The notes beneath the pieces are model-generated. The model ran no database searches. It was not told where the DNA came from and worked only from the letters and a program-made list of their open reading frames with translations. Positions 1 through 42,116 of a stretch of DNA of 42,116 nucleotides are shown one piece after another. The position numbers and the translations under genes were made by a program. Every line of letters begins with the position of its first letter. The stretch's first letter is position 1. The stretch is from Pseudomonadota bacterium (lineage in GTDB: Bacteria > Pseudomonadota > Alphaproteobacteria > Acetobacterales > Acetobacteraceae), in the NCBI GenBank assembly GCA_019352115.1, contig JABBNW010000011.1, forward strand, positions 1 through 42,116, in the 5' to 3' direction.

Positions 1-3
1 GGT

Positions 4-51
4 CCAGGGGACTAGTCCCCTGGTGGGGGTCCAGGGGGCGAAGCCCCTTGG
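4..51 (-). terminator. Paired hairpins downstream of the liv operon
   Basis: Two GC-rich inverted repeats lie just beyond the stop of the last liv gene. Positions 4-23 are a perfect 20-bp palindrome with CCAGGGG/CCCCTGG arms. Positions 31-51 form a second hairpin, CCAGGGG/CCCCTTGG around GCGAA. No T-run follows on the minus strand, so intrinsic termination is inferred from position and stem strength. Similar CCAGGGG-type hairpins sit after other genes of this window, for example at 27619-27650. Confidence 0.5.
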
Positions 52-89
52 CCTTACTTGCGAAGGGCCGAACACCCCGCAGACTGGCC

Positions 90-806
90 TCACATCCCGA
101 GATAAGCGCGCCGCACCTCCACATCCGCGCCGATCGCCTGTGCCGTGCCGGCCATCACCACGCGTCCCGTTTGCAGCACGTAGGCGCGGTCCGCGATTTC
201 CAGGGTTTCCGCCAGTCTTTGTTCCACGATCAGCACGGTCACGCCGCGCGCGCGGATGCGCTGCACGGCGGCCAGGATGTCGTCGACCAGGCGCGGCATG
301 ATGCCCTGGCTCGGCTCGTCCAGCATAAGCAGGCGCGGTCCGGTCATCAGCGCGCGGCCGATCGCCAGCATCTGCTGTTCGCCGCCCGACAGGGTTTCCG
401 CGCGCTGGTCCAGACGTTCGGCCAGGCGGGGGAACAGCTCGAACACGAGATCGAGCGGGCGGAACCGGTCCGGGCCGCGGCGGGCGTAGGCGCCGAGGCG
501 CAGGTTGATTTCGACCGACAGGCGCGGGAACAGCCGGCGCCCTTCCGGCACCAGAACGACGCCGAGCCGGTTGATCCGGTGCGCGGCCATCCGGGCGAGG
601 GGCGTGCCGTCGAAGGCGATGCTCCCGCCGATCGTCATCTGTCCGGCGATGGCGCGCAGCAGGGTGCTCTTGCCGGCACCATTGGCACCGACGACGGCCA
701 CGATTTCCCCCGCGGCGACGTCGAGGTCGATCCCATGCAGCGCGCGCAGACCGCGATAGGCCGCGGTCAGGCCGCGCACTTCCAGCAACGGGCGGTCAGG
801 CAACAT
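90..806 (-). CDS. livF: Branched-chain amino acid-type ABC transporter ATP-binding protein LivF
   Basis: This is a 238-residue cytoplasmic ATPase of a HAAT-family importer, one of the two ATPases that power uptake of branched-chain amino acids or related amides. It has Walker A GANGAGKST at about residues 40-48, the ABC signature LSGGEQQ at 139-145 and Walker B LLMLDEP at 159-165, followed by PSQGI where PSLGL is typical of LivF. Length is normal for LivF. Its start overlaps the end of livG by 11 nt, so the two are translationally coupled. It is the last gene of a five-gene minus-strand operon (binding protein, livH, livM, livG, livF). The true substrate cannot be told from the ATPase; amino acids are the family default. 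Confidence 0.93.
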   Translation of the reverse strand: MLPDRPLLEVRGLTAAYRGLRALHGIDLDVAAGEIVAVVGANGAGKSTLLRAIAGQMTIGGSIAFDGTPLARMAAHRINRLGVVLVPEGRRLFPRLSVEINLRLGAYARRGPDRFRPLDLVFELFPRLAERLDQRAETLSGGEQQMLAIGRALMTGPRLLMLDEPSQGIMPRLVDDILAAVQRIRARGVTVLIVEQRLAETLEIADRAYVLQTGRVVMAGTAQAIGADVEVRRAYLGM

Positions 807-1527
807 AGCGGTCGCCGAGATAGGCGCGGATCACGTCGGGGTTGCGCACCACCTCGGCCGGGCTGCCCTCGGCGAGCTTGCGGCCGAGGTGCAGCACGAC
901 GGCGCGATCGATCAGCGGCAGCAGCACCTCCATCACATGTTCCACCATCAGCACGGTAATCCCCCGCGCGCGCACGTCGCGCACGAGCCGCATGCCGGCC
1001 TGGGCCTCGGTGGGCGTGAGCCCGGTCAGCATCTCGTCCAGCAGCAGCACGCTGGGTTGGGTCGCGAGCGCGCGCGCGACTTCGAGCCGGCGCTTCTCGG
1101 GCGGGGTGAGCGCGTGCGCCGGCACGTCGGCGCGCGGGACGAGGCCACAGAAGGCGATCACCTCCAGCGCCTGCGCCATTGCCGGGCGGGTGCGGGCGTG
1201 GCGGGCGAAGGCGCCAACCATCACGTTTTCCAGCACCGTCATCGAATCGAAGCTGCGCACCACCTGGAAGGTGCGCCCGATGCCGGCGCGGGTGCAGGCG
1301 ACCGCGCCGAGGCCGGAGATGCGCTTGCCCTCCAGCAGGATCTCGCCGGCATCGGGCGTTTCGGCGCCGGCGATGGCATTGAACAGGCTGCTCTTGCCGG
1401 CCCCGTTCGGGCCGATCAGGCCGAGGATTTCGCCGCGCCCGACATCGAAGCTGACATCGACATTGGCCGCAACGGTGCCGAAGGTCTTGCTGACGTTGCA
1501 GATCCGCAAGATGGGATCAGGCGTCAT
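796..1527 (-). CDS. livG: Branched-chain amino acid-type ABC transporter ATP-binding protein LivG
   Basis: This is the second ATPase of the HAAT importer, 243 residues. Walker A GPNGAGKSS is at about 39-47 and the Walker B strand LLLDE at 161-165. The ABC signature is degenerate: the place of LSGGQ is taken by ALTPPEKRRLEVA at 139-151, and the D-loop region reads DEMLTGLTPTE. Such a signature-poor LivG subtype paired with a canonical LivF is, as I recall, seen elsewhere in the family, so I do not read it as decay. The C-terminal LivG-type extension ending in AYLGD is present. The gene overlaps livM by 11 nt at its start and livF by 11 nt at its end. Confidence 0.92.
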   Translation of the reverse strand: MTPDPILRICNVSKTFGTVAANVDVSFDVGRGEILGLIGPNGAGKSSLFNAIAGAETPDAGEILLEGKRISGLGAVACTRAGIGRTFQVVRSFDSMTVLENVMVGAFARHARTRPAMAQALEVIAFCGLVPRADVPAHALTPPEKRRLEVARALATQPSVLLLDEMLTGLTPTEAQAGMRLVRDVRARGITVLMVEHVMEVLLPLIDRAVVLHLGRKLAEGSPAEVVRNPDVIRAYLGDRYVA

Positions 1528-2527
1528 CCACGACCTCCCCGCCCGCCTGGCTGCGCACGCCGAACAGGCTGACCAGGCCCTGCGGGCGAGCGAGCGCGAG
1601 CCCCATGATCAGCGCGCCGTAGATCATGAGATCGACGCCGTTGCCGGAACTGCCGAGCCAGGCGACCGAAAGCTGCTGCACCGGGATCAGCACCGCCGCG
1701 CCGAGCAGCGGGCCCCATAATGTCCCGACGCCGCCCACCACTGCGGGCAAGGCGATCAGCACCGAGAGCGACAGGCCGAGTACGCTGTCCGGATCGATGA
1801 AGCCGACGTATTGCGCATAGAGCGCCCCGCCGGCGCCGACGATCGCGCCGGAGATGGCGGCGGCTGCCATCTTGCTCGGGAACACGCGCACCGCGAGGCT
1901 GCGCGCGGCGGCGACGTCGTCCTTCACCGCGCGCCAGATGTAGCCCCAGCGCGAGCCTTCCACCACCCACGCAACGATCCAGGCGATCGCCGCGTAGCCG
2001 AGCATCACGTAGTAGAACGGCAGCACCGCAACCCGGAACTGGAGCTGCACCCAGCTTTCGGTGCGGAACGGGATCGTGATGCCCATTGCCGCGTTCACGA
2101 AACCCCAGTTCTGCACCAGCAGCAGCACCATCAGCCCGACCACCAGGGTGGCGATGGCGTAGTAGTGCCCGCTCAGGCGGAAGCAGGGCCAGCCCACCGC
2201 CAGCGCCGCCAGCGCGCCCAACGCGGCGCCGGCGAACAGCCCGAGGGTCGGCGGGATGCCGAGCCGCGTGTAGAGCAGGGTGGAAGTGTACGCGCCGATC
2301 CCGAAATAAAGCGCGTGGCCGAGCGAGATCTGTCCGCAATAGCCGCCCAGGATGTTCCATCCCTGAGCAAGCCCCGCATACAGCAAGGTCAGCACCATCA
2401 GCCCACGCAGGTAGGTGCCCGCGATCGGCAGCGGCAGCAGCGCGAGCACCACCAGCAGCGCCGCGCCGACGACGAGTTCCCGTGTGCGGCGCCGGGTGAT
2501 CGCGTTCGGGCGCGGGGACGTTGCCAT
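1517..2527 (-). CDS. livM: Branched-chain amino acid-type ABC transporter permease LivM
   Basis: A polytopic inner-membrane permease of about 336 residues with around ten hydrophobic segments. It contains the LivM-type stretch WNILGGYCGQISLGHALYFG, which is shared by the family near the first third of the protein. With LivH it forms the translocation channel. I chose the ATG at 2527, which overlaps the livH stop in a TGATG junction; the GTG one codon upstream (2530) is an alternative. The gene ends 11 nt inside livG. The hydrophilic N-terminus (TRRRTREL) before the first helix is usual for LivM. Confidence 0.92.
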   Translation of the reverse strand: MATSPRPNAITRRRTRELVVGAALLVVLALLPLPIAGTYLRGLMVLTLLYAGLAQGWNILGGYCGQISLGHALYFGIGAYTSTLLYTRLGIPPTLGLFAGAALGALAALAVGWPCFRLSGHYYAIATLVVGLMVLLLVQNWGFVNAAMGITIPFRTESWVQLQFRVAVLPFYYVMLGYAAIAWIVAWVVEGSRWGYIWRAVKDDVAAARSLAVRVFPSKMAAAAISGAIVGAGGALYAQYVGFIDPDSVLGLSLSVLIALPAVVGGVGTLWGPLLGAAVLIPVQQLSVAWLGSSGNGVDLMIYGALIMGLALARPQGLVSLFGVRSQAGGEVVDDA

Positions 2528-3402
2528 CACAGCCGCCCGAACAGGCCGCGTGGGCGGAACATCAACACCGCGACGTAGATCGCGAATACGCCCACCTGTT
2601 TCAGGGACGGATCGATGAACAGCGCCGTGAGCGCTTCCACGAGCCCGATCAGCAACCCCGCGACCAGCGCGCCCGCCAGCGAGCCGAAGCCGCCGAGGGC
2701 GACCGTCACATAGGCGATCAGTGCGAAATTGCTGCCGACGGTGGGGGAGATGTAGTAGAAATTCGCCAGCATTACGCCGGCGATGCCGACCGTTGCTGCC
2801 CCGATCCCCCAGCCCAGGCTGAAGATGCGGTCGCGGTCGATGCCGATCAGGGCGACCGCGTCGCGATCCTCCCGCGTCGCTTCCAGCGCCTGGCCGAATT
2901 CGGTGCGCGAGATCGCCATCAGGGCCGCGAAGGCGAGCAGGCAGACAAGCCCCGCCGCCACCTGCGGCAGCGGCAGCACGATCTGGCCCAGATGCACCGT
3001 CCGCCCGCTCAGCACCCCGTTGTCGATGCTGCGGAAATCGCTGCCGAAGGCAAGCTGCGCCGCGCCCACCAGGAAGATCGACAGGCCGAAGGTCACGAAA
3101 ATCTGCACCATCCCGGTGTTGAACCGCACGCCGAGCGCGCGCGCGATCAGCAGGCGATAGATCGCCACCCCGATCCCGAACAGCAACGCCGCCACCAGCG
3201 GAAGTTGCAGCAGCGGATCGAGACCGAAGGCCGCATGGATCTCGAACACCGCGTACATGGCGAGCATCAACAGCTCGCCATGCGCGAAGTTCACCACGTC
3301 CATCAGGCCGAAGATCAGGGAGAGACCGGCGGCCACCAGGGCATAGACGAGCCCCATGAGCAACCCGCCGATGGCGACCTGCGCCACCAGGCTCGCGGTC
3401 AT
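2527..3402 (-). CDS. livH: Branched-chain amino acid-type ABC transporter permease LivH
   Basis: This 291-residue membrane permease has about eight hydrophobic helices. Family features are the N-terminal GLLMGLVYALVAAGLSLIFG and VNFAHGELLMLAMY segments and the conserved GFGSLAGALVAGLLIGLVEAL near residue 240. It pairs with LivM to form the transmembrane path for the ligand delivered by the periplasmic binding protein. Its stop codon overlaps the livM start. Upstream, 25 nt separate it from the binding-protein gene, consistent with one transcript. Confidence 0.92.
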   Translation of the reverse strand: MTASLVAQVAIGGLLMGLVYALVAAGLSLIFGLMDVVNFAHGELLMLAMYAVFEIHAAFGLDPLLQLPLVAALLFGIGVAIYRLLIARALGVRFNTGMVQIFVTFGLSIFLVGAAQLAFGSDFRSIDNGVLSGRTVHLGQIVLPLPQVAAGLVCLLAFAALMAISRTEFGQALEATREDRDAVALIGIDRDRIFSLGWGIGAATVGIAGVMLANFYYISPTVGSNFALIAYVTVALGGFGSLAGALVAGLLIGLVEALTALFIDPSLKQVGVFAIYVAVLMFRPRGLFGRL

Positions 3403-3427
3403 CCGTGCGCCCCGCCGGTCCCCCCGC

Positions 3428-4690
3428 TCACTTGCCGACGTTCCAGATCGCCGGCGCGGTGGCGACGGCGAACGGGAACACGGTGCGCCATTGTCCGTGC
3501 TGGTATTGCAGGATGACGGGATTGCCCTCGATGTTCTGGCCCGTCTTGTCGAACTTGATGCCGACCCAGGGCATGATGGTTTCGGCCCCGGGGATGTCGG
3601 TGGTGCGCAATGCCGCCCGCAGCGCGGTGTTCTTCGTCGATTTCGCGCGGTTCAGCGCGTCGGCGAGCACCTGCAGCGCGGTCACCTCGCGCGCCGTGAG
3701 GTCGTTCAGCTCCTTGCCGTTGTCGTGCGCCTTGAACAGCGCGTCGACCGCCGGGATGGCGGGGCGGGTCTTCACCGCGTCGATCGAGAAGCTGGATCGG
3801 CTCATTACGCCCTCGGCGAGCGGGCCGACGGCCTTGATGAAGGCGGGGTCGATGAAGCCCGCGTCCTGCGCCATGATCGCCTTCGGCGTGTAGCCCGCGT
3901 CGTGCATCGCGTGCACCATCAAGATGGCATCGCTGGTGTAGGACGACGGCATTACCACGTCAGCGTTCGCCGCGCGCAGCCGTTCCGCCTCCACCGACAG
4001 CGACGGCGTGCTCGCCTGGTAGGAGATGTCGGTCAGCACCTTGATCCCGGCGGCCTTCGCCATCGCGGTCTGGATGCGCGCGCTGTCGGTGCCGAACACC
4101 GAATTCTCGTGGATGATGGCGACGCTGTGCACGGGCCGGCCGGTCTTCTTGCCGATGGCGGCATAGAAGTCGAACATCGCCTTGGTGAAGTCGTTGTCGG
4201 TGGGGGAGGGGCGGAAGAACCAGGTGAGCCCCTGCTTGCTGAGGCTGGGCGCGGAGTTCTCGGCGGAGATGTAGGGCACCCGGTAGCGGTTGCAGATCTG
4301 GCTGATGGTGACGGCGGTCGCGCTCGTGTAGCTGCCGATGATCGCGACCACGTGGTCCTGGGTGATCAGCCGCTGCGCTTCGCTCTGCGCGATCTGCGGG
4401 TTGTTCTGGCTGTCGGCGAAGATCAGTTTCACATGCGCGCCACCCAGGCCCGGCAGGCCGCCGCCCTTGCCGAGCAGCATCGGCACGTCGTGGTGGCCGT
4501 TGATGATGGCGGCTTCGGTTTCCAGCGCCTGTTGCGCGTCGTGGCCGATCGGGGCGGCGTTGCCGCTGAGCGGATAGACCGCGCCGATCAGGATGTCGGG
4601 CGGGGCGGCCTGCGCCTGCCGCGGCGCGAACCCTCCCGCCATGCCGAGCAGCGCCGCGCCGAGCAGCAGCTTGCGTCCGAAGCCAATCAT
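3428..4690 (-). CDS. Periplasmic substrate-binding protein of the Liv-type importer
   Basis: A 420-residue type-I periplasmic binding protein (Peripla_BP_6/LivK class) that would capture the amino acid or amide ligand for LivHMGF. The ATG at 4690 gives a good Sec signal peptide (MIGFGRKLLLGAALLGMAGG, predicted cleavage after AQA) and has an AGAGG ribosome site about 8 nt upstream. An open frame reaches further back to 4933 but only adds a low-complexity Arg/Pro stretch. The mature protein begins with the family pattern DILIGAVYPLSG, followed by NPQIAQSEAQRLI and AIIGSYTSATA. It is the first gene of the operon, so its promoter should lie in the 549-nt gap shared with glgE. Confidence 0.9.
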   Translation of the reverse strand: MIGFGRKLLLGAALLGMAGGFAPRQAQAAPPDILIGAVYPLSGNAAPIGHDAQQALETEAAIINGHHDVPMLLGKGGGLPGLGGAHVKLIFADSQNNPQIAQSEAQRLITQDHVVAIIGSYTSATAVTISQICNRYRVPYISAENSAPSLSKQGLTWFFRPSPTDNDFTKAMFDFYAAIGKKTGRPVHSVAIIHENSVFGTDSARIQTAMAKAAGIKVLTDISYQASTPSLSVEAERLRAANADVVMPSSYTSDAILMVHAMHDAGYTPKAIMAQDAGFIDPAFIKAVGPLAEGVMSRSSFSIDAVKTRPAIPAVDALFKAHDNGKELNDLTAREVTALQVLADALNRAKSTKNTALRAALRTTDIPGAETIMPWVGIKFDKTGQNIEGNPVILQYQHGQWRTVFPFAVATAPAIWNVGK

Positions 4691-5239
4691 GGATGTACCT
4701 CTCGCTCTCACCGCCCGGCCGCGCCGGGCTGTTCCGGTCCGCGGACGTCTTCTCCCCGTGTCGGCACCTTCTGGCAGGTGCGCCTGTCTTGCGGCCTTGC
4801 CGGAACGTTCAGCCGCCGGCGGTGCTGCTTGGGGAGGGGGGCGGGCTTGCGGCATCGGCGGGCTGCGTCCCCGCGGGTTCAGCAATGGCCGTGCCACGGC
4901 GCCGGTGCCCGCCCGATTGCCCCGGCCCCGCATGCGCCCCTGGGCCGACGCCCGCGTCCGCAGGGGGCAGCGGCGCGCGAACGGGCATTTTCGGTGGGCA
5001 ATTGCCGGTTATCGGGTCACTCCCGGCCGCGCGGGCGAGCCGGGCATCGCGATGACAACCGCGCGAGCCCGTTCCGATGGCGGTCCATCGCGCGGCATCA
5101 CACCCTCGTGCGTGGTTGAATTCGGGGTGGTGCCTCTATACCTCTCGGTGATGAATCTGCTGACTTTCGCCGACCCCACATCACGCACCTGCCGCGCAAC
5201 GGGGACGATCGCGCAACCGCCGCGGCGCCGCGGTGCGCC
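4691..5239. other. 549-nt divergent intergenic region between liv operon and glgE operon
   Basis: No gene is supported here: the open frames that cross it are Arg/Pro/Ala-rich and show no family pattern. The region must contain the promoters of both the minus-strand liv operon and the plus-strand glgE operon. The only relatively AT-rich part is about 5100-5165, close to glgE, and holds a weak promoter-like pair listed separately. I see no convincing promoter for the liv side, no riboswitch and no strong operator palindrome. Confidence 0.6.
5116..5142 (+). promoter_or_regulatory. Candidate promoter of the glgE operon
   Basis: TTGAAT at 5116-5121 and TATACC at 5137-5142 are separated by 15 nt, shorter than the optimum, in the most AT-rich part of the divergent gap. 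The pair lies about 100 nt before the glgE start on the correct strand. This is a motif match only. Confidence 0.3.
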
Positions 5240-8200
5240 ATGATGCGGACCGCGCCAGGGTCGATCGACTATCGTATCTATTACATGCACCCGCTGCTCG
5301 CCGGCGGCGTGCGGGAGTGGGGCGGGGAACTCGATCGCTGCGCGGCGATGGGGTTCGACCATGTGCTGGTCGCGCCCCTTCTTGCCCCCGGGCGCGGCGG
5401 TGATCTGTTCCTGACCGGCGATCCGCAGCGCGCGAACCCGGCGCTGGGATGGTCGGGCGATGCGGTCTCGGCGCTCGCGCACGCCGCGTCCCTCTGTCGC
5501 GAACGCGGGCTGCGCCTTCTCGTGGACCTGGTTGTCGATCGGGTGGCCGAGGACTCTCCCCTGTGCACCGCGCACCCGGCGCTGTTCGCGGCGGCGGACG
5601 CGCGCGCGGCGCTCGACCCGCGGCGCCCGCGCGGCGCCTGGGGGGCGGTGGCGGCGCGGTGGGACGAACCGGAGGCCGCGGCGGCGCTGTGGGCCGGGCT
5701 GGTGGCGGACTGGGCGGCGGCGGGCGTGGCCGGGGTGCGCATCGCCTCCCTCGGCGCCGTGCCGCCGGCCGGGTTGCGTGCGCTGATCGGCCGGGTGCGT
5801 GCGACGGCGCCGGACTTCCGCTTGCTCGGCTGGACCCCGGGGCTGGCCGCGCCGGCGGTGCAGGCGTTGCGCGGCGCGGGGCTGGATGGCGTGTTTTCCT
5901 CGCTGCCATGGTGGAATTTTCGTGACGGATGGCTGTGGGACGAAGCCGCGCGGCTGCATGGGGTCGCGGCAACGATCGCCGCGCCGGAAGCCCCCTTCGG
6001 CCCCAGGCTTGCCGCTCGCTGGCCGGATCCCGCCACGGTGCGCGCGGGCTACCTGCGCGCACTCGGGGCCGCGGCGTCGCTGGAGGCGGGGTGGCTGATG
6101 CCGATGGGCTTCGAGGTTGCGGCGATGCAGCCGCTGCCCGCCGCCCATGCCCGCCCCGGGCTGCTCGCCGCCTGGCGGCGGGAGGCGCCGTTCGATCTGA
6201 CCGCGGCGGTGGCGGCCGCGAATGCCGCCCGCGCCGGGCTTCCCGGCGACGGAGGCGGGCGGTTGCTGAGCGGGTCTGGCGCAGATGTGATTGCGGTCCT
6301 GCGCGGCGCGGCGCCGGATGCGCGGCGCGCCTGCGTCGTGCTGCTCAACGCGGATCTTGCGGCTGCACGGGAGGTCGCGGTCTCCTCCCTGCTGCCGGGG
6401 GCGGGGATACCGCTCGCCGGGCTGAGGGATGGGGAGACGGTGTTCGACCCGGCAGCGATGGTGCGGCTTGCGCCCGCCGAAGCGCGCATCCTGGAGGCGG
6501 TGCCGGCCGGGCCGGTGCGCCCGCCGATCGGGCGCGGCGCGCGGGTCGCGGCGGCGGCGCCGAGGATCGGGATCGAATCCATCGCCCCCGCGGTCGGCGG
6601 CGGTCCGTTCGCCGCGCGGCGGTTGGTGGGCGAGGTCGTGACGGTCGAGGCCGACCTGCTCTGCGACGGCCACGACGTGCTGGGCGCCGTCGTGGTCTGG
6701 CGCGCCGCGGACGAGAAGGATTGGCACGAGGCGCCGATGCGCCCGATCGGCAACGACCGCTGGACCGGGACGTTCCCCTTGCCCCGCCTCGGGCGGCACC
6801 AGTTCGCCATCGAGGCCTGGCGCGATGCCTTCGCGACGTTCCGCGACGAACTGGCGAAGAAGCATGCCGCCGGGTTGACGCTGACGTTGGAGCTGGAGGA
6901 AGGACGGCGGCTCGTGCAGCAGGCGGCCGAGCGCAGCGGGGGGGACCTCGCGGCAGTGGGGGCGCGGCTCGAGAGTGCCGATGCGACCGAGCGGCGCGAG
7001 GTCCTGCTGGCCGAGGCGACGGCCGATCTGATGCGCGCGGCCGACGATCGACCATTCCGGGTCCGCAGCGAACCGCCGCTGCCGATCGAGGCCGAACGTA
7101 CCGCCGCCGGGTTCGCCAGCTGGTACGAATTGTTCCCCCGTTCCATGAGCGACGATCCCACGCGCCACGGCACCTTCGTCGATGTCATCGGCCATCTGCC
7201 GCGCATCCGCGCCATGGGCTTCGACGTGCTCTATCTGCCGCCGATCCATCCGATCGGCCAGGCCAATCGCAAGGGGCGCAACAACACGATCCCCGCCGGC
7301 CCCGACGATCCCGGCAGCCCCTATGCGATCGGGGCGGCGGCGGGCGGGCACGACGCGGTGCATCCAGAGCTTGGCACGATCGAGGACTTCCGTCGCCTGC
7401 GCGACGCCGCAGCGGCGTCGGGGATGGAACTGGCGCTCGATTTCGCCATCCAATGCGCGCCGGATCATCCGTGGCTGCGCGCCCATCCGGATTGGTTCGA
7501 CTGGCGGCCCGACGGATCGTTGCGCTACGCGGAGAACCCGCCGAAGAAATACGAGGACATCGTCAACGTCGATTTCTATGCTCCCGGGGCGGTGCCGTCG
7601 CTGTGGGCGGCGCTGCGCGATGCCGTGCTGTTCTGGCTGAACGAGGGCGTGCGCATCTTCCGGGTGGACAACCCGCACACCAAGCCGTTGCCGTTCTGGC
7701 AGTGGATGATCGGCGAGGTCCGCGCGCGCGATCCGGGCGTGATCTTCCTGGCCGAGGCGTTCACCCGGCCGAAGATGATGTACCGGCTGGGCAAGGTCGG
7801 GTTCTCGCAGTCCTACAGCTACTTCACCTGGCGTAACACCAAGGCGGAGCTGGAAGCGTATTTCACCGAGCTTGCGACCACGCCGCCGCGCGAGTTCTTC
7901 CGCCCGCACCTGTTCGTCAACACCCCCGACATCAACCCCTTCTTCCTGCAGACCTCCGGGCGCGCCGGATTCCTGATCCGTGCCGCGCTGGCGGCAACCC
8001 TGTCGGGCCTGTGGGGCGTCTATTGCGGCTTTGAATTGTGCGAGGCGTCCGCCCTGCCGGGGCGGGAGGAGTACCAGGATTCGGAGAAATACCAGCTCCG
8101 CGCCTGGGACTGGGACCGGCCCGGCAACATCGCCGCCGAGATCGGCCGGTTGAACCGGATCCGGCGCGACAATCCGGCCCTGCACAGCCACCTCGGCGTG

Positions 8201-8488
8201 CAGTTCTACAATGCGGGCAACGACCTCGTGCTGTATTACGGCAAGGCGAATGCTGATCGCAGCAATGTCGTGCTGGTCGCGGTGAACCTCGACCCGCACG
8301 CGGTGCAGGAGGCGGATATCGAGATCCCGCTGTGGGAATTCGGCCTGCCCGACAGCGGCAGCCTGCTGGCCGAGGATCTGCTGGACGGACACAGCTTCCG
8401 CTTGCAGGGCAAGCGCCAGCGGGTGCGTCTTGATCCGGCAACGCGACCCTTCGAAATCTGGCGACTGAGCGGTGAGAGACAGGCATGA
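5240..8488 (+). CDS. glgE: GlgE maltosyltransferase with extra N-terminal amylase-like domain
   Basis: Alpha-1,4-glucan:maltose-1-phosphate maltosyltransferase (GH13_3), which extends alpha-glucan by maltose units from maltose 1-phosphate. The 1082-residue protein has two parts. Residues from about 440 to the end form a complete GlgE: the N/S domain starts near PRIGIES (441-447), the nucleophile is D810 in RVDNPHTKP, the acid/base is E839 in FLAEAF, and D897 lies in NTPDIN. The D-E spacing of 29 matches characterised GlgE. Residues 1 to about 430 resemble a second GH13 barrel, but A169 replaces the nucleophile (GVRIAS) and W198 replaces the acid/base (LLGWTPG), so it should be inactive. No clear Shine-Dalgarno precedes the ATG; an ATG at 5243 is equally possible. 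The stop overlaps treS by 4 nt (ATGA). Confidence 0.93.
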
Positions 8489-11400
8489 CACGCAACAACC
8501 CCGCCGCGGCCGTGGAGGACCCGTTGTGGTTCAAGGACGCGGTGATCTACCAGGTGCACATAAAGTCGTTCTTTGATGCTAACAACGACGGCATCGGCGA
8601 CTTCCAGGGGCTGATCGACAAGCTGCCCTATATCAAGGAGCTTGGGGTCACGGCGGTCTGGCTGCTGCCGTTCTATCCCTCGCCGCTGCGCGACGACGGC
8701 TACGATATCGCCGAGTACCGCGGCGTCAATTCCGATTACGGCACGTTGGCGGACGCGCGGCGGTTCGTCCGCGCGGCACACGATCTCGGCCTGCGGGTCA
8801 TCACCGAGCTGGTCATCAACCATACCTCCGACGCGCATCCCTGGTTCCAGCGCGCGCGGCTGGCGAAGCCCGGCAGCGCGGCGCGCAACTTCTACGTGTG
8901 GTCCGACGACGACCAGCGCTATTCCGGCACCAGGGTCATCTTCATCGACACCGAGAAGTCCAACTGGACCTGGGACCCGGTGGCGAAGGCGTATTTCTGG
9001 CATCGGTTCTATTCGCACCAGCCGGACCTCAATTTCGACAATCCCGCCGTGGTGCGCGCCGTGCTGGCGGTGATGCGGTTCTGGTTCGACCTCGGCGTGG
9101 ACGGGCTACGCCTGGACGCGGTGCCCTATCTGGTGGAACGGAACGGGACCAGCAACGAGAACCTGCCCGAGACGCACGCGATCCTGAAGCGCATCCGCGC
9201 CGAGCTCGATGTCTGCGCGCCGGGGCGGATGCTGCTGGCGGAGGCGAACCAGTGGCCGGAGGACGCGCAGGAATATTTCGGCACCGGCGACGAATGCCAC
9301 ATGGCGTTCCATTTCCCGCTGATGCCGCGCATGTACATGGCGATCGCGCGCGAGGACCGCTTCCCGATCACCGACATCATGCGCCAGACCCCGGAAATCC
9401 CGGCCACCTGCCAGTGGGCGATCTTCCTGCGCAACCACGACGAGCTGACCCTGGAGATGGTCACCGACCAGGAGCGCGACTACCTCTGGTCCGCCTACGC
9501 GAGCGATGCGCGCGCCAGGCTGAACCTCGGTATCCGCCGCCGGCTGGCGCCGCTGATGGAACACGACCGCCGGCGCATCGAATTGATGAACAACCTGCTG
9601 CTGTCGATGCCCGGCACGCCGGTGATCTATTACGGCGACGAGATCGGGATGGGCGATAACATCCATCTCGGCGACCGCAGCGGGGTACGCACGCCGATGC
9701 AGTGGTCGCCCGACCGCAACGGCGGCTTCTCGCGCGCCGATCCGGCCAAGCTCGTGCTGCCCGTGATCATGGATTCGCTCTACGGCTACGACGCGGTCAA
9801 CGTCGAGGCGCAGGCGGCCGATCCGCCATCCCTGCTCAATTGGATGCGGCGGATGCTGGCGGTGCGCAGCCGGTTCCGCGCGTTCGGCCGCGGCAGCCAG
9901 CGCATGATCTACCCCGGCAACCGCAAGGTGCTCGCGTTCCTGCGCGAATACGGCGACGGCGACACGCGGGAGACGGTGCTCTGCGTGAGCAATCTTTCAC
10001 GCACGGCCCAGGCGGTCGAGCTCGATCTGTCGGAATTCGCCGGGCGGCTGCCAGTCGACATGATCGGCGGCGCGGTGTTCCCGCCGATCGGGCAACTGAC
10101 CTACCTGCTGACCCTGGCGCCCTATGGCTATCTCTGGTTCGTCCTCACGACCGAGGCGGCGCTGCCGCCCTGGCATGTTCCGGTACCCCAGCAATTGCCC
10201 GAATTCGTCACCCTTGTCGTCCGCCGCGAGCTCGCAGAGATCCTCGATCCGGCGCACCGCCTCATCCTGGAGCGCGATATCCTGCCGGCCTATCTCGCGC
10301 GCCGGCGCTGGTTCGCCGCCAAGGACGAGAAGCTGTTGCAGTGCCGTATCGCCTACGCGGTGCGGCTGCCCGGCACAGGCGAGCCGGTAGGGTTCACCGA
10401 GCTGGAGGTGGACCTGCCCGGTCATACCGAGCGCTACCTGCTGCCGCTCGGCGTGGTCTGGGACGAGGAGGCGACCGGTGCGCTGTCCGATCAGCTCGGG
10501 CTCGCGCGGCTGCGGCGCGGCCGGCGGGTCGGCGTGCTGACCGACGGGTTCGCGGTCGACGGGCTGGTGGAGGCGCTGGTCACGGGATTGCGGACGCGCG
10601 CCGTCGTGGCGCTGCCGGACGGGGGCGAACTGCGCTTCCTGCCGACCTCGCGGCTGGAGGCGCTCGACCTGCCCGAAACTCCTGAAATCCGCCGGCTGTC
10701 GGCCGAGCAGACCAACAGCTCCCTCGTGGTCGCCGATACCGTGGTCATGAAGCTGATCCGCCATGTGTCGCCGGGCCTCCATCCGGAGGCCGAAATGACC
10801 CGGTTCCTGACCGAACGGGGCTTCGCCAACACCGCGCCGTTGCTGGGCGAGATCGTGCGGCTCGATGCTGCGGGCACGCCCCATACCTTGGCGCTGGTGC
10901 AGGGTTTCGTGCGCAACCAGGGCGACGGCTGGATCTGGACGCTCAATTTCCTGAACCGCACGGTCGAGGAATTGGCGGTGACGGACGCCGGGGAAGAGGC
11001 CCGCACGGACGCGTTCGGCGCCTATCTCGGGTTCGCCCGCGCGCTCGGCCGGCGGCTCGCGGAGCTGCACGCCGTGCTGGCGCAGCCTTGCGACGATCCC
11101 GCCTTCGCGCCCGAGCCGGTCGGGCCGGAGGGGCCGGAGGGGCCGGGGGCGTGGGCGGACTCCGCGCTTGCGCAGGTGGACGCGGCGATCGAGATCCTGC
11201 GCAACACGACTGCCTGGGCGAGCGAGGACCTTGGTGCGCTGGCCGCCGATCTGGTGGCGCAGGCGCCGGCCTTGCGTGCGGCGGTGCAGCGTCTGGCCGA
11301 AGCCGGCGCCGGCGCGTTGCGGACCCGCATCCATGGCGATTTCCACCTCGGCCAGGTGCTGACGGTGCAGGACGACGTCTGCATCATCGATTTCGAGGGC

Positions 11401-11826
11401 GAGCCGGCGCGTCCGCTCGCCGAGCGGCGCATGAAATCCTCCCCGCTGCGCGACGTGGCGGGGCTGCTGCGCTCGATCGACTATGCGGCGGCGGCGGCGG
11501 GCCAGCACCAGACCGGGATGCCGCCGGTCGTGTCGCAGCGGCGGGCCGATCTGCTCGACCTGTTCTCCCGCGAGGCGAAGGCGGCCTTCCTGGCCGCCTA
11601 CGACGCCGTGCACGCGGAAGCGCCGCGGCGGTGGGCGGATCCGGGCGTCGAGCCGGCGCTGCTCGATCTGTTCCTGATTGAAAAGGCTGCCTACGAAATC
11701 CGTTACGAAGCGGCGAACCGGCCCGCCTGGCTGCCGATCCCGTTGCGCGGCTTCGCGGAACTGGCGGCCCGGGTGACCGCCGTCGACGCCGCAACCGACG
11801 CCGGCAGGGAGACGCAGGATGCGTGA
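8485..11826 (+). CDS. treS: Trehalose synthase-maltokinase fusion (TreS-Pep2)
   Basis: A bifunctional cytoplasmic enzyme of 1113 residues. Residues 1 to about 550 are trehalose synthase (GH13_16), which interconverts trehalose and maltose; nucleophile D211 (LRLDAVP), acid/base E253 (LLAEANQW) and D319 (RNHDEL) are all present. From about residue 575 to the end lies a maltokinase, which phosphorylates maltose to maltose 1-phosphate. It opens with [13 protein letters not shown] and holds the kinase-type HGDFHLGQ motif (H950-D952) and the metal-binding IDFEGEP (D969, E971). The fusion therefore makes the GlgE substrate directly from trehalose. Its start overlaps glgE by 4 nt and its end overlaps glgB by 8 nt. 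Fusions of this kind are known in proteobacteria. Confidence 0.95.
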
Positions 11827-14002
11827 GCACGACATCGATGCCGGCGCCGTCGAAGCCCTGGTGCACGGACATCACGGCGATCCGTTCGCGCTGCTCGGCC
11901 CGCACGGGGCAGGGGCCGGCCGCACGGTGCGCGCCTTCCTGCCGACGGCGGAAAAAGTCGAAGCGGTGAGCCGTCACGACGGGACGGTGCTGGCCGAACT
12001 GACCCGGCAACACCCGGCCGGGTTCTTCGTCGGCCCGCTGCCCGCCGACGTGCCGTATCTGTTGCGTATCCACGACGCCGGCGGCGTGCGGGAGACGGAG
12101 GATTCGTATGCCTTCGGGCCGATCCTGGGCGACCTCGACCTCTATCTTCTTGCCGAAGGCCGCCACCATGATTTCGGCACCTGCCTCGGCGCGCACGTGG
12201 ACGAACGCGACGGCGCGCGCGGCGTGCGATTCGCGGTCTGGGCGCCGAATGCGCAACGGGTTTCGGTGGTCGGCGCGTTCAACCACTGGGACGGGCGCTG
12301 CCATCCGATGCGGTTGCGCCACGCAGCCGGGGTATGGGAATTGTTCATCCCCCGCCTGCTGCCCGGTACGCTCTACAAATACGAGCTGCTCGGCCCGGGT
12401 GGGGAACGCCTGCCGCTGAAGGCCGATCCGGTAGCGTTCGCGACCGAGGTGCCGCCGGCCACCGGCTCGGTGGTCGCCGCGCCTGCCGGCACGGTCTGGA
12501 GCGACGAGGTCTGGCTGTCCCGCCGCTCCGCCCGCCAGTCGGTCGAGGCGCCGCTGTCGATCTACGAAGTGCACGCCTTGTCCTGGGTCTCGCTCGACGA
12601 GCCCGGTCGCTGCGGGTGGGACGTGCTGGCCGACCGGCTGGTGCCCTATGTCGCCGCACTCGGTTTCACCCATGTCGAGCTGATGCCGATCATGGAGCAT
12701 CCGTTCGCCGGCTCCTGGGGCTACCAGCCGCTGTCGCAGTTCGCGCCCACCGCGCGGCTCGGCCCGCCGGAGGCGTTCGCCCGCTTCGTCGATCGCTGCC
12801 ACGAGGCGGGGGTGGGCGTGCTGCTGGACTGGGTGCCGGCGCATTTCCCGAACGACGCGCACGGACTGGCCCGCTTCGACGGCACCGCGCTCTACGAGCA
12901 CGCCGACCCGCGCGAAGGCCTGCACCCGGACTGGAACACGATCGTCTACAATTTCGGCCGCAACGAAGTGCGCGGATTCCTGATCGGCAGCGCGCTGCAC
13001 TGGCTGGAACGGTTCCATGTCGACGGGCTGCGGGTCGATGCGGTCGCCGCCATGCTGTACCGGGACTACAGCCGGGCCGCCGGCGAATGGATCCCCAACA
13101 AATACGGCGGGCGCGAGAACCTGGAAGCGATCGCCTTCCTGCGCGAACTGAGCGAGGTCATCGCCGCGCGCTGCCCCGGCTGCCTGCTGATCGCCGAGGA
13201 ATCCACCGCCTGGCCCGGTGTCACCCGCGCGGCATCGGACGGCGGCCTCGGCTTTTCCTACAAATGGAACATGGGCTGGATGCACGACACCCTGCACTAC
13301 ATGCAGGAAGACCCGATCAATCGCCGCTACCATCACGGGGAGATGACGTTCGGCCTGGTCTATGCTTTCTCGGAACGTTTCGTCCTGCCATTGTCGCATG
13401 ACGAGGTGGTGTACGGAAAGCATTCGCTGCTCGGCCGCATGCCGGGCGATCCCTGGCAGCGCTTTGCCAACCTGCGTGCCTTCCTCGGCTTCATGTGGGG
13501 CCATCCGGGCAAGAAGCTGCTGTTCATGGGCGGCGAGTTCGGCCAGGAGGCGGAATGGAACCACGATGCCATCTTGGCGTGGGATCGTCTCGACGATCCG
13601 GCGCACCGGGGCGTGCAACTGCTGGTACGCGACCTGAACGGCGTCTACGCCGCGACGCCGGCGCTGCACGCGCGCGATGCGGAGGCGTCGGGATTCCGCT
13701 GGGTGGTAATCGATGACGCCGCCCAGAGCGTGTTCGCCTGGCTGCGCTTCGGCGCCGACGGCGACGCGCCGGCGCTGGTCGTCTGCAACTTCACGCCGGT
13801 GCCGCGCCACGGCTACCGGATCGGCGTGCCGCGCGCCGGGCGCTGGCAGGAGGTGCTGAACAGCGATGCGGAGGTCTACGGCGGATCGAACCTCGGCAAC
13901 GGCGGCAACGTGCTGGCGCAGATGATCGCCAGCCACGACCTGCCGGCCTCGCTGGAACTGACCCTGCCGCCGCTTTCCACCCTCATTCTGCGCGCCGACT
14001 GA
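11819..14002 (+). CDS. glgB: 1,4-alpha-glucan branching enzyme GlgB
   Basis: GlgB of 727 residues, the usual length, which introduces alpha-1,6 branches into the glucan made by GlgE. It has an N-terminal domain and CBM48 ([20 protein letters not shown] at about 138-157) ahead of the GH13_9 catalytic barrel. Catalytic residues are visible: nucleophile D407 ([11 protein letters not shown]), acid/base E460 ([11 protein letters not shown]) and D528 ([10 protein letters not shown]). The [13 protein letters not shown] segment and the all-beta C-terminal domain follow. The ATG lies inside the end of the treS fusion (8-nt overlap), and 9 nt separate the stop from glgX. Pairing with GlgE in one operon fits the GlgE-GlgB route to branched alpha-glucan. 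Confidence 0.96.
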
Positions 14003-14011
14003 GGCCGGCCG

Positions 14012-16138
14012 GTGGCAGTCCTCGCCGACACTCTGCTGCCCGGCCGGCCGGACCCCCTGGGCGCGACCCCGGACGGGCGGGGGATCAATTTCGCGGTCTT
14101 CTCGGCCCATGCCGAGGCGATCGATCTTTGCTTGTTCGAACCGACAGGGCGGCGCGAGATCGCGCGCCTGGCGATGCCCGAATGCACCGACGAGGTATGG
14201 CACGGCTACCTGCCGGACGCTCTGCCCGGGTGCGTCTACGGCTACCGCGTGCATGGGCCGTACGCGCCCCGCCGCGGGCACCGGTTCAACCCCAACAAGC
14301 TGCTGCTCGATCCGTATGCGCGCGCCCTGACCGGGGCTCTGCGCTGGTCCGACGCGCTGCACGGCTACCGGGTCGGCGCCCAGCGCAGCGATCTGTCGTT
14401 CGATCGCCGCGACAGCGCCGCCGCCATGCCGAAGGCGGTGGTGATATCGGATGTGTTCGATTGGAACGACGACCGTCGGCCCGACGTGCCGTGGGCCGAG
14501 ACGATCATCTACGAAGCGCACCTGCGCGGGCTGACCATGCTGCGCGAGGATCTGCTGCCGCCCGAACGCGGCACCTTCGCGGCGCTCGCGGATCCGCGGG
14601 TGATCGACCACCTGCTGCGCCTCGGGATCACGGCGATCGAGCTGCTGCCGGTGCAGGCCTTCGCGCAGGACCGGTTCCTGGTCATGCGCGGCGTGTCCAA
14701 CTACTGGGGCTACTCCACCTTGGGCTTCTTCGCCCCCGAGCCGCGCTACCTCGGCCCCGGCGGGGCCGATGCGATGCGGATCGCGGTCCGCCGGCTGCAC
14801 GCCGCAGGCATCGAGGTCATCCTGGACGTCGTCTACAACCACACGTGTGAGGGCAACGAGCTCGGCCCCACCATTTCCTGGCGCGGCTTCGACAACGCGA
14901 GCTACTATCGGCTGATCCCCGGCGACGAACGGCACTGCATCAGCGACACCGGCTGCGGCAACACGCTCAATCTGTCGCACCCCCGCGTGCTGCAGATGGT
15001 GATGGACAGCCTGCGCCACTGGGCGACCTCGTTCCGGGTCGACGGATTCCGTTTCGATCTCGGCGCCACTCTCGGCCGCGAGGGCACCGGCTTCGACCCC
15101 GGCTCGGGCTTCTTCGACGCGATCCGCCAGGACCCGGTGCTGTCGCGGCTGAAGTTGATCGCCGAGCCGTGGGACATCGGCCCGGGCGGCTACCAGCTCG
15201 GCAGCTTCCCGCCCGGTTTCGCCGAGTGGAACGACCGTTTCCGCGACACCACCCGCCGCTTCTGGCGCGGCGATCCGGGCCAGCGGGCGGAACTGGCCGG
15301 GCGGCTGTCGGGATCGGCCGACCTGTTCGACCATCGCCGCCGCCGGCCCTCCGCCTCGGTCAACTTCATCGCCTCGCACGACGGGTTCACGCTGCACGAC
15401 ACGGTCAGCTACAACGAGCGCCACAACGAGGCGAACGGGGAAGAAAACCGCGACGGCCACGACAACAACCTCAGCAACAACTGGGGCGAGGAAGGCCCGA
15501 CCGACGACCCCGCGCTGGTAGAGCTGCGCGAGCGGGTGAAGCGGGCGTTGCTCGCAAGCCTGCTGCTCGCGCACGGCACGCCGATGCTGCTCGCCGGCGA
15601 CGAATTCGGCCGCAGCCAACAGGGCAACAACAACGCCTATTGCCAGGACAACGAGATTTCCTGGCTGGACTGGCGGCTTGCGGACACCGCGCCGGGGCGG
15701 AGCCTCGCCGCATTCACGGCCCGGCTGATCGCCTTGCGCAAGGCGCTGCCGGTGCTGCGCAGCCCGCGTTTCATGCACGGCAAGCGCGAGCCGCTGCCCG
15801 GCATCCTGACCGTCGGCTGGTTCGACGAGACCGGCCAGGCGTTGCCGGAGGAAGCCTGGGGCGATCCGGAGGGTCGGCTGCTCGCGATGCGCCGCGCCGG
15901 CGCCGCCGAGCCGCCGGCGCGCGGCACCGATGTCGTGCTGGTGCTGATCAACGGCACCGACACCGAACGGGTGTTCACCTTGCCGGACCCGCCGCTCGAC
16001 TGGCAGCTGCTGCTCGACAGCAGCGGGGAGCGGGATGCCGCGCCCGCCTCGGGGAGCTTCGCCGTCGGCCACCGCAGCGTGGTGGTGCTCGGCGCCATGG
16101 TTGCGCCCGATACCGCCGATCAGGAAGACGCGCCATGA
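14012..16138 (+). CDS. glgX: Glycogen debranching enzyme GlgX
   Basis: Isoamylase-type GH13_11 debranching enzyme (GlgX/TreX), 708 residues, which hydrolyses alpha-1,6 branches and frees linear malto-oligosaccharides. A CBM48 domain (INFAVFSAHAEAIDLCLFE at about 29-47) precedes the barrel. Catalytic positions are D349 (FRFDLGATLG), E385 (LIAEPWDIGPGGYQ) and D457 (ASHDGFTLHD). The start is a GTG, since no ATG fits the family N-terminus; GAGG lies 7 nt upstream, immediately after the glgB stop. The end overlaps treZ by 4 nt (ATGA). In this operon its linear products would feed TreY and TreZ. Confidence 0.94.
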   Translation: MAVLADTLLPGRPDPLGATPDGRGINFAVFSAHAEAIDLCLFEPTGRREIARLAMPECTDEVWHGYLPDALPGCVYGYRVHGPYAPRRGHRFNPNKLLLDPYARALTGALRWSDALHGYRVGAQRSDLSFDRRDSAAAMPKAVVISDVFDWNDDRRPDVPWAETIIYEAHLRGLTMLREDLLPPERGTFAALADPRVIDHLLRLGITAIELLPVQAFAQDRFLVMRGVSNYWGYSTLGFFAPEPRYLGPGGADAMRIAVRRLHAAGIEVILDVVYNHTCEGNELGPTISWRGFDNASYYRLIPGDERHCISDTGCGNTLNLSHPRVLQMVMDSLRHWATSFRVDGFRFDLGATLGREGTGFDPGSGFFDAIRQDPVLSRLKLIAEPWDIGPGGYQLGSFPPGFAEWNDRFRDTTRRFWRGDPGQRAELAGRLSGSADLFDHRRRRPSASVNFIASHDGFTLHDTVSYNERHNEANGEENRDGHDNNLSNNWGEEGPTDDPALVELRERVKRALLASLLLAHGTPMLLAGDEFGRSQQGNNNAYCQDNEISWLDWRLADTAPGRSLAAFTARLIALRKALPVLRSPRFMHGKREPLPGILTVGWFDETGQALPEEAWGDPEGRLLAMRRAGAAEPPARGTDVVLVLINGTDTERVFTLPDPPLDWQLLLDSSGERDAAPASGSFAVGHRSVVVLGAMVAPDTADQEDAP

Positions 16139-17943
16139 CAGATCGTTTTGCCCACGCGCTTCCGTTCGGCGCCACCGTCCGCCCCGACGGCACCACGGGC
16201 TTCCGCCTGTGGGCGCCGTCCGCCTCGGCCGTGTCGGTGGAGGTCGACGGCCATCCCCCGGTCGAGATGCGCGCCGAGCCGGACGGCTACCTTGTCGCGG
16301 AGGTGGCCTGCGGGACCGGCGCGCGCTACGTGTTCCGCCTCGCCGACGGCGTGGCGGTGCCCGATCCTGCCGCCCGCGCGCAGGCCGACGGCGTGCACGG
16401 GCCGAGCGTGGTGGTCGATCCGCACGCCTACGCCTGGGTCCACGGCGCCTGGCCGGGACGCCCCTGGCACGAAGCCGTGCTGTACGAAGTGCACGCCGGC
16501 CTGTGCGGCGGCTTCCGCGGCGTGATGGCGCAGTTGCCTCGGCTTGCCGCGCTCGGCGTGACCGCGGTGGAATTGATGCCGGTCGCCTCCTGCCCGGGCC
16601 GGCGCAACTGGGGCTACGACGGCGTGCTGGCGTTCGCGCCCGATACGTCGCTCGGCACGCCGGAGGAGCTGAAGGCGCTGGTGGACGCCGCGCACGGGCT
16701 CGGGCTGATGGTGTTCCTCGATGTCGTCTACAACCATTTCGGACCGGACGGGAATTTCCTGCACGCCTATGCCGACCCGTTCTTCCGCACCGACGTCGCC
16801 ACGCCGTGGGGCGCCGCGATCGATTTCCGCCAGGCGGCGGTGCATGATTTCTTCGTCCACAACGCGCTCTATTGGCTGAACGAGTTCCGCTTCGACGGTC
16901 TGCGCTTCGACGCCGTGCACGCGATCGTCCCGCCCGACGCGCTGCCGGCGTTGGACGCGGCCATCCGCGCCGGCGTGGATAGCGGGCGCCGCGTCCACCT
17001 CGTGCTGGAACACGACGGCAATGCCGCGTCCCTGCTGCACCCGGGATCGCGCGTGCCGGACGCCCGCGCGGCCGGCTTCGATGCGCAATGGACCGACGAT
17101 TATCACCACTGCCTGCACCGCCTGCTCACCGGCGAGGACGGCGGCTACTACGCCGACTACCCCGAACCGGCGGCGCAGTTGGCGCGCTGCCTCGCCGAGG
17201 GCTTCGCCTGGCAGGGCGAACCCTCCATCTATCGCGACGGCGAGGCGCGCGGGGAGCCGAGCGCGCACCTGCCGCCGTCGGCCTTCGTCGTCTGCCTGCA
17301 GAACCACGACCAGATCGGCAACCGCGCGTTCGGCGACCGGCTGACCCGGCTTGCCGACCCGGCGGCGCTGGAGGCGGCGCGCCTGCTGCTGCTTCTGGCC
17401 CCGCAGATCCCGCTGCTGTTCATGGGTGAGGAGTGGGGCAGCACGACGCCGTTCCTGTATTTCACCGACCACGGGCCCGCGCTCGCCGATCTGGTGCGCG
17501 ACGGCAGGCGGCAGGAGTTCGCGCGCTTTGCCGCCTTCGCCGATCCCGATGCGCGCGCGCGCATCCCGGACCCGAACGATCCGGCAACGTTCCGCGCCGC
17601 GATCCCCGACCCGGTGGAGATGGGCAGCGCGACGGGGGCGGCGCAGATCGCACGGACCGAGCGGCTGCTGGCGCTGCGTGCCCGTCATGTGGTGCCGGGC
17701 ATCCCGGGCTGCCGCAGCCTCGGCGCCTTCGCGCTGAGCGATGCCGCGGTGCGCGCGGCCTGGCGGCTGGGCGGTGGGGCGGAGCTGTGCCTCCTGGCCA
17801 ATTTCGGCACCATGGCGGTGAACATCGACACTCCGGCCGGCGCGGTCCTGGGCGAATCCGCCCCCGGCACCGCGGTGGCGGTTGCCTCCGGCCGGTTGCC
17901 GCCGCGCGCCGCCGTCGCCTTCCTCGCACCGAAGCCAGCCTGA
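16135..17943 (+). CDS. treZ: Maltooligosyltrehalose trehalohydrolase TreZ
   Basis: TreZ (GH13_10), 602 residues, which releases trehalose from the maltooligosyltrehalose made by TreY. The N-terminal CBM48-like domain (GFRLWAPSASAVSVEV) is followed by the barrel with nucleophile D259 (LRFDAVHAI), acid/base E292 (LVLEHD) and D392 (NHDQIGNRAFGDR). The last motif is diagnostic for TreZ. The open frame extends upstream through glgX in another phase, but the ATG at 16135, overlapping the glgX stop as ATGA, gives the normal N-terminus (MTDRFAHALPFGA). The stop overlaps the malQ start by one base. Confidence 0.95.
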   Translation: MTDRFAHALPFGATVRPDGTTGFRLWAPSASAVSVEVDGHPPVEMRAEPDGYLVAEVACGTGARYVFRLADGVAVPDPAARAQADGVHGPSVVVDPHAYAWVHGAWPGRPWHEAVLYEVHAGLCGGFRGVMAQLPRLAALGVTAVELMPVASCPGRRNWGYDGVLAFAPDTSLGTPEELKALVDAAHGLGLMVFLDVVYNHFGPDGNFLHAYADPFFRTDVATPWGAAIDFRQAAVHDFFVHNALYWLNEFRFDGLRFDAVHAIVPPDALPALDAAIRAGVDSGRRVHLVLEHDGNAASLLHPGSRVPDARAAGFDAQWTDDYHHCLHRLLTGEDGGYYADYPEPAAQLARCLAEGFAWQGEPSIYRDGEARGEPSAHLPPSAFVVCLQNHDQIGNRAFGDRLTRLADPAALEAARLLLLLAPQIPLLFMGEEWGSTTPFLYFTDHGPALADLVRDGRRQEFARFAAFADPDARARIPDPNDPATFRAAIPDPVEMGSATGAAQIARTERLLALRARHVVPGIPGCRSLGAFALSDAAVRAAWRLGGGAELCLLANFGTMAVNIDTPAGAVLGESAPGTAVAVASGRLPPRAAVAFLAPKPA

Positions 17944-19985
17944 TGGCCGATCCGCTCGCCGACCTGGCCGCCGCCGCCGGCATCGCCATCCACACCCTCG
18001 ATGCGTTCGGCCGCCCGCATGAGGTGCCGCCGCCGACCTTGCGCGCGGTGCTCGCCGCCGTCGGGCTGCCGGCGGCGACGGATGCGCAGGTGGCGGGCAG
18101 CCTGGCCTCCCTGCGCCAGCCGCTCGCGCTGCCGCTGCTGGTCACGGCGGCGCCGGGGGAAGCCGCGATCGTGCCGGCGGCGACGGGACGCTACCGGCTG
18201 CGGCTGGAAAGCGGCGGGGCGATGGAGGGCGTGTTCGCGCCCGACGACACGGGGCGGATGCGCGGCCCGGCCGTAACCGAGCCCGGCTATCACCATCTGC
18301 AGACGGCGAGCGGGGAGGTCGTGCTGGCGGTCGCCCCGCCGCGTTGCTGGGGGATGGGCGATGTCGCGCCCGACCTGCAAACCGGTGGCCGGCTGTGGGG
18401 GTTGTCGGTGCCAGTGTACGGGCTGCGGCGGGCGGACGACGGCGGGCTCGGCGACTATACCGCCCTGGCGCAGATGGCGGCTGCGGCCGGCGAGCGCGGC
18501 GCCGCGGCTCTGGCAATGAGCCCGGTGCACGCCGCCTTCGCCGCCGAGCCGGGCCGGTTCAGCCCCTATTCGCCATCCACCCGGCAGTTCCTGAACGTCT
18601 TCTACATCGACCCCGACCACCTCCCGTTCGGCCTGCCCGCGCCCCCGCCCGCAGCCGCGGTGCCGGCCGGCCCCCTGATCGACTGGTCGGCTGCCGGCGG
18701 GGCGCGGCTGGCCCGGTTGCGCGTCGTCTTCGACGCTTTCGCTGCCGCCCCGGACGCCGCGCGCGCCGCCTTCGCCGCCTTCCGCGTCGCCCGTGGCGAG
18801 ACCCTGGAACGCCACGCGCGGTTCGAGGCGCTGGCCGCGCATTTCCTCACCCAGGACCCGCCCTTGCGCGTCTGGCAGGAGTGGCCGGCAGAATTTCGCG
18901 ACCCGGCGAGCCTCGAGGTCGCCGCCTTCGCCGCCGAACACGCAACGGAGGTCGCCTTCCACGCCTTCCTGCAATTCCTCGCCGACGCCGGTCTTGCTGC
19001 GGCGCAGGCGGCCGCGCGCGCCGCGGGCATGGCGGTCGGGCTGATCAGCGATCTTGCCGTCGGTACCGACCGCGCCGGCAGCCACGCCTGGAGCCATCGT
19101 GCCGAGATGCTGTCCGGCCTTGCCATCGGCGCGCCACCCGATCTGCTGAACACGATCGGGCAGAATTGGGGCCTGACCGGGTTCTCGCCCGCGGGCCTGC
19201 GCGCCAGCGGCTACGGCGGATTCATCGAGATGCTGCGCACATCCCTGCGCCATGCCGGCGGCGTCCGCATCGACCACGTGATGGGCCTGCGCCGGCTGTG
19301 GGTGATCCCGGAAGGCGCAGCGCCGCGCGACGGCGCCTATCTTGCGTTCCCGGAGACCGATCTGTTGCGCCTGATCGCACTCGAGTCCTGGCGGCATAAG
19401 GCGATCGTGCTCGGCGAGGACCTCGGCACCGTGCCGGAAGGCTTCCGCGACGGGCTGCGGCGGGTCGGCGTGATGGGCCTGCGCCTGCTGATCTTCGAGC
19501 ACGACAGCAGCGGCTTCATCGCCCCGGCGCGCTGGCCGAACGATTCGGTGGCGATGACGACGACGCACGACCTGCCGACGATCTCCGGCTGGTGGCAGGA
19601 GCGCGACATCGACTGGTGGGAGCGGCTCGGCCATCTCGATCCCCCGTCCGCTGCCCGCCAGCGCACCGACCGCGCGCGCGAACGCGGCGAGATGTGGGCG
19701 GCGTTCCGGGCGAGCGGGGCGGCGACAGGGGCGGAACCGGCGCGTGCCGACGGCACCGCCGCGGTCGATGCGGCCTGCGCGCATCTGGGGGCGAGCGCAG
19801 CCGATCTCGCGCTGCTGCCGATCGAGGATGCGCTGGCGCTGGTGGAGCAGCCGAACCTGCCCGGCACCATCGATGAACATCCGAACTGGCGGCGGCGGCT
19901 GCCGGCGCCCGCGACGGTCTTGCTCGATCCGCCCGCGGTCGCAGGGCGGCTTGCCGCGCTGGCAGCCAACCGGCGGGCGTCATGA
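17943..19985 (+). CDS. malQ: 4-alpha-glucanotransferase MalQ
   Basis: Amylomaltase (GH77), 680 residues, close to the long enterobacterial MalQ. It transfers glucan segments between malto-oligosaccharides, so it can recycle the short chains that TreY and TreZ leave behind. Catalytic residues are D444 (VRIDHVMGL), E492 (LGEDLGTVPEGF) and D543 (THDLPTISGWW). The first roughly 150 residues form the extra N-terminal domain of bacterial MalQ. The start is the ATG of a TGATG junction with treZ, giving MADPLADLAAAAG; the longer open frame upstream is a shadow of treZ. The stop overlaps treY by 4 nt. Confidence 0.95.
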   Translation: MADPLADLAAAAGIAIHTLDAFGRPHEVPPPTLRAVLAAVGLPAATDAQVAGSLASLRQPLALPLLVTAAPGEAAIVPAATGRYRLRLESGGAMEGVFAPDDTGRMRGPAVTEPGYHHLQTASGEVVLAVAPPRCWGMGDVAPDLQTGGRLWGLSVPVYGLRRADDGGLGDYTALAQMAAAAGERGAAALAMSPVHAAFAAEPGRFSPYSPSTRQFLNVFYIDPDHLPFGLPAPPPAAAVPAGPLIDWSAAGGARLARLRVVFDAFAAAPDAARAAFAAFRVARGETLERHARFEALAAHFLTQDPPLRVWQEWPAEFRDPASLEVAAFAAEHATEVAFHAFLQFLADAGLAAAQAAARAAGMAVGLISDLAVGTDRAGSHAWSHRAEMLSGLAIGAPPDLLNTIGQNWGLTGFSPAGLRASGYGGFIEMLRTSLRHAGGVRIDHVMGLRRLWVIPEGAAPRDGAYLAFPETDLLRLIALESWRHKAIVLGEDLGTVPEGFRDGLRRVGVMGLRLLIFEHDSSGFIAPARWPNDSVAMTTTHDLPTISGWWQERDIDWWERLGHLDPPSAARQRTDRARERGEMWAAFRASGAATGAEPARADGTAAVDAACAHLGASAADLALLPIEDALALVEQPNLPGTIDEHPNWRRRLPAPATVLLDPPAVAGRLAALAANRRAS

Positions 19986-22750
19986 GCGTGCTGCGCGCCA
20001 CTCTGCGGTTGCAGTTCCATCGCGACTTCACACTCGACGACGCGACCGCGATCGTGCCGTATCTGCACCGGCTTGGCATCAGCCATGTCTATGCCTCGCC
20101 GCTCTTCACGGCGCGACCGGGGTCCACGCACGGCTACGACATCATCGATCCGAACCGGGTCAACCCCGAGCTGGGCGGGGAGGACGCGCTGGTCCGGCTG
20201 GTCGCCGCCTTGCGGTCGCACAGGATGGGGCTGATCCTCGATATCGTGCCCAACCACATGGCGGTCGGCGGCGACGGCAATGCGTGGTGGCAGGATGTGC
20301 TGGAATGGGGCCGCGCCAGTCCCTACGCGGAGTATTTCGACATCGACTGGCAATCGGCGACCCCCGGGCTGCGCGGCCGGGTGCTGGCGCCGTTCCTGGG
20401 CGATCCCTACGGGGTGTGCCTGCGGGAGGGCCAGATCGGGCTGCGCTTCGATCCCGAGGACGGGCGGCTGTACGCTGCCTATTTCGACGACCGCTTCCCC
20501 CTCGCCCCGCGCGATTATCCGGCGGTGCTCGCCGGGGACGACGCGCTGGCCGCGGCGGTCCGCCCGCTCGCCGCAATGCCGCGCGAGCGGGATGCGGCGC
20601 GGACGCAGGCCGCGGCGGTGCGGACGGCGTTGCGCGACCCGGCGCTGGAGCCCGCGATCGCGGCGGCCTTGGCGGCGTTCGATCCCGCCGGGCCGGAGGG
20701 GCGCGCGCGGCTGCATGAAGTGCTGGAACGCCAGGCCTACCGGCTCGCCTGGTGGCGCGCGTCCGAGCAGATCAACTGGCGCCGCTTCTTCGACATCAAC
20801 GGCCTCGCCGGGCTGCGGGTGGAGCGGGCGGAGGTGTTCGAGGCGACCCACGCCGGCGTCCTGCGGTTATATGCCGAAGGACTGATCGACGGCGTGCGGA
20901 TCGACCATGTGGACGGGCTGGCCGACCCGAGCCTCTATTGCCGCACCCTGCGCCGGCGTCTGGCGGGACTGGCCGCGCGCCGCCCGCCGGGGCTGCCGTC
21001 CGGTCCGGCGCCGATCTGGGTGGAGAAGATCCTCGCCGACGGCGAAAACCTGCCCGCCGAATGGCAGACGGATGGGACCACGGGCTACGATTTCATGGAT
21101 CAGGCGGCCGCCGTGCTGCACGATCCGGCCGGGGCGCCGATGCTGACCGCGGCCTGGGTGCGCGCCACCGGGCGCCCCGGCGCCTTCGCCGTGGAGGTCG
21201 AGGCCGCCCGCCGCCAGGTGATCGACGAACTCCTGCCCGGGGAGACGGAGGCGCTGGCCGCTGCGCTGCAGGATGTGGCGCTGGAGGACCCGCTCACCCG
21301 CGACTACACGCTGCCCGCGATCCGCCGGGTGCTGCATGCGCTGCTGGCCCGCTTCCCGGTCTATCGCATCTATGCCGGCCGCGGCGGGTTGCGGCCCGCC
21401 GATGCGGCGGTGATGGAGGCAGCGGTGGCCGGCGCGCGCGCCACTCTGCGCCCGCCCGACCACGCATTGCTGCATCTGCTCGCGGGCTGGCTCGGGGGCG
21501 CGGAGATGCGGGAGCTGCCGGCCGCCGCGCGCGCGCGGCGGTTGCGCGCGATGGTGCGGTTCCAGCAACTGACGGCGCCGGCGGTGGCGAAATCGGTCGA
21601 GGACACGGCATTCTACCGCTACGGCCGGTTGCTGTCGCGCAACGAGGTCGGCAGCGACCCGGCCGTGTTCGCCCGCCCGCCCGAGGCGTTCCACGCGGCC
21701 ATGCTCGCGCGCCGGCGCCATCTGCCGCAGGCGCTGCTCGCCACCGCGACGCACGACCACAAGCGCGGCGAGGATGCGCGCGCGCGGCTCGCGGTGCTGA
21801 GCGAACTGCCGGACGTCTGGACCGAGGCCGTGGCGGGGTGGATGCGCCGGACCGCCGCCTGGCGCCGGCGGCCGGTGCCGGACGCGGCCGACGAGGCGAT
21901 GGTGTACCAGTCGATGGTGGGCGCCTGGCCGCCCGGCCTGACGGCTGGCGACACCGCGGGACTGGCGGCGCTGGGCGCGCGGTTGGCGGGCTGGCAGGAG
22001 AAGGCGCTGCGCGAGGCCAAGCGGCTGTCCACCTGGGCCTTGCCGGATGCCGTCTATGAAGCGGGCTGCCAGCGCTTCCTGGCCCGCCTGCTCGACCCCG
22101 CGCATTCGGCGGGGCTGACGGACGAGATCGCCCGGCTGGTGGCGCGCATCGGACCGGCGGGGGCGCTCAACGGGCTCGCGCAGGCGACCCTGCGGCTGAC
22201 CGTGCCGGGTGTGCCGGACATGTTCCAGGGGACGGAGTTCTGGGATTTCAGTCTGGTCGATCCGGACAACCGCCAGGCGGTGGATTTCGCGGCGCGGGAT
22301 GCGGCGCTCGATCCGGCGGTCGCGCCGGGGGCGCTGCTGGGGCAGTGGCAGGACGGGCGGGTGAAGCAGGCGCTGATCGCCCGGTTGCTCGGGCTGCGCG
22401 CGCGGCTGCCTGGGGTGTTCGGGTACGGCAGCTACGCGCCGCTGCGGCTGACCGGGGCGCTGGCGGCACACGCGCTGGCGTTCGTCCGGACGGAAAGCGA
22501 CCGGGCTGTAGGCGGCCGGGCTGTGGTGGTGGTCGTGAGCCGGCTGGCGGCGCGGCTGCCGGGGGTGGAGCGGGCGCCGCTGGTCACGCCGGCGGCGTGG
22601 GAAGACACCGCCGTGCTGGTGCCGCCGCGGTTGCGCGGACGCCCGATCGCCGATGCGCTGGACGATCGGGCGCAGCCGCCGTCGGGCCGGCGGCTGCGGC
22701 TCGCCGAGGTGCTGGAGACCTTCCCGGTCGCGGTGCTGGTGCTGGGCTGA
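19982..22750 (+). CDS. treY: Maltooligosyltrehalose synthase TreY
   Basis: TreY (GH13_26), 922 residues, which converts the reducing-end alpha-1,4 bond of malto-oligosaccharides to the alpha,alpha-1,1 bond of maltooligosyltrehalose. The N-terminus LRLQFHRDFTLDDATAIVPY and the motif SPLFTARPGSTHGYDIIDPN are typical. Catalytic positions are D308 (VRIDHVDGLADP), E348 (WVEKILADGENL) and D592 (THDHKRGED). The ATGA start overlaps malQ. It is the last gene of the seven-gene cluster; downstream there is a 117-nt AT-richer gap before the convergent araC-type gene. Confidence 0.95.
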   Translation: MSVLRATLRLQFHRDFTLDDATAIVPYLHRLGISHVYASPLFTARPGSTHGYDIIDPNRVNPELGGEDALVRLVAALRSHRMGLILDIVPNHMAVGGDGNAWWQDVLEWGRASPYAEYFDIDWQSATPGLRGRVLAPFLGDPYGVCLREGQIGLRFDPEDGRLYAAYFDDRFPLAPRDYPAVLAGDDALAAAVRPLAAMPRERDAARTQAAAVRTALRDPALEPAIAAALAAFDPAGPEGRARLHEVLERQAYRLAWWRASEQINWRRFFDINGLAGLRVERAEVFEATHAGVLRLYAEGLIDGVRIDHVDGLADPSLYCRTLRRRLAGLAARRPPGLPSGPAPIWVEKILADGENLPAEWQTDGTTGYDFMDQAAAVLHDPAGAPMLTAAWVRATGRPGAFAVEVEAARRQVIDELLPGETEALAAALQDVALEDPLTRDYTLPAIRRVLHALLARFPVYRIYAGRGGLRPADAAVMEAAVAGARATLRPPDHALLHLLAGWLGGAEMRELPAAARARRLRAMVRFQQLTAPAVAKSVEDTAFYRYGRLLSRNEVGSDPAVFARPPEAFHAAMLARRRHLPQALLATATHDHKRGEDARARLAVLSELPDVWTEAVAGWMRRTAAWRRRPVPDAADEAMVYQSMVGAWPPGLTAGDTAGLAALGARLAGWQEKALREAKRLSTWALPDAVYEAGCQRFLARLLDPAHSAGLTDEIARLVARIGPAGALNGLAQATLRLTVPGVPDMFQGTEFWDFSLVDPDNRQAVDFAARDAALDPAVAPGALLGQWQDGRVKQALIARLLGLRARLPGVFGYGSYAPLRLTGALAAHALAFVRTESDRAVGGRAVVVVVSRLAARLPGVERAPLVTPAAWEDTAVLVPPRLRGRPIADALDDRAQPPSGRRLRLAEVLETFPVAVLVLG

Positions 22751-22867
22751 GCGCGGTCCGGTTTGCTCAGAGCGTGAAAAGCAATCGAACTTGTGAAAGA
22801 ATGCCTTTTGAAAATTCTCGTCTTTTCGGGCGATTCTGGCGGCTGACGGGCATTTTTTCACAAACTC
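22751..22867. other. Convergent intergenic gap after treY
   Basis: 117 nt between the ends of treY and the AraC-type gene. It is markedly richer in A and T than its surroundings. AATGCC near 22801 can pair with GGGCATT followed by a short T-run near 22850, a possible terminator for treY with a long loop. No gene is seen. Confidence 0.3.
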
Positions 22868-23905
22868 TCAGGCATCCAGGCGGCGGCGCCAGGCTGCTGG
22901 CGAAAGGCCGGTCCAGGCGCGGAAGGCGCGGCTGAAGGCGCTCAGTTCCGAATAGCCGAGCAGCAGCGCGATCTCGGTCAGCGACAGATGCGGCTCCGCG
23001 AGGTAGCCAAGGGCCAGTTCGCGCCGCAGCGCGCGCACGAGTTCCGAGAACTCGACCCCGCGGCTGCGCAGGGCGCGGTAGAGGCTCGGTTCGGACATCC
23101 CCTGCCGGCGTGCGATCGGGGCGAGCCCGACGGTGCCGGCAACCAGCGCGGCGCGGATCTGCTGGCGCACCTCGCCCACGAGATCGTCCGGCCGCGCCGC
23201 GGCGGCCTCGTGCGCAAGCCGGGCTTCGAGCGCGCCGGCGCGCCGCAGATCGGGTGCCGGCATCGGCGCGGCCAGGGCGGTGGCGCGGAAGATCACCGTG
23301 TTGGCGGCAGCGGAAAAGCCGACCGGGGCGCCGAGCAGGGTTTCGACGCCGGCGCGGCCGGCCGGGCGGACGTGCTCGAACTCGATCGCCTCGGGCGCCC
23401 ATGAGGCGCCCAGCACCCGGCGCAGCAGGGCCACGAGCACGCCGATCGTGAGCTCCGCGTCCTGCCGGCGCTGCACGATCCGCCCGTCGCGAATCTGGTA
23501 GTCCAGCCGCACGAGGGCGCCTTCCCGGTGCAGGGTCAGCGAGGAATGCTCCTGCAGGGCGGGGAAGAAGCGGCAGAGCGCGGCGAGCGCGGCGGCGAGG
23601 GTGGGGGCGGTGAGCGCGAGGTCGCCGACCTCGCCGAGCGCGTCGGTGGCGCGGGCGAGGCCGAAACGCAATCCGAACGTATCGATGCCGGTCTGGCGGG
23701 CCGCCTGCTCGAACAGGTCGCAATAGGCGACGAGCGGCAGGCGATGGTGCGGATGGGCGAAGGTATCGGGGGCGAGGCCGGCGGTGGCGAAGACGCGCCC
23801 GGCGGCAGCACCGTGCGCGGCAATGAACGCGGCGATGCCGGTGGCGGCGACGGCCTGGATGCCGGGCAGGGCCGGATCGGGGATCGCGGCGTGTCTCGGT
23901 GTCAT
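22868..23905 (-). CDS. AraC-family transcriptional regulator
   Basis: A 345-residue regulator. The N-terminal two thirds resemble the arabinose-binding-like domain of the OruR/ArgR/QhpR type (LPLVAYCDLFEQAARQTGID; FGLRFG near residues 75-80). The C-terminal roughly 100 residues are a double helix-turn-helix with MSEPSLYRALRSRG and a second helix pair ending IALLLGYSELSAFSRAFRAW. A GGAGG site 6 nt before the ATG supports the start. The gene is divergent from the amine oxidase and permease genes, so it probably activates them in response to an amine; this is inferred from position. Inverted repeats in the shared gap are candidate operators. Confidence 0.88.
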   Translation of the reverse strand: MTPRHAAIPDPALPGIQAVAATGIAAFIAAHGAAAGRVFATAGLAPDTFAHPHHRLPLVAYCDLFEQAARQTGIDTFGLRFGLARATDALGEVGDLALTAPTLAAALAALCRFFPALQEHSSLTLHREGALVRLDYQIRDGRIVQRRQDAELTIGVLVALLRRVLGASWAPEAIEFEHVRPAGRAGVETLLGAPVGFSAAANTVIFRATALAAPMPAPDLRRAGALEARLAHEAAAARPDDLVGEVRQQIRAALVAGTVGLAPIARRQGMSEPSLYRALRSRGVEFSELVRALRRELALGYLAEPHLSLTEIALLLGYSELSAFSRAFRAWTGLSPAAWRRRLDA

Positions 23906-24009
23906 GCCGCACCTCCGCTGCGGGCTGGGGCAAGCGCTGCGTCCGGGCTCAGGTCAGTGGGCGGCGAGGGCCTGGCGCAAGAACATGAGGCAATTGCCTA
24001 ATTCATGGC

Positions 24010-24083
24010 ATATATCTGATCGATATATAGACATTTCACGTCATACGATTGTGTATTGGGCATTTCTTGACGGGAAATGTCAA
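24010..24083. promoter_or_regulatory. Divergent control region with two inverted repeats (araC-type gene / amine oxidase)
   Basis: The 272-nt gap between the regulator and the amine oxidase holds a sharply AT-rich core. An inverted repeat ATATATC-N5-GATATAT spans 24010-24028. A second pair, GACATTTC (24030-24037) and GAAATGTC (24074-24081), is perfect and 36 nt apart, with an inner CATTTC at 24061-24066 also matching GAAATG. On the minus strand a consensus -35, TTGACA, occupies 24083-24078 and would face the araC-type gene; no equally good -10 is visible. These are plausible AraC operators but unproven. Confidence 0.45.
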
Positions 24084-24177
24084 GCGCAGCGGCACGCGCC
24101 GCCTCTAGCCTGCGCTCGGCTCTGACGTCGCTTCGGCCCGCACCGATGCGCTTTGCCAGCCCGAAGGAGACCTCGCA

Positions 24178-26160
24178 GTGAACGATCTCGGCCTTTCCCT
24201 GACGCCATCCGCCCCCGCCTGTTGTGCCGACGTCCCGGCCAGGGCGGCGGCGCATCCGCTCGCACCGCTGACGGCGGCCGAAATCCGCGCCGTCGCCGCC
24301 GCGGTGCGCGCCGCACCGCAGTTCGGCGCGGGCATGCTGTTCGAAACGATCGAGCTGCTGGAACCGCCGAAATCCGCGCTGCGCGCCTGGCGTCCCGGAA
24401 TGGCGCTGCCGCGCGCGGCGCGCGCCAACCTGTTCCGCCCGGACGAGGCCGGGGTGTGGCGGGTGAGCGTTGCGATCGAGACCGGCGCGATCCTGTCGCA
24501 GGAATTCGTGCCCGGCGCGCGGCCGATGATCCAGCTCGAGCAGTTCCTGGCGATCGAGGGGATCGTGCGCAGCCATCCCGACTTCATCGCCGCCTGCGCG
24601 CGCCGCGGCATCACCGACATGGAACTCGTCTGCGTCGACCCCTGGTCGGCCGGCAATTTCGACGTGCCGGGCGAGGAGGGGCTGCACCTCTCGCACACGT
24701 TCTGCTGGCTGCGCACGCGCGCGAACGACAATCTCTACGCGCATCCGATCGGCGGGCTGAACGCGGTGGTGGATATCAAGGCCGGCCGCGTGCTGCGCAT
24801 CGACGACCACGGCGCGCTGCCGATACCAATGGCGGAGATCAACTACGAATCGCAGTTCCGTTCCGACTTTCGCGCGCCGCTCAAGCCGCTCGACGTGGTG
24901 CAGCCGGAGGGGCCGAGCTTCACCCTGGAAGGCTCCGTGCTCGCGTGGGACAAATGGTCGCTCGTGGTCGGCTTCAACGCCCGCGAGGCGATCACCCTGC
25001 ACGATATCCGCTACGACGGGCGCCCGATCGCGCACCGGATGTCGCTGGTGGAGATGGTGGTGCCCTACGGCTCGCCCGAACCGGGGCACGCGCGCAAGAA
25101 CGTATTCGACATCGGCGAATACGGGCTCGGCAAGCTGGCGAATTCGCTGAAGCTCGGCTGCGACTGCCTCGGCCACATCGCCTATCTGGATGCGCATCTC
25201 AACACCATGAGCGGCGAGGTGTTCACGATCGAGAACGCGATCTGCATCCACGAGGAGGATGCCGGCGTGCTGTGGAAGCACTGGGATTTCCGCACCGATC
25301 GCGCCGAGATCCGGCGCGGCCGGCGGCTGGTGGTGTCCTGCATCTGCACCGTCGGCAACTACGAATACGCGTGCTACTGGTATTTCCGCCAGGACGGCGC
25401 GATCGAGTTCGAGATGAAGGCGACGGGGGTGATCAATACCGCCGCCTGCCTGCCCGGCAAGCCATCCCGCTACGGCACCGAAGTCGCGCCGGGTGTCGAG
25501 GGCCACGTCCACCAGCACGCGTTCTGCGCGCGCATCGACGTCGCGATCGACGGCGATGCCAACAGCGTGATCGAGTGCGACACGGTGGCCGACCCGCCGG
25601 GGCCGGACAATCCCTGGGGCAACGCCTTCCATGTCGAGGAACGCGTGCTGCGCACCGAACGCGAGGGCGCGCGCCGTGCCGAGCCCGCCGCGCAGCGCTA
25701 CTGGAAAGTGGTCAACCCCGGCGTGCTGAACGGGGTCGGCCGGCCGGTCGGCTTCAAGCTGGAACCGGCCCGCGTCATCACCCCGTTCGTGGCACCCGAC
25801 TCGCCTTCGGGCAAGCGGTCGCGCTTCATGGCGAACCATCTCTGGGTGAGCGCCTACGACCCGGAGGAACGCTATCCCGCCGGCGAATTCATGAACCATT
25901 CGGACGGCCGCGGCGGGATCGACGATTTCATCGCGCAGGATCGGCCGATCGAGAACACGGATATCGTGCTCTGGCACGTGTTCGGCCTGCACCACCTGCC
26001 GCGCACCGAGGATTTCCCGGTGCAGCCCTGCATCAGCACCGGATTCATGCTGATGCCGAACGGTTTCTTCGACCAGAACCCGGCCATCGATCTCCCCCCG
26101 GAGACGAACCGGGCAAGCCGGCACGCCAGCGCCGGCTGCTGCGCGCACGGCACCTCGTAA
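24178..26160 (+). CDS. Copper-containing primary-amine oxidase (TPQ)
   Basis: A 660-residue copper amine oxidase, which oxidatively deaminates primary amines to aldehydes with release of ammonia and hydrogen peroxide. The topaquinone precursor is Y395 in GNYEYACYW. The catalytic base is D311 in VFDIGEYGLG, exactly 84 residues before it, as in the Arthrobacter enzyme. Copper ligands are H445 and H447 (HQHAFCARID) and H606 (HLPRTEDFP). The N2/N3 domains occupy roughly residues 35-220. There is no signal peptide, so it is probably cytoplasmic. The start is a GTG with GAAGGAG 8 nt upstream. It lies 24 nt before an APC permease and is divergent from an AraC-type regulator. Substrate (phenylethylamine, tyramine or histamine type) is not resolved. 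Confidence 0.95.
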   Translation: MNDLGLSLTPSAPACCADVPARAAAHPLAPLTAAEIRAVAAAVRAAPQFGAGMLFETIELLEPPKSALRAWRPGMALPRAARANLFRPDEAGVWRVSVAIETGAILSQEFVPGARPMIQLEQFLAIEGIVRSHPDFIAACARRGITDMELVCVDPWSAGNFDVPGEEGLHLSHTFCWLRTRANDNLYAHPIGGLNAVVDIKAGRVLRIDDHGALPIPMAEINYESQFRSDFRAPLKPLDVVQPEGPSFTLEGSVLAWDKWSLVVGFNAREAITLHDIRYDGRPIAHRMSLVEMVVPYGSPEPGHARKNVFDIGEYGLGKLANSLKLGCDCLGHIAYLDAHLNTMSGEVFTIENAICIHEEDAGVLWKHWDFRTDRAEIRRGRRLVVSCICTVGNYEYACYWYFRQDGAIEFEMKATGVINTAACLPGKPSRYGTEVAPGVEGHVHQHAFCARIDVAIDGDANSVIECDTVADPPGPDNPWGNAFHVEERVLRTEREGARRAEPAAQRYWKVVNPGVLNGVGRPVGFKLEPARVITPFVAPDSPSGKRSRFMANHLWVSAYDPEERYPAGEFMNHSDGRGGIDDFIAQDRPIENTDIVLWHVFGLHHLPRTEDFPVQPCISTGFMLMPNGFFDQNPAIDLPPETNRASRHASAGCCAHGTS

Positions 26161-26184
26161 ACCACCCCCGATGGAGGTCGCACC

Positions 26185-27612
26185 ATGAGCACGACCACGG
26201 AAACCCCGCCGATCGGCGGCGTCATCACCGATGTCGCTCGGCCGCAACTGCGCTCGAACATCCTGCGGCTGCCGGAGTGCCTCGGCCAGTCGGTGGCGAA
26301 TATCGCGCCAACCCTGACGCCGGCGCTGAACATCTCGGTGGTCGCGGGCCTGGCCGGCGTCGGCTCCTGGCTCGGCTACCTGATCGCCACCATCGGCATG
26401 CTGTTTGTCTCCGCCAACATCGCCACCCTGGCGCGGCGGCACCCGCTGTCGGGGTCGTATTTCGTCTATATCGGCCGCACCTTCGGCCCGTTCGCCGGGA
26501 TGATCGCCGGCTGGTCGATGATCGCGGCCTATCTCGTCTGCGCGGTCGCGGTGACGGTGAGCGAAACCTTGTTCCTGGATAACGTGCTGATCGCCTTCGG
26601 GCTGAAGGCGTTCCTGCCGCCGGGGTGGCTCATCAGCGTGCTGTTCCTCGCCCTGGTCTGGCTCGCGGCCTATCGCGACATCCGCATGTCCTCGCGGGTC
26701 GCGCTGGTGCTGGAGGGGGTTTCGATCAGCATCATCGTCGTCATCACCGCGATCGTCGTGGCCCGGCACGGCACGATCATCGACCCGGTGCAGCTCAACA
26801 TCGCCAAGCTGCCGTTCGGCGGCGTGATGTCGGCGCTCGCCTTCGCAGTGTTCAGCTTCGTCGGCTTCGAAAGTGCGGCGACGTTGGCGAAGGAAACGCG
26901 CGATCCGGAACGCACGGTGCCGCTGGCGGTGAACCTGAGCGCGGTGCTGGTCGGCATCTTCTTCGTGCTGATGGCCTATTTCATGGTGCTCGGCATGGAC
27001 GACAAGGCCGACGTGATCGGCAACAGCAGCTCGCCGTTTGCTGAAATGACGGCGGGCGCGGGCCTCGCCTCCGCCGCCGGCGTGGTCTACTTCGCGGCAC
27101 TGATCAGCGGCTTCGCCTGCGCGCTGGCCTCGGTGAACGCGGGGGCACGGCTGATCTTCTCCATGGGCCGCTACAAGTTCTTCAGCAGGCACATGGGCCG
27201 CGTGCACGAGACGCACCAGACACCGCATTTCGCGGTGACCCTGTCGGTGCTGTTCGCTCTGGTCGTCAGCCTGGCACTGCTGCCGCAGGGCGCCCTGAAC
27301 GCCTTCGGCTACGCCGGCACGTTCTCGACCTTCGGCTTCCTGGTCGTCTACATGCTGATCTGCCTCGTCTCGCCGGTCGACCAGCGCAAGGCGGGCGTGC
27401 TGAAGCCGCAACATATCGCGCTCGGTGTGATCGGCGCGGCGCTGATGGCGTTCGTGGTGTTCGGCAGCCTGTACCCGGTCCCGCCCTATCCGTATAATAT
27501 CATCCCGTATTTGTTCGCGATCTATCTCGCGATCGGCGCAGCCTGGTTCGGCTACCTGAAGGCACGCGCGCCGCATGTGTTGGCGACGATGGAACACGAC
27601 ATGGAGGCGTAG
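26185..27612 (+). CDS. APC-family amino acid/amine permease
   Basis: A 475-residue polytopic inner-membrane protein with about twelve hydrophobic segments, of the amino acid-polyamine-organocation superfamily. The first helix pattern LTPALNISVVAGLAGVGSW and the FSFVGFESAATLAKETRDPERTVP segment near residue 225 are typical of APC transporters. A GGAGG site precedes the ATG, which lies 24 nt after the amine oxidase stop, so both are likely co-transcribed. The context suggests that it imports the amine the oxidase consumes. An intrinsic-terminator-like hairpin follows directly. Confidence 0.9.
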   Translation: MSTTTETPPIGGVITDVARPQLRSNILRLPECLGQSVANIAPTLTPALNISVVAGLAGVGSWLGYLIATIGMLFVSANIATLARRHPLSGSYFVYIGRTFGPFAGMIAGWSMIAAYLVCAVAVTVSETLFLDNVLIAFGLKAFLPPGWLISVLFLALVWLAAYRDIRMSSRVALVLEGVSISIIVVITAIVVARHGTIIDPVQLNIAKLPFGGVMSALAFAVFSFVGFESAATLAKETRDPERTVPLAVNLSAVLVGIFFVLMAYFMVLGMDDKADVIGNSSSPFAEMTAGAGLASAAGVVYFAALISGFACALASVNAGARLIFSMGRYKFFSRHMGRVHETHQTPHFAVTLSVLFALVVSLALLPQGALNAFGYAGTFSTFGFLVVYMLICLVSPVDQRKAGVLKPQHIALGVIGAALMAFVVFGSLYPVPPYPYNIIPYLFAIYLAIGAAWFGYLKARAPHVLATMEHDMEA

Positions 27613-27618
27613 GGAGGC

Positions 27619-27650
27619 AAGGCCAGGGGGAGAGCCCCCTTGGCCATTTT
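27619..27650 (+). terminator. Intrinsic terminator after the amine permease gene
   Basis: GGCCAGGGGG (27621-27630) pairs with CCCCCTTGGCC across an AGAG loop, and a short T-run (27647-27650) follows. It lies 8 nt after the permease stop and just before the end of the convergent LysR gene. Confidence 0.7.
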
Positions 27651-27652
27651 CC

Positions 27653-28540
27653 TCACGCCTCCGCGGCGCGTTCCAGTTCCGTGGCCAGCACGGTGAGGCC
27701 GCGGTCCATGACCTTGCCCTGTCGCAGCACGTAGCCCAGCGTTCGCGCGACATTGGGCCGCAGCCGTTTCACGACCGTATCCGGGGCGGTGGCGCGGACT
27801 GCGAATGCGGGCAGGATGGAGGCGCCGAGGCCCCCCGCCACGAGGACTTTCGTGGCTTCGACGCTGCCGAGTTCCATGATCGGTCGTGCGGCGACGTGGG
27901 CGCGGCGGAACCAGCCGTCGATCAGCACGCGGGTGTTGCCGCCGGTTTCATATAGAATAAGGGGGAGCCGCGCCATCTGCGCCGGCGTGACGGCCACCCC
28001 GGCAGGCGCCAGCGCGCTCGGCAGCAGGGCCACCAACGGTTCGGACAGCACCGGCGTGCCGCTGAGCGGGCGCGGCAGGGCGAGCGGCATGGTGACGAAG
28101 GCGATGTCGAGGGTGCCGGCCTCGACCTGGCGCAGCATTTCGGCGGTGTTGCCGGTGGCGACCGTGATGTCGAGCCCGGGCATGCGTCGTTTCACCGCCG
28201 CCAGAACCGGCGGCAGCAGGTAGATGCAGGCGGTCGCGCCGGTGCCAAGCCGGACGCGGCCCCGTTCCCCGCTGCGATGCCGGCCGGCGGCTGCCACGAC
28301 GTCCTCCGCCGCGGCCTGGGCGCGCCGGGCCGGGTCCAGCACGGCCGCGCCGGCGGCGGTCGGGATGATCCGGCCGCGAGCGCGATCGAGCAGCCGCACG
28401 CCAAGGCTGCGTTCGAGGTCGCGCAACTGCTGGCTCGCTGCCGGCTGGGTGAGGTTGAGCCGGCGCGCGGCGGCTGACACGCTGGCGGTCTCGACGGTGG
28501 TGAGCAGCGTGCGGAGCTGACGCAGGGTGGGTGGCGGCAT
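27653..28540 (-). CDS. LysR-family transcriptional regulator
   Basis: A 295-residue LysR-type regulator. The winged helix-turn-helix is at about residues 5-65 (SVSAAARRLNLTQPAASQQLRDLERSLG, of which SVSAAARRLNLTQPAASQQL is the recognition part), followed by a periplasmic-binding-like effector domain. The ATG at 28540 has no obvious Shine-Dalgarno and is overlapped by a T-N11-A inverted repeat. It is divergent from an acetyltransferase and an MFS gene, which are its likely targets by analogy with other LysR loci. Effector unknown. Confidence 0.9.
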   Translation of the reverse strand: MPPPTLRQLRTLLTTVETASVSAAARRLNLTQPAASQQLRDLERSLGVRLLDRARGRIIPTAAGAAVLDPARRAQAAAEDVVAAAGRHRSGERGRVRLGTGATACIYLLPPVLAAVKRRMPGLDITVATGNTAEMLRQVEAGTLDIAFVTMPLALPRPLSGTPVLSEPLVALLPSALAPAGVAVTPAQMARLPLILYETGGNTRVLIDGWFRRAHVAARPIMELGSVEATKVLVAGGLGASILPAFAVRATAPDTVVKRLRPNVARTLGYVLRQGKVMDRGLTVLATELERAAEA

Positions 28541-28553
28541 AAGGAGAACTTAT
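28539..28553. promoter_or_regulatory. LysR-type box overlapping the lysR start codon
   Basis: A perfect inverted repeat ATAAG-N5-CTTAT matches the T-N11-A rule for LysR-family sites (T at 28540, A at 28552). It covers the first two bases of the LysR start codon, so binding would be expected to block the regulator's own expression and may control the divergent acetyltransferase gene. Seen in the sequence; function inferred. Confidence 0.5.
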
Positions 28554-28660
28554 CCGGATGCGGCGCATCGGAAAATCTTTCTTCCGTTGCAGCAGGCCCG
28601 GGTGGTTGAAGGATGTGGGCGCCGCGGCGGTTGGTGGTCGTGGCGCAGGAGGGGGTTTCG

Positions 28661-29209
28661 ATGCAGGACCAGACCGTGCCGGCGACGATCCGCCCCATCG
28701 CCGCGGACGAGCTTGCGGCGGTGGCGGCGATCTACGCGCATCACGTGCGTTACGGCACCGCCTCGTTCGAGCTGGAGCCGCCAAGCGAGGCCGACATGCG
28801 CCGCCGCCATGCCGACCTGGCGGGGCACGGCACGCCGTTCCTGGTGGCGACGGCCGGCGCCGACGTGCTCGGCTACGCCTATGCGGGTCCGTATCGTCCG
28901 CGCCCGGCGTATCGGAATACGGTGGAGAACTCGATCTACCTGCGCCCGGATGCGATCGGGCAGGGGCTCGGGACCCGGTTGCTGGAGGCGCTGATCGACG
29001 CCTGCGCGGCACGCGGGTTTCGCCAGATGGTGGCGGTGGTGGGCGACAGCGCCAACGCGGCCTCGGTCCGGCTGCATGAGCGGCTGGGGTTTCGCCCCGT
29101 CGGCGTGCTGCGGTCGGTGGGCTACAAGCATGGGCGTTGGCTCGACACCGTGCTGTTGCAGCGTGTGCTGGGGGCGGGCGACGCGGCGCCCCCGCAGCCG
29201 CGTGGCTGA
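28661..29209 (+). CDS. GNAT N-acetyltransferase, phosphinothricin/MnaT type
   Basis: A 182-residue GNAT acetyltransferase that would use acetyl-CoA to acetylate an amino group of a small molecule such as phosphinothricin, methionine sulfoximine or an L-amino acid. It begins with the GNAT beta-strand TIRPIAADELAAVAAIY, and the acetyl-CoA-binding motif QGLGTR is at about 101-106. The ending SVGYKHGRWLDTVLLQR is characteristic of the Pat/YncA group. The ATG at 28661 has a strong AGGAGGG site about 7 nt upstream; the open frame starts earlier, at 28613, without family sequence. The MFS gene follows within 13 nt. Confidence 0.87.
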   Translation: MQDQTVPATIRPIAADELAAVAAIYAHHVRYGTASFELEPPSEADMRRRHADLAGHGTPFLVATAGADVLGYAYAGPYRPRPAYRNTVENSIYLRPDAIGQGLGTRLLEALIDACAARGFRQMVAVVGDSANAASVRLHERLGFRPVGVLRSVGYKHGRWLDTVLLQRVLGAGDAAPPQPRG

Positions 29210-29222
29210 GCCGGGCAGGCGG

Positions 29223-30401
29223 ATGCACGGGACTGTCCGGCTGACGCTGGCGCTTGGGCTCGCGCAATTGATTGCGTGGGGAACGACATTCTATCTGCCG
29301 GCGGTGGTGTTGGGGGTGGCGGCGCCGGACCTCGGGCTGTCGCGCGCGGGCGCGGTGGGGGCGTTTTCCTGGGCGCTGGTGGTCTCCGGCCTGTGCGCGC
29401 CGCGGATGGGGCGGTGGATCGAGCGGCGCGGCGGGCGGGGCGTGCTGGCGACCGGCACGGTGCTGCTCGCGTGCGGGCTCGCGGTGCTGGCGGCGGCGCG
29501 CGGGCCTTTCGGGTGGTATGCCGGCTGGACGGTGCTGGGCGTGGGCATGGCGCTGGCGTTGTATGATGCGGCGTTCGCGACGGTGGGGCGTCTGCTCGGC
29601 ACGGCCTCAGGCTCCGTCATCACCGGCATCACGCTCATTGCCGGGTTCGCGAGTTCGGTGTTCTGGCCGGCCGGCGTTGCGCTGGTGCATCGGTTCGGCT
29701 GGCGGACGACGTTGCTGGCTTACGGGGGGATGCTACTGGCGGTGAACCTGCCGCTGATCCTGCTGCTGGTGCCGCGCGCGGGCCTGCCCGGGGCGATCGC
29801 GGCGGCGCGCGCGACGGGCGCGCCGATCGGGCGGCGGCGGGTGGCGGCGCTGGCGTGCCTGTCGGGGTTTTTCAGCCTGCGCTGGCTGATCACCTCGGCG
29901 ATCGCGGTCTATGTGCTGCACCTGTTCCAGGCGCTGGGGCTGGGCGCGGGGCAGGCGGTGTTCGCCGCCGCCTTGATCGGCCCGGGCCAGGTGCTGGGGC
30001 GGGTGGTGGATTGGTCGGTCGGGCGACGGTTCGGCGTGCTGGCGCGAGCGCGACTGGCGGCGGTCTTGCTGCCGGCGGGGGTTGCGGTGCTGGCGCTGGG
30101 TGGGGCTGCGCCCATGCTCGCGGTACCCCTGTTCGCGGTGCTGTACGGGATGAGCAACGGGATCCTCTCGATCAACCGCGGGACGTTGCCGATGGCGATC
30201 TTCGGGCCGGTGGGCTACGCGGCGCTGCTCGGGTGGCTCGCGGTGCCGCCGTTGCTGGCGCAGGCGGCGGCACCGAGCGTGGCCGCGCCGCTGGTCGCGG
30301 CGGTGCCGGCGCTGGGGGTGTTCGTGGTGGCGGGGGTGGTGGGCGTCGCTGCGGGTGCGCTGTTGCTGCCGCTGCGGGTCGGGGGCGTGGGGGAGGGATA
30401 G
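29223..30401 (+). CDS. MFS transporter
   Basis: A major facilitator superfamily transporter of about 392 residues with twelve predicted hydrophobic segments. The start region LTLALGLAQLIAWGTTFYLP is the first helix and WIERRGGRG lies in the loop after helix 2. I chose the ATG at 29223; an in-frame GTG at 29202 would overlap the acetyltransferase by 8 nt and is a real alternative. The tight spacing suggests an acetyltransferase-plus-export unit, but the substrate is unknown. Confidence 0.85.
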   Translation: MHGTVRLTLALGLAQLIAWGTTFYLPAVVLGVAAPDLGLSRAGAVGAFSWALVVSGLCAPRMGRWIERRGGRGVLATGTVLLACGLAVLAAARGPFGWYAGWTVLGVGMALALYDAAFATVGRLLGTASGSVITGITLIAGFASSVFWPAGVALVHRFGWRTTLLAYGGMLLAVNLPLILLLVPRAGLPGAIAAARATGAPIGRRRVAALACLSGFFSLRWLITSAIAVYVLHLFQALGLGAGQAVFAAALIGPGQVLGRVVDWSVGRRFGVLARARLAAVLLPAGVAVLALGGAAPMLAVPLFAVLYGMSNGILSINRGTLPMAIFGPVGYAALLGWLAVPPLLAQAAAPSVAAPLVAAVPALGVFVVAGVVGVAAGALLLPLRVGGVGEG

Positions 30402-30451
30402 AGGCGCCGACCGGCCCCACACGCCGGACGGGACCGGCTTTGCGGCGGCCC

Positions 30452-31987
30452 CTACGCCGCGTGCGCGCGGACGTCCTTCACGTCGCGGAAAATCACCGCG
30501 GGCGCGAGGTCCGCGGTGCGGCGCAGCATGAACTCCGATGTCGCCAGGAACACCGGATCGGCATCCACGTCATCGGCGATCGCCGAGCGGTTGGCGGCGA
30601 TGAACCGCTCCAGCGCCGCCTTGTCGGGCGAGGAAATCCAGCGCGCCAGGGCGAACGGGGTGGCATCGAAGCCGACCCCGACGCCGTATTCCGCGCCCAG
30701 CCGTGCGGCCAGCACGTCGAGCTGCAGCGCGCCGACCACGCCCACGATCGGCGCCGCGCCGTCCTGCGGGCGGAACAACTGCACCACACCCTCTTCCGCG
30801 AGTTCCACCAGCGCCTGGCGCAGCTTCTTCGCCTTCATCGCGTCATCGAGGCGCACCCGGCGCAGGATTTCGGGCGCGAAGGACGGCACGCCGACGAAAT
30901 TGAGCGCTTCGCCTTCCGTCAGGGTGTCGCCGATGCGCAGGGTGCCGTGGTTGGGAATGCCGACGACGTCGCCGGCGAAGGCCTCTTCCGCGATCTCGCG
31001 CTCGCGGGCGAAGAAGAACTGCGGCGCGTGCAGCGGGATCAGCTTGCCGGTGCGGACTTGTTTCAATCGCATGCCGCGCACCAGCCGGCCGGAGCAGACA
31101 CGGGCGAAGGCGATGCGGTCGCGGTGATTCGGGTCCATGTTGGCCTGGATCTTGAAGACCAGAGCGGTCAGGCCGGGCTCGGTGGCGTCCACCATCCGCA
31201 GGTCGGCCTGCTGCGCGCGCGGGCGCGGCCCGAAGTCGGCAAGGCCGTCGAGCAGGTCGGCGACCCCGATCCCCTTGATCGCGGCACCGAAATAGACCGG
31301 CGTCAGATGGCCTTCCGCGAACCCCGGGCGGTCGAATTCCGGCAGCGCGGCGGCGACCAGATCGAGTTCCTCGCCCAGCGCGGCGAGGCGCGGATCGGAT
31401 TGCGGCAGGTCCTGCGTCGTGTGCAGCACGCGGGCGCGCAGATCGTAGGTGCCGACGAAGCCGGACGCGCGGCCCACCGGCCAGGTGACCGGGGCGGTAT
31501 CCAGCGCCAGGTCGTTGCCCACCTCGTCGAGCAGGGCGAACGGGTCCTGGCTCTCGCGATCCATCTTGTTGATGAAGGTGATGATCGGGATGTCGCGCAG
31601 GCGGCAGATCTCGAACAGCTTGCGGGTGCGCGCCTCGATCCCCTTGGCGGCGTCGATCACCATCACGGCGGCGTCGACGGCGGTCAGGGTGCGGTAGGTG
31701 TCTTCGGAGAAATCCTCGTGACCCGGCGTGTCGAGCAGGTTGAAGACGCAGCCCTTGTATTCGAACGTCATGACGGATGTCACGACCGAGATGCCGCGCT
31801 CGCGTTCGATGCTCATCCAGTCCGATCGGGTGCGCCGGCGTTCGCCCTTGGCGCGCACGTTGCCGGCGAGCTGGATGGCGCCGCCGGCGCGCAGCAGGTG
31901 CTCGGTGAGGGTCGTCTTGCCGGCGTCGGGGTGGGAGATGATCGCGAAGGTGCGGCGGCGGGCGATCTCGGTGGTCTGGTCGGTCAT
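30452..31987 (-). CDS. prfC: Peptide chain release factor 3
   Basis: RF3, 511 residues, a translational GTPase that recycles RF1 and RF2 from the ribosome after termination. GTPase motifs are clear: G1 SHPDAGKTT (18-26), the switch-I region with ERERGISV, G3 DTPGH (86-90) and G4 NKMD (140-143). The NKMDRESQDP context and the C-terminal domain (VGVVGALQLDVLAARL) separate RF3 from EF-G. The start at 31987 gives MTDQTTEIARRRTFA; an upstream extension to 32038 is proline-rich and unlikely. It is slightly shorter than the E. coli protein (529). Confidence 0.96.
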   Translation of the reverse strand: MTDQTTEIARRRTFAIISHPDAGKTTLTEHLLRAGGAIQLAGNVRAKGERRRTRSDWMSIERERGISVVTSVMTFEYKGCVFNLLDTPGHEDFSEDTYRTLTAVDAAVMVIDAAKGIEARTRKLFEICRLRDIPIITFINKMDRESQDPFALLDEVGNDLALDTAPVTWPVGRASGFVGTYDLRARVLHTTQDLPQSDPRLAALGEELDLVAAALPEFDRPGFAEGHLTPVYFGAAIKGIGVADLLDGLADFGPRPRAQQADLRMVDATEPGLTALVFKIQANMDPNHRDRIAFARVCSGRLVRGMRLKQVRTGKLIPLHAPQFFFAREREIAEEAFAGDVVGIPNHGTLRIGDTLTEGEALNFVGVPSFAPEILRRVRLDDAMKAKKLRQALVELAEEGVVQLFRPQDGAAPIVGVVGALQLDVLAARLGAEYGVGVGFDATPFALARWISSPDKAALERFIAANRSAIADDVDADPVFLATSEFMLRRTADLAPAVIFRDVKDVRAHAA

Positions 31988-32086
31988 GCGGGGTCCATGG
32001 AAAAGCGCCGGGGGAGGGGGCCGCCCGGCGCTGCACACGTGTCATATAGGGCCGGGGCGGGGGAAACCAGTCAGGGGGTTGCGCCC

Positions 32087-32309
32087 TCATGCGATCCGGA
32101 TGCCGGTCCCCGGAAAGTCGCTCCCCCTTGCGCAGCAGCGGCGCGTCCAGCGCCGGTGCGCAGGCATAGACGAAGCCGTCGCCCAGGTTCAGCGCGGCGG
32201 CATGACGCCGATGGCCGAAGCGCGCGAACGCCGCGATGGCGGCGCGGCCGCGGGGCGCATCGATCGGGACGACCGTCGCGCCCACCTCGGCGAGAAACCG
32301 GTCGAGCAC
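32087..32309 (-). pseudogene. vapC-type PIN ribonuclease toxin, 3' fragment with frameshift
   Basis: The minus-strand frame reads VLDRFLAEVGATVVPIDAPR, then FARFGHRRHAAALNLGDGFVYACA and PLLRKG, which matches the C-terminal half of VapC toxins (family pattern FGKGRHPAGLNFGDCFAYALA, LLFKGDDF). After LLRKG the frame is lost. Removing one G from the G-run at about 32122-32126 restores KGSDFPGTGIRIA and a stop at 32087. The N-terminal half with the first PIN aspartate is absent, and no vapB is seen. It is therefore a truncated and frameshifted relic rather than a gene. Confidence 0.7.
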
Positions 32310-32495
32310 CGAAGGCACCGGACCGCCCGATCCGCGTCGTCTTGTCCCTGACGTGGAATGCCATCTGGTACCCCGCCGGTTTCCCGGCAGATCCAAACGC
32401 CCGACCGGCCTACGTGCGCAAGCCAGACGATCGTAGAGCGATTGCCAAGCGGTTCGGCGCGGATCAGGGTCCCAGGGGTGGCCGCACGTCTGCGC

Positions 32496-32527
32496 TTGCG
32501 TTGTAATTAGGAATTCCTTATAAGGAG
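32496..32527 (+). promoter_or_regulatory. Promoter/operator of the toxin-antitoxin cassette
   Basis: TTGCGT (32496-32501) and TATAAG (32519-32524), 17 nt apart, form a good sigma-70 match. Overlapping it, 32509-32526 reads as three alternating half-sites, AGGA-AT-TCCT-TATA-AGGA, so that AGGAATTCCT and TCCTTATAAGGA are both perfect palindromes sharing the middle half-site. The last AGGA is also the ribosome site (AAGGAG, 8 nt before the ATG). A dimeric XRE protein bound here would be expected to block both transcription and translation initiation. Confidence 0.6.
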
Positions 32528-32535
32528 ACCGCGGG

Positions 32536-32883
32536 ATGCTTCCCGGCTTCTTTCGGGCCGCCGGCATCGACGTGGTGGCGGAATGGCGCCGGTTTCAGGC
32601 GGCCTGCCCGGACCAGGGGGCGGACACGCTCGCCGCGCTGGTTGGGCTGGCCCACTGGGGAGCGCAGGAAATCCCGCACGCGGACCGGTTGGCGGCACGC
32701 GGGCTATTCTGCCGCCGGATTGCCGACTGGGGCGTGTTCTACACGCTCGGCGGCGCTTGCAACGACCTCTGGGAAATCACCGTGCTGCATGTATCCCGCT
32801 GTGACCGCACCGAATTCGACGCTGCCGGGCGGGAGGCACTGCGCCGGCGCGCGCTGCGCTGGGATCAGGAGAACGCCCGATGA
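32536..32883 (+). CDS. Probable RelE/ParE-like toxin of a toxin-antitoxin pair
   Basis: A small 115-residue protein that I do not recognise with certainty. It overlaps the following XRE gene by 4 nt (ATGA), the toxin-first order of HigBA-like modules. The central part, GLFCRRIADWGVFYTLGGAC then LWEITVLHVSRC, looks like the beta-hairpin core of RelE/ParE toxins (pattern Y/W-R/G-V-F-Y ... I-x-V-L-H-V). It ends in a charged tail (REALRRRALRWDQENAR). An excellent AAGGAG site lies 8 nt before the ATG. If it is a RelE-type toxin it would act on mRNA or the ribosome; that is inference from size, pattern and partner. Confidence 0.62.
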   Translation: MLPGFFRAAGIDVVAEWRRFQAACPDQGADTLAALVGLAHWGAQEIPHADRLAARGLFCRRIADWGVFYTLGGACNDLWEITVLHVSRCDRTEFDAAGREALRRRALRWDQENAR

Positions 32884-33332
32884 CCCACCCCGCCGCCACC
32901 CTGATCGTCCATCCCGGCCTGGAAGACCTGCTGCCCGACCCGGCCGGGCGGTCGCGGTTCGACGCCACCTCCGCGGCGCTGGAAGCCGCGGTGCTGGTGC
33001 GGCGGATGCGTGCGCTGGCGCCCTCGGCCGAGGGGGGACGCGGCATCACCCAATCCGAACTCGCCCGCCGTGCCGGCCTCACGCCGCCGCGCATCAGCCA
33101 GATCGAAAGCGGGGAGGGCAGCAACGGCCCCACCTACGCGGTGATCCGCAAGATCGCGCAGGCCTGCGGCATCGACTGGACCCGGCTGGTCCGCCAGGGC
33201 CTCGCGGGCCTGGCGGCGGAGATGCCGGCACCCGTCTGGCCCGCCGCTCCGGCGCAGGCATTGGCCGCGCACGAACCGCCCGCATCGTGGGATGCCTCCA
33301 GGACGTCCCCGCCGACGGCCAAGGGCGGCTGA
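32880..33332 (+). CDS. XRE-family transcriptional regulator / antitoxin
   Basis: A 150-residue protein with one helix-turn-helix of the XRE/Cro class at about residues 56-98 (ITQSELARRAGLTPPRISQI, then ESGEGSNGPTYAVIRKIAQA). About 50 residues precede the HTH, with a helix-rich stretch (SAALEAAVLVRRMRAL) as in HigA-type antitoxins. It is translationally coupled to the small upstream gene (ATGA). It probably neutralises that protein and represses the operon through the overlapping palindromes at 32509-32526. The C-terminal roughly 40 residues are Ala/Pro-rich and look disordered. Confidence 0.8.
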   Translation: MTHPAATLIVHPGLEDLLPDPAGRSRFDATSAALEAAVLVRRMRALAPSAEGGRGITQSELARRAGLTPPRISQIESGEGSNGPTYAVIRKIAQACGIDWTRLVRQGLAGLAAEMPAPVWPAAPAQALAAHEPPASWDASRTSPPTAKGG

Positions 33333-33342
33333 GGCGCGGCCG

Positions 33343-33705
33343 ATGTCCTGGCTGGGCTTGGCGCCGGCTGCCTGGACGATCGTACTGGTAGCGCTGGCGA
33401 CCTATGCCGCGCTGCTCTCCGCCTGGTTGATGGCGCTGCCGACCGTGCGCGGCGCGGCGATGCAGGAGGCGCTCTTGCTGCTGACTGCCGCCGCCGCGGC
33501 CACGACGGAGGCGGACCGCAAGCTTCACGAGGATGCGCTGGCGAACCTCCGCGCCCGGCTGATCCGGCGCGCGCCGCGTGACCGCCGGGCGATTCGGACC
33601 GGGTGGTGGTTGCTGGTTGCCTCCCTGGCGGCGTTCTCCGCGGCGGTGGTGCTGCAGGCGCGCACCGACCCGGCGTTCCGCGCCGCCCCCGCCGCCGCGC
33701 GTTGA
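33343..33705 (+). CDS. Small two-helix membrane protein in the toxin-antitoxin operon
   Basis: A 120-residue protein of no family I recognise. It has a hydrophobic segment at about 11-33 (WTIVLVALATYAALLSAWLM) and another at about 87-105 (GWWLLVASLAAFSAAVVLQA). Between them lies a roughly 50-residue loop, Ala-rich and then strongly charged (TTEADRKLHEDALANLRARL, RRAPRDRRAIR). The basic residues before helix 2 suggest that the loop is cytoplasmic. The ATG lies 10 nt after the XRE stop on the same strand, so it is probably co-transcribed. Whether it is a functional third component or a passenger cannot be told from the sequence. Confidence 0.6.
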   Translation: MSWLGLAPAAWTIVLVALATYAALLSAWLMALPTVRGAAMQEALLLLTAAAAATTEADRKLHEDALANLRARLIRRAPRDRRAIRTGWWLLVASLAAFSAAVVLQARTDPAFRAAPAAAR

Positions 33706-33760
33706 CAGCCGGGCCGGGCGGCCCTGTCATCGCCGCCGGGCATATCCCCCCGGGGGCCGC

Positions 33761-34942
33761 ATGACGATCCCGACCCGACCCGACATCGACCCGCCGGACC
33801 CGGTCGCGCGCGCCCGCCGCCTCGGCCCCGCGATCGCCGCCGCGGCCGAGACGATCGAGCGCACCCAGCGCATCCCCGAACCGTTGCTTTCGGACCTGCA
33901 CGCGGCGCGGCTGTGCCGGATGCTGCTGCCGCGCTCGGTCGACGGCGACGAAGTGCCGCCCTCCGTCTATCTGCGCGCGGTGGAGGAGGTCAGCCGCCAC
34001 GATGCGTCGGTGGGCTGGAACGTGTTCGTCGCCAACAGCTCCGCCTTGATCGCGCCATTCCTGCCCGCCGAGACGGCCCGCACGATCTTCGCCGATCCCC
34101 GGGCGCTCGTCTCCTGGGGGCCGCCGAACGCCGCCGCCGCGACCGCGGTGCCGGGAGGGTATCGGGTCAGCGGGGAATGGCATTTCGCCAGCGGCTCGCG
34201 CCAGGCAACCTGGATGGGCGCGCATTGCCAGGTGATCGAGCCGGACGGCACCCGCCGCCGCAACGCCGCCGGGGTGCCGGTGATCCGCACCGTGCTGTTC
34301 CCCGCCGATCGCGCCGAGCGCATCGCCGACTGGCAGGTGATCGGCCTGCGCGGCACCGCATCCGAAGGCTATCGGGTGACCGACCTGTTCGTGCCGGAGG
34401 CGTTCAGCGGCACCCGCGAGGACCCGGCGCTGCGGCGCGAACCCGGTCGGCTGTACGCCTTCACCATGCAGGGCCTGTATGCCGTGGGCGCGGCGGGCGT
34501 GGCGTTCGGCATCGCGCGCGCGATGCTGGATGCGTTCGTCGCCCTGGCCATGCGCAAGGCTCCGCGCGGGCTGGGGCGGCTGGCCGACAGCGCGGTGATC
34601 CAGGCCGGGCTGGCGCGGCACGAGGCGGCGCTGGGCGCGGCGCGGGCCTATCTGATCGAGGTCCTGGGCGCGATCTGGGCGCAGGCGGGGGACTCGGCGC
34701 CGATCGACATCCCGGCGCGCGCCCAGGTGCGGCTGGCCTGCGCGCACGGGCTGGGCCAGGCGATCGCGGCGGCGGATTTCGCCTACAAGGCGGCCGGGGT
34801 CGATGCGATCTTCGCCGGCTCGGCGTTCGAGCGGCGGTTCCGCGACATGCACACCCTGGCGCAGCAGATCCAGGCACGGGATGCGCATTTCGAGGCGGTG
34901 GGCGCGATCCTGCTCGGGATCGTGCCGGACGTGTTCTACTGA
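33761..34942 (+). CDS. Acyl-CoA dehydrogenase-family flavoprotein (HpaH/DszC-like)
   Basis: A 393-residue protein of the acyl-CoA dehydrogenase fold, in the branch that includes flavin-dependent monooxygenases and hydroxylases. Features are an N-terminal helical domain (RIPEPLLSDLHAARLCRMLL), SVGWNVFVANSS, the beta-domain segment GGYRVSGEWHFASGSRQATW at about residues 132-151, and a C-terminal helical domain. I see no clear acyl-CoA dehydrogenase catalytic glutamate, which fits the monooxygenase branch, where reduced flavin comes from a separate reductase. No reductase gene is adjacent. The ATG at 33761 was chosen because sequence upstream is not family-like. Substrate unknown. Confidence 0.78.
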   Translation: MTIPTRPDIDPPDPVARARRLGPAIAAAAETIERTQRIPEPLLSDLHAARLCRMLLPRSVDGDEVPPSVYLRAVEEVSRHDASVGWNVFVANSSALIAPFLPAETARTIFADPRALVSWGPPNAAAATAVPGGYRVSGEWHFASGSRQATWMGAHCQVIEPDGTRRRNAAGVPVIRTVLFPADRAERIADWQVIGLRGTASEGYRVTDLFVPEAFSGTREDPALRREPGRLYAFTMQGLYAVGAAGVAFGIARAMLDAFVALAMRKAPRGLGRLADSAVIQAGLARHEAALGAARAYLIEVLGAIWAQAGDSAPIDIPARAQVRLACAHGLGQAIAAADFAYKAAGVDAIFAGSAFERRFRDMHTLAQQIQARDAHFEAVGAILLGIVPDVFY

Positions 34943-34951
34943 CGGCGGCTC

Positions 34952-34974
34952 GGGGCGGCATCGACCGCCGCCCC
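34952..34974. terminator. Hairpin between convergent flavoprotein and rpsD genes
   Basis: GGGGCGGC (34952-34959) and GCCGCCCC (34967-34974) form a perfect 8-bp stem with a 7-nt loop, placed between two convergent stop codons. No T-run follows on either strand, so a bidirectional terminator role is inferred. Confidence 0.5.
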
Positions 34975-34996
34975 AGGCCGGATCAAGGCAACCGGA

Positions 34997-35611
34997 TCAG
35001 CGCGAGTAGAACTCCACCACCAGGTTCGGTTCCATCTGCACCGGATACGGCACGTCCGACAGCTTCGGTGCGCGTCCGAAGCGGCCCTTCATGGCGCGGT
35101 GGTCGACCTCCACGTAGTCCGGCACGTCGCGTTCCCCGCTCTGCGCCGCGTCGAGCACCATCGCGAGCTGCTTCGACTTCTCCTTCACCTCGATCGTGTC
35201 GTTGTCGCGCACGACGTAGGAGGGGATGTTGACCCGCTTGCCGTTCACCAGCACGTGGCCGTGCGAAACGAACTGGCGCGCGGCGAACGGGGTGATGGCG
35301 AATTTCATGCGGTAGATCACCGCGTCCAACCGTCGTTCCAGCAGCTCGATCAGGTTCTCCGAGGTGTCGCCCTTGCGGCGGACCGCTTCCTCGTAATACT
35401 TGCGGAACTGCTTCTCGCCGATGTTGCCGTAGTAGCCTTTCAGCTTCTGCTTGGCCATCAGCTGGATGCCGAAATCGGTCGGCTTCTTGCGCCGCTGGCC
35501 GTGCTGGCCGGGGCCGTAGTCGCGCTTGTTGACAGGCGATTTCGGCCGGCCCCAGAGATTGGCGCCGAGGCGGCGGTTGATCTTGTACTTGCTTTCGGCG
35601 CGCTTGGTCAT
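34997..35611 (-). CDS. rpsD: 30S ribosomal protein S4
   Basis: S4, 204 residues, a primary 16S rRNA-binding protein that nucleates small-subunit assembly. It shows the family N-terminus ([20 protein letters not shown]), then [20 protein letters not shown], and the S4 RNA-binding domain [20 protein letters not shown] with [20 protein letters not shown]. The terminal NLVVEFYSR is typical. In E. coli rpsD lies inside the alpha operon; here it is alone on the opposite strand, about 1.4 kb from rpsM, with its own promoter-like sequence. Its start is about 110 nt downstream of a TTGACA box. Confidence 0.98.
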
Positions 35612-35720
35612 TGGCGCGGTGCCCTTTCGCGTGGCTTTGTTGCACCGGTAGGCCGCGCATGGCGCGCGGCGGGCGCGGGACCCGAAGTCCCGTCCACGTT
35701 CCCGGTTGTGGAAGGGGCGG

Positions 35721-35750
35721 CTTCTACGGGGGCCGGCCCGGGGTTGTCAA
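35721..35750 (-). promoter_or_regulatory. Candidate rpsD promoter
   Basis: On the minus strand TTGACA (35750-35745) is followed after 18 nt by TAGAAG (35726-35721), about 110 nt before the rpsD start. A perfect GGGAC/GTCCC hairpin with a 5-nt loop (35677-35691) lies in the resulting leader and might serve S4 feedback control; that last point is speculation. Confidence 0.5.
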
Positions 35751-35817
35751 ACCGCCCCGCCCCGCGGCGCATCGAGGGACGTGGCCGGGCCGTGCCGGCT
35801 GTGCGAGGCTGCCCGCC

Positions 35818-36798
35818 ATGCGCATCCATGTCCAGAACCCGCCCGACGACCCGGCCTTCACCGTCACCCCGGCCCTGTGGGACGCCGCCGCGGCCCGCGC
35901 CGGCGCCGCGGCCGCGGGCCACACGGTCAGCTTCGGGACCACGCGGGCGGATTTCGCCGCCGCGATCCCGACAGCCGAGGCGCTGGTCGGCGACAAGGAC
36001 GTCCTGCGCGCCCTCCTCCCGGCGCCGGCACCCCGGCTGCGGGTGGTGTTCGTCGCCAACGCGGGGGTCGACAACCTGGCCCCGTTCGACTGGCTGCCGC
36101 CAGGCGCGATCCTGCTCAACAATCGGGGCACGCATGCCGAGAAGGCGGGCGAGTTCGGGCTGATGGCGCTGCTTATGCTGCTGAACGGCATCCCGGCCAT
36201 GGTGACCGACCAGCGCGCCGGCGTGTGGCGCAAGCGCTGGGGCGGCTTGGCGGCGGGGCGGGCGGTGACGGTCGTGGGGCTGGGCGCGCTCGGCGGTGCG
36301 GTCGCGGGCCACGCCATGCGACTCGGCATGGTCGTCACCGGCGTGCGCGCGCACCCGGCGCCGCATCCGGCCTGCGCCGCGGTCGTTGGCACGGACGCGA
36401 TCGATTCGGTGCTGCCGGGCACGGATTTCCTGGTGTTGGCCTGCCCGCTGACGCAGGCGACTCGGGGCCTGCTCGACCGCCGACGGATCGGGCTGCTGCC
36501 GCGCGGGGCCGGGGTCGTGAACATCGGCCGCGGCGGGCTGGTGGAGCAGGCGGCGCTCTGCGATGCGCTGGACGCAGGGCAGGTTTCCGGCGCCGTGCTG
36601 GACGTGTTCGACCCCGAGCCGGTCCCGCCGGGCGATCGTATCTGGACCACGCCGAATCTGATCGTGAGCCCGCACACCGCGGCCGACGATCCGGCGAGCT
36701 ACCTGCCGCGCAGCCTGGACATTTTCTTCGCCGGCCTCGGCGCGCTGGCCGCAGGTCGCGATCCGGCGACCCGGGTGGACCCGGCGCGCGGCTACTGA
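35818..36798 (+). CDS. D-2-hydroxyacid dehydrogenase (NAD-dependent)
   Basis: A 326-residue dehydrogenase of the D-isomer-specific 2-hydroxyacid family, which reduces a 2-keto acid with NAD(P)H or the reverse. The Rossmann motif GLGALGGAV is in the middle of the protein (VTVVGLGALGGAVAGHAMRL). The catalytic triad is recognisable: R238 (NIGRGGLVEQ), E267 (DVFDPEPVP) and H286 (SPHTAADD). The ATG at 35818 gives the family-like N-terminus MRIHVQNPPDDPAF; the open frame upstream is not conserved-looking. It is divergent from rpsD, and its substrate is not evident. Confidence 0.88.
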   Translation: MRIHVQNPPDDPAFTVTPALWDAAAARAGAAAAGHTVSFGTTRADFAAAIPTAEALVGDKDVLRALLPAPAPRLRVVFVANAGVDNLAPFDWLPPGAILLNNRGTHAEKAGEFGLMALLMLLNGIPAMVTDQRAGVWRKRWGGLAAGRAVTVVGLGALGGAVAGHAMRLGMVVTGVRAHPAPHPACAAVVGTDAIDSVLPGTDFLVLACPLTQATRGLLDRRRIGLLPRGAGVVNIGRGGLVEQAALCDALDAGQVSGAVLDVFDPEPVPPGDRIWTTPNLIVSPHTAADDPASYLPRSLDIFFAGLGALAAGRDPATRVDPARGY

Positions 36799-36831
36799 AG
36801 GGCTGTATGTCACAAGCTGGTCATGGGTAGA

Positions 36832-36859
36832 TTGACGTCGCCGCGCCGGCCGCTATAGT
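36832..36859 (+). promoter_or_regulatory. Sigma-70 promoter of the rpsM-rpsK-rpoA-rplQ operon
   Basis: TTGACG (36832-36837) and TATAGT (36854-36859), 16 nt apart, closely match consensus and lie about 150 nt before the rpsM GTG. The gap is otherwise free of genes. The promoter means the alpha operon here is transcribed independently of any secY-adk read-through. Confidence 0.75.
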
Positions 36860-36877
36860 CCCGGCCTCTCGACAGGC

Positions 36878-36930
36878 GGCCCCGGTTGCGGGGCCGTCGT
36901 CGTTGGCGCATATGGATCGGCCTTCGGCCG
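36878..36930 (+). promoter_or_regulatory. Structured leader of the alpha operon
   Basis: Downstream of the promoter the transcript would fold two hairpins: GGCCCCG-GTTG-CGGGGCC at 36878-36895 and CGGCC-TTC-GGCCG at 36918-36930. Neither has a T-run, so a terminator is unlikely; a ribosomal-protein leader role is possible but unproven. Confidence 0.35.
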
Positions 36931-37009
36931 CGTGCCGGATCGCCCGAGGCAGAATCGCCCCGGGCGGCCGGGCGGGATCGCAGGACAGTTCGAGCAGGAG
37001 AGTGCAGGC

Positions 37010-37387
37010 GTGGCGCGTATTGCGGGGGTGAATATCCCTACCAACAAGCGGGTGACCATCGGGCTTCGGTATATCTACGGCATCGGCCCGACCAAGGCCG
37101 CCGAGATCTGCTCGCGCCTCAGCATCCCCGACGACCGCCGGGTCAACCAGCTGTCGGACGACGAAGTGCTGCGAATCCGTGAGCTGGTGGATCGCGAATT
37201 CCGGGTCGAAGGCGACCTGCGCCGCGAAGTGGCGATGAATATCAAGCGGTTGATGGACCTCGGCTGCTATCGCGGCCTGCGCCATCGCCGCGGCCTGCCG
37301 GTGCGCGGCCAGCGCACCCACACGAACGCCCGCACCCGCAAGGGCAAGGCGGTGGCGATCGCCGGCAAGAAGAAAGTGACCAAGTAG
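37010..37387 (+). CDS. rpsM: 30S ribosomal protein S13
   Basis: S13, 125 residues, located in the head of the 30S subunit where it contacts P-site tRNA and the 50S subunit. The start is the GTG at 37010, which gives the universal N-terminus (V/M)[14 protein letters not shown]; an AGGAG site lies a few bases upstream. The helix [13 protein letters not shown] and the basic tail [20 protein letters not shown] are diagnostic. It is first in the operon with rpsK, rpoA and rplQ. Confidence 0.98.
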
Positions 37388-37465
37388 GCCCCGTTTCATC
37401 CGCCGATTTCGTCGCCCGCCGATCCCCTCCGGCGCGCGCCTCTCGTAACAGGAAACCGATCCACC

Positions 37466-37861
37466 ATGGCGAAGCCTGCCGCCACCTCGCGCCCCCGCCG
37501 CAAGGAGCGCAAGAACATCATTGCCGGAGTCGCCCATGTGGCGGCGACGTTCAACAACACCGTGGTGACCATCACCGACGCCCAGGGCAACGCGATCGCC
37601 TGGTCGTCGGCCGGCAGCCAGGGGTTCAAGGGCAGCCGGAAGTCCACCCCCTACGCCGCCCAGGTGGCCGCCGAAGACGCGGGCCGCAAGGCGCGCGAGC
37701 ACGGGATGGAGACGCTGGAAATCGAAGTGAGCGGGCCGGGTTCGGGGCGTGAGAGCGCGCTGCGGGCCTTGCAGGCGGTGGGCTTCGCGGTGACCGCGAT
37801 CCGCGACATGACGCCGATCCCGCACAACGGCTGCCGTCCGCGCAAGCGCCGGCGCGTCTGA
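37466..37861 (+). CDS. rpsK: 30S ribosomal protein S11
   Basis: S11, 131 residues, part of the platform of the small subunit near the mRNA exit. It contains [40 protein letters not shown] and the conserved end [18 protein letters not shown]. It follows rpsM after 78 nt. A 185-nt gap with a near-perfect direct repeat separates it from rpoA, which is long for this operon. Confidence 0.98.
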
Positions 37862-37896
37862 GGCAATCCCTCCGGCGCGGCCTGCGCCGGATCGGC

Positions 37897-37974
37897 CCGG
37901 CGGGCCGTGCAACCGCCGATCGGTCCTGACGGGGCCGCAACGCCGCTGTCGGTCCGGCGGGCCGTCAACCGCCG
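37897..37974 (+). repeat. Direct repeat in the rpsK-rpoA spacer
   Basis: The element CCGGCGGGCCGT(G)CAACCGCCG occurs at 37897-37918 and, with one base less, at 37954-37974. Both are GC-rich and capable of pairing with neighbouring GC tracts, so the 185-nt spacer probably forms structure in the mRNA. No function is known. Confidence 0.45.
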
Positions 37975-38046
37975 CAGCAGCGCCGCCTGCCGACGCATCC
38001 AGCCCCCGGGATGCAGCCGGCCGGCGGCGGAAAGGATTTGTGAGAC

Positions 38047-39078
38047 ATGAGGCAGACCCAGGTCATCCAGCGCAACTGGCAGACGCTGATCAAGCCGGAA
38101 AAGCTCGGCGTGGAGCCCGGCGCCGACCCCGCGCGCATCGCCACCATCGTGGCCGAGCCGCTGGAGCGCGGCTTCGGCATGACGCTCGGCAACGCGATCC
38201 GGCGCATCCTGCTGTCGTCCCTGCAAGGTGCGGCCGTGACCGCGGTGCAGATCGACGGCGTGCTGCACGAGTTCAGCTCGATCCCCGGCGTCCGCGAGGA
38301 CGTGACGGACATCGTGCTGAACATCAAGCAGTTGGCGCTGCGGATGCACGGCGAAGGCCCGAAGCGCATGACCCTGACGGCCACCGGCCCGGGGGAAGTG
38401 CGCGCCGGCCAGATCCAGGCCGGGCACGACATCGACATCATGAACCCCGAGCTGGTGCTGTGCACCCTGGACGACGGGGTGAAGCTCGGCATGGAGTTCA
38501 CGGTCCAGCTCGGCAAGGGCTACGTCGCCGCGGCGGCGAACCGGCCGGAGGATGCGCCGATCGGGCTGATCCCGGTCGATTCGATCTATTCCCCGGTGCG
38601 GCGGGTTTCCTACAAGGTCGAGCCGACCCGCGTCGGCCAGGTGACCGACTACGACAAGCTGCTGCTGACGGTGGAAACCAACGGCGCGGTGACGCCGGAG
38701 GACGCGGTGGCGCTCGCCGCCCGCATCCTGCAGGACCAGGTGCAGCTCTTCATCAATTTCGAGGAGCCCCAGCTTGCCCGGCTGGAGGAGCCCGAGGAGA
38801 ACCTGCCGTTCAACCGCAACCTGTTGCGCAAGGTGGACGAGCTGGAGCTTTCGGTGCGCAGCGCCAACTGCCTCAAGAACGACAACATCGTCTATATCGG
38901 CGACCTGGTTCAGAAGACCGAGCAGGAGATGCTGCGGACCCCGAATTTCGGCCGCAAGTCGTTGAACGAGATCAAGGAAGTTCTGGCCTCGATGGGTCTC
39001 GGTCTCGGCATGGCGGTGGTCGGCTGGCCGCCTGAGAATATCGAAGACCTGGCGAAGCGGGTGGACGAACCGTTCTGA
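38047..39078 (+). CDS. rpoA: DNA-directed RNA polymerase subunit alpha
   Basis: The alpha subunit, 343 residues. The N-terminal assembly and dimerisation domain ([20 protein letters not shown] at about 45-64, [20 protein letters not shown]) is followed by a linker. The C-terminal domain ([40 protein letters not shown]) contacts UP elements and activators. Length is normal for alphaproteobacteria. It is followed after 28 nt by rplQ. Confidence 0.98.
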
Positions 39079-39106
39079 GCCGCCGCGGCGGACAAGGAGT
39101 GCGATC

Positions 39107-39544
39107 ATGCGTCACGGAATGGCCGGGCGGAAGCTCGGTGTTACCTCTACCCATCGGCTTGCGATGTTCCGCAACATGGCCGTTGCGCTGCTGAAGCACG
39201 AGCAGATCACGACGACCCTGCCGAAGGCGAAGGAGCTGCGGCCGGTGACGGAGAAGCTGCTGACCCTGGGCAAGCGCGGCGGGCTGCATGCGCGCCGGCA
39301 GGCGTATGCGCAGTTGCGCGATGCGAAGATCGTGGAGAAGCTGTTCGGGCCGCTGGCCGACCGCTATCGCTCGCGGGCCGGGGGGTATACGCGGGTGCTG
39401 AAGGCGGGGGTCCGGTTCGGGGACGCCGCGGATATGGCGGTGATCGAGCTGGTGGACCGGGATCCGGCGGCCAAGGGGCTGGATAGCGGGCCGAAGCAGG
39501 AGACCGAGGCGGAGGACGACGTTCCGGAAGCCCGGGCGGCGTAG
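39107..39544 (+). CDS. rplQ: 50S ribosomal protein L17
   Basis: L17, 145 residues, located near the peptide exit tunnel. The N-terminus [20 protein letters not shown] and the stretch [20 protein letters not shown] are universal for L17. The last roughly 25 residues form an acidic extension ([15 protein letters not shown]) beyond the conserved core, as in many alphaproteobacteria. It is the last gene of the operon, followed by a clear terminator. Confidence 0.98.
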
Positions 39545-39552
39545 GGGGACGA

Positions 39553-39577
39553 GGGGGCGCGAGCCCCCTTTTCTTTT
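39553..39577 (+). terminator. Intrinsic terminator of the alpha operon
   Basis: GGGGGC-GCGA-GCCCCC (39553-39568) is followed by TTTTCTTTT, 8 nt after the rplQ stop: a textbook rho-independent terminator. Confidence 0.88.
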
Positions 39578-39637
39578 GGGGAGCGGCTTGTTTCCCGCTG
39601 CGCGCGGGCCGGCCTTCGCTGGCCGCGGCGCGGCGGA

Positions 39638-39979
39638 TCAGGCGGCGATGCCCAGCCGGTGGCGTGCTTCCTCCAGGTCGTGCGCCGTCTGCAAGTTCAT
39701 CCAGAACTCCGCGCTGGTGCCGAAACGGCGCGCGAGCAGCAGCGCGGTCCCGGCCGTGACGGCTCGCGCCCCGTGGATGATCCCGGTGATGCGGTTGGCC
39801 GGCACGCCGATCTCGCGCGCCAGGGCGCGGGCGGACAGGCCCATCGGTTCCAGGAATTCGGCACGCAGGACCTCCCCGGGGGTGATGTTCGGCAAGGGGG
39901 CGCCGCTGGTCTCGGCCGCGAGGTCGAGGCCGGCGAGGGCGCTGCGCTGGATCAGGTCGGGCATGTCGGGCACTTTCAT
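39638..39979 (-). CDS. higA: HigA-family addiction-module antitoxin
   Basis: A 113-residue XRE-type antitoxin of the HigA/VapI family. The family core is plain: NITPGEVLRAEFLEPMGLSA (about 31-50), the HTH ALAREIGVPANRITGIIHGA and RRFGTSAEFWMNLQTAHDLE (about 84-103). The start at 39979 forms a TGATG junction with the stop of the toxin relic upstream; MPDLIQ at 39964 is an alternative start. HigA normally neutralises the HigB mRNA interferase and represses the operon. Here the cognate toxin is reduced to its last codons, so this is an orphan antitoxin unless it serves another module. Confidence 0.88.
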   Translation of the reverse strand: MKVPDMPDLIQRSALAGLDLAAETSGAPLPNITPGEVLRAEFLEPMGLSARALAREIGVPANRITGIIHGARAVTAGTALLLARRFGTSAEFWMNLQTAHDLEEARHRLGIAA

Positions 39980-40023
39980 CAGTGATAGTCCACGATTTCG
40001 ACCGCGTGGGCACCGCCGCTGGT
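39979..40023 (-). pseudogene. higB toxin remnant (last 14 codons)
   Basis: Immediately before higA, in the overlapping TGATG arrangement typical of higBA, the minus strand encodes TSGGAHAVEIVDYH and then a stop. The ending VEIVDYH is the hallmark C-terminus of HigB/RelE-type toxins. Further upstream in this frame there is only Pro/Ala/Arg-rich sequence, without the rest of the toxin. Confidence 0.72.
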
Positions 40024-40550
40024 GGGGTGCGGGTGGGGCGCTGCGCGTGCAGGCGGGCGGGGTGTTGTACAACTCGGGCCTAGCGGGGGGATCGGCGCGC
40101 GCGAAGTGTACGCTTCGTGGTGGCGGCCGGGCTGAGATGTACGTCCCGGGGCAAGGTTTGGTTCATCTTTGGCCGGCCGGTAGCCCGCGTCAGTTCGGGT
40201 GGCACGGCTGCGGCTGGCGGCTCGGCGGCTGGGTGGGCAACGCGTAGGGCGAAGCGGCGCGACCTCGATCTGAGTGCACGAGCCGGTATGCACCAGGGGC
40301 TTGGTGTCGCTCCGGCCGGGACGAACCCGCTGCGATCGCCAGGGAACGGTTCGACCGGCCGACGCGGCGGCGTACCAGGCGGCAATGCCCGACCGGTGCC
40401 GCGCCGCATTGTGGTCGTGCGCAGTCTGCGCGCTGAAACGGGAACCCTGCGCCTGCGAGACGCTTGGATACGCATGTCGGCACCGCCAGAGGTCGAGGAG
40501 CCGTAACTGCTCAAAAACTAGATCTTATCATTAAAGACGATAGACCGATC
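40024..40550. other. Gene-poor decayed region between higB remnant and AIPR gene
   Basis: About 530 nt without a gene I can support. It holds a degenerate second copy of the higA 3' end (40371-40430, listed separately). The rest is GC-rich sequence with open frames full of Arg, Pro and Ala in all phases. Base composition changes abruptly to AT-richer DNA at about 40505-40530, which marks the edge of the foreign segment carrying the AIPR gene. Confidence 0.5.
40371..40430 (-). pseudogene. Degenerate copy of the higA 3' end
   Basis: This stretch aligns with the intact higA 3' end (about 39635-39692) with around three quarters of bases identical by hand count. The minus-strand frame reads QTAHDHNAARHRSGIAA, against LQTAHDLEEARHRLGIAA in higA. 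The stop codon position has changed and the frame runs on into unrelated sequence. It is the relic of a second HigA-type gene or of a duplication. Confidence 0.6.
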
Positions 40551-41729
40551 TTAGTCCGTGGCCTGGGCATTGGCTATAGCCGCGGCATCCGCCACAATTG
40601 CACCAATATGGGCGACCACGTCTTTACACTTGCTCAGGTTCTTGAAGAGGTGAGCCAGGTAAGAGTCACCGTACAGCTCTCCAAGGACATCGTAGAGGCG
40701 AGCGCACGCCTGGGAGGTCAAATTCCGGATGGCCGCCGCATGCCGAGATATTTCGAACTTCGGTGTTCCGAGGTCGTCGCAGACGAAGTTACGGAACACT
40801 ATGTGTGCTACCAATCGGTTTCCATTGATTGCTATACTTCTGGCCTTAGCGTCATCTTGCATTAATCGTTCTAGTTCCAGAAGGTCGTCTACCTCCCTGA
40901 GAATTTGCACAAGGTGCCAAAGTTTAAGGCTAGAAAGCCCGGAGTTGAACATTATCTTATATGGAGGTCGAGCAAGATCCTCCCAAAGCTTACTAATCTC
41001 TCGTTTAGCTTGAACGGATAGGTCTGGGGAACTTGTAGAGCAGGCAAGAGCAACTGTGGCATCGACAAGGCCGAAGCGCTTTTCGCCGTTCGGCTCGCCC
41101 TCCCCCTGTCGGTACTCGTAGTCTATGCCGTCAACCAAGAGTTCAGAGCGGATCCTGCCTTGTTCAGGATCGAGAGCGACGAAGTTCCGAGAATCGACGC
41201 GATTCTGTGTGTTAGTTGCTCTCGTCACATCATTAGCAAACTCAGGTGGGCAGCCCTCAAGAGAAATGATCCGAATGGGAACACGTGCGGTCGCGAGCTG
41301 CTCGGCTGCACTATCTGACAACTCAGTGATGGCGCCGACCGTCTGTGCGCCATTTACAATTGCTACACCTTGACACTCGAAGGTCCCGGCTTCCCGGCTG
41401 TTCCCGCCCACCGCTCTCTTAGTGATGCTTGAACAGAGTGCGGTAATACCATTATTGAGATACCAAAACTGGTTTGGCGTTTTTCGGATTGAATCGGCGA
41501 TTCCCTCATTGACCGCGGTATTAGCGCCAAGGAAGGAACGAATGTTTTTGGAGAATATTCTATGCCGCCACTTGGCGCCCCATTGCGCGACATCGCTTGC
41601 GGCAACTTGCCCGTAGAATGCTTGGTAAGGAGCTTTGGTTTGCCCCCAATCGAACAGCTGCACTGCTATATCAACTGGATCGCCTCGTCCACCCATAGAT
41701 ACAATTGTGTATAGATTCTCCTGTGACAC
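40551..41729 (-). CDS. AIPR-family (abortive infection type) protein, 5'-truncated by an insertion
   Basis: A 392-residue open frame matching the AIPR family, associated with abortive-infection phage resistance. Family landmarks are IFSKNIRSFLG (58-68), FWYLNNGITALCSS (88-101) and VAIVNGAQTVGAITELSD (122-139). AIPR proteins normally carry a few hundred further residues before NIRSFLG. Here the frame continues upstream without a stop through SHVYCWGISNDTGDVASLDV, then hits the TAG that ends an IS630 transposase at 41790. The coding start given (GTG, 41729) is therefore only the first internal candidate, and the gene is probably a 5'-truncated pseudogene. GC content is far lower than in neighbouring genes, so it is probably horizontally acquired. 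Confidence 0.75.
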   Translation of the reverse strand: MSQENLYTIVSMGGRGDPVDIAVQLFDWGQTKAPYQAFYGQVAASDVAQWGAKWRHRIFSKNIRSFLGANTAVNEGIADSIRKTPNQFWYLNNGITALCSSITKRAVGGNSREAGTFECQGVAIVNGAQTVGAITELSDSAAEQLATARVPIRIISLEGCPPEFANDVTRATNTQNRVDSRNFVALDPEQGRIRSELLVDGIDYEYRQGEGEPNGEKRFGLVDATVALACSTSSPDLSVQAKREISKLWEDLARPPYKIMFNSGLSSLKLWHLVQILREVDDLLELERLMQDDAKARSIAINGNRLVAHIVFRNFVCDDLGTPKFEISRHAAAIRNLTSQACARLYDVLGELYGDSYLAHLFKNLSKCKDVVAHIGAIVADAAAIANAQATD

Positions 41730-41782
41730 GACGTCTAGACTTGCAACATCACCAGTGTCATTACTAATACCCCAACAATATA

Positions 41783-42116
41783 CATGACTCTACGCGGCGT
41801 AACGAACATCCTTGTGCCTGAAGTAAGCCTTGATCCGATCCGGCTGGCGCTGGAGCGACCGCAGCACCGACGTCGTGCCTCGGACCAGTTCCTCATGCGT
41901 GTCCGGCCGAGGCAAGTTCCGCAGCTTCTGCTTCAGGTCATTGTTCAGGTACTCGTCGGGATTGTGCTCCGGTGCGTAGGGCGGCAGGAAAAACAGCTCG
42001 ATCTCGTCGCTGTGTGCCGCCACCCAGCGGCTGACCTTCACCGCCTTATGCACTCGGAGATTATCCACGATCAGGAACTGCTTGCCGGAGGACCCTTTGA
42101 TCAGCCGCCGCAGGAA
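41783..42116 (-). mobile_element. IS630-family insertion sequence, partial (left end in window)
   Basis: The DDE transposase at 41790-42116 belongs to a GC-rich element abutting the AT-richer AIPR coding sequence. The junction lies between about 41780 and 41790, where composition and reading frame both switch; a TA dinucleotide at 41781-41782 is a plausible target site because IS630 elements insert at TA. The other end and both inverted repeats cannot be checked because the element leaves the window. Confidence 0.7.
41790..42116 (-). CDS. IS630-family transposase, C-terminal part (runs off right edge)
   Basis: The C-terminal roughly 108 residues of a DDE_3/IS630 transposase. The frame stays open to the window edge (FLRRLIKGSSGKQFLIVDNL), so the true start is outside and the internal GTG at 42070-42068 is not a real start. 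The second catalytic aspartate is in LIVDNLRVHKA and the third acidic residue in FFLPPYAPEHNPDEYLNNDL, both standard for this family. The stop (TAG, 41790-41792) lies at the junction with the interrupted AIPR gene. Confidence 0.88.
   Translation of the reverse strand, partial: FLRRLIKGSSGKQFLIVDNLRVHKAVKVSRWVAAHSDEIELFFLPPYAPEHNPDEYLNNDLKQKLRNLPRPDTHEELVRGTTSVLRSLQRQPDRIKAYFRHKDVRYAA

Follow-up and report, generated by a model that had tools for sequence, protein, structure and literature searches.

A putative type II toxin–antitoxin pair with an unrecognised toxin candidate, followed by a membrane-protein gene at a variable site

According to our analysis, the first two of three consecutive same-strand genes in the studied DNA form, with fair probability, a type II toxin–antitoxin (TA) pair whose toxin is of an unrecognised kind, and the third gene is probably a membrane passenger of this pair. 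The genes lie in a window of 42,116 nucleotides (the whole stretch of DNA that was analysed, with a G+C content of approximately 70%). The TA reading relies on the toxin–antitoxin order, the 4-nt overlap, the protein sizes and the operator-like pair of palindromes, all of which fit such an operon, and on the resemblance of the second protein to TA antitoxins both within and outside its helix-turn-helix (HTH) domain. The features of the locus are as follows:

32060..32399, minus strand: possible decayed remnant of a PIN/VapC-type toxin gene, 5′ of the operon (PIN domain at E 0.012, which does not reach the Pfam cut-off)
32509..32525, no strand assigned: candidate operator, two overlapping perfect 10-bp palindromes directly 5′ of gene 1, overlapping its ribosome-binding site
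32536-32883, plus strand: gene 1, 115 aa, an open frame of coding-type composition; an orphan, with the toxin role presumed from its position
32880-33332, plus strand: gene 2, an XRE protein of 150 aa with a presumed role as antitoxin and autorepressor
33343-33705, plus strand: gene 3, 120 aa, predicted to be all-helical and to span the membrane twice, with a charged stretch in the middle

A preliminary description of this DNA had reported three short genes on one strand, joined by an ATGA overlap and a 10-nt gap, and the coordinates, the composition and the ribosome-binding-like stretches confirm this arrangement. The ATGA at 32880-32883 is shared by genes 1 and 2, gene 3 starts after a gap of 10 nt, and purine-rich stretches resembling ribosome-binding sites are located a few nucleotides 5′ of the starts (AAGGAG for gene 1, AGGAG for gene 2 and GAGG for gene 3). 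The G+C content at the third codon position (0.82, 0.89 and 0.90 for genes 1, 2 and 3, respectively) resembles that of the well-framed neighbouring genes (0.89-0.92) and exceeds that of most competing frames; therefore, the three genes look real and not like chance open reading frames (ORFs). The operon is flanked on the left by a gene on the opposite strand, which we take to be prfC (30452-32038), and on the right by an acyl-CoA dehydrogenase-like gene (33761-34942). Two small, adjacent and overlapping genes, as expected of a type II TA module, are thus present in genes 1 and 2. The toxin-first order with a short overlap is that of annotated plasmid RelE/ParE-XRE pairs (for example, L126, L127 and L129-L132), and the same order is listed for the HigB, HigB-like and Gp49 families (PMC11980606).

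The assignment of the gene 2 product to the XRE proteins was upheld by its HTH domain (PF01381, HTH_3, 1.7e-11). A profile of antitoxins of RelE/ParE pairs, collected from Gp49-type pairs in relatives, from viral contigs and from annotated RelE/ParE pairs on plasmids, matched residues 19-101 of the protein at E 3e-13, with shuffles far below and the HTH contributing most. Because matches to the HTH alone do not show an antitoxin, the N-terminal arm (residues 1-54) was tested separately. Outside the HTH, this arm aligned without gaps to an antitoxin of the Lacticaseibacillus paracasei plasmid pMGB0734-2 (L128), with 40% identity over 43 residues, and the alignment score of 60 was reached by none of 2000 shuffles, although the best of 19 antitoxins was taken each time. 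The arm-only profile comparison was weaker (1 of 60 shuffles scored as high), and the resemblance of the arm is therefore strongest to one antitoxin subgroup. With its HTH_3 domain and this arm, the gene 2 protein combines a DNA-binding domain with kinship to known antitoxins, and its sequence looks like that of the type II antitoxin class accompanying RelE/ParE-superfamily (Gp49-type) toxins. The locus shares with Gp49-type (PF05973) RelE/ParE-XRE pairs, such as that of pMGB0734-2, the toxin-first order and the close or overlapping genes, as well as the arm and HTH of the antitoxin; in contrast to these pairs, gene 1 has no significant similarity to their toxin, gene 2 has a short additional insertion ahead of the HTH and ends in a tail of approximately 45 residues rich in proline and alanine, and a membrane-protein gene is added downstream.

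The palindromes upstream of gene 1, AGGAATTCCT at 32509-32518 and CCTTATAAGG at 32516-32525, have three bases in common. They represent two of the five AT-rich perfect 10-bp palindromes (six or more A/T) found in the whole window and are the only such pair. Their placement is that at which an autorepressing antitoxin would bind, and the pair may be considered a putative operator. A promoter scan revealed no sigma-70 consensus, which counts against the TA reading.

If genes 1 and 2 are a TA pair, the gene 2 protein would bind the paired palindromes through its HTH, repress the operon and bind the gene 1 protein in a complex that blocks its activity. Once the antitoxin is lost or runs short, the gene 1 protein would be set free, and growth would be slowed. 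Judging from the antitoxin class alone, the likeliest target of gene 1 would be translation, possibly through mRNA cleavage, as for Gp49/HigB toxins. Gene 3 would share the promoter of the pair and would be a passenger or an accessory membrane protein dispensable for TA function.

The toxin role of gene 1 is presumed from its position in the gene order, its size and the antitoxin type of its partner. The preliminary description held that the protein matches no family that can be named with confidence, and we likewise found no family match in Pfam (the BECR families included), NCBIfam, PADLOC or PHROGs, and no solved relative. No believable relative was revealed in approximately 1,000 genomes (species of the genus and 150 family, 299 order, 385 class and 398 phylum genomes, some of them drawn repeatedly) or in the phage, plasmid and viral collections; the genome and viral collections were searched with peptide patterns, a method limited to close relatives, and the plasmids and phages with tblastn. 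All matches obtained were weak, and those examined as candidates (L023, L037 and L078) sat in long unrelated or wrong-frame ORFs. A degenerate query based on an artificial alignment (A1), in which conservative substitutions were added to gene 1 in two strand-like motifs and which holds no real sequences, found nothing in the viral or genome contigs.

The further claim that gene 1 is RelE/ParE-like is an interpretation only. Membership of the RelE/ParE (BECR-fold) superfamily was not recovered by sequence in Pfam, NCBIfam or the Gp49 and HigB-like toxin sets, and the scores of gene 1 against these sets equal those of shuffles or of unrelated protein segments used as decoys, which speaks against the TA reading. 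The proposed structural comparison with RelE/ParE folds went as far as a single-sequence AlphaFold2 run, and the resulting model was unusable (pLDDT 44, pTM 0.32). We regard it as possible, but only tentatively so, that gene 1 encodes a strongly diverged toxin of this superfamily (Gp49 or HigB-like) that has drifted beyond recognition; this would be a sub-case overlapping the favored TA reading. The antitoxin class of gene 2 normally partners Gp49-type toxins, and the order of elements seen by eye in gene 1, with two helices, the strand-like stretches LFCRRIADWGVFYTL and LWEITVLHV and a basic C-terminal helix, would suit a RelE-type toxin, with no statistical support behind it. Furthermore, the mean score of gene 1 to all Gp49-type toxins shows a weak excess over shuffles (3 of 400 as high); however, 8 of 25 unrelated real protein segments reached the same level, so that gene 1 does not stand out from them, the local, HMM and profile tests against Gp49/HigB-like toxins remained at or near the shuffle level, and the missing Pfam match to BECR families argues in the same direction.

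It is less likely, in our estimation, that the locus is not a TA system at all, with gene 2 as a local regulator, gene 1 as a co-regulated protein of another function and gene 3 as an unrelated gene. Many small accessory operons are controlled by XRE repressors, and gene 1 has neither relatives nor a toxin signature. Two points also weigh against the TA reading: proteins of the XRE type regulate operons other than TA modules, and the link between genes 1 and 2 was not seen conserved in any homologous pair elsewhere. Against the non-TA reading, the similarity of the gene 2 N-terminal arm to a TA antitoxin clearly exceeds chance, and in its gene order, overlap and protein sizes the locus conforms to a TA pair.

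The comparison with sister species revealed that the operon occupies a variable site. The acyl-CoA dehydrogenase-like gene is conserved in these species (68-83% protein identity), and the operon block is absent from G133, G739, G738 and G057, where different genes precede it: from a reading of the sequences, presumably a gene resembling those for extracellular proteins in G133 and G739, one resembling short-chain dehydrogenases in G738 and others in G057. DNA homology to G133 and G738 restarts at 33689, within the final codons of gene 3, and since the upstream genes differ, genes 1-3 all belong to one variable block. Such a block fits accessory DNA, and a patchy distribution is usual for TA loci; its absence from the sister species was therefore counted in favor of the TA reading. 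Gene 3 lies outside the conserved flank, from which a functional tie to the pair does not follow. Direct repeats, which would hint at an insertion, were sought at the borders of the block, and only short chance matches were obtained.

Two further observations were made at this site. A sequence that the window has in common with two sister species, TTGACAG...CCCTGTCATC (33702-33737), overlaps the stop codon of gene 3 and is located 5′ of the acyl-CoA dehydrogenase-like gene, of which it is likely the promoter or operator. In G739, only interrupted pieces of the start of prfC were found at the site (L068, 1284-1496), followed by approximately 3.7 kb with genes for PEP-CTERM-like and extracellular proteins; the prfC gene of this species may be broken.

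The third gene had been described as encoding a two-helix membrane protein with a charged segment, and the hydropathy profile agrees with this: hydrophobic stretches span residues 1-33 and 86-108 approximately, with a charged, arginine-rich segment in between. Single-sequence AlphaFold2 modelling gave an all-helical protein of moderate confidence (pLDDT 77; helices 8-31, 33-52, 56-76 and 78-108), and this model had no match better than E 0.79 in the PDB and viral fold libraries. No homologue of gene 3 was found in any collection searched; one weak match (L074, E 4.5e-4) was rejected because it lay antisense to an oxidoreductase-like gene cluster, or in another reading frame, and was not a stand-alone gene. 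The locus does not correspond to a known anti-phage defence system among the PADLOC models, in which genes 1 and 3 had no match and gene 2 matched only at the level of a generic HTH.

The preliminary description had suggested a possible three-component system, with gene 3 as a membrane effector in defence or growth control. Under this reading, gene 3 would act with the gene 1–gene 2 pair as a membrane effector or anchor, serving phage defence or growth control; for instance, it might damage the membrane or tether the complex of the two proteins. We found no positive evidence for such a system and consider it improbable. Compatible with it are the distance of only 10 nt from gene 2 together with a ribosome-binding-like site of its own, the location of gene 3 within the same block that differs from the sister species, and the fairly confident helical model. 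In addition, membrane-acting TA toxins exist, as in RosmerTA (PMC10440598), and a transmembrane part has been predicted in the BECR-fold toxin ToxM (PMC11980606). On the other side, the claim is partly contradicted by the neighbourhoods of 43 related TA pairs, beside which no counterpart of gene 3 was present, and the protein has neither a homologue nor a defence-library match. Many of the 43 related antitoxins had no same-strand ORF of at least 60 aa within 120 nt downstream, and the remaining ones were followed by varied ORFs, some of which are perhaps not real genes. Because gene 1 has no relatives, this test of recurrence was confined to related antitoxins and operates at the level of the antitoxin class; it speaks against gene 3 as a standard third component and is silent on this exact pair. 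Gene 3 is probably a passenger. The most far-reaching combination, an undescribed membrane-linked growth-control or defence module made of a new toxin family, an antitoxin of a known class and a two-helix membrane protein dedicated to the pair, seems to us very improbable.

Among published systems, the closest parallel to a membrane gene that follows a TA pair in an alphaproteobacterium is HigBA with HigX in Caulobacter crescentus, where the membrane-protein gene likewise closely trails the pair and HigX works independently of HigBA (PMC13384398). HigX is predicted to cross the membrane with four helices and carries a LytTR DNA-binding domain, whereas the gene 3 protein contains two hydrophobic helices and lacks any recognised domain. 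The membrane-associated BECR toxin modules ToxM-ToxR are also small TA modules with a membrane component, but there the membrane domain resides in the toxin itself and the antitoxin gene comes first, whereas here the membrane protein is encoded by a separate third gene (PMC11980606). The tripartite TAC systems also have three genes in a TA operon; their third protein is a SecB-like chaperone, in contrast to the small membrane protein encoded by gene 3 (PMC9098466).

Several other features of the window are related to TA or defence functions. The possible PIN/VapC remnant at 32060-32399 has a truncated or lost start and an apparent frameshift near its end, had no plasmid match at 1e-5 and is probably outside the gene 1-3 system. 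A HigA-type XRE antitoxin gene (39638-40018, minus strand) is preceded only by a scrap resembling the HigB C-terminus (HAVEIVDYH) and looks like a TA pair minus its toxin. A 392-aa AIPR-domain protein of the abortive-infection/phage-resistance family (PF10592, E 5e-38) is encoded at 40551-41729 on the minus strand, in a stretch of lower G+C content (57% at 40-42 kb). It adjoins the end of a DDE_3 transposase gene (41790-42116, minus strand; PF13358, E 1.3e-19), which runs off the contig edge.

In conclusion, gene 3 would matter only if it acts with the gene 1–gene 2 pair. If gene 1 proves toxic, it would found a toxin family so far missed by current libraries, with a partner from a familiar antitoxin class, and would add a further case to the antitoxin partner swapping that is widespread among TA systems (PMC10440598). 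Such a toxin would be unsurprising in kind and useful for toxin discovery.

Follow-up and report, generated by a model that had tools for sequence, protein, structure and literature searches.

A stand-alone AIPR/AbiU-type gene, probably acquired by horizontal transfer and then disabled by two elements from a single transposon family

We analyzed a 42,116-nucleotide stretch of DNA from a member of the Acetobacteraceae (the window). The window is a whole contig, C219, of an assembly with 385 contigs and 4.76 Mb. It ends within a broken gene, which we consider very likely to be a stand-alone, horizontally acquired AIPR/AbiU-type gene that lost its function when two elements from a single transposon family inserted into it. 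The gene is split by an IS630-family element, which sits at a TA directly after codon 170, and a MITE at a TA after codon 12 adds an in-frame stop. The features near the junctions are as follows (window coordinates unless stated otherwise; L030 is contig C127 of the same genome):

40551 to 41762, minus strand: AIPR/AbiU-type gene, 3′ part (403 codons plus the stop codon), which corresponds to residues 171 onward of the intact homolog from Roseicella aerolata
41762 to 41763, no strand: TA target duplication, window copy (from the sequence)
L030 14991 to 14992: TA target duplication, other copy (from the sequence)
41764 to 41788, plus strand: inverted repeat at the IS terminus, which agrees with the opposite IS end at 23 of its first 25 bases
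41764 to 42116, minus strand: IS630-family element, transposase-3′ end; it runs off the end of the contig and, from 41764, is common to seven other places in the genome (98-100%)
41790 to 42116, minus strand: IS630 transposase, C-terminal 108 residues, with its TAG stop at 41790-41792 (Pfam DDE_3, 1.3e-19)

Both halves of the gene and both junctions

In the list of frames and their translations, the window's part of the gene is a single open frame (40551-41789, minus strand). The TAG at 41790-41792 that closes its upstream side is also the stop codon of the transposase, in the same frame as AIPR. The preliminary description had proposed that an IS630 element splits an AIPR gene and that the AIPR frame is open up to the transposase's TAG, and both statements hold. 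The window's part matches Pfam's AIPR family (PF10592) with 131.7 bits (E = 6e-38), which is far above the cut-off of 25; the adjacent transposase part matches DDE_3 with 70.9 bits (cut-off 28.6); and the IS starts at 41764, just after a TA. About 20 AIPR-frame codons had been counted before the TAG. There are indeed 20 open codons between the TAG and the first listed start (a GTG at 41729, which would give 392 amino acids), but 9 of these are IS DNA and just 11 are AIPR.

PADLOC's AbiU profile (PDLC02357) also matches the window's part (8.1e-31, positions 240-526 of 537) and the intact homolog (4.9e-35, positions 82-460), where AbiU membership means a match to the profile, as PADLOC's own acceptance thresholds are not displayed. 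AbiU confers phage resistance in Lactococcus. The profiles for this family match both the window's part and the intact homolog, and the gene here is broken in two places. The AIPR profile occurs just once in the whole genome.

Across about half of a family sample (200 genomes), one genome has a close homolog (79% identity over 396 residues). This is R. aerolata GB24 (G166), and its protein is intact, with 577 residues. When the first 180 residues of the homolog were compared to the window's genome, there was a single match at E up to 10. The match (C127:14512-15006) lies at one end of a contig that is 15,086 bp long. The AIPR reading frame continues to L030 14992 and is followed by CTAATACCCC, which is the other IS end, until the contig ends. 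The gene starts with an ATG at L030 14380.

The 5′ part corresponds to residues 12-170 of the homolog (159 codons; 102/159 or 64% identical), and the 3′ part corresponds to residues 171-566 (312/396 or 79% identical). Both alignments are gap-free. In other words, the 5′ part stops at residue 170, the window's part opens at residue 171, and the two are contiguous to the exact residue. TA is present at both of the gene's IS junctions. The expectation that the 5′ part would be found beyond the IS, flanked by a TA duplication, was thus borne out on C127. It was also correct that the N-terminal part is missing from the window, but it is 170 residues (relative to the homolog from R. aerolata), not a few hundred.

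Of the 16 near-identical IS ends that we examined, 15 are interrupted by a contig break, so we can only infer that C127 and C219 are now neighbors in the genome; the assembly leaves these two unjoined. Synteny could not settle the adjacency, because in the congeners examined, homology ends at the end of rplQ and at the end of pspF.

The second insertion is at L030 14415-14514, outside of the window. It is 100 bp long, follows codon 12, and has TA on both sides, and its first bases bring the in-frame stop (codon 13). Aside from these elements, neither the 159 codons of the 5′ part nor the 403 codons of the 3′ part contain a stop or a frameshift. Because the frame is otherwise uninterrupted in both parts, the damage looks recent. 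Counting against the view that one gene was inactivated by the two insertions, the two parts differ in their identity to the homolog.

The IS630-family element, its MITE, and other explanations

The genome contains eight near-identical transposase-3′ ends and eight near-identical 5′ ends of the IS. We found these by pattern, and TA precedes all 16 of them. (Two diverged 5′ ends, on C282 (96%) and C331 (90%), do not match the pattern and are excluded, as is L038 (minus strand, 573), which is a MITE end that was caught by the pattern.) All but one of the 16 ends are cut by the end of a contig. The sixteenth, on C12 (L035, 3598-4010), runs about 245 bases past its match to the other copies, and it is perhaps a deleted or rearranged copy.

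The window's 108 transposase residues score 63.9 bits (1.6e-17) against NCBIfam's IS630 model (NF033545). This is below the cut-off of 100 because only 108 residues are present. We found matches to the IS in 10 of 195 related genomes, including its own. Just one of these, G053, has a near-identical element (L130), with 97% identity across the stretch of the IS that the window contains. The copy in G053 is nearly complete (its transposase frame has 348 residues, and there is a short run of N), and its first 215 transposase residues score 117.1 against NF033545 (cut-off 100). The rest of the matches are about 71-76% identical over longer pieces, or else are short pieces. The nearest plasmid match to the element's 5′ 700 bases is 67% identical (Methylovirgula).

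The 100-bp element is a non-autonomous MITE of the IS630 element: 25 of 26 bases at its two ends match each other, and they also match the ends of the IS. There are six full copies in the genome, and all six are identical and are flanked by TA on both sides. (This count leaves out a seventh match, at C31:14489-14585, which is 86% identical.) Among the 195 related genomes, no genome other than the window's own contains the body of the MITE; G053 was matched via its IS end. Overall, the element has the common features of the IS630 family, namely a DDE_3/IS630 transposase, a TA target, terminal inverted repeats, and non-autonomous copies that share its ends and are flanked by TA. We see no difference in kind.

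Most likely, the AIPR gene arrived by horizontal transfer and the IS630 element spread in the lineage, with TA-rich foreign DNA offering many targets. Both the IS and the MITE landed in the gene, presumably moved by the same transposase. The intact protein might be a defense nuclease that senses invading DNA and cuts nucleic acid, as the structural models suggest, and the split gene would no longer give protection.

Alternatively, the IS might have split the gene and recombination between copies of the IS might later have parted the halves, so that the window is now beside other DNA. Each IS end does occur in the assembly eight times in near-identical form, and the genes downstream of rplQ and pspF differ in the congeners examined. 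But there is no sign of such recombination, and an insertion by itself accounts for the TA duplicates and the exact contiguity of residues, so we consider later recombination to be unlikely. We can also ask if the window's gene encodes an AIPR protein that is short by nature, lacks the N-terminal domain, and adjoins the IS by chance. Some database matches are indeed confined to the AIPR region (the phage records H34-H40, for instance). Against this, a matching N-terminal half is present in the same genome and ends exactly at the other IS end. Given the N-terminal half, we rejected a natural short gene, which has hardly any chance of being correct and would hold only if the 5′ part came from a different gene.

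Another idea is that both pieces are still functional and work together as a split system. The 3′ piece might be translated from the internal GTG after the transposase's stop, or by reinitiation in a same-frame read-through of the transposase, while the 5′ piece might be translated from a GTG after the MITE. Both pieces are open and have internal starts (392 amino acids from 41729, and 163 amino acids from L030 14533), and the transposase's stop is in the AIPR frame. However, open frames are not evidence of use, because freshly broken genes keep their open frames for a while, and there were two independent insertions, one of which brings a stop at codon 13. A functional split system is therefore very improbable. 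Inactivation by the two insertions is the explanation that we prefer.

Foreign origin and genomic context

Low GC content had been taken to show that the gene is foreign, and our results agree. The 3′ part has a GC content of 0.519 and the 5′ part 0.499, as compared to 0.707 for positions 1-40500 of the window. The gene also has 40-45 TA per kb, versus 10-11 in the neighboring host DNA. We did not find the gene in any of the three congeners that we searched (G057, G133, and G182, which are 86-89% complete). Both base composition and the absence from these three congeners support horizontal acquisition. The IS had been said to match the GC-rich host, which is not the case: the part in the window has a GC content of 0.589, which is between the AIPR gene and the host. 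The proposed scenario, in which a probable defense gene was acquired and then inactivated, is supported, with both halves of the gene and TA at both junctions found.

We also compared the flanks of the 16 IS ends to control windows, which were drawn from 19 of 20 sampled contigs, leaving out L164 because it is fully masked. The 300-bp flanks were at or under 0.60 GC for 13 of the 16 ends, versus 53 of 2,267 random windows and 95 of 2,488 TA-anchored windows. Because both flanks of any one IS copy are linked, p-values overstate the difference, but the contrast with the controls persists when either set of eight ends is taken by itself (p of about 1e-5 or less). Thus, the IS is concentrated in AT-rich, presumably foreign DNA, beyond what TA-anchored controls explain. 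Possible causes of this bias are selection against hits to host genes, a wider preference for AT-rich targets, or an IS that arrived together with such DNA. The flanks of the MITE seem to show less of a low-GC bias (1000-bp flanks are mostly 0.58-0.70).

Within the order, the whole homolog has matches in 13 of 395 genomes, including the window's own (E ≤ 1e-20). Relatives are also found in 57 plasmid records (13 of which cover at least 80%) and in 18 prophage records. Seven of the 20 plasmid matches listed (H8-H13 and H15) are from enterobacterial plasmids of only about 5.6 kb that carry an AIPR gene. A scan of a collection of genome contigs with the window's part found no relatives, and a second scan of that collection, with alignment A1, found six. 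We found no relative in the viral contig collection and no match to sequences in the PDB at E ≤ 1. In two alphaproteobacterial MAGs, the AIPR gene is directly 3′ of a gene for an SNF2-type helicase (L142 3105-7797 and L143 3018-7785), and helicase domains were identified in the gene from L142. The two genes are possibly a defense operon.

The gene here stands alone, with a PspF-like gene on one side and a HigA-type gene and rplQ on the other. The gene in R. aerolata likewise lies between GC-rich genes. The flanks of the two genes are unlike each other (local scores of 15 and 15, versus null medians of 17 and 16), so we rejected a conserved mobile unit. We also considered and rejected a defense island. 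We compared 10 flanking frames, which were chosen by length and are not all proven genes, to PADLOC. The PspF-like gene gave generic matches to AAA regulators, and the sole other match was a weak one between a PspA-like protein and JetC (8.2e-4). The suggestion that restriction-modification or other defense genes might lie beside the gene was not borne out, as no restriction-modification gene was recognized among the 10 flanking proteins scanned. The gene for the HigA-type antitoxin is at 39638-40072 of the window (minus strand; TIGR02607, 100.3 bits, cut-off 47.7). No HigB toxin was recognized in the two upstream frames that we scanned; a remnant is possible.

Relative to R. aerolata, pS is 0.86 and 0.94, and pN is 0.145 and 0.223. 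Because synonymous differences are saturated, a recent transfer between this lineage and R. aerolata is unlikely. The contrast between saturated synonymous differences (0.86) and non-synonymous differences of 0.145 indicates that the protein was constrained over a longer time.

Predicted architecture and implications

We modeled the R. aerolata protein with AlphaFold from a six-row alignment (mean pLDDT 70.2, pTM 0.42). Foldseek found no match for this model in the PDB at E ≤ 0.001. By structural alignment (VIA-align 2), the top eight matches for the N-terminal part are nucleases, with Z scores of 8.4 to 6.4: FokI (Z = 8.4, rmsd 3.8, 145 residues aligned), MspJI (7.4), Nt.BspD6I (7.2), HamA (6.5), and a CdiA-CT toxin nuclease. 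We take all of these to be PD-(D/E)xK folds. A motif of the form D-G-x-x-D-x-G-x-D ... Q-x-K, with small changes allowed, is present in the gene's own 5′ part and in all five of the N-terminal sequences in alignment A2. In a wider set of 17 homologs, QxK is kept in 7 and is QxR in another, while it is absent from 8 and the region is missing from 1. Because those eight homologs (L014, L015, L016, L018, L019, L021, L022, and L027) lack D...QxK, N-terminal domains of different kinds seem to occur within the family. The matches to nucleases extend to residues 185-240 of the model, and there is a predicted strand at 177-182, so the break between residues 170 and 171 would be near the C-terminal end of the nuclease-like domain but still inside it, beyond the putative catalytic motif and not exactly at a domain boundary.

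The window's part, modeled alone, has a pLDDT of 68.3 and a pTM of 0.52, and again Foldseek found no match in the PDB at E ≤ 0.001. The top eleven structural alignments for this AIPR part are to ParB, sulfiredoxin, SspE, BrxU, and Noc, which have the ParB/sulfiredoxin fold or are described as having it, with all Z scores under 8 (the best is 5.5, with an rmsd of 3.5 and 92 residues aligned). These scores are modest and confidence in both models is moderate, but the protein is likely to consist of a PD-(D/E)xK-like nuclease followed by a ParB/sulfiredoxin-like domain.

How does this compare to known systems? The protein may resemble SspE/GmrSD-type and DndB-type proteins in that the model of its AIPR region aligns with ParB, SspE, and BrxU (Z of 4.1-5.5). 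SspE and GmrSD carry other types of nucleases, which differ from the PD-(D/E)xK-like domain suggested here. There is also a weak match in the AIPR region to MzaE of the MZA system (PADLOC, 1.7e-14). The intact homolog's score from NCBIfam, 51.7 bits, is far below the equivalog cut-off of 1050, so we do not regard the protein as MzaE, and no other MZA genes were recognized among the flanking proteins that we scanned.

PMC3506569 describes AIPR proteins as having an N-terminal HEPN domain, which disagrees with the nuclease and ParB-like sensor model. No HEPN structure is among the 50 alignments shown for the R. aerolata protein's model. The same paper, PMC3506569, assigns the N-terminus of DndB to AbiU1/AIPR, which fits the model. 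According to PMC4619093, GmrS has a ParB/sulfiredoxin fold with a DGQQR motif, and GmrD is HNH. In the parts of the literature on AIPR, AbiU, MzaE, and DndB/DGQHR that were available, we recognized no description of an architecture with a nuclease and a ParB/sulfiredoxin-like domain.

The gain and loss of a probable defense gene is well resolved in this genome, because we found the two halves, the two junctions, and another insertion from the same family of transposons. One contig alone would not have revealed all of this. This kind of event is already known and is ordinary. The example is new, and neither the nuclease/sensor model nor the bias of the IS needs a new kind of biology. More broadly, there is not quite an even chance that the AIPR/AbiU proteins of this branch are single-chain defense nucleases, with a PD-(D/E)xK domain and a ParB/sulfiredoxin-like sensor such as those that read the state of DNA in SspE, DndB, and GmrSD, and are not HEPN toxins as in PMC3506569 (2012). 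If so, the gene described here would be a case in which nature has parted the cutting domain from its sensor. And because the IS lies mostly in AT-rich, presumably foreign DNA of a GC-rich genome, TA-seeking IS630 elements may repeatedly strike newly acquired genes.
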